A program made the translations under genes and the position numbers. DNA of 34,254 nt from a virus, in IMG/VR virus record IMGVR_UViG_3300021087_000043, positions 1 through 34,254 of that record; one strand, 5' to 3'. The notes under the pieces were generated by a model. That model worked only from the letters and a program-made list of their open reading frames with translations. It did not search any database and was not told the DNA's origin. Positions within the stretch are counted from its first letter, which is position 1. Every line of letters begins with the position of its first letter. Positions 1 through 34,254 of the stretch are shown here, piece by piece.

Positions 1-1
1 A

Positions 2-3000
2 GATGACCTAAGTGAAGGTACAACAAATTTATATCATACAACAGCAAGAGCAAGAGCATCTATTAGTGCTACGGGTAGTTTAAGTTATGATAGTGGCACA
101 GGTGTTGTTTCATATACACAGGGCAATACAGATACTGTAGCAGAAGGTTCAACTAATCTTTACTACACAGATGCAAGAGCGGATGCAAGGGCACAGTTAA
201 AGATTGATGCTTTAGTTGACTCTTCGCCAGGAACATTAGATACATTAAATGAATTAGCGGCCGCTTTAGGCGATGACGCAAATTTTGCCACTACGATGAC
301 AACTTCATTAGCAGGCAAAGAACCAACTATAACTGCTGGTACAACATCTCAATATTATAGAGGTGATAAATCATTTCAAACATTAGATACACTTGCAGTT
401 GCAGAAAATACAAATCTATATTATACAGATACAAGAGCAAGAGCGGCTATTAGTGCGACAGGTAGTTTAAGTTATAACTCATCAACTGGTGTCATATCTT
501 TCACACAAGGTAATACAGATACAGTTGCAGAAGGCTCATCAAATTTATATTACACAGATGCTAGAGCAGATGCAAGGGCACAATTAAAGATTGATGCATT
601 AGTAGATTCAGCACCTGGAACATTAGATACATTAAATGAATTAGCCGCGGCACTTGGAGATGATGCTAACTTTAGTACAACGATAACAAACTCTATTGCT
701 ACTAAACTGGCAATAGCAGATTTTAATTCTACATTTGACACAAGACTTGGTACAAAAACAACATCCGATTTGACAGAAGGTACAAATTTATATTACACAG
801 ATGCTAGAGCAAGAGCCTCTATTAGTGCAACTGGTTCTTTAAGTTACAACAGTACTTCGGGTGTTATATCATTTACACAAGGCAATACTGATACAGTAGC
901 AGAGGGTTCATCAAATCTTTACTTTACAGATGCAAGGGCACAAGCAGTATCTATAAACAATATTGTAGAAGATACCTCACCACAATTGGGTGGCACTTTA
1001 GACCTAAACACATTTGACTTAACTACACTTGATGACACAGTTACATTGACAACAAATGCAACTCCATCAATTGTCACAGGAACAGTCGGCGCATCAACAG
1101 AAACACTATTGTCAAACACAACAGTTACAATAAATGATGATGGTGATTATGCAAACTCTGTAAGTAGTTTTGTAACACTTACAAGTACACAGATAGATAC
1201 TCTAGGCTTCAAAGGTGATTCATCCTTAACATATTTCGGTTCAGCCGCTTCCTCAAGTAATTTTGTTTTCAGAGATACTGGAGATAGTATTGAACAGAAT
1301 AGTATGGTTGTTGTTTATTCACCGCCAACAGATACATATACATTTACATTAGCATCACAACATGCAGATAACGATTCTGGTACTCCTGGAAATCAAAACC
1401 AATTAAATATTTCTGCGGCAGATACGGATATAAAATTCAAGCAATATGCTTATGGAGAAATGACAGTATCGTCATCGACAGCACTTTCTAATTCCAATAT
1501 TCAATTGAGAGATGAAGACGGATTTTATATTGATAAAACACATGTCGATGTCACAAATACATCAGGCAATAATTATAAGATTGTCTTCTGGACACATAGC
1601 GTTAGTGTTGGTGATACAATTGAAGTAGTTAATCCATCATCATCTACTGCGATATTTACATGGGGTGCTGAAGATTATAATGAAACAGGTCTAGTTGCTA
1701 GTTCAGAAAGTTTCTCAATCTCATCATCTTCAAATGATTTAATTGCAATTGGTGATTTAGATTTCACAGTTGGTAATACAACTGGTGAAGTAGTTGGTAC
1801 ATTAGTTTATGATAGACCATCTACTAAGAGTGTTATTTCTGGCTTAACAACTGTTTCTATAGATGGTACTGATTATCAGTCTGCATTAACAGTGTCTGAT
1901 GCGCCTCTCATTTTGTCTGGTAATTCTGGAACATCAAATGAAGTCGGATTAGCAGTTGGTACTGGCACAGATGGAAGAATACATCAACTTGGTACTTCAG
2001 GCATAACGACATTTAAATTCCCAGCCGCAGACGGTTCAGCAAATCAAGTAATGAAGACAGATGGTTCTGGTGATATATCTTGGGCAACACAAAATACTGA
2101 TTATGTTACAGAGGGTTCTAACTTATATTATACAGATGCAAGAGCAGATGCAAGGGCACAGTTAAAGATTGATGCCTTAATCGGTGGTGCATCTTCAGCC
2201 TTCGATACTTTATTAGAGATTGAAAATGCGATGGCTACTGATACTGAATTGTCTTCAGCAATTTCAGGACTTAACCATGATACACTATCTGGCTTTGTAG
2301 CAAACGAACACATCGATTGGACTTCAGCATCAGCAGGAACAATTGACCCTAGTAACTATACTAATACCGGAGACACAACATACACAGCAGGTACAGGTTT
2401 AAGTTTATCAGGAACAACATTTACAAATACTTCTCCAGACCAAACAGTTACATTAACTGGCGCAGGTGCTACTAGTATCTCAGGAACATATCCTAACTTT
2501 ACTATTACAAGTACTGATAGTTCAACTAATATTTCAGGAACTATTGAACCAGCGACAGACAATACTTACAACTTAGGTAGTCCTACTAAAAAGTATGCCA
2601 ATATTTACGGTCACTCAGTTCACGCAACCTATGCCGACTTAGCAGAAAGATATGCAACAGACGTTCCGTATGAACCTGGAACAGTTGTAGTATTTGGTGG
2701 TGAAGCAGAAATCACAACAACGAGTATTGCTGGTGATGTATCAGTGGCAGGTGTAATTTCTACTAATCCAGCGATTAAACTAAATGCTGATGCTGGTAAT
2801 TCAGTGACGCATCCATATGTCGCACTAAGAGGTAGAGTGCCATGTAACATGGTTGGTCCAGTGTCTAAGGGTGATTTGATTATTACAGCACATGATGAGC
2901 CAGGATATGCTAAGAGTAATGGCAAGTTTGATGCTGGTCGTTCAGTCTTTGCTAAGTCACTTGAGACAGACCTCACAGAGGGCAAAAAAGTTATAGAAGT

Positions 3001-3013
3001 TGTGATTTTATAA
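2..3013 (+). CDS. Tail-fibre-like structural protein, 5' end outside window
   Basis: The frame is open from base 2, so the gene starts upstream and about 1003 residues are visible; the first in-frame ATG (296) lies inside a repeat and is not a real start. The N-terminal part is built of imperfect repeats carrying SLSYNSSTGVISFTQGN, NLYYTDARA and LDTLNELAAALGDDANF motifs, a composition typical of phage tail-fibre or whisker-like trimeric proteins. A less repetitive middle (about 960-2100) is rich in Thr, Ser and Asp. The last ~135 residues, from ADLAERY (about 2632) to the stop, form a conserved domain also found at the end of the gene at 5404-6603. Probably a virion appendage that contacts the host; receptor role is inference. 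A short distance downstream lies a late promoter for the next fibre gene. Confidence 0.75.
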   Translation, partial: DDLSEGTTNLYHTTARARASISATGSLSYDSGTGVVSYTQGNTDTVAEGSTNLYYTDARADARAQLKIDALVDSSPGTLDTLNELAAALGDDANFATTMTTSLAGKEPTITAGTTSQYYRGDKSFQTLDTLAVAENTNLYYTDTRARAAISATGSLSYNSSTGVISFTQGNTDTVAEGSSNLYYTDARADARAQLKIDALVDSAPGTLDTLNELAAALGDDANFSTTITNSIATKLAIADFNSTFDTRLGTKTTSDLTEGTNLYYTDARARASISATGSLSYNSTSGVISFTQGNTDTVAEGSSNLYFTDARAQAVSINNIVEDTSPQLGGTLDLNTFDLTTLDDTVTLTTNATPSIVTGTVGASTETLLSNTTVTINDDGDYANSVSSFVTLTSTQIDTLGFKGDSSLTYFGSAASSSNFVFRDTGDSIEQNSMVVVYSPPTDTYTFTLASQHADNDSGTPGNQNQLNISAADTDIKFKQYAYGEMTVSSSTALSNSNIQLRDEDGFYIDKTHVDVTNTSGNNYKIVFWTHSVSVGDTIEVVNPSSSTAIFTWGAEDYNETGLVASSESFSISSSSNDLIAIGDLDFTVGNTTGEVVGTLVYDRPSTKSVISGLTTVSIDGTDYQSALTVSDAPLILSGNSGTSNEVGLAVGTGTDGRIHQLGTSGITTFKFPAADGSANQVMKTDGSGDISWATQNTDYVTEGSNLYYTDARADARAQLKIDALIGGASSAFDTLLEIENAMATDTELSSAISGLNHDTLSGFVANEHIDWTSASAGTIDPSNYTNTGDTTYTAGTGLSLSGTTFTNTSPDQTVTLTGAGATSISGTYPNFTITSTDSSTNISGTIEPATDNTYNLGSPTKKYANIYGHSVHATYADLAERYATDVPYEPGTVVVFGGEAEITTTSIAGDVSVAGVISTNPAIKLNADAGNSVTHPYVALRGRVPCNMVGPVSKGDLIITAHDEPGYAKSNGKFDAGRSVFAKSLETDLTEGKKVIEVVIL
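71..960 (+). repeat. Tandem coding repeats of the fibre protein (NLYYTDARA units)
   Basis: The unit SLSYNS-TGVISFTQGN-DTVAEGSSNLYYTDARA occurs at about 71-190, 455-575 and 827-945, with the NLYYTDARADARAQLKIDAL segment at 155-214 and 542-601 and again at 2120-2179. DNA identity between copies is high but with scattered synonymous changes. Related units occur in the genes at 3243 and 5404 (for example 4651-4840 and 5820-5947), so the copies could recombine within and between genes. Confidence 0.85.
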
Positions 3014-3056
3014 GTACTTAATTATTAACTGTAACTATTGCTTTTCCAAACATTTC

Positions 3057-3065
3057 GATAAATAG
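3057..3065 (+). promoter_or_regulatory. Late promoter box GATAAATAG
   Basis: Matches the T4 late consensus TATAAATA at seven of eight positions and differs from the window's dominant GATAAATAC by the last base. It lies 177 nt upstream of the fibre gene at 3243, leaving an unusually long leader that begins with a perfect hairpin (3070-3097). Confidence 0.7.
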
Positions 3066-3069
3066 TATT

Positions 3070-3097
3070 GTAACGAGAAGATAAAGGGTCTCGTTAC
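3070..3097 (+). promoter_or_regulatory. 5'-leader hairpin, 9-bp stem
   Basis: GTAACGAGA (3070-3078) pairs exactly with TCTCGTTAC (3089-3097) around a 10-nt loop. With the late start point predicted near 3071, the hairpin would form the very 5' end of the transcript, where it could protect the mRNA. No U-tract follows, so it is not a terminator. The rest of the 3014-3242 gap holds a 14-bp direct repeat and no convincing gene. Confidence 0.6.
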
Positions 3098-3152
3098 ATT
3101 ATGGAGAGGACTTACCTGTCTTATCCTAGGCTAACCTTTGTCTTAGTCGAAA

Positions 3153-3200
3153 GGATGGAAACATTCAACCTTAAAGAAGCAACAAGGGATGGAAACATTC
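3153..3200 (+). repeat. Direct repeat GGATGGAAACATTC, two copies
   Basis: Identical 14-mers at 3153-3166 and 3187-3200, spaced 34 nt start to start, in the leader of the fibre gene at 3243. Only two copies, no array. Confidence 0.75.
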
Positions 3201-3242
3201 TGATAATATTTTATAAAATAACACAAGACGGGAGAAAATTAA

Positions 3243-5255
3243 ATGGCAGCATATGCAATTCAATTCCGACGTGGTACAACGACTGAACATTCATCTTTTA
3301 CCGGTTTATTGGGTGAAGTTACAGTTGATACAACTAAAAAAACAATAGTTGTACACGACGGTTCTACAGCGGGTGGTCAGCCCTTAGCACTAGAAGGTGC
3401 GGCAGTATCATCATCAACGGGTACGTTTACAAGTAACGTAACAGTTGGTGGCACACTTGGTGTCACAGGTTTGACAACTATGTCAGGCGCCGCGGCAGTA
3501 ACAGGTGACCTAACAATGACAGGTCACGTACTACCAAGTGCAAATATTACTTACGACTTAGGCTCAACCACGAAGATGTGGCGTGATGTCTACGTTGGTC
3601 CTGGTTCATTATACATTAACGGTAAGAAAGTTATTGAAGATGATTCTGGTACAATCAGCGTTACAACAGACGCAAACGAAGACCTTAAGTTTACTACAAG
3701 TGGAACAGGTACATTAAAACTAATCTCAGGTAATGGTATTAACTTTACTGGTGAATTAGGTGCAGTATCAGGCGATTTACAAATCGGCGACCACATGGAC
3801 ATGAACTCAAACTTAATTAAAGAAGTAGCAACACCAGTATCTGGTACTGATGCGGCAAACAAAACATACGTTGACACAGCGGCGGCTTCAGCAGTAACAG
3901 GTGGCTCTAATGCCGTTTCTGGTACAACTGGTGCATTCTCTAGTAACGTAACAGTTGCTGGTAACTTAACAGTTTCTGGTACAACAACTACAGTTAACAC
4001 AACAGACGTATTGTTTGAAGACAACATGTTTGTTCTTAACTCAAACACAACCGGCACACCTACTGAAAACTCAGGTTTCGAAGTAGAACGTGGCGATTCA
4101 TTAAACGTTCAGTTCCTATGGAACGAATCAGATGACAGATGGTCAACTGGTTCAAACACTTTACATGCTGGTGCATTAGTCGCCAACACGTTTACAGGTG
4201 CTGTAACTGGTAACGTAACTGGTAACCTTGACGGTGTAGTTGGTGGTAACACTCCAGCGGCTGGTTCATTTACATCAATTGGTGGTACAACTATTACTGC
4301 TTCAACATCATTCCAAGGTGACTTGGTTGGTGACGTAACTGGTGATATATCAGGTTCTGCTGGTACTGTAACAAGCATATCGGCTCATCTTAAAGATGAA
4401 GACGACATGTCTTCAGACAGTGCAACACATGTTCCTTCACAACAATCAGTTAAGGCTTATGTTGCTTCACAAATCGCAACTAAAGACAATACTGATGAGA
4501 TGACTGAAGGTTCAACTAACCTATACTTCACAAACGCTCGTGCCCGTGGCGCAATCAGTGTTTCTGGAGATATCTCTTATAACTCATCAACTGGTGTTAT
4601 TTCAACAACAGGTCTAGCAAGTTCAGACACAGATGATTTATCAGAAGGTTCAGCAAATCTTTACTACACAGATGCAAGAGCAGACGCCAGAATAGCGGCG
4701 GCTTCTACGACTGACTTATCTGAAGGTACTAACTTGTACTACACAGATGCAAGAGCAGACGCCAGAATCGCAAATGCAACTACAAGTGATTTGACTGAAG
4801 GTACGAACCAGTACTATACAGATGCAAGAGCAAGAGCGGCAATTTCTGCTTCTGGTTCTCTAAGTTACAACAGTACAACTGGCGCTATGTCATATACTGA
4901 AAGAACTGACGAAGAACTACAAGACTTAGTTGGTGCTATGTTATCATCTAACACTGAGACTGGTATTACAGTATCATACCAAGATGGTGACGGTACTATT
5001 GATTTAGTAGTTAACACTACTCATTTCCATAGTTCAGTACAAACAGTAACTTCATCACAAGAAACAACAAATGCTTCATCAACAGTATCATTTACATTCA
5101 GTGAATTATCAAACGCACAACACTATGCTGTTTTCTTAAACAGACAGTTGTTACGTCCTGCTGAATATTCTGTTTCTGGTACATCAGTTGTTATCGCTAC
5201 AGGCGTTATTGCTGAAGACGATGAATTAGAAGTAACAGGCTTTACAAACACTTAA
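3243..5255 (+). CDS. Tail-fibre-like protein with Mtd-like N-terminal domain
   Basis: 670 residues starting at ATG 3243, preceded by GGGAG at about 3230. The first ~50 residues (AIQFRRGTTTEHSSFTGLLG then EVTVDTTKKTIVVHDG) look like the small N-terminal head domain seen in Mtd-type and other phage receptor-binding or baseplate-attached proteins, where it anchors the protein to the virion. A segment LPSANITYDLGS...MWRDVYVG follows, then Gly/Thr/Val-rich beta repeats, a TTDLSEGTNLYYTDARADARI repeat block around residues 420-540, and a C-terminal beta domain (HFHSSVQTV to the end). It sits between two other repeat-bearing fibre genes and behind a late promoter. Likely a virion appendage; which one is unknown. 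No reverse transcriptase or template repeat is present, so there is no sign of diversity generation. Confidence 0.75.
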   Translation: MAAYAIQFRRGTTTEHSSFTGLLGEVTVDTTKKTIVVHDGSTAGGQPLALEGAAVSSSTGTFTSNVTVGGTLGVTGLTTMSGAAAVTGDLTMTGHVLPSANITYDLGSTTKMWRDVYVGPGSLYINGKKVIEDDSGTISVTTDANEDLKFTTSGTGTLKLISGNGINFTGELGAVSGDLQIGDHMDMNSNLIKEVATPVSGTDAANKTYVDTAAASAVTGGSNAVSGTTGAFSSNVTVAGNLTVSGTTTTVNTTDVLFEDNMFVLNSNTTGTPTENSGFEVERGDSLNVQFLWNESDDRWSTGSNTLHAGALVANTFTGAVTGNVTGNLDGVVGGNTPAAGSFTSIGGTTITASTSFQGDLVGDVTGDISGSAGTVTSISAHLKDEDDMSSDSATHVPSQQSVKAYVASQIATKDNTDEMTEGSTNLYFTNARARGAISVSGDISYNSSTGVISTTGLASSDTDDLSEGSANLYYTDARADARIAAASTTDLSEGTNLYYTDARADARIANATTSDLTEGTNQYYTDARARAAISASGSLSYNSTTGAMSYTERTDEELQDLVGAMLSSNTETGITVSYQDGDGTIDLVVNTTHFHSSVQTVTSSQETTNASSTVSFTFSELSNAQHYAVFLNRQLLRPAEYSVSGTSVVIATGVIAEDDELEVTGFTNT

Positions 5256-5296
5256 TCAAATAATTGATTGAGTAAACAAAAATAGAGATTAGACAA

Positions 5297-5323
5297 GACG
5301 TGGGAGGCACCACCTCCCACGTT
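5297..5323 (+). other. Strong intergenic hairpin without U-tract
   Basis: ACGTGGGAGG (5298-5307) pairs perfectly with CCTCCCACGT (5313-5322) around a 5-nt loop; a G-U pair can extend it. GC-rich in an AT-rich gap, it is not followed by T residues. It could be an RNA processing or 3'-protecting structure between two fibre genes. No late box is evident in 5256-5403, so the downstream gene may be expressed from the upstream transcript. Confidence 0.65.
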
Positions 5324-5403
5324 CTACCGCACGGAGAGGCGATAGATTGATACAGAATTAAAAAGGGTGTCTCGGGCTAATCAACTCATAAAGGAGAATA
5401 AAA

Positions 5404-6603
5404 ATGGCACGTAAAATGAGAAGTGGAGGTAACACTAATAAGTTTTCCTTCGATAAAACAAAAAAATATAAGTATAATTCATCTGGTTCACTAGTTGAAT
5501 TTACAGGTGATGCAGGCGCAGATGATATCACAATGTCAGGTTCAAAATCGTCTCTTAGACGTATGGCAGACGTTGAACGTAACGTATCTATTCTTGCGGC
5601 TAAACTATTAACAAACGATGGTGGCTCAGGTGATAGTGACGATAGCAACTTCGGTCGTATCGAAACTAAGAAAATTCGTTTCAAAGATGACATTCGTATG
5701 GATGACGTTTTAGACATGCGTTCAACAATCGACATGAACACTAACAAAATCACTGATTTGGGTACTCCAACTGCTTCAGCAGATGCGGCAAACAAATCAT
5801 ATGTTGATACTAAAGTATCGGCGTTAGCGGATTCTGCTCCAGCGACATTAGATACACTAAATGAACTAGCGGCTGCTTTAGGTGATGATGCTAACTTTAG
5901 CACAACAGTTACTAACTCAATTGCTACTAAAATGCCATTGGCAGGTGGTGCATTTACTGGTGCAGTAACTACTAACTCTACATTTGATGGAAGAGATGTT
6001 GCTACAGACGGTGCTAAGTTAGACGGTATCGAATCAGGTGCAAACGTAACTGATGCGACAAACGTGACAGCGGCAGGTGCCTTAATGGACTCTGAATTGG
6101 CTGGTATTGCTCATGTTAAATCACTTAACCAAGGCTTAACAACAACTTCTTCACCTACATTCACGGCAGTTACAGCAACTGACTTTAACGGTACGGCGAC
6201 ATATGCAAAATATGCCGACCTTGCTGAAAGATATGCGGCAGACGCTCCATATGAAGAAGGTACATTAGTTATGTTTGGTGGCGAAGCAGAAGTTACTTCA
6301 GCACAAGGTTATGGTTCAACTAAGATTGCAGGTGTAGTTTCTACTAAACCAGCATTCGCAATGAACGATGCGGCTGGTAATTCAGAAACTCACCCTTTCA
6401 TCGCTCTACAAGGTCGTGTACCATGTAAAGTTGTTGGAACAGTTTCTAAAGGCGACATTCTAGTAGCATCTGATATTTCAGGCGTTGCAACAGTATGGAC
6501 AGAAACAACTGTAGACCCTCGTATGACAGCATATGTTGGTATCGCTATTGAAGACAAAACTACAGGTGGCGAAGGCTACGTTGAAGTTAAAGTAGGTAAG
6601 TAA
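5404..6603 (+). CDS. Short tail-fibre-like structural protein with DLAERY C-terminal domain
   Basis: 399 residues; ATG 5404 follows AAAGGAGAATAAAA, a good ribosome-binding site. The N-terminus is basic (MARKMRSGG) and leads to a helical-looking segment (SSLRRMADVERNVSILAAKL). One copy of the LDTLNELAAALGDDANFSTT repeat lies near residues 147-170, followed by a GGAFTGAVTTNSTFDGRDV segment common in phage fibre proteins. The C-terminal ~130 residues (ADLAERYAADAPYEEGTLVM onward) align closely with the end of the first gene in the window, with shared GGEAEV, THPF and GRVPCK motifs. It therefore looks like a compact paralogue of that fibre. A strong terminator follows at 6631. Confidence 0.75.
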   Translation: MARKMRSGGNTNKFSFDKTKKYKYNSSGSLVEFTGDAGADDITMSGSKSSLRRMADVERNVSILAAKLLTNDGGSGDSDDSNFGRIETKKIRFKDDIRMDDVLDMRSTIDMNTNKITDLGTPTASADAANKSYVDTKVSALADSAPATLDTLNELAAALGDDANFSTTVTNSIATKMPLAGGAFTGAVTTNSTFDGRDVATDGAKLDGIESGANVTDATNVTAAGALMDSELAGIAHVKSLNQGLTTTSSPTFTAVTATDFNGTATYAKYADLAERYAADAPYEEGTLVMFGGEAEVTSAQGYGSTKIAGVVSTKPAFAMNDAAGNSETHPFIALQGRVPCKVVGTVSKGDILVASDISGVATVWTETTVDPRMTAYVGIAIEDKTTGGEGYVEVKVGK

Positions 6604-6630
6604 TTACTTAAACTTTAAAGAAACAACTAA

Positions 6631-6657
6631 AAGGGAGCAATTATGCTCCCTTTTTTT
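6631..6657 (+). terminator. Rho-independent terminator after the fibre cluster
   Basis: GGGAGCA (6633-6639), 4-nt loop, TGCTCCC (6644-6650), extended by flanking AA/TT and followed by a run of seven T. The minus strand shows four T after the stem, so it may also weakly end the converging gene at 6675-7382. Confidence 0.9.
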
Positions 6658-6674
6658 ATACATAGTTTTTTTGA

Positions 6675-7382
6675 TTATTTGAATAATTTTTTGATAGTTG
6701 TGCAGAATGTTTTCTTACCATCTTTAGACCCTACAGGCAATGAGTTCTCCTGAATCCATTCAGGAAACTTTTCAAACAGTGTCTTCCATTGAAGCATCTC
6801 ATTGTGATAATCTACAATTCTTTTTAAATGTTCGCTTGTGTTTGGATAGCCGTATTCATTCTTCAACTTATTAACTCGTTGTTTACATTCTGCTAAGTCT
6901 CTGATATCTCTATCTATTGCAGTTAGCACTTTTTCAAATGCCTCTATCTTTCTAAACTTATTGATTAGAAATGTGTGATGTTTGTTCTTTGGCTTGCCAT
7001 CATATAGAAACATAATCTCTTGTAAATCATAATATAATGCTTTCACAGGATTGATACTTTCTCGGTATCTTTTTGTTATTTCTTCGATAGCAAATTCTGA
7101 ACTTTCAGTAGATAAGTTTTCAAGCACACTTATAGCCAGTATGTTAATACGTTGGCTACTTGCTGATAATGCCTTTTTAGATTCTTCTTTGACTTTAGCA
7201 ATTACAACATCAATTAGACGTGCTTCGGCTGTATCTAAATCTCTCTTTAGATATTCTATGTGTCCAGGACTAGAGTGTACAATGGTTCTTCTTAGACTGT
7301 CCGTAGTTCTTTCCCCTTTAAGAACTGCCTTACAATCTCTTATGAATCTCTGTTTCTCTAAGTTTATGATATGTTGATTCAC
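6675..7382 (-). CDS. Hypothetical protein, mostly helical
   Basis: 235 residues, not recognised. It begins with GTG at 7382 behind a strong Shine-Dalgarno, GGAGGAGAT. The product is highly charged with heptad-like Leu/Ile spacing (for example ARLIDVVIAKVKEESKKAL and RKIEAFEKVLTAIDRDIRDL), so it is probably an all-alpha, possibly coiled-coil protein. It has no signal peptide or membrane segment and no recognisable catalytic motif; a few Cys are scattered. It is the last minus-strand gene before the fibre cluster, converging on the terminator at 6631, and has its own late-like box CTAAATAC (7411-7418). The late-type promoter suggests a virion or assembly role, but that is inference only. Confidence 0.7.
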   Translation of the reverse strand: MNQHIINLEKQRFIRDCKAVLKGERTTDSLRRTIVHSSPGHIEYLKRDLDTAEARLIDVVIAKVKEESKKALSASSQRINILAISVLENLSTESSEFAIEEITKRYRESINPVKALYYDLQEIMFLYDGKPKNKHHTFLINKFRKIEAFEKVLTAIDRDIRDLAECKQRVNKLKNEYGYPNTSEHLKRIVDYHNEMLQWKTLFEKFPEWIQENSLPVGSKDGKKTFCTTIKKLFK

Positions 7383-7410
7383 TATATCTCCTCCAAACTT
7401 CTCTACAGTA

Positions 7411-7418
7411 GTATTTAG
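7411..7418 (-). promoter_or_regulatory. Late-like promoter box CTAAATAC (minus strand)
   Basis: Reads CTAAATAC on the minus strand, 28 nt before the GTG start at 7382. The same variant occurs upstream of the tail-sheath gene (15391-15398), supporting its use as a late promoter. Confidence 0.5.
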
Positions 7419-7462
7419 GATGATTTAGTGTGTCTCAAAGTGACGATTTAATACATTTTGTA

Positions 7463-8680
7463 TTAGCCTGCAACTACACCACACAAGGCGGCACAGGACT
7501 TAAGTCTTTTGTTTCTTATATCTCTATCTTTGAATGTATCTAAGTAACCAGTTGTATATATTTCTCCATCTATTATTTGTTTTATAGATTTGTGTTGTAA
7601 TGAAATATTATTTTCTCCAAAAGATTTTATAAAATTCACTAACGGACCAACCATGTCTTCAGTGCCAAACTCATCATCATACATTGCGGCATGCCAACAA
7701 CACGGAAAAACTAACCCATAACTGTTTACAAAAATATGTGAACTTTTTATTGCTACACAATCTATATCACATTTGCCTAATTCTACTTCGTGTCCAGTCA
7801 ACTCTCTGTCTATGTTGTTTATGTGATTTGTTCTGTCTTTACGTTTAACAGGTTCAATATTAATATAAGATTTTTCTAAATCTGATTTTATATCTGTGAT
7901 ATATCCAACTTTTTCTGAATCTAAGAACATTTTCTGTTGGTCATCATTGCCTAGATTTCTTTTGTCAAATTGTTTTTCAACATTCTTACTTTCAACTTCT
8001 GCTGGTGGCTTGATTGTATATTGATACTCGCCTTGTCTACCGTATACTTTCATTGATTGAATAATATTATTGTCTTTGTCTCTATTAGTAGAAAAGCCCA
8101 TCGCTCTCTTGGCAAAGAACTTGGTGACTCCCATATCTTTTGCAAGTTGTCTTGCTTCTTCTACTTGATGTTCATTATGTCTAAACACAAGAAATTCCCA
8201 ATGAGAATCAGCACCTGTTGAGATATATGTTTCCATTGCTAACATAATTTTATCCCAATATGTGCCTTTTCTGTATATCCAGTTTGTGTCTTCAAGACCA
8301 TCAACACTGAATACAACAGTAGAATTATTGACAGAGAATATCTCTCCTAACTCACGCCAGAATGCTTCATCTCTGCCACTTGCGTTTGTGTTCATATGAA
8401 ATCTTATATTTGGATTTATAGACCTAAAGTGTTTCAAAATAGGAATTAAATCTGGGTTAGTCATGGAATCTCCATAATTACCACACATCGTAATCATGTT
8501 TAAGTTTTCAATAAAGTCTTCAGAAAACCATTCTTTAACTTGCTCAGTGGTCATATATGTTTCTGTGAATGTTTTGCTCTTTATGCCACCTTCTAGTCTT
8601 CGATTACAACTCGGACATTCAGCATTACATAAACTACTAGTTTCTAAATCTAATCTTTTTATATCTTTGTAGTTTATCAT
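7463..8680 (-). CDS. Radical SAM protein with SPASM-like C-terminal cysteines
   Basis: 405 residues, ATG at 8680, one base after the stop of the Nudix gene. The N-terminus has the radical SAM [4Fe-4S] motif CX3CX2C in SLCNAECPSCNR (C18, C22, C25), which binds the cluster that cleaves S-adenosylmethionine. A TMCGNYGDSMTNPDL segment follows, resembling the glycine-rich SAM-binding strand, and VVFSVDGLEDTN fits a later barrel strand. The C-terminal third carries a further Cys group (CDIDC, VFPCCWH, then KSCAALC at the end), as in SPASM/twitch domains that hold auxiliary clusters. The family often modifies peptides, but no small Cys- or Gly-rich precursor is visible nearby. Placed at the end of the gp14-gp15-Nudix operon; substrate unknown. 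Confidence 0.85.
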   Translation of the reverse strand: MINYKDIKRLDLETSSLCNAECPSCNRRLEGGIKSKTFTETYMTTEQVKEWFSEDFIENLNMITMCGNYGDSMTNPDLIPILKHFRSINPNIRFHMNTNASGRDEAFWRELGEIFSVNNSTVVFSVDGLEDTNWIYRKGTYWDKIMLAMETYISTGADSHWEFLVFRHNEHQVEEARQLAKDMGVTKFFAKRAMGFSTNRDKDNNIIQSMKVYGRQGEYQYTIKPPAEVESKNVEKQFDKRNLGNDDQQKMFLDSEKVGYITDIKSDLEKSYINIEPVKRKDRTNHINNIDRELTGHEVELGKCDIDCVAIKSSHIFVNSYGLVFPCCWHAAMYDDEFGTEDMVGPLVNFIKSFGENNISLQHKSIKQIIDGEIYTTGYLDTFKDRDIRNKRLKSCAALCGVVAG

Positions 8681-8681
8681 T

Positions 8682-9125
8682 TTAAACTTTCAATGTTGAT
8701 ATGATATCGTTAATAATTTTTAGTTTTTTCTTTCTAAAAAGTGTACGTCTTGTACCAGGATGTAAAGGTTTTGGCACGCAGTTTGTGTCTACCCAAGCAT
8801 ATCCGCCAGACTCATCGTTCATTTTTGGAATGAATTCTTCTTTGACAAGAATAACAAAAGAGTAGTAACTAAAGTCACCATTTCTTGCATGATATTGGTC
8901 TAGTGGATATATCTTTACAATATCATTTTCAATATCTAATGATATTTCTTCTTGTAACTCTCGTAATAATGCTTGTGCTACATTTTCATTGTCTTCTACT
9001 TTTCCACCAAAGAAACCCCAATTTCTAGGAAATGACCCATCTATTGCTCTTTGTTGTAGAAGTATTCTATGTGTGTCTTTTGCGACTATGCATCCGCCAG
9101 CCGCCTTGAGTTTCGATTCTTTCAT
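8682..9125 (-). CDS. Nudix hydrolase
   Basis: 147 residues from ATG 9125. The Nudix box is nearly perfect: G41-x5-E47-x7-R55-E56-x-x-E59-E60, in FGGKVEDNENVAQALLRELQ and onward, the Mg2+-binding catalytic helix that cleaves nucleoside diphosphates linked to another moiety. The usual Gly three residues after the EE pair is Ser. The family also includes T4 NudE, a dinucleotide/ADP-ribose hydrolase; the substrate here cannot be read from sequence. An upstream ATG at 9155 would add 10 residues inside the gp15 end, but the 9125 start overlaps the gp15 stop as TAATG, a coupled arrangement, and fits the usual N-terminus just before the first strand (KAAGGCIVA). Confidence 0.88.
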   Translation of the reverse strand: MKESKLKAAGGCIVAKDTHRILLQQRAIDGSFPRNWGFFGGKVEDNENVAQALLRELQEEISLDIENDIVKIYPLDQYHARNGDFSYYSFVILVKEEFIPKMNDESGGYAWVDTNCVPKPLHPGTRRTLFRKKKLKIINDIISTLKV

Positions 9126-10507
9126 TATGGCGTTACTACTAGTTCCATTCTCCAATATCCAGCCTCATAAATTCCTTGGTATGTATCTGTCCATGATTTA
9201 TCTTTGGCATCAAATTTAAACTGTTGTGAAGTCGTTGTGTTTGTTACGTATTCTCTAGTGTCATTAGCACTTGCGTCAAAACTCTTCACCCAATCAGTAC
9301 CATTATACTCTATAATGTCATTAGTGTCAACTGCAATTCCCCACACACTGCTTTCTGTTGCAGAATCTAATGTCAAGTATCTTTGACCTAGTGCAACATT
9401 TGGAATACTGTTAAATCCTGGTCTTGCTGTTGAGGCATTGATAATTCTATCTACCGATGTTATTGTATTTGTCGGTAACGTAGCAGTGTCGATTGCGAAT
9501 TCTAAAGTATTATTATCACCAGTAGTTGATAGTGTGCCGATTACGTCAGCATTCAAGTCATCTAACTCGCCATGGTATTTTAATCGAAGCCTTGAAACAC
9601 CACTATCTAATGTGCCATATTCTTTAAGTACTGTTGACCAAGGAATACTAGCATCGTAATTTCCGTTTGCAAACGGAGTTGCTAAAACATTACCACCATT
9701 TTCATAAACTCTTAATGCGTAATTGCCTGGAGTTACAATTACACTTGACTGTGCGTTCAAGTCTGCAAAGAACTCAAATGCATCTGGGTCATAATCAAGT
9801 GTGTCTAAGTCTGTATAAGTGTATATGTTATTGATAATATTTCTGATAACATTTTGTCTTGTGACTTGTGCTGGTGGATTAATCCAAACTGGTATCTGAA
9901 ATATCATTGTTGCAATATCAATTTGGTCTTCAATACCTGCCGGAATTCCTCTGCTTGTCCATTGTAAGTCAGTCATCTCTACAGTAGTGATTGTCGTCCA
10001 ATCAATTGGATTATCATTGTGTTGTATTTCTAATGCTGGATTAAATAGCACTAAGATTTGCTCAAGTAGTTGAAGTTTTTGGTCAGTGTTTGAAGTCCAA
10101 ATATCAACTTGCATATTCAGTAAGTAAGGAACTGGCATTAATCTTTTTACACTATACTTTTGTCCCTGTTCTGCGGTGTAAGAGTTTGTATTTGAGTCGA
10201 ATGCTCTTTCATTAATACTCACAGCATCATTGAAGAATGGCTCTTGTAATCTCTGTCTATCAGGTTGCAAACTTTGTACCCAACAAGCAATAAATGGAGC
10301 AGATTGTACTACATTCTCTGAGTTACCCTTAAGAATAGTTGCCGCCATACGAGATACATCTCCGTATCTTGCTGGTACTCTGATATAATAATCAGTTACT
10401 CCATCGTTTTTCTTTGAGCCTGTTTTAACTGTGAAGCCACTGAACATTCTTACAAATTGTAAGATATATCTTCGAATCTGATTGTCATAGAAATGTTTTT
10501 GTGCCAT
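9125..10507 (-). CDS. gp15: Tail completion and sheath stabiliser protein (T4 gp15-like)
   Basis: 460 residues. The N-terminal ~240 residues match the T4 gp15 pattern: HFYDNQIRRY at the start, a YYIRVPARYGDVSRM segment, QSAPFIACWVQSLQPDRQR, then a PVPYLLNMQVDIWTSN segment, with LLEQILVLFNPALEIQ following. In T4, gp15 forms a hexameric ring capping the contracted or extended tail and docks to the neck. T4 gp15 is about 272 residues, so this protein has roughly 190 extra C-terminal residues, rich in Asp, Asn and Thr, with beta character. It lies one base after gp14 on the minus strand and overlaps the Nudix start, so the four genes look like one transcription unit. Confidence 0.85.
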   Translation of the reverse strand: MAQKHFYDNQIRRYILQFVRMFSGFTVKTGSKKNDGVTDYYIRVPARYGDVSRMAATILKGNSENVVQSAPFIACWVQSLQPDRQRLQEPFFNDAVSINERAFDSNTNSYTAEQGQKYSVKRLMPVPYLLNMQVDIWTSNTDQKLQLLEQILVLFNPALEIQHNDNPIDWTTITTVEMTDLQWTSRGIPAGIEDQIDIATMIFQIPVWINPPAQVTRQNVIRNIINNIYTYTDLDTLDYDPDAFEFFADLNAQSSVIVTPGNYALRVYENGGNVLATPFANGNYDASIPWSTVLKEYGTLDSGVSRLRLKYHGELDDLNADVIGTLSTTGDNNTLEFAIDTATLPTNTITSVDRIINASTARPGFNSIPNVALGQRYLTLDSATESSVWGIAVDTNDIIEYNGTDWVKSFDASANDTREYVTNTTTSQQFKFDAKDKSWTDTYQGIYEAGYWRMELVVTP

Positions 10508-10508
10508 A

Positions 10509-11516
10509 TTAGTCTACCTTTGGTTTAACTGCCTTCGACAGATTTACTTTGCCAGCAAGTGTTGTGCCGTCATCTAGTGTTACTGTACCTGAGTTATTAA
10601 TAAATTGATTGTGTAACGCATGTCCAACTTCCCAAGCACCATCATCGTCATTGATTCTAAACCATTTGCTATCTCTGTATTGAAATAACCTTGACGGTGA
10701 ATAATCTGTTCTTAAGAAGTAAGAATCAGTACTTGGACTATCAGGAAATTCTTTACCGAAAGCCACTGTGGCGTAATCTACATCATCTGGATGATTTGAT
10801 TGTGTTGCATACATTAAGTTATTAGTTCTATAGTCCCAGTATTTTCCAGGAACATTATCTTGTGCTTCTTGTACAACAGCATCAGTAATTTGTAGTTCTT
10901 TGTTGTACGTAGATAGAATATTCTTCAAGTCGGATGCTTCTTCACCAGTACCAAGAATATCTTTGTACTCTTGTGTATCTTGTAATTGTTTGCAACGAAC
11001 ACGCCAAATATGTGGCCACCAACCTGGGTCAAAGCCACTCGAATCTTTCGATGCTTCTTGTACTACCCAATATTGATTTACTGCATCTGGGTCTTCGCCA
11101 TCGTTGCCTTCTAACATCATGTCTTCTCTCATGTGAGGCAATTCGATTACATCGCCAGTCATAATTTTGCGACCTAGTTGATTGACCATCTCGTTCAAAT
11201 GGAGAGTGAACACTTGTTGGTCATTACCTAAGAACATACCGAACTGTGATAATTCAAAGTCTTGGTCAGATACTGTATATACGCCTCTAAGGTCATACAC
11301 ATCTGTGTCGTACTTTCTATCTCTGTTCTCTAAAAATAGTAAATCTTGTATTGCCGGTTTGGCAGGGTCAAAATCAGCATCAGTCTTATCTTGTGAGCCG
11401 ATATACTTATGAATTAAAAGTGACGTACCGCCATGGTCAAAATGTGCTTTGACAGTTTTATCAATAAATTTGTAATCGTTACCCTTTTTAGGATTCCATA
11501 GGCTAAGTCTTGCCAT
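10509..11516 (-). CDS. gp14: Neck protein (T4 gp14-like)
   Basis: 335 residues, ATG 11516 with GGAGAAAAATAGTT upstream. The order of motifs follows T4 gp14: FELSQFGMFLGNDQQVFTLH (T4 has FGMQVNDEVTLTINP), a GDVIELPHMRED segment (T4 GDLIYFPMD), then YWVVQEASKDSS and a Trp-rich stretch WWPHIWRVRCKQL. gp14 joins gp13 to build the neck linking the filled head to the tail. First gene of the minus-strand unit gp14-gp15-Nudix-radical SAM, with its own late box at 11549-11557. Unusually, its partner gp13 is 2.2 kb away on the opposite strand. Confidence 0.85.
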   Translation of the reverse strand: MARLSLWNPKKGNDYKFIDKTVKAHFDHGGTSLLIHKYIGSQDKTDADFDPAKPAIQDLLFLENRDRKYDTDVYDLRGVYTVSDQDFELSQFGMFLGNDQQVFTLHLNEMVNQLGRKIMTGDVIELPHMREDMMLEGNDGEDPDAVNQYWVVQEASKDSSGFDPGWWPHIWRVRCKQLQDTQEYKDILGTGEEASDLKNILSTYNKELQITDAVVQEAQDNVPGKYWDYRTNNLMYATQSNHPDDVDYATVAFGKEFPDSPSTDSYFLRTDYSPSRLFQYRDSKWFRINDDDGAWEVGHALHNQFINNSGTVTLDDGTTLAGKVNLSKAVKPKVD

Positions 11517-11535
11517 AACTATTTTTCTCCATAAT

Positions 11536-11564
11536 TTGACTTCTTACTGTATTTATCATATAAT
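11536..11564 (+). promoter_or_regulatory. Sigma70-type early promoter for the 2OG oxygenase
   Basis: TTGACT (11536-11541), 17-nt spacer, TATAAT (11559-11564). The 17-nt spacing and perfect -10 make it a strong host-type promoter pointing to the gene at 11617. The minus-strand late box for gp14 (11549-11557) lies inside its spacer. Confidence 0.75.
11549..11557 (-). promoter_or_regulatory. Late promoter GATAAATAC (minus strand) for gp14 operon
   Basis: Exact copy of the window's late 9-mer on the minus strand, 32 nt before the gp14 ATG. Confidence 0.8.
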
Positions 11565-11585
11565 ATAGTAATATAATTTCAAAAT

Positions 11586-11593
11586 TATAAATA
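11586..11593 (+). promoter_or_regulatory. Possible late promoter TATAAATA
   Basis: Perfect T4 late octamer 23 nt before ATG 11617. The predicted start near 11599 leaves a short leader with AAGAAGG (11601-11607) as ribosome-binding site. The gene could thus be expressed both early (11536 promoter) and late. Confidence 0.5.
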
Positions 11594-11616
11594 AAGTTTT
11601 AAGAAGGTACAATAAT

Positions 11617-12327
11617 ATGTTAATAGATGAAAATCAAGGATACTTGTCAATAAAAGAATTGCTATCACCATTTGCAGTGAGACAATTCAAATTGTGGGCA
11701 ATGAACCCAGAGAATATACATCGTGGAAACGCTGTAAATGGGGAATACTACGGGAAACATCGTAAAGGTAGAGAATATAACATCTGCTGGAGTAAACAGC
11801 CACCAAGAGAAATGTGGGACCCCATAGTAGACAAATTAACTAGTCCTCTAAACGCAATGTTTAAAGGCAAACAATGGGATATGCATATCGTTGATACAAT
11901 AACGACAAGACCAGGACAGTCTAAGATTAGGGCACATGTTGATACTCCTTATAGATTTGAAGATTTTGCTAGGTCAACAAATGATGAGTTATTTGGTGTA
12001 CAAATTATTGTTCCGTTAGACAACTTCACAATAGAGAACGGTGCAACATGTATTCTTCCTGGTTCACATAAAGATAGATTTTATTACCAAGATATACAAG
12101 ACAACCAAGAAGAATATAATGACTTACTTACATCTAAAGGTTTTCAATTTGTGTCAAAAGCGGGCGATGCCTTGATTTATAATTCGAGGACATTACACAG
12201 TACTATGCCAAATAATAGTGACCATTTTAGAAGTGCATTGCTAATGAATGCACTAGATGTCAACATAATTGAACGAATCAGAGAAATAGATTACAATACA
12301 AAAACTGCAAGAAAAAAGAAAAAATGA
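11617..12327 (+). CDS. 2OG-Fe(II) oxygenase, phytanoyl-CoA dioxygenase (PhyH)-like
   Basis: 236 residues, ATG 11617. The facial triad of the double-stranded beta-helix is visible: H107-x-D109 (AHVDT) and distal H194 (SRTLHST), followed by R205 (DHFRSALL), which would bind the 2-oxoglutarate carboxylate. The segment IIVPLDNFTIENGATCILPG followed by SH is the classic PhyH core strand. Such enzymes hydroxylate small molecules or peptides using O2 and 2-oxoglutarate and are common in marine T4-like phages, where their substrates are mostly unknown. Preceded by both an early-type and a late-type promoter. The C-terminus is a basic tail (TKTARKKKK). Confidence 0.85.
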   Translation: MLIDENQGYLSIKELLSPFAVRQFKLWAMNPENIHRGNAVNGEYYGKHRKGREYNICWSKQPPREMWDPIVDKLTSPLNAMFKGKQWDMHIVDTITTRPGQSKIRAHVDTPYRFEDFARSTNDELFGVQIIVPLDNFTIENGATCILPGSHKDRFYYQDIQDNQEEYNDLLTSKGFQFVSKAGDALIYNSRTLHSTMPNNSDHFRSALLMNALDVNIIERIREIDYNTKTARKKKK

Positions 12328-12335
12328 CGGAAAAC

Positions 12336-12364
12336 TTGACAAACTACTGCATTCGGTGTATAGT
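12336..12364 (+). promoter_or_regulatory. Sigma70-type promoter for the 425-aa gene
   Basis: TTGACA (12336-12341), 17-nt spacer, TATAGT (12359-12364), starting just after the stop of the oxygenase gene. The predicted start near 12371 gives a leader of about 36 nt to GTG 12407. Confidence 0.75.
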
Positions 12365-12406
12365 ATTCTTAAATGTTGATATATAAAAGTAAATGAAGAG
12401 GGCAAT

Positions 12407-13684
12407 GTGGCTATAAAAACAATGAAAAAGAAGAACAAAAAAGCAAATATTCTTTCAGATGAGTCTATTACAGGACTAGAGCCTGATTGGAAAGGCTCAG
12501 ACACTTGGACCGCAGAAAAATATTATAGAGAACGTGCAAGAACTCCATATTATTATAGTTACTATTACAAATCTAAAGATTTTGTTCCTTGGGTAGTCCA
12601 ATACATGAAAGACAATGGCTACTCTAAAGAAGATATCAAATCATATAAGGCAGCCGAAGACTGGAGAACTAAAAGTACTCTTGCAGGATATGTGAGAGCA
12701 TTATCAAAGGGTATGCCAGAGAATCATGCTGGTATTCCTGAATACTTAGATACATTAGAAGGTATTACAGCAACATCTTTGTGTGATATTACTGATTCTG
12801 TCAAAGGACAAATAGAAGAGGTTATTTCTTTTGGCAAGATAATCAAAGAAGAAAAGAAAGAAGAAGAACAAGAAAAAGTTAATACGTATAAACCATCCAT
12901 TCAACAACTTCTATTCAATAAGTCTTTAGAAATGTCAGAAGAGATAGATGAATATATTGAAGAGTTTGATGGTTCTTCATCGATGTTGACTACCTTTGAC
13001 CCACAACGAATGCTTTTAATTGTTGGCGCAAAACCAAATCATGCTAAAATAATAGCATCATTATATCAGCCAACCTTTGACGATTTCTCAGAACTTGTAA
13101 ATCCTCCTAGTACTAAAGGTATGTCAGAGTTTGATAAAGATATGCATGAGCAACTTAAAGAAGGTTATTCACATCTATCTAAAAGTGTAATAAAGAATCA
13201 GTTTAAGATGTACAAATCTATTATGGATGCTTGTGACAACATTGTATTAAAGGGCAAAGTGACAAGGAAGCCTCGTAAGAAGAAGCCAGTCAGTGCTGAA
13301 AAACAAGTCAGTAAGTTTAAATATTTAGACCATCATCCAGAAACTAAGTCAATTAGTGTGAACCCAGCAGAAATAGTTGGAGCCAATAGTATCATAGTAT
13401 ACAATTCTAAGACAAGAAAACTTGGAGTATACCATGCTCAAAATGTTGACCCTACGGGACTAAAGAGAGACGGATCTGGTCTAAGTGTAAAAGGAACGAC
13501 TATTCAAGGTTTTAACCCAACCACGAGCGTCCAGAAGACACTACGTAAGCCAATCGAACAACTAGCAAAGTTCAAAAAGATAGCAAAACGTTCATTTCAG
13601 AAACAGTTTGATGAAATAAACAGTGTTGAAATCAAAATGAACGGCAGATTTAACGACCACAGTTTGATTATAAAAGTTTTTTGA
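12407..13684 (+). CDS. Hypothetical protein, 425 aa, basic C-terminus
   Basis: No family recognised. The likely start is GTG 12407, behind GAAGAGGGCAAT; the next in-frame ATG is 12422. The N-terminal ~115 residues are Lys- and aromatic-rich (TAEKYYRERARTPYYYSYYY, then DNGYSKEDIKSYKAAEDWR), the middle has a Glu/Lys coiled-coil-like stretch (IIKEEKKEEEQEK), and residues ~280-425 are basic with KVTRKPRKKKP, consistent with nucleic-acid contact. A FKYLDHHPETKSISVNPAEI segment is followed by a beta-rich region. Driven by an early-type promoter, it precedes gp13 and its stop TGA is part of the gp13 late promoter. A nucleic-acid-binding role is inference from charge only. Confidence 0.7.
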   Translation: MAIKTMKKKNKKANILSDESITGLEPDWKGSDTWTAEKYYRERARTPYYYSYYYKSKDFVPWVVQYMKDNGYSKEDIKSYKAAEDWRTKSTLAGYVRALSKGMPENHAGIPEYLDTLEGITATSLCDITDSVKGQIEEVISFGKIIKEEKKEEEQEKVNTYKPSIQQLLFNKSLEMSEEIDEYIEEFDGSSSMLTTFDPQRMLLIVGAKPNHAKIIASLYQPTFDDFSELVNPPSTKGMSEFDKDMHEQLKEGYSHLSKSVIKNQFKMYKSIMDACDNIVLKGKVTRKPRKKKPVSAEKQVSKFKYLDHHPETKSISVNPAEIVGANSIIVYNSKTRKLGVYHAQNVDPTGLKRDGSGLSVKGTTIQGFNPTTSVQKTLRKPIEQLAKFKKIAKRSFQKQFDEINSVEIKMNGRFNDHSLIIKVF

Positions 13685-13691
13685 TAAATAC
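13683..13691 (+). promoter_or_regulatory. Late promoter GATAAATAC for gp13
   Basis: Exact 9-mer overlapping the TGA stop of the preceding gene (TTTTTTGATAAATAC); 41 nt before ATG 13733. Confidence 0.8.
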
Positions 13692-13732
13692 TGTTAACAG
13701 TGATACATGTTAATGATATTTGAGGTCAAGAA

Positions 13733-14485
13733 ATGGCAAAACAACGCAATAAAATAAAAAATGATGTAATTAGACAGATTAGACTATTACTCGGTGACGG
13801 TATGGTCGATATCGAATTGGATCCAGAACATTATGACCTTGCTATCGATATTGCAGTAGATAAGATTAGACAACGTTCAGAAGCGGCAGTAGAAGAAGAT
13901 TTTTACACTATTGAACTAAAGAAAGATGTCGATGAATACAGACTTCCAGCAGAGATAACAGAAGTTAAAAAGATACATCATCGTTCTTTCGGTCATGGCA
14001 TATCTGCCGGCGTAGACATGGATCCATTTGAATTAGCATATGCAAATTCATATTTCTTTATGAATAATCATGTTGGTGGTATATCAACATACGAACTATT
14101 CTCTCAGTACCGTGAAACATTAGGCAGAGTTGCGGCTACTGATATTCAATTTATTTGGAATGCAACTACTCATAAGTTAAAACTTTTAAGAAAAATGAGA
14201 GCGGACGAAATGGTATTACTTCATGTTTACTTAGAGCGTTCTGACGACCAACTACTAAAAGACCCATACTTAAAATCATGGATGAGAGATTACTCATTGG
14301 CATATTGTAAGAAAATGATTGGCGAGGCTCGTTCTAAATTCTCTTCACTTCCAGGCGCACAGGGTGGAGTTACACTAAACGGTGACGTTCTAAAACAAGA
14401 TGCTACGGCAGAAATAGAAAAGTTAGAAACAGAGTTGAAACTTTACATTGATGGTTCAGCACCGCTAGGTGTTATGATTGGCTAA
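13733..14485 (+). CDS. gp13: Neck protein (T4 gp13-like)
   Basis: 250 residues, ATG 13733. The protein resembles the shorter gp13 neck proteins of marine T4-like phages: an N-terminal helix-turn pattern (NDVIRQIRLLLGDGMVDIEL, then DPEHYDLAIDIAVDKIRQRS), a YRLPAEITEVKKIHHRSFG strand region, and a C-terminal helical part (LKSWMRDYSLAYCKKMIGEA). gp13 binds the portal side after packaging and recruits gp14 to complete the neck. T4 gp13 is longer (about 309 residues). It has its own late promoter and is on the strand opposite gp14/gp15. Two of the window's four GATC sites fall inside this gene (13820, 14021), both as GGATCC. Confidence 0.8.
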   Translation: MAKQRNKIKNDVIRQIRLLLGDGMVDIELDPEHYDLAIDIAVDKIRQRSEAAVEEDFYTIELKKDVDEYRLPAEITEVKKIHHRSFGHGISAGVDMDPFELAYANSYFFMNNHVGGISTYELFSQYRETLGRVAATDIQFIWNATTHKLKLLRKMRADEMVLLHVYLERSDDQLLKDPYLKSWMRDYSLAYCKKMIGEARSKFSSLPGAQGGVTLNGDVLKQDATAEIEKLETELKLYIDGSAPLGVMIG

Positions 14486-14487
14486 TT

Positions 14488-14676
14488 GTGGCTTTTCATC
14501 CAAAGAACAATAAAAGTCCTTGTGTAAGTATTTGCAAATACAATGATAAAAACTTTTGTGTTGGCTGTAAACGCCATATGAACGAAATCTTTGATTGGTT
14601 GGATTATTCTGATGAAATGAAAGATTCTATCTTAGAAGATATAAAAACCAGAGATATAAATTCAGAAAACGGTTGA
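14488..14676 (+). CDS. DUF1289-family small Cys protein
   Basis: 62 residues. Start GTG 14488, two bases after the gp13 stop, so probably translated by coupling. The core SPCVSICKYNDKNFCVGCKR has four cysteines (C12, C16, C24, C27) in a CX3C-X7-CX2C pattern typical of DUF1289, likely a zinc or iron-sulphur site, followed by MNEIFDWLDYSDEMKDSI, the conserved helical tail with its W. Cellular relatives are of unknown function. The end of the gene contains the promoter of the downstream dNMP kinase. Confidence 0.8.
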   Translation: MAFHPKNNKSPCVSICKYNDKNFCVGCKRHMNEIFDWLDYSDEMKDSILEDIKTRDINSENG

Positions 14677-14701
14677 CATTCAGTATCTTTGGTTGTATAA
14701 T
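14673..14701 (+). promoter_or_regulatory. Sigma70-type early promoter for dNMP kinase
   Basis: TTGACA (14673-14678), 17-nt spacer, TATAAT (14696-14701): both hexamers are consensus. Its position overlaps the region that would encode a longer kinase N-terminus, which fixes the kinase start downstream at ATG 14732. Confidence 0.88.
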
Positions 14702-14731
14702 AATATTATCGAAACTGAAAAAAGAAATCAA

Positions 14732-15355
14732 ATGATAATAGGTATCACAGGACTAATAGGCTCAGGCAAAGGCACTGTAGCAGACATTCTAGTTGAAGAA
14801 CATAACTTCATAAAACTTTCATTCGCAGATAAACTCAAAGATGGTGTTGCAACTGTATACGGTTGGGACCGTGCTATGTTAGAAGGCGACACTGTAGAAA
14901 GTAGAGAGTGGCGTGAAACTGTTGATGAGTTTTGGACTAATGAAACAGGTAGAGAGATTACTCCTAGACTTGTACTGCAAGAGTTCGGCACTGACTGTAT
15001 GCGTAATGGTTTCTACGATGGTATCTGGGTTAGTCTAGTTAAGCAAGAAATAATTAATAATCCTGAAAATAATTATATCATACCTGATGTACGATTTGCT
15101 AATGAGATAAAAATCATTAAAGATTTGGGTGGCGAAGTTTGGAATGTTAGACGAGGCGAACTACCAGATTGGTGGGGAGTTGCAATATTAGACAATAAAA
15201 CAAATTCAAACTTAATGAGAACTTCATATCCTGATGTTCATCAAAGTGAATGGAGATGGATAGGAACTAACGACACATTCAATCACATCATCTATAACGA
15301 TGGCGACACAATAGACACATTATATAGTAAAGTTTCGAGTGTGTTGTCTACGTAG
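14732..15355 (+). CDS. gp1: Deoxynucleoside monophosphate kinase (T4 gp1-like)
   Basis: 207 residues from ATG 14732. MIIGITGLIGSGKGTVADIL begins directly with the first strand and a P-loop (GLIGSGKGT); a LSFADKLKDGVATVYGWDR segment is the nucleotide-kinase substrate helix, and LQEFGTDCMRNGFYDGIWV plus NYIIPDVRFANEI match the T4 gene 1 kinase pattern (LMQALGTDLIV..., YYIVPDTRQ). In T4 this enzyme phosphorylates dGMP, dTMP and 5-hydroxymethyl-dCMP; its presence fits a phage that feeds dNTP synthesis together with NrdA, but does not prove modified bases. A TTG at 14693 gives a longer frame but lies within the promoter. Confidence 0.88.
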   Translation: MIIGITGLIGSGKGTVADILVEEHNFIKLSFADKLKDGVATVYGWDRAMLEGDTVESREWRETVDEFWTNETGREITPRLVLQEFGTDCMRNGFYDGIWVSLVKQEIINNPENNYIIPDVRFANEIKIIKDLGGEVWNVRRGELPDWWGVAILDNKTNSNLMRTSYPDVHQSEWRWIGTNDTFNHIIYNDGDTIDTLYSKVSSVLST

Positions 15356-15386
15356 TTAACCCCAAAAGCAGTGTTTTTTCATGTTT

Positions 15387-15415
15387 TTGACTAAATACAT
15401 GTAGCGAAATATATT
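15387..15415 (+). promoter_or_regulatory. Tail-sheath promoter region: CTAAATAC late-like box, overlapping sigma70-like match
   Basis: CTAAATAC (15391-15398) lies 47 nt before ATG 15446 and matches the variant at 7411. The same bases overlap a sigma70-like pair, TTGACT (15387-15392), 17 nt, TATATT (15410-15415). Late control is expected for a sheath gene; the sigma70 match may be fortuitous. Confidence 0.5.
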
Positions 15416-15445
15416 TAACAGTCAAACCAAACAGGAGAAAATACT

Positions 15446-18133
15446 ATGGCTACATTAGTATCACCAGGAGTTGCAGTAACCGTAACAGATGAATCGCAAT
15501 ATGCGGCGGCTACACAAGGTACACTTCCATTATTAGTTATTGCTACGGCAAGTAACAAAGCAGATGCCTCGGGTAGTGCAACAGCGACTGGTACAAAGCC
15601 AGCAAACGCAGGAATTGCCTACTTAGTATCATCACAGAGAGAATTAGTTGAAACATTCGGCGAACCAAAATTTTACGAAGTTGGCGGTTCAGTTGTACAA
15701 GGTTCAGAAACAAGTGAATACGGCTTATTAGCGGCATACCAATATCTAGGCGTTTCAAACAATGCATACGTTATTCGTGCAGACGTTGACTTAGCAGAAT
15801 TAGAAGCATCAAGTACAGCACCAGCCGGCGTTATCACTAACGGTACACACTGGCATAACACATCAAAAACAAAATTCGGATTATTTGTACATGATGGTAC
15901 AGATTGGAAAGCAAAATCAATTGCTGTTTTAGACGATGCTCCAGGAACAGGAAACGTAGATGCACTTTCAGGTGAACACGCTCAACCATTAAACACATTC
16001 GGTCAAGCAGGCGACTTCGCAGTTGTAACATCTACTGCTAAAGTTTCATACTTTGAAAAAGTTGGCTCATCATGGGTTTTAGCAGGTGACACTGGTTCAG
16101 CAGATTTTCAATTCTCAATGTTTGCTCCATCAACAAAATCAGGTGGCGGTGCATTAGCATCAGGCGATGCTTATGTTCGTTTAGCGACAGCCGGTTCTGG
16201 TTTAGATGTAGACTTAAATGTTTATAACACTACTTCTGGTTTATTCTCAGCACTATCGGCACCAGTTTATGCTAATGACGATTTAGCATCAGCAGTGTCA
16301 ACAAATGCTGGTAGTATTTACACACAGTATAATACTAGAGCAGATGGTTTTGGTTACTTTCAACTAAGACGCCATACAGGTGCTACAACATCAGTTGTTA
16401 CATCAGGCGCAGTACCTAGCACATCATCCATCACTGCAACTTTTACAGTAGACGGTGTTACATGTGGACCATATACTAATTCCTCATTAGACGCAATTGT
16501 AACAAACTTACAATCAAAATCTGCCTTAAACACAGCAAACGTTAAAGTTGAGAAAATCGGAACAGATAAAATTCGTTTCACTAAGACAGATGGTCAAATA
16601 TTACCAATAGTATTTTCAGTAGGTCATGTTGCAATGGGCTTTGCAAGTACTCCTCAAGTTGCATCAGTTTGGGAACCATTATCTTACCAATCAAGTGCTA
16701 CACAAATTACAGGCACAATTGCAGAAGGTACACATTGGTATAGTGCAGACCTTAAGATGGAAATTATGAAGAACGTCAACAATGGCGGTACAATGGAATG
16801 GCAGAAATACGCATGGTCAGAAGACACAGATGGTTTAGCACCAAGCGAATTACAATTAGTTTCAGGCGCTCCAACAAAACGTAAAGACGGAACATCGGCT
16901 CTAGTAGCAGGTGATATCTGGGTAGACGGTGACGCAGTTCCATACGCAACAGTATATCGTTGGTCAGGTACAGCATGGGTCAAATTAGACAATGCAGACC
17001 AATCATCTACAGCAGGAATGGTATTCAGTCATTACTCATATGACGCTCCATACACAGCGGCAGGTGCCGCGGCTTCCAGAACAGCACATGCAGATACAGC
17101 CAATCCAGATTTACATCCAGAAGGAATTCTGATGATTAACATGGACTATTCTACTTATAACGTTAAGAAATACACTGGCGGTAAGTGGGTTTGGGCATCA
17201 GGTACAAACACAGATGGTTCAGGCAAGTTCGGACCAGAGGCTCAAAGAGCAATTGTTGTAGAAGCAATGCAGGCTTCACTATCAAGCAATACTGGAATTC
17301 GTTCAGAATCAGTATACTTCAATCTAATCGCCGCTCCAGGATACTATGAGTTGATGGACGAAATGATTACATTAAACAAAGATAAAAAAGAAATCGCATT
17401 CGTAATCGGTGATTGCCCAATGACATTGAAATCAGATTCAACTTCATTGAAAGCATGGGCTGATACATATGTTCCAGCAGAGACTTATGCGGCAATCTAT
17501 TATCCACATGGTTACTCAAGTGACTTGTCAGGTAACAACGTAGTTGTTCCATCATCGGCAATCGCATTAAGAACTATCGCATTCTCAGACCAAGTATCAT
17601 TCCCATGGTTCGCACCAGCAGGCTTGACACGTGGTGTAGTTTCTAACGCAACGCAAGTTGGTTATGTAAACGCAGAAGATGAGTTTGTTAAAGTTCAATT
17701 GAGTGAAGGTCAGCGTGATACATTATACAACGGACGTATGAACCCAATCGCAGACTTCCCAGCACAAGGAATGGCAGTGTTCGGTCAGAAGACAACACAA
17801 GCAACTTCAAGTGCATTGGATAGAATCAATGTTGCACGTCTAGTTAACCACATGCGTTACAACTTAGACCAGTTATCTCGTTCATTCTTATTCGAACAAA
17901 ACGATAAGATTACAAGAGACAACATGAGAGATGCAGTAGAACGTTTCTGTGGTAACCTTGTTACTGAAAGAGGTTTATTTGACTTCTTAGTAGTGTGTGA
18001 CGAATCAAACAACACACCAGCAAGAATTGATAGAAATGAATTATGGGTAGATGTTGCAATTCAGCCAGCAAAAACTGTTGAATTTATCTACATTCCATTA
18101 AGAATTCGCAACACAGGCGAATCATTAGCATAA
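15446..18133 (+). CDS. gp18: Tail sheath protein (T4 gp18-like)
   Basis: 895 residues, ATG 15446 behind AACAGGAGAAAATACT. The N-terminal MATLVSPGVAVTVTDESQY is the canonical sheath start (the N-terminal strand that links subunits), followed by TQGTLPLLVIATASNKAD. The C-terminal core holds RNELWVDVAIQPAKTVEFIY followed by IPLRI at the very end, typical of the conserved sheath domain. The long central part (about residues 130-600) is beta-rich and repetitive (HWHNTSKTKFGLFVHDGTDW, WYSADLKMEIMKN), as the protruding domains in this family vary greatly; T4 gp18 has 659 residues, so the insertion is large. The sheath contracts around the tube during infection. Followed by a strong terminator. Confidence 0.95.
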   Translation: MATLVSPGVAVTVTDESQYAAATQGTLPLLVIATASNKADASGSATATGTKPANAGIAYLVSSQRELVETFGEPKFYEVGGSVVQGSETSEYGLLAAYQYLGVSNNAYVIRADVDLAELEASSTAPAGVITNGTHWHNTSKTKFGLFVHDGTDWKAKSIAVLDDAPGTGNVDALSGEHAQPLNTFGQAGDFAVVTSTAKVSYFEKVGSSWVLAGDTGSADFQFSMFAPSTKSGGGALASGDAYVRLATAGSGLDVDLNVYNTTSGLFSALSAPVYANDDLASAVSTNAGSIYTQYNTRADGFGYFQLRRHTGATTSVVTSGAVPSTSSITATFTVDGVTCGPYTNSSLDAIVTNLQSKSALNTANVKVEKIGTDKIRFTKTDGQILPIVFSVGHVAMGFASTPQVASVWEPLSYQSSATQITGTIAEGTHWYSADLKMEIMKNVNNGGTMEWQKYAWSEDTDGLAPSELQLVSGAPTKRKDGTSALVAGDIWVDGDAVPYATVYRWSGTAWVKLDNADQSSTAGMVFSHYSYDAPYTAAGAAASRTAHADTANPDLHPEGILMINMDYSTYNVKKYTGGKWVWASGTNTDGSGKFGPEAQRAIVVEAMQASLSSNTGIRSESVYFNLIAAPGYYELMDEMITLNKDKKEIAFVIGDCPMTLKSDSTSLKAWADTYVPAETYAAIYYPHGYSSDLSGNNVVVPSSAIALRTIAFSDQVSFPWFAPAGLTRGVVSNATQVGYVNAEDEFVKVQLSEGQRDTLYNGRMNPIADFPAQGMAVFGQKTTQATSSALDRINVARLVNHMRYNLDQLSRSFLFEQNDKITRDNMRDAVERFCGNLVTERGLFDFLVVCDESNNTPARIDRNELWVDVAIQPAKTVEFIYIPLRIRNTGESLA

Positions 18134-18156
18134 TAAACGACTAGAGAGTTTAGTTT

Positions 18157-18184
18157 AAAACCCCTCATCAGTGAGGGGTTTTTT
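18157..18184 (+). terminator. Rho-independent terminator after tail sheath
   Basis: AAAACCCCTCA, loop TCAG, TGAGGGGTTTT with a run of six T (18179-18184). The T-run is followed directly by ATGGGCGCCC. Confidence 0.93.
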
Positions 18185-18194
18185 ATGGGCGCCC
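18179..18194 (+). repeat. 16-nt repeat with GGGCGCCC palindrome, copy 1
   Basis: TTTTTTATGGGCGCCC immediately after the sheath terminator; identical to 25845-25860, which also follows a terminator. The 8-bp GC palindrome stands out in AT-rich DNA. Confidence 0.85.
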
Positions 18195-18205
18195 TTAACG
18201 TATCT

Positions 18206-18214
18206 GATAAATAC
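18206..18214 (+). promoter_or_regulatory. Late promoter GATAAATAC placed for a leaderless mRNA
   Basis: Exact 9-mer ending 4 nt before ATG 18219. With the T4 late octamer at -13 to -6, +1 falls on the A of the ATG. Confidence 0.7.
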
Positions 18215-18218
18215 TGAT

Positions 18219-19997
18219 ATGAGAATAAATCAGGTCATATTACATGAAGAGGCACTAGACGTAAAGTCTGTGATAACTTCGTCTATTAAAAAACTAGATA
18301 AAGTTTTTAAGAGTAACAACTATGAATTGAGAATAGTTGGTGGTGCAGTACGTGACCTTGCATTAGATAAAACACCAAAAGATATTGATTTGGCAACAGA
18401 TGCAACACCAGATGAAATGATGGAGATACTTGATAAATCAGGCATTAGACACATACCTTCAGGTTTAGAACATGGTACTATTACTGCAATCTTAGATAAT
18501 GAACCATTTGAAATCACAACACTAAGAGCAGACAAAGAAACAGACGGCAGACATGCTGAAGTTGAGTTTGTTAAGAGTTGGGAAGAGGATGCTAAACGCA
18601 GAGACTTAACATATAATGCTATGAGCATGGATATGGAAGGTAATGTATTTGATTACTTTGGTGGCATGGATGACTTACAAGATAAAGTCAGTAAGTTTGT
18701 CGGTGACCCAGAAGAAAGAATTACAGAAGACTATCTAAGAATATTAAGATACTTTAGATTTCAAGGTAGACTTTCGACACCTACGTGGGATAAAGATACA
18801 CTAAAAGCAATTAGTTCAAATTCAGAAGGTTTGAAAAAGATAAGTGCTGAAAGAGTGTGGCAAGAAATGGGCAAAGTCCTTTCTGGTAACAACGTTGCGA
18901 ATATATTAGATTATATGGCTAAGACTGGTGTTAGTAAAGTTATAGGATTATCAACTAATGACTTGAACAAAGTAAAAGATAATGGCAATTCTATTGTTGC
19001 TTTGGCACAGACTGGTAATACAATAGATATAGCAAAGCGTTGGAAACTAAGTAAAGTTCAAGCAACTATGTTAGACTTTCTAGTTAAGAATAAGAACAAT
19101 ACACTTGACCAAAAGAAAGTAGAAGATATGATTGCTGATGGAGTTGATAAAGAGTTGATATCAGCACTGGCAACATTACAGGGTAAAGAAGTAAACATAG
19201 ACGCAGAAGTTCCAAACTTTCCGATAACAGGTGCTGACTTGATTGCTAAAGGCATGAAACCAGGACCAGAAATTGGTGCTAAACTTGGACAATTAAAACA
19301 GAAGTGGAAAGATAGCAACTTTAAATCAACTAAAGATGAATTGTTAAAAGAGAATTCAGACTTATCTACTCAAAGAGGCAGATTAGAATACTATCTAAAG
19401 AAACCAGTTGAAGATGGAATGTTAGTTCATCTATCGGGTTTAGGAAAGTTTCACAAAGGTGATGATACTCTAGCAGACATAGTACCAGAAAGAAATGGTA
19501 TGTATGCATTACATCCTGACAAATGGGAAAGCACATTCTACAGCCTAACAAACAAAGATTTCAAAAAGATTGTTCACTATAAACCAACATTAATAAAAGC
19601 ACCAACAGATATGATTGTTGCTGATATGGCTATTGCAAATAGATTTTATAGAACAGATAATCCAGAAGAACAAGAACAACTTGCTAAAGAATACAAAGAT
19701 AGTATAGGTAAAGATATATCTAGTATGAAGATGCCAGAAGTTATTATATCTACGAATGAGTCATTAACTGAAGCAGTGCATAGATTTATGACAGGACACG
19801 GCGTAACCTTTGCTGGTAAGAAACATGATGAGATAGAGATTGAAGTGACTGGCACTGATAATGTGAATAAGAAATATATGGTCACAATACTTGCACCAAA
19901 AGAACTATTTGGTAAACAAACTCAAATCTCTTCTAAGTATATGAATAGAGGACCATGGACTAAAACAAAAGTAGATAATGTATTTGGAGGCGAATGA
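18219..19997 (+). CDS. cca: CCA-adding enzyme / poly(A) polymerase family nucleotidyltransferase with extra C-terminal domain
   Basis: 592 residues from ATG 18219; longer frames upstream run through the terminator and are rejected. Motifs of the class II tRNA nucleotidyltransferase head: IVGGAVRDLALDKTPKDIDL (nucleotide-binding GG at 41-42, metal Asp at D55 and D57), then KRRDLTYNAMSMD (RRD base-recognition region, ~128-138) and ERITEDYLRILRYFRF (~168-182). The usual neck/body helices follow to ~residue 385. About 200 further residues (from LSTQRGRLEYYLKKPV to the end) are not part of the usual enzyme and I do not recognise them. The family adds CCA to tRNA 3' ends or A-tails to RNA; no tRNA gene is in the window. 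The first ten residues, MRINQVILHE, resemble T4 capsid-targeting peptides. Confidence 0.85.
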   Translation: MRINQVILHEEALDVKSVITSSIKKLDKVFKSNNYELRIVGGAVRDLALDKTPKDIDLATDATPDEMMEILDKSGIRHIPSGLEHGTITAILDNEPFEITTLRADKETDGRHAEVEFVKSWEEDAKRRDLTYNAMSMDMEGNVFDYFGGMDDLQDKVSKFVGDPEERITEDYLRILRYFRFQGRLSTPTWDKDTLKAISSNSEGLKKISAERVWQEMGKVLSGNNVANILDYMAKTGVSKVIGLSTNDLNKVKDNGNSIVALAQTGNTIDIAKRWKLSKVQATMLDFLVKNKNNTLDQKKVEDMIADGVDKELISALATLQGKEVNIDAEVPNFPITGADLIAKGMKPGPEIGAKLGQLKQKWKDSNFKSTKDELLKENSDLSTQRGRLEYYLKKPVEDGMLVHLSGLGKFHKGDDTLADIVPERNGMYALHPDKWESTFYSLTNKDFKKIVHYKPTLIKAPTDMIVADMAIANRFYRTDNPEEQEQLAKEYKDSIGKDISSMKMPEVIISTNESLTEAVHRFMTGHGVTFAGKKHDEIEIEVTGTDNVNKKYMVTILAPKELFGKQTQISSKYMNRGPWTKTKVDNVFGGE

Positions 19998-20149
19998 TGA
20001 AACTTACTGAAAAGCAGTTTAAACATTATATTGAGAAATATAAAGAACACGAAGCAAACAGAACAAGTACTAATGAAAGAAATAGATACTGGAAAGAGTA
20101 TTTTACTCCATCCAGAACAGAGACTAGTTTTAATATGAACAAATTTTAA
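19997..20149 (+). CDS. Small basic hypothetical protein, 50 aa
   Basis: ATG 19997 overlaps the stop of the preceding gene (TGATG) with GGAGG six bases upstream (19986-19990), so the start is well supported; an adjacent in-frame ATG at 19994 is the alternative. The product begins MKLTEKQFKHYIEKYKEHEA and is strongly charged, with a basic Arg/Asn/Tyr-rich second half ending in SFNMNKF. No family recognised. Translationally coupled to the CCA-adding enzyme, and its stop lies two bases before the next ATG. Confidence 0.65.
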   Translation: MKLTEKQFKHYIEKYKEHEANRTSTNERNRYWKEYFTPSRTETSFNMNKF

Positions 20150-20151
20150 AT

Positions 20152-20415
20152 ATGAATACTAAAACATTAGAATTACTTTTAGCAAACTATAAAGCAATTT
20201 ACAGTCAAATGAAATTGCCGTGTGCTGAAAAAGAGCGATTTGAGAAATTGATTGCTAAAGTAGAAGAAGAATTACAAACAAAAAGTACTATAGTACCAGA
20301 CCCAGACATTATATACTCAAACGAATGGTGTTCATGTGGACATAAAATCATAGATTGTGATTGCAAACCAGGTTGTGAATGTGGTTGTAATAAGAAATTC
20401 TTGGGTGCATATTAA
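20152..20415 (+). CDS. Small protein with Cys-rich C-terminus, 87 aa
   Basis: ATG 20152, two bases after the upstream stop, without a good Shine-Dalgarno, which suggests coupling. The N-terminal half looks helical (LELLLANYKAIYSQMKL, then FEKLIAKVEEELQTK). The last 30 residues hold eight cysteines and one histidine (WCSCGHKIIDCDCKPGCECG, then CNKK), a density suggesting zinc or another metal. Not recognised as a named family. It sits between the CCA-adding enzyme and the tail tube, before the tube's late promoter. Confidence 0.7.
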   Translation: MNTKTLELLLANYKAIYSQMKLPCAEKERFEKLIAKVEEELQTKSTIVPDPDIIYSNEWCSCGHKIIDCDCKPGCECGCNKKFLGAY

Positions 20416-20441
20416 CTTACGACTTAATTTTTACTAAAATA

Positions 20442-20450
20442 GATAAATAC
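20442..20450 (+). promoter_or_regulatory. Late promoter GATAAATAC for tail tube
   Basis: Exact 9-mer 46 nt before ATG 20497. Confidence 0.82.
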
Positions 20451-20496
20451 TAGTGTTAAACCATAGTTCACAACACTATTATAGGAGATAAAGAAA

Positions 20497-21093
20497 ATGG
20501 CAAGAACGTTAGACACATTTGGTGTACCTACTGATTCAGGCAATGGAGCCTCAACGAGTGGTATTTTACAACCAAAACTTAACTATAGATTCCGTGTAGT
20601 AGTTGCTGGTTTTGGTGGTGTAGGTGTAAGCACACAAGAATTTACGAGACAGGTTATGAATGTATCCCGTCCAAAAGTTTCACATGAGTCAATTCCATTA
20701 GATTCATACAACTCACGTATGTATGTTATGGGTAAGCACACATGGGAACCGATTACAATTACTTTACGTGATGATATCGCAAACAATTTGACTAGATTAG
20801 TTGGTCGTCAAGTACAGACACAATTAGACCATAGAACTCAAAGAGGTCCTTCAGCAGGTACTAACTATAAGTTTTCAACATTGATTGAAATCTTAGATGG
20901 TAACTCAGGTAATGCGACTGAAACTTGGGAACTAGAGGGCTGTTTTGTTACTAATGCAGACTATTCACAAACTGATTATGCGGTTTCAGACCCAGTTACA
21001 ATCACATTGACACTACAGTATGATAATGCTATGTTGAATGATGATTTGATGCCTGAGATTCCATTCCAAAACAATTCATCTTCAGCAGGTTAA
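20497..21093 (+). CDS. gp19: Tail tube protein (T4 gp19-like)
   Basis: 198 residues, ATG 20497 behind TAGGAGATAAAGAA. PKLNYRFRVVVAGFG, TRQVMNVSRPKVSHESIPLD and the MGKHTWEPITITLRDD strand are the standard gp19 tube pattern, with the closing FVTNADYSQTDYAVSDPVTI and LTLQYDNAML. T4 gp19 is about 163 residues, so it is slightly longer. Monomers stack as hexameric rings to make the DNA channel inside the sheath. A second tube-like protein is encoded 15 nt downstream. Confidence 0.93.
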   Translation: MARTLDTFGVPTDSGNGASTSGILQPKLNYRFRVVVAGFGGVGVSTQEFTRQVMNVSRPKVSHESIPLDSYNSRMYVMGKHTWEPITITLRDDIANNLTRLVGRQVQTQLDHRTQRGPSAGTNYKFSTLIEILDGNSGNATETWELEGCFVTNADYSQTDYAVSDPVTITLTLQYDNAMLNDDLMPEIPFQNNSSSAG

Positions 21094-21108
21094 TAGAGGC
21101 GCAAGCCA

Positions 21109-22617
21109 ATGGCTGATGAAAGACAAAGTGCTAAGAACACTACAGGAAGAGTTTTAGCGGACAGTGCTAACGCAAAACATAGATTTGGTTTTGCGGGCGC
21201 TGGCAATCGTACTCTTGGTGGTACAGCACCAAAACTTTCGGATTTATTCTTTTTAGAATTCACCACAGTTACTGAAGGTAGTTCACAGATACTACCAGAC
21301 GTATCTGTGTTGGCAAAATCGGTATCTCCAATTTCAATTCAAACATCTAGTATGCCCGTTGACCAATACGGTAAACGAATTTATATTCCAACACGTGTTG
21401 ACTTTCCAGAAGTAAGTCTTACGATGTATGATTCAATTGATGGTAAAGCATTTGATGTCGCCAGTCAAATATATGGTAAGTTCTTTAAGAACCAATCAGC
21501 AGAAGTAACTGGCGCAACAGCAGAAGAAGTTATCACAAGCAACAATAGACATGGTAGAAAGTTACCAAGTAATGAACATGACTACTATCATCAGCATTTT
21601 GAAAAGGTAACAATATATCATTTCTTTGGTAACCTTGATTCTGCTAATGACTCTGGCATGGAACAATCAATTGCAGGAAATACTGGTCAAGGAACAATTC
21701 AAAAAATTGAATTAATAAATCCTCTAGTTACTGGTATGGTGTTTTCGGGTAGTGACTATAGTGTTGCTGAATTGAGAACGTTAGACCTAACACTTCAGCC
21801 AGAAAATATAATATTAGGAAAACCAGAAGAAGGCGTAACATTCCCAGATTGGATGACGCAAGGTATGAATTATATAATGGACACATTAGTCTATGAGCCT
21901 AGAACAGCAGTTTATACCTATCCTACAGAACAAGAAGCAAGAGATAAATTTGCAGGAACTGAAGAAGAGATTGCTAGAAAAGAAGCAATCATAGATGAAG
22001 CGAATGATAGAGATACAAACTTTAAACTTAATGAGTTGATGCAATTATATAATGCTCAACTACAAAATCCTAATGAACAAGGTAACGAAGCATTAGAGAT
22101 GGCTTTAAAATCTCGTATTGGTACATTAGATGCCGCAAGAGCGAACAAGTTCAACAAAACGGGAAAAGATGATTTTAACGCTAGAGATGAATCTACTTAT
22201 AAATCAGTATATCTAAATCCTGATGTGCCAACATTTGGCGGTGTTGGAAGTAGTAATCCACCTAACACTCAGTTTGTTCCATATTCTCCTGATTTAGGCG
22301 ATGCAATGGTACAAGAGTTGGTAAGTGCAACATTTGGAAATCGTAGTTTTAATTCAAATAATGTTTTTGACTTTAAAAACCAAATGAGAGGCCTTGCAAA
22401 TGAAGTTCAGTCAGCAATGACAAGTAACTTATCAAGTAACTACTTGACAGTAGATGGACAAAGAGTTTTAGATGCGGCAATTAATGCTAACAAAGGTGCT
22501 TTCATAACAAGTACACCAGCAATCAACCCTGCTACAAACACAGATAGAAAAGTTATTAACACAGGAAATCACACAGGTGTTAGTAAACAAATCGTAAATA
22601 GAAAACTATTTGATTAA
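21109..22617 (+). CDS. Second tail-tube-fold protein, candidate baseplate tube initiator (gp48/gp54 type)
   Basis: 502 residues, ATG 21109, weak Shine-Dalgarno (AGAGGCGCAAGCC). Residues ~40-240 repeat the tube-protein order: LSDLFFLEFTTVTEG, SISIQTSSMPVDQYGKRIY-like segment, VDFPEVSLTMYDSIDG, then KIELINPLVTGMVFSGSDYS and LRTLDLTLQPENI. The rest is a long, helical, Gln/Asn/Glu-rich C-terminus (QEARDKFAGTEEEIARKEAI) ending in TGVSKQIVNRKLFD. In T4, the tube is nucleated by gp48 and gp54, which share the tube fold; the position right after gp19 and the extra domain make that role plausible here, but the exact orthologue is not certain. Confidence 0.6.
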   Translation: MADERQSAKNTTGRVLADSANAKHRFGFAGAGNRTLGGTAPKLSDLFFLEFTTVTEGSSQILPDVSVLAKSVSPISIQTSSMPVDQYGKRIYIPTRVDFPEVSLTMYDSIDGKAFDVASQIYGKFFKNQSAEVTGATAEEVITSNNRHGRKLPSNEHDYYHQHFEKVTIYHFFGNLDSANDSGMEQSIAGNTGQGTIQKIELINPLVTGMVFSGSDYSVAELRTLDLTLQPENIILGKPEEGVTFPDWMTQGMNYIMDTLVYEPRTAVYTYPTEQEARDKFAGTEEEIARKEAIIDEANDRDTNFKLNELMQLYNAQLQNPNEQGNEALEMALKSRIGTLDAARANKFNKTGKDDFNARDESTYKSVYLNPDVPTFGGVGSSNPPNTQFVPYSPDLGDAMVQELVSATFGNRSFNSNNVFDFKNQMRGLANEVQSAMTSNLSSNYLTVDGQRVLDAAINANKGAFITSTPAINPATNTDRKVINTGNHTGVSKQIVNRKLFD

Positions 22618-22629
22618 TAAGAGATAGAC

Positions 22630-22893
22630 ATGAAATTAGATATATTAACAGCAAAATTATTAAAGAAAGGCTTCGCACAAGAAAAAGCAGAAGCGTATGC
22701 TGTGGAAATTACAAAAATAGCAAGAATGTACGGTGTAAACTCATACGATTTCATAGACGAACTCTCAGAAGAATCTGATTTCACAGAATTAGGTGCAGTC
22801 ATCTTTAATAATGCTTTGCGATTTGGTTACAAGACGGGCAAACTTGCTCCTCGTTCTCCAAACACTTATGTCGCAAGGGCAATTATTAAATAA
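22630..22893 (+). CDS. Hypothetical small acidic/helical protein, 87 aa
   Basis: ATG 22630, 12 bases after the preceding stop, with AAGAGATAG upstream. The sequence MKLDILTAKLLKKGFAQEKA and the EITKIARMYGVNSYDFIDEL stretch look helical with a small globular core; the end NTYVARAIIK is basic. Not recognised. Its stop TAA shares a base with the ATG of the gp4-like gene (TAATG), so the two are probably coupled and may act in the same head/tail completion step; that is inference from position. Confidence 0.7.
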   Translation: MKLDILTAKLLKKGFAQEKAEAYAVEITKIARMYGVNSYDFIDELSEESDFTELGAVIFNNALRFGYKTGKLAPRSPNTYVARAIIK

Positions 22894-23366
22894 TGGCAAA
22901 ATTTCACAAAGGCAAATACACAGTAATAAACGAAGAAAAATACTCAGGAAATGGTTCACCCGTTTTTAGAAGTAGTTGGGAACAAACGTTTATGCAATTC
23001 TGTGACAATAATCCAAATGTTATGGCATGGGCAAGTGAACCGGTCAGAATAACATACAAACATCCTTTAACTGGCAAACTAACATCATATGTTCCTGACT
23101 TTGTAGTTGTATACAGAGATTCGAATGGTAAAAAGAACGCAGAGTTAATTGAAATAAAACCTGCTAATCAATCTAATCCTAAATTTGCACGTGGTAGGGC
23201 ACAACAGGCACAAGTAGCAATAAATTATGCTAAGTGGGATGCCGCTACACATTGGGCAAAAAAACGAGGCATGAAGTTTAGAGTTCTTAATGAGGGTGAT
23301 ATCTACTCTAATACTAAGAAACCTAAAGCAGTCAAAAAACCTAAGAAACCAATTAAACCAAGATAA
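22893..23366 (+). CDS. gp4: Head completion protein gp4-like, TnsA-type nuclease fold
   Basis: 157 residues. SSWEQTFMQFCDNNPNVMAW, then YVPDFVVVY and LIEIKP give the PD-(D/E)XK arrangement E30 ... D69 ... E87-x-K89, as in TnsA-like nucleases. The length agrees with T4 gp4 (about 150 residues), a head-completion protein that acts after DNA packaging and for which nuclease activity has been reported. The C-terminus is a lysine/proline-rich tail (KKPKAVKKPKKPIKPR) suited to DNA contact. Starts at ATG 22893 overlapping the upstream stop. Followed by an intergenic structured element and then the probable small terminase gene. Confidence 0.82.
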   Translation: MAKFHKGKYTVINEEKYSGNGSPVFRSSWEQTFMQFCDNNPNVMAWASEPVRITYKHPLTGKLTSYVPDFVVVYRDSNGKKNAELIEIKPANQSNPKFARGRAQQAQVAINYAKWDAATHWAKKRGMKFRVLNEGDIYSNTKKPKAVKKPKKPIKPR

Positions 23367-23368
23367 CA

Positions 23369-23458
23369 CACCTTAGGACCGATATAAGTTACTTATATCT
23401 AAGGTGAGGATGCCGTTATCCATTAGTTGTATCGCTACTATGACTACAAAAAACGGCA
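23369..23458 (+). other. Two adjacent strong hairpins, candidate structured RNA element
   Basis: Hairpin 1: CACCTTA (23369-23375) pairs with TAAGGTG (23400-23406), and GATATAAG (23381-23388) with CTTATATC (23392-23399), leaving a 5-nt GGACC bulge on one side. Hairpin 2: TGCCGTT (23411-23417) pairs with AACGGCA (23452-23458), with an inner TTGTA (23427-23431)/TACAA (23445-23449) stem. Neither is followed by a canonical terminator U-tract, though TTTATTTTT occurs at 23461-23469. It fills most of the gap between gp4 and the next gene and lies before the late promoter at 23470. Confidence 0.6.
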
Positions 23459-23469
23459 ACTTTATTTTT

Positions 23470-23478
23470 GATAAATAC
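23470..23478 (+). promoter_or_regulatory. Late promoter GATAAATAC for probable gp16
   Basis: Exact 9-mer 27 nt before ATG 23506. Confidence 0.82.
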
Positions 23479-23505
23479 GAATATAATTAATTAAGAGTGT
23501 GTATT

Positions 23506-24024
23506 ATGACAAAGAAACTAGAAGAAACATTCAATATAAGTCCAGCAGAAGAAGAACCTGTTGAAGAAGTAGAAGAAGAAACTCCTACAATTGAAGAATC
23601 TACAGAATTAACTAATATTCTCTATTCAGAGTTAAAAACTACTGAAAAGATTGACAGTGCATTGCCACTTGTACAAGACCTTAATCAACATGATAAGGAG
23701 ATGGATGATATTCATCAAAAGGCATTAGATGCATTTAACGATTTAGTTCAACTAGGAATGAATGTAGAAGTACATGCGGGTGCTAAGTTACTAGAAACAG
23801 CAAATCAGATGCTAAAAACGGCTATGGAAGCAAAAGATAGTAAAGTTGATAGAAAACTGAAGATGATTAATCTTCAATTACAAAAAGCCAAGTTGGACCA
23901 TAACGTTAAGAAGTCATTACCAGAGGGTTCAGAACTAGAAAGTGACGGAGCAATCACAATTGACCGAAATGAACTATTAAAACGCATTGACAATGCCCAA
24001 AAAGACATTAAAAATGATAAATAA
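23506..24024 (+). CDS. gp16: Probable small terminase subunit (T4 gp16-like)
   Basis: 172 residues from ATG 23506; the longer frame from GTG 23497 would use most of the leader. The acidic N-terminus (EEEPVEEVEEETPTIEE) is followed by a central helical region, DLVQLGMNVEVHAGAKLLET then ANQMLKTAMEAKDSKVDRKL and KMINLQLQKAKLDHNVKKS, which resembles the T4 gp16 central coiled-coil ([20 protein letters not shown], then EVFATLMGQM...REILKLHKDM) in both pattern and length (T4 gp16 is 164 residues). gp16 binds DNA and stimulates the gp17 motor. The large subunit lies 2.3 kb downstream with three genes between. Identification rests on the central helices, hence moderate confidence. Confidence 0.65.
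   Translation: MTKKLEETFNISPAEEEPVEEVEEETPTIEESTELTNILYSELKTTEKIDSALPLVQDLNQHDKEMDDIHQKALDAFNDLVQLGMNVEVHAGAKLLETANQMLKTAMEAKDSKVDRKLKMINLQLQKAKLDHNVKKSLPEGSELESDGAITIDRNELLKRIDNAQKDIKNDK
24016..24024 (+). promoter_or_regulatory. Late promoter GATAAATAA overlapping gp16 stop
   Basis: Single-base variant of the 9-mer whose final TAA is the stop codon of the gene ending at 24024; 41 nt before ATG 24066. Confidence 0.65.
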
Positions 24025-24065
24025 GAATAGAACAATTATACTTTAAAACATATTTGGAAAGCGTT

Positions 24066-24635
24066 ATGAAAACATTTAAACAATATTTAACAGAGTCCAC
24101 TAAAGAACACAAATTTACATTAAGATTCTGTTGCGACTTAGATGAAGCAGGTGCAAATCGTATTGAGACATTCTTGTCAAAATATGACCTTAAGTCGATG
24201 TCAAAAACATCTACTACACCAATCACTAAGAACCCAATGTTTTTCAAAGACGTAGAGAATTCAAAAGTCTCAAAAGTCGATATAGCAACTGGCTATCCAT
24301 TATCAGCAGACATTTTAAGACAACAACTAAGTGATTTACTTGGTATGCATCTTACACACGTTGCTGTTCATCCTGAAGGATGGGAACCAGAAGAAGAGGT
24401 TGTTGACGAAGATAAAGAGGCATTATTGGCATCAGATTATGATGAAACATCAGACGATGGCAAGACATATGGTAAAACTTTTGTAGATAAGTTTTTAAAT
24501 GATTTAGAGAAAAAAGAGCATGATGTTGTAGAGAACGAATTAAGTGTAACACCTGCAACTGACCCTGCGCCAGAGCAAATGTCGAAAGATGAGAAATCTA
24601 CTCCATCTGTCATAACAGGAGACGAAAATGACTAA
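24066..24635 (+). CDS. Candidate internal head protein with capsid-targeting-like N-terminus
   Basis: 189 residues from ATG 24066 (GGAAAG seven bases upstream; the longer TTG start at 24054 is unlikely). The N-terminus MKTFKQYLTES aligns residue by residue with the T4 internal-protein/Alt capsid-targeting peptide MKTYQEFIAEA and ends in L-x-E, the T4 prohead protease (gp21) cleavage pattern. A globular part follows (EHKFTLRFCCDLDEAGANRI, then VDIATGYPLSADILRQQLSD and MHLTHVAVHPEGWEPEEE), then an acidic tail. Not otherwise recognised. Its own late-type box lies at 24016-24024. Role as a capsid-packaged protein is inference from the peptide. Confidence 0.6.
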   Translation: MKTFKQYLTESTKEHKFTLRFCCDLDEAGANRIETFLSKYDLKSMSKTSTTPITKNPMFFKDVENSKVSKVDIATGYPLSADILRQQLSDLLGMHLTHVAVHPEGWEPEEEVVDEDKEALLASDYDETSDDGKTYGKTFVDKFLNDLEKKEHDVVENELSVTPATDPAPEQMSKDEKSTPSVITGDEND

Positions 24636-25800
24636 GAAATATACCTTAACAACATCAGAGGAAACTGTTACAGAAAATCCAGAAGATATCATCAGATTAA
24701 TGAAACTAGCAGGTCTTTCTAATGCACAAGCAGTTGCTGAAGAAGAAGTAAACGAAGAAGTTTATGAGCCTACTGAAGCAAATGACGAATTGGACTTAGA
24801 TGATTACTCTAAGAAATCTCCAGAAAGCATTTCTAAACAGAAGAAAAGTTTAGACAAAGCACCTTCAAAAGGTGACAATCCATTAGAATATTCATTAGAC
24901 GAAAACGAAATCTATGAAGCGATGATGAAAGAGTTCAACGAAATCGAAGAAGGTAAACTTCCACCTGGATTACAAGCATATCAGGATAAGAAGAATGGCA
25001 AAAAAGATGAAGCAGTTGAAGAAACAGTTGAAGAAACAGTTGAAGAAACAGATGAGCCAATTGAAGAATCAAAAGTTTATAAAATCCGTGATAAATCACG
25101 TGGACATGGCGTAGCAGATGAAACATATAAATCACGTGAAGAAGCAAAGTATGCCGCAGTAATGAAAGGTGCGTCATCAGGTAGCGAATGGGAAGTTATT
25201 GAAGAATCAAAGCCAGACTTTTTAGATTTAGATAAAGATGGCGACAAAGAAGAGTCAATGAAAAAAGCGGCTAAAGATAAAAAAGAAAAAGCCGATGAGT
25301 CATTAGACGAAGCAACAGAAGGTTGTGCTGATTGTGAATGGATAAAAGACGAAACAGACGGCGACATTGATACATGTGATGAATGTGCGGCAGAAAAGAA
25401 TGAATCTGTTGTTACTGAAGATAAATCAGTTTGGGCAGATTTCAAAAAAGCATACGAAACAATGGATTTAGAATCTGAAGATAGAATGTTTTTTAGTATG
25501 AAAAATTGGTCAGGACATCGTTTTGAAATTCAAAGTGATATTGAAGGCGAAAACGGAACAGTAGTTCTAGGCATGCATGTAGCAGACGAAGATGGCGAGC
25601 CTGATTTTCTTCAAAATAGAAAGTTTGCATTAAGCGACATTGAAGCAAATATTACTGGTGCTGGTTGGTATGCAGATGGCGGAACTGTACTTAAGACAAC
25701 TATTGGTGACTTCGAAGGAATGGATATGGAAGAAGAAGAGGTTACTGAGCCAAATGAATCTTCAGATATGGACAGACTTAAAAAATTGTCAGGTATGTAA
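24628..25800 (+). CDS. Acidic, low-complexity virion or assembly protein, 390 aa
   Basis: ATG 24628 overlaps the end of the upstream gene by 8 bases, with ACAGGAGACGAAA as ribosome-binding site. It is very acidic, with long Glu/Asp/Lys segments, a VEET triple repeat (about residues 132-143), and PDFLDLDKDGDKEESMKKAA near residues 195-214. The DLDKDGDKEE stretch has the D-x-D-x-D-G spacing of an EF-hand-like or dockerin-like calcium loop. A C/D-rich patch, EGCADCEWIKDETDGDIDTC, follows, then a compact C-terminal domain (SVWADFKKAYETMDLESEDR onward). Such proteins are frequent in marine T4-like phages and are often virion or prohead-core associated, but the function is unknown to me. Confidence 0.7.
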   Translation: MTKKYTLTTSEETVTENPEDIIRLMKLAGLSNAQAVAEEEVNEEVYEPTEANDELDLDDYSKKSPESISKQKKSLDKAPSKGDNPLEYSLDENEIYEAMMKEFNEIEEGKLPPGLQAYQDKKNGKKDEAVEETVEETVEETDEPIEESKVYKIRDKSRGHGVADETYKSREEAKYAAVMKGASSGSEWEVIEESKPDFLDLDKDGDKEESMKKAAKDKKEKADESLDEATEGCADCEWIKDETDGDIDTCDECAAEKNESVVTEDKSVWADFKKAYETMDLESEDRMFFSMKNWSGHRFEIQSDIEGENGTVVLGMHVADEDGEPDFLQNRKFALSDIEANITGAGWYADGGTVLKTTIGDFEGMDMEEEEVTEPNESSDMDRLKKLSGM

Positions 25801-25824
25801 TAACATATAAAAATTTAAATAAAG

Positions 25825-25850
25825 AAAGTCTCCTCAGTGAGACTTTTTTT
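25825..25850 (+). terminator. Rho-independent terminator after acidic protein
   Basis: AAAGTCTC (25825-25832), loop CTCAGT, GAGACTTT (25839-25846), then a T-run to 25850. Confidence 0.9.
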
Positions 25851-25860
25851 ATGGGCGCCC
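25845..25860 (+). repeat. 16-nt repeat with GGGCGCCC palindrome, copy 2
   Basis: TTTTTTATGGGCGCCC, identical to 18179-18194, again directly behind a terminator T-run. Confidence 0.85.
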
Positions 25861-25863
25861 ATT

Positions 25864-25888
25864 AAAAAACCCGACATAAAGCCGGGTT
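25864..25888 (-). terminator. Rho-independent terminator of the minus-strand gene at 25911
   Basis: On the minus strand AACCCGGC, loop TTTAT, GTCGGGTT followed by a T-run (plus-strand A run 25864-25869). Converges with the plus-strand terminator at 25825, with GGGCGCCC between them. Confidence 0.85.
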
Positions 25889-25910
25889 CTCTAAAATATT
25901 TCAGAGTAGA

Positions 25911-26204
25911 TTAGTAACCGTAAGTTTCGTCATTGTTTCTGATAACAGAAGACGCTGTATCTGTAATAGCACCAAAGTCCTGTGTGTCAACTTTAACACC
26001 AGTAATTGCTCCTAATTCAGTATAGCCACGTGTTCTACCAGTTGAACCTAACGCCGCAGAAGTATGTCCTGCACCTCTAGTTGGTAAATCATCACCGCTT
26101 GATGTAATTGAACCAAAGTCAGCCATCTCTCTTAAATCGATAGTACGTCTAACTTTGACCTTACGCATTCCAGCGACTGCTCTTAAACCTCTATATCTTG
26201 CCAT
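25911..26204 (-). CDS. Small late protein with three repeated G-(A/S)-I-T motifs, 97 aa
   Basis: ATG 26204, with GGGAG nine bases upstream on the minus strand. The longer frame from 26249 would lie between promoter and ribosome-binding site, so it is rejected. The N-terminus is strongly basic (MARYRGLRAVAGMRKVKVRR). The rest repeats the motif three times: DFGSIT, ELGAIT and DFGAIT, each followed by Ser/Thr/Asp-rich loops. No family recognised. An exact late promoter on the minus strand (26259-26267) and its own terminator show a complete single-gene unit, inserted against the direction of its neighbours. A virion role is likely from timing, but not shown. Confidence 0.72.
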   Translation of the reverse strand: MARYRGLRAVAGMRKVKVRRTIDLREMADFGSITSSGDDLPTRGAGHTSAALGSTGRTRGYTELGAITGVKVDTQDFGAITDTASSVIRNNDETYGY

Positions 26205-26258
26205 TTTTATTTCTCCCATGTAATGATGTCGAAGGTGGGAATCCCCCAATCATCAATA

Positions 26259-26267
26259 GTATTTATC
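26259..26267 (-). promoter_or_regulatory. Late promoter GATAAATAC (minus strand)
   Basis: Exact 9-mer on the minus strand, 54 nt before ATG 26204; part of a perfect 14-bp inverted repeat with the promoter at 26299. Confidence 0.82.
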
Positions 26268-26298
26268 ACATATGCCACATTATTAAGTTCTAACGAAT

Positions 26299-26307
26299 GA
26301 TAAATAC
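26299..26307 (+). promoter_or_regulatory. Late promoter GATAAATAC for terminase large subunit
   Basis: Exact 9-mer 23 nt before ATG 26331, divergent from the minus-strand promoter at 26259-26267. Confidence 0.82.
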
Positions 26308-26315
26308 TATTATAA

Positions 26316-27888
<1,573 letters not shown>

Positions 27889-27890
<2 letters not shown>

Positions 27891-27897
27891 TAAATAC
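27889..27897 (+). promoter_or_regulatory. Late promoter GATAAATAC overlapping gp17 stop
   Basis: Exact 9-mer sharing the GA of the gp17 stop TGA (27888-27890); 25 nt before ATG 27923. Confidence 0.8.
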
Positions 27898-27922
27898 ATA
27901 AAACAAGTTCGGAAATATAATT

Positions 27923-29380
27923 ATGGCAATAAATTTAAATGACATATCAACAAAAGTGATGAAACTGATGCAGGGCAGTGGACACGCAATGAAAATGTTC
28001 GATGCTACTAGTGGCAAGAGCGTTGCGACACCTGACGAGGCACGTTTCTTTTACGTTAAAGAACCAAATATGATGGTTCATATCGATGGAAACACTAAGG
28101 AACTAAAGTTTCATATTGGTGAAGATATTGACATAGATAACGAACAAATACATAATATGATGAACCAACTGAAATCTTTAGCAAGAACTAACATGCTAGA
28201 CTTTGATATTCGTTCATTTGGAAAACATATAGAACCTAAGAATTATGCATATAAGGTTAAACAAAATAAGGAGAATACCATGAATGACCAAGTCAATGAA
28301 GGCATGGGCCCGTTGTCTGGGTCGTCACGTACTAGCCGTCAAACATTAGAAAATGTAAAACTAATATTAAAACATAGAGCGCCAGTAAACGAAGAATCTC
28401 GTGGCTCTCGTTCTCGTAATATCTCAGCAATCTTTGTTGAGACAGGTGAAGGCGAACGTTTTAAATATCCATTTATTCACTTAAATGGTGCAAGAGCAAT
28501 GGCAAGACACGTTGCATCTGGTGGCGAAACACATGATATGGTAGGCGAAGCAATCATTGAGATGTCTGATAACTTATCAAGGCTAAAAGAATTTATGAAT
28601 GTTGTAAACAAGCAAGGTCTTGTAAATGAAACTAACCGTGCTGATGTTTGGAATGTGAAACGTAGCGTTATGGCTATCAAAGAAAAGATACAAAGAATTC
28701 AAGGACCAAAAGGTTATGCTAGTTTTGTAGAAGACATGGCTCTTAACGGCACTAAAGCACAAGAAGAAATGTCAGAAGAAATGGTAGATGCATATGTAAA
28801 GAAATTTACAAAGTCTACATTTGAAGAAAATTTAAAAGACATTTTTCCATTACTACATAAAGTAAGTGAAGAAGAAATGGAAAATCGTAGAGATAATCAA
28901 ACTAATAGAGTTATAGAAATTATGACTGCAAAAGTCAAAAAGACTGGCGAAAAAATAAACACAATTACTTTTGGTGCGCCAAGTTCTGACAATTATGACT
29001 ACTCAAAAATCAAAAATCAATTTGCTGAACCACGCAATCCAGAAGAAGCGGCTCAGATTAAGATTAATAAGATTGCGATGACATTTGATGACCTTGCTGA
29101 CAGAGTTCAAGTAGATACGTTGTTAGACAAGAAAGGCAAAAAGAAAGGTCACGATTTAGCGGCAGAGATTTCTTTTTTCTTAACTGATATTGCTAACGAA
29201 ATTCGTTCAAACCCAAGAGGTATGGACAAAAAAGATATGCAAGTAGCAGGTGCTTTAATGAAGATGTCCAAATCAAAAGTAGAAACTGTAGAGCCAAAAT
29301 CAGCAGACGTACAAATATCTGAAATGCTTGAAGAAGCATTCTCAAAATTCGACCCAGACAGAGTGCTTAAAGAAAATTAA
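27923..29380 (+). CDS. Conserved-looking hypothetical protein, 485 aa
   Basis: ATG 27923. The N-terminal region mixes hydrophobic and charged segments with a repeated pattern (ARFFYVKEPNMMVHIDGNTK, then KFHIGEDIDIDNEQIHNMMN). The central region is positively charged with helices (RNISAIFVETGEGERFKYPF, GARAMARHVASGGE, NLSRLKEFMNVVNKQGLVNE), and the C-terminus ends in an acidic amphipathic helix (QISEMLEEAFSKFDPDRVLK). No catalytic motif and no family recognised. The late promoter and position beside gp17 suggest head/packaging or virion function, which is inference. Followed by an early promoter and a terminator. Confidence 0.7.
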   Translation: MAINLNDISTKVMKLMQGSGHAMKMFDATSGKSVATPDEARFFYVKEPNMMVHIDGNTKELKFHIGEDIDIDNEQIHNMMNQLKSLARTNMLDFDIRSFGKHIEPKNYAYKVKQNKENTMNDQVNEGMGPLSGSSRTSRQTLENVKLILKHRAPVNEESRGSRSRNISAIFVETGEGERFKYPFIHLNGARAMARHVASGGETHDMVGEAIIEMSDNLSRLKEFMNVVNKQGLVNETNRADVWNVKRSVMAIKEKIQRIQGPKGYASFVEDMALNGTKAQEEMSEEMVDAYVKKFTKSTFEENLKDIFPLLHKVSEEEMENRRDNQTNRVIEIMTAKVKKTGEKINTITFGAPSSDNYDYSKIKNQFAEPRNPEEAAQIKINKIAMTFDDLADRVQVDTLLDKKGKKKGHDLAAEISFFLTDIANEIRSNPRGMDKKDMQVAGALMKMSKSKVETVEPKSADVQISEMLEEAFSKFDPDRVLKEN

Positions 29381-29388
29381 TTTTCTAC

Positions 29389-29418
29389 TTGACATTCATA
29401 GTCTATCTATGCTATAAT
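29389..29418 (+). promoter_or_regulatory. Sigma70-type promoter P1 upstream of gp32
   Basis: TTGACA (29389-29394), 18-nt spacer, TATAAT (29413-29418). Both hexamers are consensus. The expected start (about 29425) is inside the next terminator stem. The spacer holds a small dyad, CATAG-N5-CTATG (29397-29411). Confidence 0.8.
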
Positions 29419-29420
29419 CA

Positions 29421-29447
29421 AAGAGAGTGTTAAAACTCTCTTTTTTT
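29421..29447 (+). terminator. Rho-independent terminator ahead of gp32
   Basis: AAGAGAGT (29421-29428), loop GTTAAA, ACTCTCTT (29435-29442), with a T-run to 29447. Ends late transcripts arriving from the gene at 27923. Confidence 0.9.
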
Positions 29448-29483
29448 ATGCTTAAAAACCATTCAAAAAGATTGATTTAGTGC

Positions 29484-29512
29484 TTGACTTTAGGAATAAA
29501 GATAAGTATAAT
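29484..29512 (+). promoter_or_regulatory. Sigma70-type promoter P2 for the gp32 operon
   Basis: TTGACT (29484-29489), 17-nt spacer, TATAAT (29507-29512). It leaves about an 87-nt leader to ATG 29606. The leader shows no clear structure; the rest of the 225-nt gap is promoter P1 and the terminator. Confidence 0.85.
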
Positions 29513-29605
29513 AGTATCATTAGTAGAAATATGTATGGTACATAAAAACTAATATAAAACTAATAGTAAGAAAACAACTAATAAAGGCTAATATAGGAGA
29601 AAATA

Positions 29606-30604
29606 ATGGCTACACTAGCAGAAATCCGTGCAAAACTTCTTGCACAAGATAACAAAGCATCAGATAATGCATCCTCAAACAGAGGGTCAGATGCAGTATA
29701 CCCTTTCTGGAATATGGAAAACGACAATACAGCAGTATTGAGATTTCTACCAGATTCAGACCCAACAAACACATTCTTTTGGAAAGAACGTCAAGTTATC
29801 AAACTTCCGTTCCCTGGTGTTAAAGGTGGTGATGAACAGAAACGAGTAATCGTTCAAGTACCTTGCGTTGAAATGTGGGGCGAGTCTTGCCCAATTCACG
29901 CAGAGATACGTCCATGGTTTAAAGACCCAGCAATGGAAGACCTAGGTCGTACATATTGGAAAAAGCGTTCATACGTTTTCCAAGGCTTGGTTGTAACTGA
30001 CCCTATCGGTGGTGAACAACCAGAAAATCCAGTTCGTAGATTTATCATTGGACCACAAATCTTCAAGTTATTGAAGGCGGCTCTAATGGATCCAGATATG
30101 GATAATCTACCAACGGATTATGAACAAGGTACTGATTTCCGTCTAACAAAGACAACTAAAGGTCAGTATGCAGACTATTCAACTTCATCTTGGTCACGCA
30201 AAGAGCGTTCACTAAATGAAGAAGAACGTCAAGCAATCGAAACTCATGGTCTTTATGACTTAAATGAGTTTATGCCAAAGCGTCCAACAGAGGATGACAT
30301 GCGAATTATCACAGAGATGTTTGAAGCATCTGTTGATGGTGAATTGTATGACCCAACTCGTTGGGGTCAGCACTATAAACCTTATGGGTTAGATGTTCCA
30401 GCAGGAACTTCTGCACCTACAACTTCAACTCCAACTGCTCCAAAAGTAGAAGAAGTTAAAGAAGTTGCACCAGCAGAAACAACACCTGTTGCTGAAACAT
30501 CAGCACCAACTCCGACTCCAGCACCAGCAGAAACAACTGCTGAAGCACCGAAGTCAGATGCGGCAGATATCTTAGCAATGATTCGTAGTAGAAAAACTGA
30601 CTAA
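29606..30604 (+). CDS. gp32: Single-stranded DNA-binding protein (T4 gp32-like)
   Basis: 332 residues, ATG 29606 behind ATAGGAGAAAATA. The N-terminal ATLAEIRAKLLAQDNKAS corresponds to the cooperativity domain; the OB-fold core contains YPFWNMENDNTAVLRFLPDS, PFPGVKGG and the Cys/His group C87-x7-C95-x2-H98 (VPCVEMWGESCPIHAE), part of the gp32 zinc site, then RSYVFQGLVVTDP and the PVRRFIIGPQIFKLL strand. The C-terminus is an Ala/Pro/Thr/Glu-rich linker ending in ADILAMIRSRKTD, replacing the short acidic T4 tail that binds partner proteins. It coats single strands in replication, recombination and repair. First gene of the early replication operon. Confidence 0.93.
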   Translation: MATLAEIRAKLLAQDNKASDNASSNRGSDAVYPFWNMENDNTAVLRFLPDSDPTNTFFWKERQVIKLPFPGVKGGDEQKRVIVQVPCVEMWGESCPIHAEIRPWFKDPAMEDLGRTYWKKRSYVFQGLVVTDPIGGEQPENPVRRFIIGPQIFKLLKAALMDPDMDNLPTDYEQGTDFRLTKTTKGQYADYSTSSWSRKERSLNEEERQAIETHGLYDLNEFMPKRPTEDDMRIITEMFEASVDGELYDPTRWGQHYKPYGLDVPAGTSAPTTSTPTAPKVEEVKEVAPAETTPVAETSAPTPTPAPAETTAEAPKSDAADILAMIRSRKTD

Positions 30605-30616
30605 GAACCAATGATT

Positions 30617-30650
30617 GAGTATGGGGAGCATCGACTCCCCTACTCTTTTA
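30617..30650 (+). terminator. Hairpin with short U-tract between gp32 and uvsX (attenuator-like)
   Basis: GAGTA-T-GGGGAG (30617-30628) pairs with CTCCCC-TACTC (30635-30645), one bulged T, then TTTTA. It probably reduces, but need not block, transcription into uvsX, consistent with more gp32 than UvsX being needed. Confidence 0.7.
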
Positions 30651-30671
30651 TATCACATAAGGAGAATTTAT

Positions 30672-31742
30672 ATGGCAAGAGCCTTTGATGCGAGTAAATT
30701 TCGCAAGAATATAACAAAATCTGTTCCTGGTATGAGTGTTGGTTTTAGAGACCCAGACACTTGGGTATCAACAGGTAATTATACATTAAACAAACTTATC
30801 AGTAATGACTTCCATAAGGGTGTCCCACTAGGTAAGGTAACAGTCTTTGCAGGTGAAAGTGGTGCAGGTAAATCTTTTATCGCCGCTGGTAACTTAGTAA
30901 AAAATGCACAAGACCAAGGTATTTTTGTAGTCTTAATCGATAGTGAAAACGCACTAGACGAAAGTTGGCTACATGCACTTAATGTAGATACAACACCAGA
31001 AAAGTTGCTCAAATTAAATGTAGCAATGATTGATGATGTTGCAAAAATCATTTCAGACTTTATGAAAGATTACAAGGCAGAATATGCCGATAAAGACGAT
31101 GAAGAACGTCCTAAAGTATTGTTTGTTATTGACAGTCTTGGAATGATGATGACCCCAACCGATGTTGACCAGTTCAATCGTGGTGACATGAAAGGTGACA
31201 TGGGTCGTAAACCAAAAGCCCTAGCGGCACTAGTAAGAAATAGTGTGAATATGTTTGGTGATTACAATGTAGGACTAGTTGCTACAAACCATACATACGC
31301 ATCACAAGATATGTTTGACCCAGATGATAAAATCTCAGGTGGTCAAGGCTTTATCTACGCTAGTTCTATTGTAGTTGCAATGCGTAAACTTAAACTAAAA
31401 GTAGATGCAGACGGCAACAAAACTTCACAAGTACATGGTATTAGAGCGGCTTGTAAAGTAATGAAAACACGATATTCAAAACCATTTGAAAGTGTACAAG
31501 TTGAGATTCCATATGAAACTGGTATGAGTCCTTATAGTGGTCTTGTTGAGTTCTTCGAAGCAAAAGGTTTACTTATTAAGCAAGGAAATCGATTGAAGTA
31601 CATGACTAAAGCAGGCGAAGAAATGATTGAGTTCCGTAAAAACTGGACTGATGAAAAACTTGATATTGTTATGAATGATTGGAATGCAGAAGACATTATA
31701 GAAGTAGAAACAGAAGATACTGTCGCTTCCGAAGAAGCATAA
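30672..31742 (+). CDS. uvsX: RecA-like recombinase UvsX
   Basis: 356 residues from ATG 30672, behind ATAAGGAGAATTTAT; a longer frame from 30615 would run through the intergenic hairpin and is rejected. Walker A is GESGAGKS (61-68), Walker B is VLFVIDSLGM (about 149-158), LIDSENALD (88-96) carries the catalytic Glu strand, and ISGGQGFIYASS holds the loop region. The C-terminus is acidic (EDIIEVETEDTVASEEA), typical of UvsX. The protein forms filaments on gp32-coated single strands for strand exchange in recombination-dependent replication. Operon with gp32 and uvsY. Confidence 0.94.
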   Translation: MARAFDASKFRKNITKSVPGMSVGFRDPDTWVSTGNYTLNKLISNDFHKGVPLGKVTVFAGESGAGKSFIAAGNLVKNAQDQGIFVVLIDSENALDESWLHALNVDTTPEKLLKLNVAMIDDVAKIISDFMKDYKAEYADKDDEERPKVLFVIDSLGMMMTPTDVDQFNRGDMKGDMGRKPKALAALVRNSVNMFGDYNVGLVATNHTYASQDMFDPDDKISGGQGFIYASSIVVAMRKLKLKVDADGNKTSQVHGIRAACKVMKTRYSKPFESVQVEIPYETGMSPYSGLVEFFEAKGLLIKQGNRLKYMTKAGEEMIEFRKNWTDEKLDIVMNDWNAEDIIEVETEDTVASEEA

Positions 31743-31749
31743 AAAATGA

Positions 31750-31773
31750 GCAATCTGTATAAATAGATTGCTT
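31750..31773 (+). promoter_or_regulatory. TATAAATA late octamer in a hairpin loop
   Basis: AGCAATCT (31750-31757) and AGATTGCT (31766-31773) flank GTATAAAT; the perfect late octamer TATAAATA spans 31759-31766. Could serve late transcription of the 78-aa gene and uvsY, or be an RNA hairpin; no T-run follows. Confidence 0.5.
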
Positions 31774-31803
31774 ACCATAACAAGATAAAGAAGAGGAGTC
31801 AAC

Positions 31804-32040
31804 TTGGAATCAGAATCACTATACGAATTGTGGGAAACTTTAGTGAACTACATTCCTGGCAAAGATAAAATAGAAGCCGGCGAAATGTTCATAAAACAAT
31901 GCGATGATTTAGGAATGAGCAGTGAAGACATAGAGATACTTATCGATGGTAACCCAATTCTTTTGGTTTCATTAGATAGGTATTTCGAAGATGAAGAAGA
32001 CGAAGATGATGAAGAAGACGAAAATGATGATTGGTACTGA
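31804..32040 (+). CDS. Small acidic protein between uvsX and uvsY, 78 aa
   Basis: Start TTG 31804, with AGGAG (31794-31798) five bases upstream, and no other start near. The N-terminal region is helical (ESLYELWETLVNYIPGKDKI), the core reads IEILIDGNPILLVSLDRYF, and the last ~18 residues are almost all Asp/Glu (DEEDEDDEEDENDDWY). Not recognised as a family. The stop TGA shares a base with the uvsY ATG. Such an acidic tail may mimic DNA or bind basic surfaces of UvsY, gp32 or UvsX; this is a guess from charge and position. Confidence 0.7.
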   Translation: MESESLYELWETLVNYIPGKDKIEAGEMFIKQCDDLGMSSEDIEILIDGNPILLVSLDRYFEDEEDEDDEEDENDDWY

Positions 32041-32504
32041 TGAACTGGTATAGCAAAATAGTAAAAGATTGGAGTGAAATTCCAAACTGCATTCAATTCT
32101 TTGATAACGAGTTGACAGATGCAAGAAAAGAAGTAAAGATAAATGGCAATATTGAGAAAAATGCTACTTATCTTCCTGCTTTTGTGGAATTACGTTTTGG
32201 TCAATTACAAGAGATAGAAGCCATACTAGAGCATCTAAACATACAGTTGCGTAAAAAAAGAAGTGAATATTTGCGTAAGTATTTAGAGAACTATAATAAG
32301 GTGTTAAGTAGTAGAGACGCCGAAAAATACGCAGATGGCGAAGATGAAATTGTTGCGATTGGTGAATTAATTAATCAGGTCGCACTTATTAGAAATCAAT
32401 ATCTCGGAATAACAAAGGGGTTTGAAATTAAACACTTTCAACTGTCTAACATAATTAAGTTACGTGTAGCAGGCATGGAAGATTCAGAGATAACAACATA
32501 TTAG
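32040..32504 (+). CDS. uvsY: UvsX mediator protein UvsY
   Basis: 154 residues, ATG 32040 overlapping the preceding stop (TGATG). The T4 UvsY pattern is recognisable: an N-terminal helical part (FFDNELTDARKEVK), a charged central segment (QLRKKRSEYLRKYLENYNKV), and the C-terminal oligomerisation helix QYLGITKGFEIKHFQLSNII, close to T4 AIKSRGFAIKHIQDM. T4 UvsY has 137 residues. It loads UvsX onto gp32-coated DNA. Directly upstream of nrdA, with a 13-nt gap. Confidence 0.85.
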   Translation: MNWYSKIVKDWSEIPNCIQFFDNELTDARKEVKINGNIEKNATYLPAFVELRFGQLQEIEAILEHLNIQLRKKRSEYLRKYLENYNKVLSSRDAEKYADGEDEIVAIGELINQVALIRNQYLGITKGFEIKHFQLSNIIKLRVAGMEDSEITTY

Positions 32505-32517
32505 GGTAGAGGAAATA

Positions 32518-34254
32518 ATGACTGGGATTCATATAGTTAAAAGAAATGGGGACAAAGAACAACTAGATTTAGAGAAAATGCATAAAGTCGTTTTCGAAGC
32601 ATGTAATAATATTAACAATGTATCAGCGAGTGAAGTTGAATTAAAATCTCACATTCAATTTTACAGCGGTATGACAAGTAGTGAAATACAAGAAACATTA
32701 ATCAAGGCAGCCGCTGAACTAATAACAGAAGACACTCCAAATTATCAATGGGTGGCAGGCAACCTAATCAATTATCATATTAGAAAAGAAGTATATAACG
32801 ACTTTCAACCTTGTCATATTATTGAATTAGTTAATACAAATACTAAATCTGGGTTTTATGATGAGGCGTTACTAAAAGATTATTCTGTAGAAGAATGGGA
32901 TAAGATTAATGGCTTTATTAAACACGACAGAGATTTTGATATATCTTATGTTGGCATGGAACAATTCCGTGGCAAATATCTAGTACAAAATCGTGTAACA
33001 CATAAGATATATGAAACGCCACAGATGGCGTATATGTTAATTGCGGCAACATTGTTTAGTAATTATCCAAAAGAAGAACGTTTGAAATGGGTAAAAGATT
33101 ACTACGATGCAATTAGTACTTTTGATATTTCATTACCAACTCCCGTTATGGCTGGTGTTCGTACTCCACAAAGACAGTTCAGTAGTTGTGTGTTAATTGA
33201 AACAGATGATAGTTTAGACAGTATTAATGCAACATCCAGTTCAATTGTTAAGTATGTCTCTCAGAAAGCAGGAATTGGGGTTGGTGCGGGTAGTATCCGA
33301 GCAATAAACTCACCTATTCGTAATGGCGATGCATCACATACTGGTGTTATTCCATTCTATAAAATGTTTCAAGCGGCAGTTAAGTCATGTTCACAAGGCG
33401 GTGTTCGTGGTGGTGCGGCAACATTATATTATCCTGTTTGGCATTATGAAGTAGAAGACTTACTTGTTCTAAAGAACAATAAAGGTACAGAAGATAATCG
33501 TGTACGCCATATGGACTATGGTGTTCAGTTTAACAAGTTGATGTATGAACGTCTAATGACAGGCGGTAATATTACATTATTCTCACCGCAAGATGTCCCA
33601 GGACTATACGAAGCATTCTTTAATGACCAAGATAAGTTCCGTGAACTATATGAACAAGCAGAACGTAAAACATCTATTCGTAAGAAAACAGTACCTGCGA
33701 TTGAATTATTTTCATCATTTATGAATGAACGTAAGAATACTGGTCGTATCTATTTGATGAATGTAGACCACGCAAATGACCATAGTTCTTTTGATACAAG
33801 CGTTGCACCAATCAAACAGTCAAACTTATGTTGTGAAATTAATCTACCAACAAAGCCACTGAACAGTGTGATGGATGAAGAGGGCGAAATTGCTCTCTGT
33901 ACACTCAGTGCAATCAATTGGGGTAATATTAAATCACCAGAAGATTTTGAAAAGCCTTGTGAGTTAGCAGTAAGAGGACTTGATGCTCTATTGAGTTACC
34001 AAGATTATCCACTCATTGCGGCCGAGTTAGCAACCGATAACAGGAGACCTTTAGGTGTAGGCATTATTAATTTTGCGTATTGGTTGGCTAAAAATGATAC
34101 GAATTATACTGACCCTAACTTAGAGTTAGTCGATGAATGGGCAGAAGCGTGGAGTTATTATCTAATCAAAGCATCAAATAATTTGGCAAAAGAGATTGGA
34201 CCTTGTCCTAAATCTGATGAAACAAAATACGGACATGGTGTTGTTCCGATTGAT
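32518..34254 (+). CDS. nrdA: Class Ia ribonucleotide reductase, large subunit, 3' end outside window
   Basis: 579 residues visible, open to the window end. ATG 32518 behind TAGAGGAAATA. Residues 1-90 form an ATP-cone (IVKRNGDKEQLDLEKMHKVV onward), the allosteric on/off site. Catalytic residues fit E. coli NrdA: C224 (QFSSCVLIE), N436, C438 and E440 (SNLCCEINL; a Cys follows the usual thiyl Cys), and C461 (ALCTLSAINWG). The reductase makes dNTPs from ribonucleotides together with a small subunit NrdB, not in the window. No intron or homing endonuclease up to the end. It shares the early gp32-uvsX-uvsY transcript. Confidence 0.95.
   Translation, partial: MTGIHIVKRNGDKEQLDLEKMHKVVFEACNNINNVSASEVELKSHIQFYSGMTSSEIQETLIKAAAELITEDTPNYQWVAGNLINYHIRKEVYNDFQPCHIIELVNTNTKSGFYDEALLKDYSVEEWDKINGFIKHDRDFDISYVGMEQFRGKYLVQNRVTHKIYETPQMAYMLIAATLFSNYPKEERLKWVKDYYDAISTFDISLPTPVMAGVRTPQRQFSSCVLIETDDSLDSINATSSSIVKYVSQKAGIGVGAGSIRAINSPIRNGDASHTGVIPFYKMFQAAVKSCSQGGVRGGAATLYYPVWHYEVEDLLVLKNNKGTEDNRVRHMDYGVQFNKLMYERLMTGGNITLFSPQDVPGLYEAFFNDQDKFRELYEQAERKTSIRKKTVPAIELFSSFMNERKNTGRIYLMNVDHANDHSSFDTSVAPIKQSNLCCEINLPTKPLNSVMDEEGEIALCTLSAINWGNIKSPEDFEKPCELAVRGLDALLSYQDYPLIAAELATDNRRPLGVGIINFAYWLAKNDTNYTDPNLELVDEWAEAWSYYLIKASNNLAKEIGPCPKSDETKYGHGVVPID

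Follow-up and report, generated by a model that had tools for sequence, protein, structure and literature searches.

How can a promoter be productive when its transcripts are expected to begin inside a terminator? This question is raised by a 34,254-nucleotide stretch of marine phage DNA (the window), in which a predicted terminator straddles the predicted start of a promoter, P1. Profile matches identify T4-type phage genes in the window, including those for tail sheath, terminase, a structural protein, gene 32, uvsX, and uvsY, and the predicted P1/terminator site divides the late-type genes upstream from gene 32-uvsX-uvsY downstream. On the late side is a virion structural protein gene (27923 to 29380; phrog_13484, E value 1.9e-33), and on the other side are gene 32, coding for the single-stranded DNA-binding protein (29606 to 30604; phrog_1192, E value 1.8e-66), a uvsX-like recombinase gene (30672 to 31742; phrog_97, E value 1.6e-65), and a uvsY-like gene (32058 to 32504; phrog_231, E value 1.4e-13), all on the plus strand. 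The intergenic region between the structural gene and gene 32 is 225 nt and holds P1, the hairpin with its T-run, and a second promoter, P2. The T4-type late-promoter-like sequence GATAAATA, which we take to be a late-promoter motif by analogy with T4, has 10 copies in the window compared with 2.83 expected, a count that none of 100 shuffles reaches. Eight of these copies precede, by no more than 60 nt, the listed start of a same-strand open reading frame (ORF) of at least 100 amino acids, and the remaining two are at 3057 (186 nt before such an ORF) and at 18206 (just within one). One copy, at 27889 to 27896 on the plus strand, is 34 nt before the structural ORF start at 27923, and late RNA should therefore reach the P1 hairpin. 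With this motif upstream and gene 32, uvsX, and uvsY downstream, the late/early boundary proposed in an earlier, sequence-only reading of this DNA is supported.

The P1 match to TTGACA/TATAAT (29389 to 29418) is complete at 12/12, and it is the sole 12/12 match among the 31 sites listed between 26000 and 34254. Its -35 box TTGACA (29389 to 29394) and -10 box TATAAT (29413 to 29418) are separated by an 18-nt spacer, within the 16 to 18 nt of sigma70-type promoters, and the spacer ends in an extended -10 sequence, TGC (29410 to 29412). The hairpin follows the -10 box, starting one base past it, with a left arm at 29420 to 29428, a GTTAAA loop at 29429 to 29434, and a right arm at 29435 to 29443, all on the same plus strand. 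Its nine pairs (-10.7 kcal/mol), only three of which are G-C, and a run of seven T residues (29441 to 29447, three of them within the right arm) give the stable hairpin and T-run of an intrinsic terminator. The preferred start is 7 bp past the -10 box according to an excerpt of PMC5730371, which places the P1 start at 29425, and a survey quoted in that excerpt gives start use at positions 6, 7, 8, and 9 as 8, 55, 29, and 7%. The expected P1 start (29424 to 29427, modal 29425) is thus held by the left arm. The sequence-only reading had P1 ending at 29418 and starting at 29425 within that arm, with which the 12/12 match and the modal position 7 agree, and its terminator coordinates were right to within one pair, the left arm being 29420 to 29428 rather than 29421 to 29428.

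We consider it probable that this 59-bp unit (29389 to 29447), with a promoter start set within an intrinsic terminator, acts as a one-way transcription boundary. Polymerase arriving from the late-type terminase and structural genes would transcribe the full 9-bp hairpin and the U-run and terminate. Polymerase from P1 would start at about 29425, giving RNA from which the five or six outermost bases of the left arm are missing; since only a 3- to 4-bp remnant could form in this RNA, it would pass the U-run, and gene 32, uvsX, and uvsY would be transcribed. The sequence elements, the geometry and complementarity kept in relatives, and the predicted destabilization of the hairpin are what the analysis shows; P1 activity in the host, its modal start, termination at the hairpin, and escape of the P1 transcript are inferred.

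Predicted energies depend steeply on where the RNA begins. For the 27 related regions with the composite (see below), mean energies for RNAs starting at positions 1, 6, 7, and 8 are -11.3, -3.8, -2.0, and 0.0 kcal/mol, position 1 being the complete hairpin; in the window, a start at 29425 leaves -4.0 kcal/mol and a start at 29426 leaves 0. Window starts at positions 5 and 6 would keep -8.5 and -4.5 kcal/mol, respectively, which favors an alternative in which the P1 RNA is itself attenuated, either by starting at 29423 to 29424 or by polymerase pausing at the short hairpin and U-run, such that the unit regulates P1 and is not an insulator. Also in its favor is a second composite in a relative (G001:66771, equivalent to L291:6771; offset 1), which would keep a stable hairpin past its start, with about -10 kcal/mol left from position 7. 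However, in the survey cited by the excerpt of PMC5730371, 84% of starts fall at positions 7 and 8, which would leave -4.0 or 0 kcal/mol here, and we regard attenuation of P1 as very improbable. We note that the G001:66771 composite and an offset-1 composite at 47802 in RB49 (10/12), in which seven pairs are kept, both depart from the lost-hairpin rule as modeled. The G001:66771 composite sits between Hsp20-like and ClpS-like genes, as named by eye.

The window on its own is suggestive only, since its counts are close to those of shuffled sequences: 31 promoter-like sites versus 30.6 expected and five terminator-like sites versus 4.6 expected, with no excess over shuffles. A loose composite filter finds one composite on the plus strand and two weak ones (9/12) on the minus strand, and 0.2 per strand in shuffles. 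It is the fixed promoter-hairpin geometry among relatives that lifts the observation above chance. The relatives comprise 233 records (from which RB49 was then left out and to which the window was added); 225 have a gene 32 start, and the 212 with at least 230 nt upstream of gene 32 yield 112 distinct regions. A promoter of at least 10/12 with a hairpin at its start, offsets of 0 to 8 being allowed, is present in 27 of these regions and absent from 85, among which regions whose P1 scores below 10/12 would fall. In all 27 composites the stem follows the -10 box at an offset of 0 or 1 nt. They represent 25 distinct motifs with ten different stems of 9 to 10 bp and loops of 4 to 6 nt. All 25 motifs have TTGACA (the search demanded TTGAC), TATAAT or TATACT (the search demanded either), and TGC or TGT before the -10 box, which was not demanded, and other spacer positions vary. 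Because P1 was found by pattern, with near-consensus boxes and a T-run behind them demanded in the motif and energy counts, the conservation of the boxes and the coupling of P1 with a terminator are partly built in. One stem class was sought in viral contigs that largely overlap loci already in the relatives set and was found in 50 places, 47 of them before gene 32; 45 of the 47 have P1 and two are cut too short, and the three elsewhere are without P1. In some relatives the P1 -35 region (29388 to 29406 in the window) is within an inverted repeat, GTTGAC...GTCAAC, which is not intact in the window.

A terminator-like hairpin is more widespread than P1, being present in 73 of the 112 regions (the 27 composites included). 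About half of the P1-less relatives have such a hairpin there, and 38 of the 85 P1-less regions have, in roughly the same position, a terminator that passes a strict filter, with a mean of -13.7 kcal/mol. With an ordinary terminator in many P1-less relatives, it is plausible that the terminator predates P1. In a gene 32 protein tree of 102 of the 112 (duplicates of one state and proteins of fewer than 250 amino acids being dropped), the P1 state, in 24 rows, needs two changes, one for a 21-row clade that includes the window and one for a clade of 3 rows, and a P1-less clade is adjacent to these two. These two changes suggest perhaps only one or two origins. The terminator may therefore be the older element, onto which P1 was later superimposed, or else P1 may have been lost once.

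The retention of the terminator regardless of P1 (the 38 of 85 P1-less regions under the strict filter) also suits a reading in which both elements work and their crowding is incidental, the overlap being unselected beyond the inability of P1 to tolerate a full terminator downstream. The overlap could be the sole spot where a new promoter upstream of a terminator survives. In favor of the one-way boundary, only five promoter matches among the 112 regions have a terminator starting 5 to 60 nt behind the -10 box, all of them 10/12 and none of 11/12 or better. Against crowding, the window and L019 both have an offset of 0 to 1, although their gene 32 proteins have diverged to 73% identity and the spacer (17 or 18 nt), stem, and loop change. 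We judge crowding unlikely, and it differs from the one-way boundary in purpose rather than in mechanism.

The stem itself varies in a manner that bears on whether it acts as RNA or as DNA. In a gap-free set of six distinct stems, 54 of 54 cells are paired and three pairs are changed on both sides; these counts are for equal-length stems, one outer pair having been removed from two of them, with other loop lengths left out. (When 22 of the 25 distinct motifs were trimmed and aligned with MAFFT, the stems were misplaced, and this alignment was excluded from the pair counts.) The covariation score for the six stems exceeds that of 500 of 500 shuffles and of every slid register, whereas 138 of 500 shuffles equal the stems in pairs with changes on both sides and 490 of 500 do so in further pair types. 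When arms are exchanged among the ten stems, full pairing persists in 29 of 90 combinations, and the covariation signal is thus moderate. Dyads at start sites are typical of operators, and many relatives have a dyad at P2 too, without a T-run, such that the P1 dyad could be a DNA operator placed over the start for a phage or host repressor, with the T-run incidental. The ten stems, the loops of 4 to 6 nt, and the compensatory changes with G-U cells nonetheless fit an RNA hairpin better, and we give the operator hardly any credence, since pairing is maintained through changes in stem, loop, and arm length.

A strict search of 3.73 Mb on both strands gives 28 distinct composites, 26 of them of the gene 32 type by sequence and two others, although the loci are mostly gene 32 neighborhoods; a mobile cassette for this P1-terminator family is not supported by these counts, though one may exist. 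In longer records there are two further composites in G001, a weak one in G007, and none in G002 or G003. A megablast search with positions 28800 to 30100 gave no match among 50,697 phage records, a collection from which records very near the window may be missing. The gene 32 protein matches 61 named-phage records, with the top match, in PA5oct-like jumbo phages, reaching 58% over 80% of its length, and inspection by eye of the 200 nt or so preceding the gene in three of these revealed no comparable P1-terminator unit.

Between the hairpin and gene 32 is P2 (29484 to 29512, plus strand), a sigma70-like promoter of the form TTGACT-17-TATAAT (11/12), and a pattern search finds a P2-like promoter in 94 of the 112 regions. 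Within the P2 spacer and -10 box, at 29501 to 29512, is GATAAGTA, one base off the late motif. Of the 112 regions, 49 have GATAAGTA and 26 have GATAAATA no farther than 150 nt from gene 32. P2 may thus be an overlapping early and late promoter, gene 32 may be late-transcribed from it, and the boundary may separate transcripts and not silence gene 32. A second dyad, GTATCAT...ATGGTAC (29514 to 29541), is seen by eye 1 nt past the P2 -10 box, without a T-run. A hairpin of varied sequence is at offset 0 to 1 from P2 in 33 of the 94 regions, although in the window another, smaller hairpin is picked. The gene 32 leader (29550 to 29600) is A/T-rich with repeated CTAATA units, as in distant relatives, and these may be a site for autoregulation by gp32, as in T4. 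Farther downstream, between uvsX and the next gene, the late-type motif TATAAATA is in the loop of a hairpin of at least eight pairs (31749 to 31772); this hairpin has 37 occurrences among the loci examined, many from overlapping contigs.

These observations refine what the sequence-only reading had proposed. Its central logic, that read-through RNA contains the whole hairpin and P1 RNA only part of it, is supported by the offset of 0 to 1 in 27 of 27 composites and further by the compensatory stem changes and the predicted energies. It also had the gene 32 operon insulated by this overlap, but the insulation may predate P1, given the hairpin in about half of the P1-less relatives; the new part may then be the way in which P1 avoids the terminator. 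Shielding specifically from late transcription is less secure, as P2 holds the late-like GATAAGTA and gene 32 may still be late. The suggestion that this comes at no cost in space is not sustained, as nothing shows space to be the reason in an intergenic region of 225 nt. If the unit works as its sequence suggests, a boundary of 59 bp would read the origin of a transcript, stopping RNA from outside and passing RNA from inside, with no protein regulator. This would explain the separation of early and late operons on one strand in densely packed phage genomes, and would provide a compact part for expression constructs.

Among known systems, the promoter-terminator composites of T4-type phages reportedly described by Arbiol (2010) and Comeau (2014) as promoter-early stem-loops (PeSLs) resemble this unit in joining a strong early promoter of the sigma70 type to an intrinsic terminator in one small intergenic T4-type unit, and in this sense the window unit is such a composite. 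PeSLs are found in dispersed copies, which mediate recombination within hyperplastic regions. In the PeSL-like pairs of RB49, however, the terminator is before the promoter, whereas the stem of the window unit starts at a fixed distance past the -10 box. On the RB49 minus strand, 10 of the 20 listed pairs are clearly terminator then promoter, the stem ending 12 to 32 nt before the -35 box. A scan of the whole RB49 genome gives nine loose composites around the -10 box (two on the plus strand and seven on the minus strand, with 0 to 2 per strand in shuffles), several of which keep seven to eight pairs behind the expected start.

Krischvirus RB49 (L081) also has a nested promoter/terminator after gene 39 (about 3155 to 3201, minus strand), in which a 12/12 promoter has its TATAAT as the loop of a 13-bp hairpin of -21 kcal/mol. 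As predicted for the window unit, promoter RNA would be without the left arm and read-through RNA would have all of it, but the -10 box is the hairpin loop in RB49, and in the window the -10 box is outside and the loop is GTTAAA. The RB49 element differs in sequence and place and is presumably an independent solution. It is identical in six records read besides RB49, and the 201 bp around it have matches of at least 90% identity in 58 phage records, some of which are duplicates; in nine, the match is split in two. In GEC-3S (HE978309) the nested element is annotated as both a promoter (3175 to 3202) and a terminator (3164 to 3191), and the overlap is thus already present in annotation. This parallel element makes a direct test possible in E. 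coli. We suggest tentatively, and with some doubt, that promoters nested in intrinsic terminators are a distinct class of one-way insulator reached at least twice by T4-type phages, with the start in the left arm here and the -10 box as the loop in Krischvirus, and maybe by late promoters too, with TATAAATA in a hairpin loop at 31758.

PeSLs are named in excerpts of PMC4503421 and PMC5931544. Among the matches listed in the literature searched (on PeSLs, terminator/promoter overlap, IS10-like protection, and start-site choice), outside which both original PeSL papers fall, none describes transcription starting within the arm of a terminator. Similar logic, at the level of translation, is familiar from Tn10/IS10, where transcripts from outside carry the full inverted repeat and the element's own transcripts start inside and lack it. 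The IS10 hairpin hides a ribosome-binding site, whereas that in the window is a predicted transcription terminator, and we claim no membership of the window unit in the Tn10/IS10 system. In Tn916, according to an excerpt of PMC11658703, a terminator near the end insulates downstream genes from outside transcription, and the unit before gene 32 would resemble it in using a terminator as an insulator of the genes downstream.
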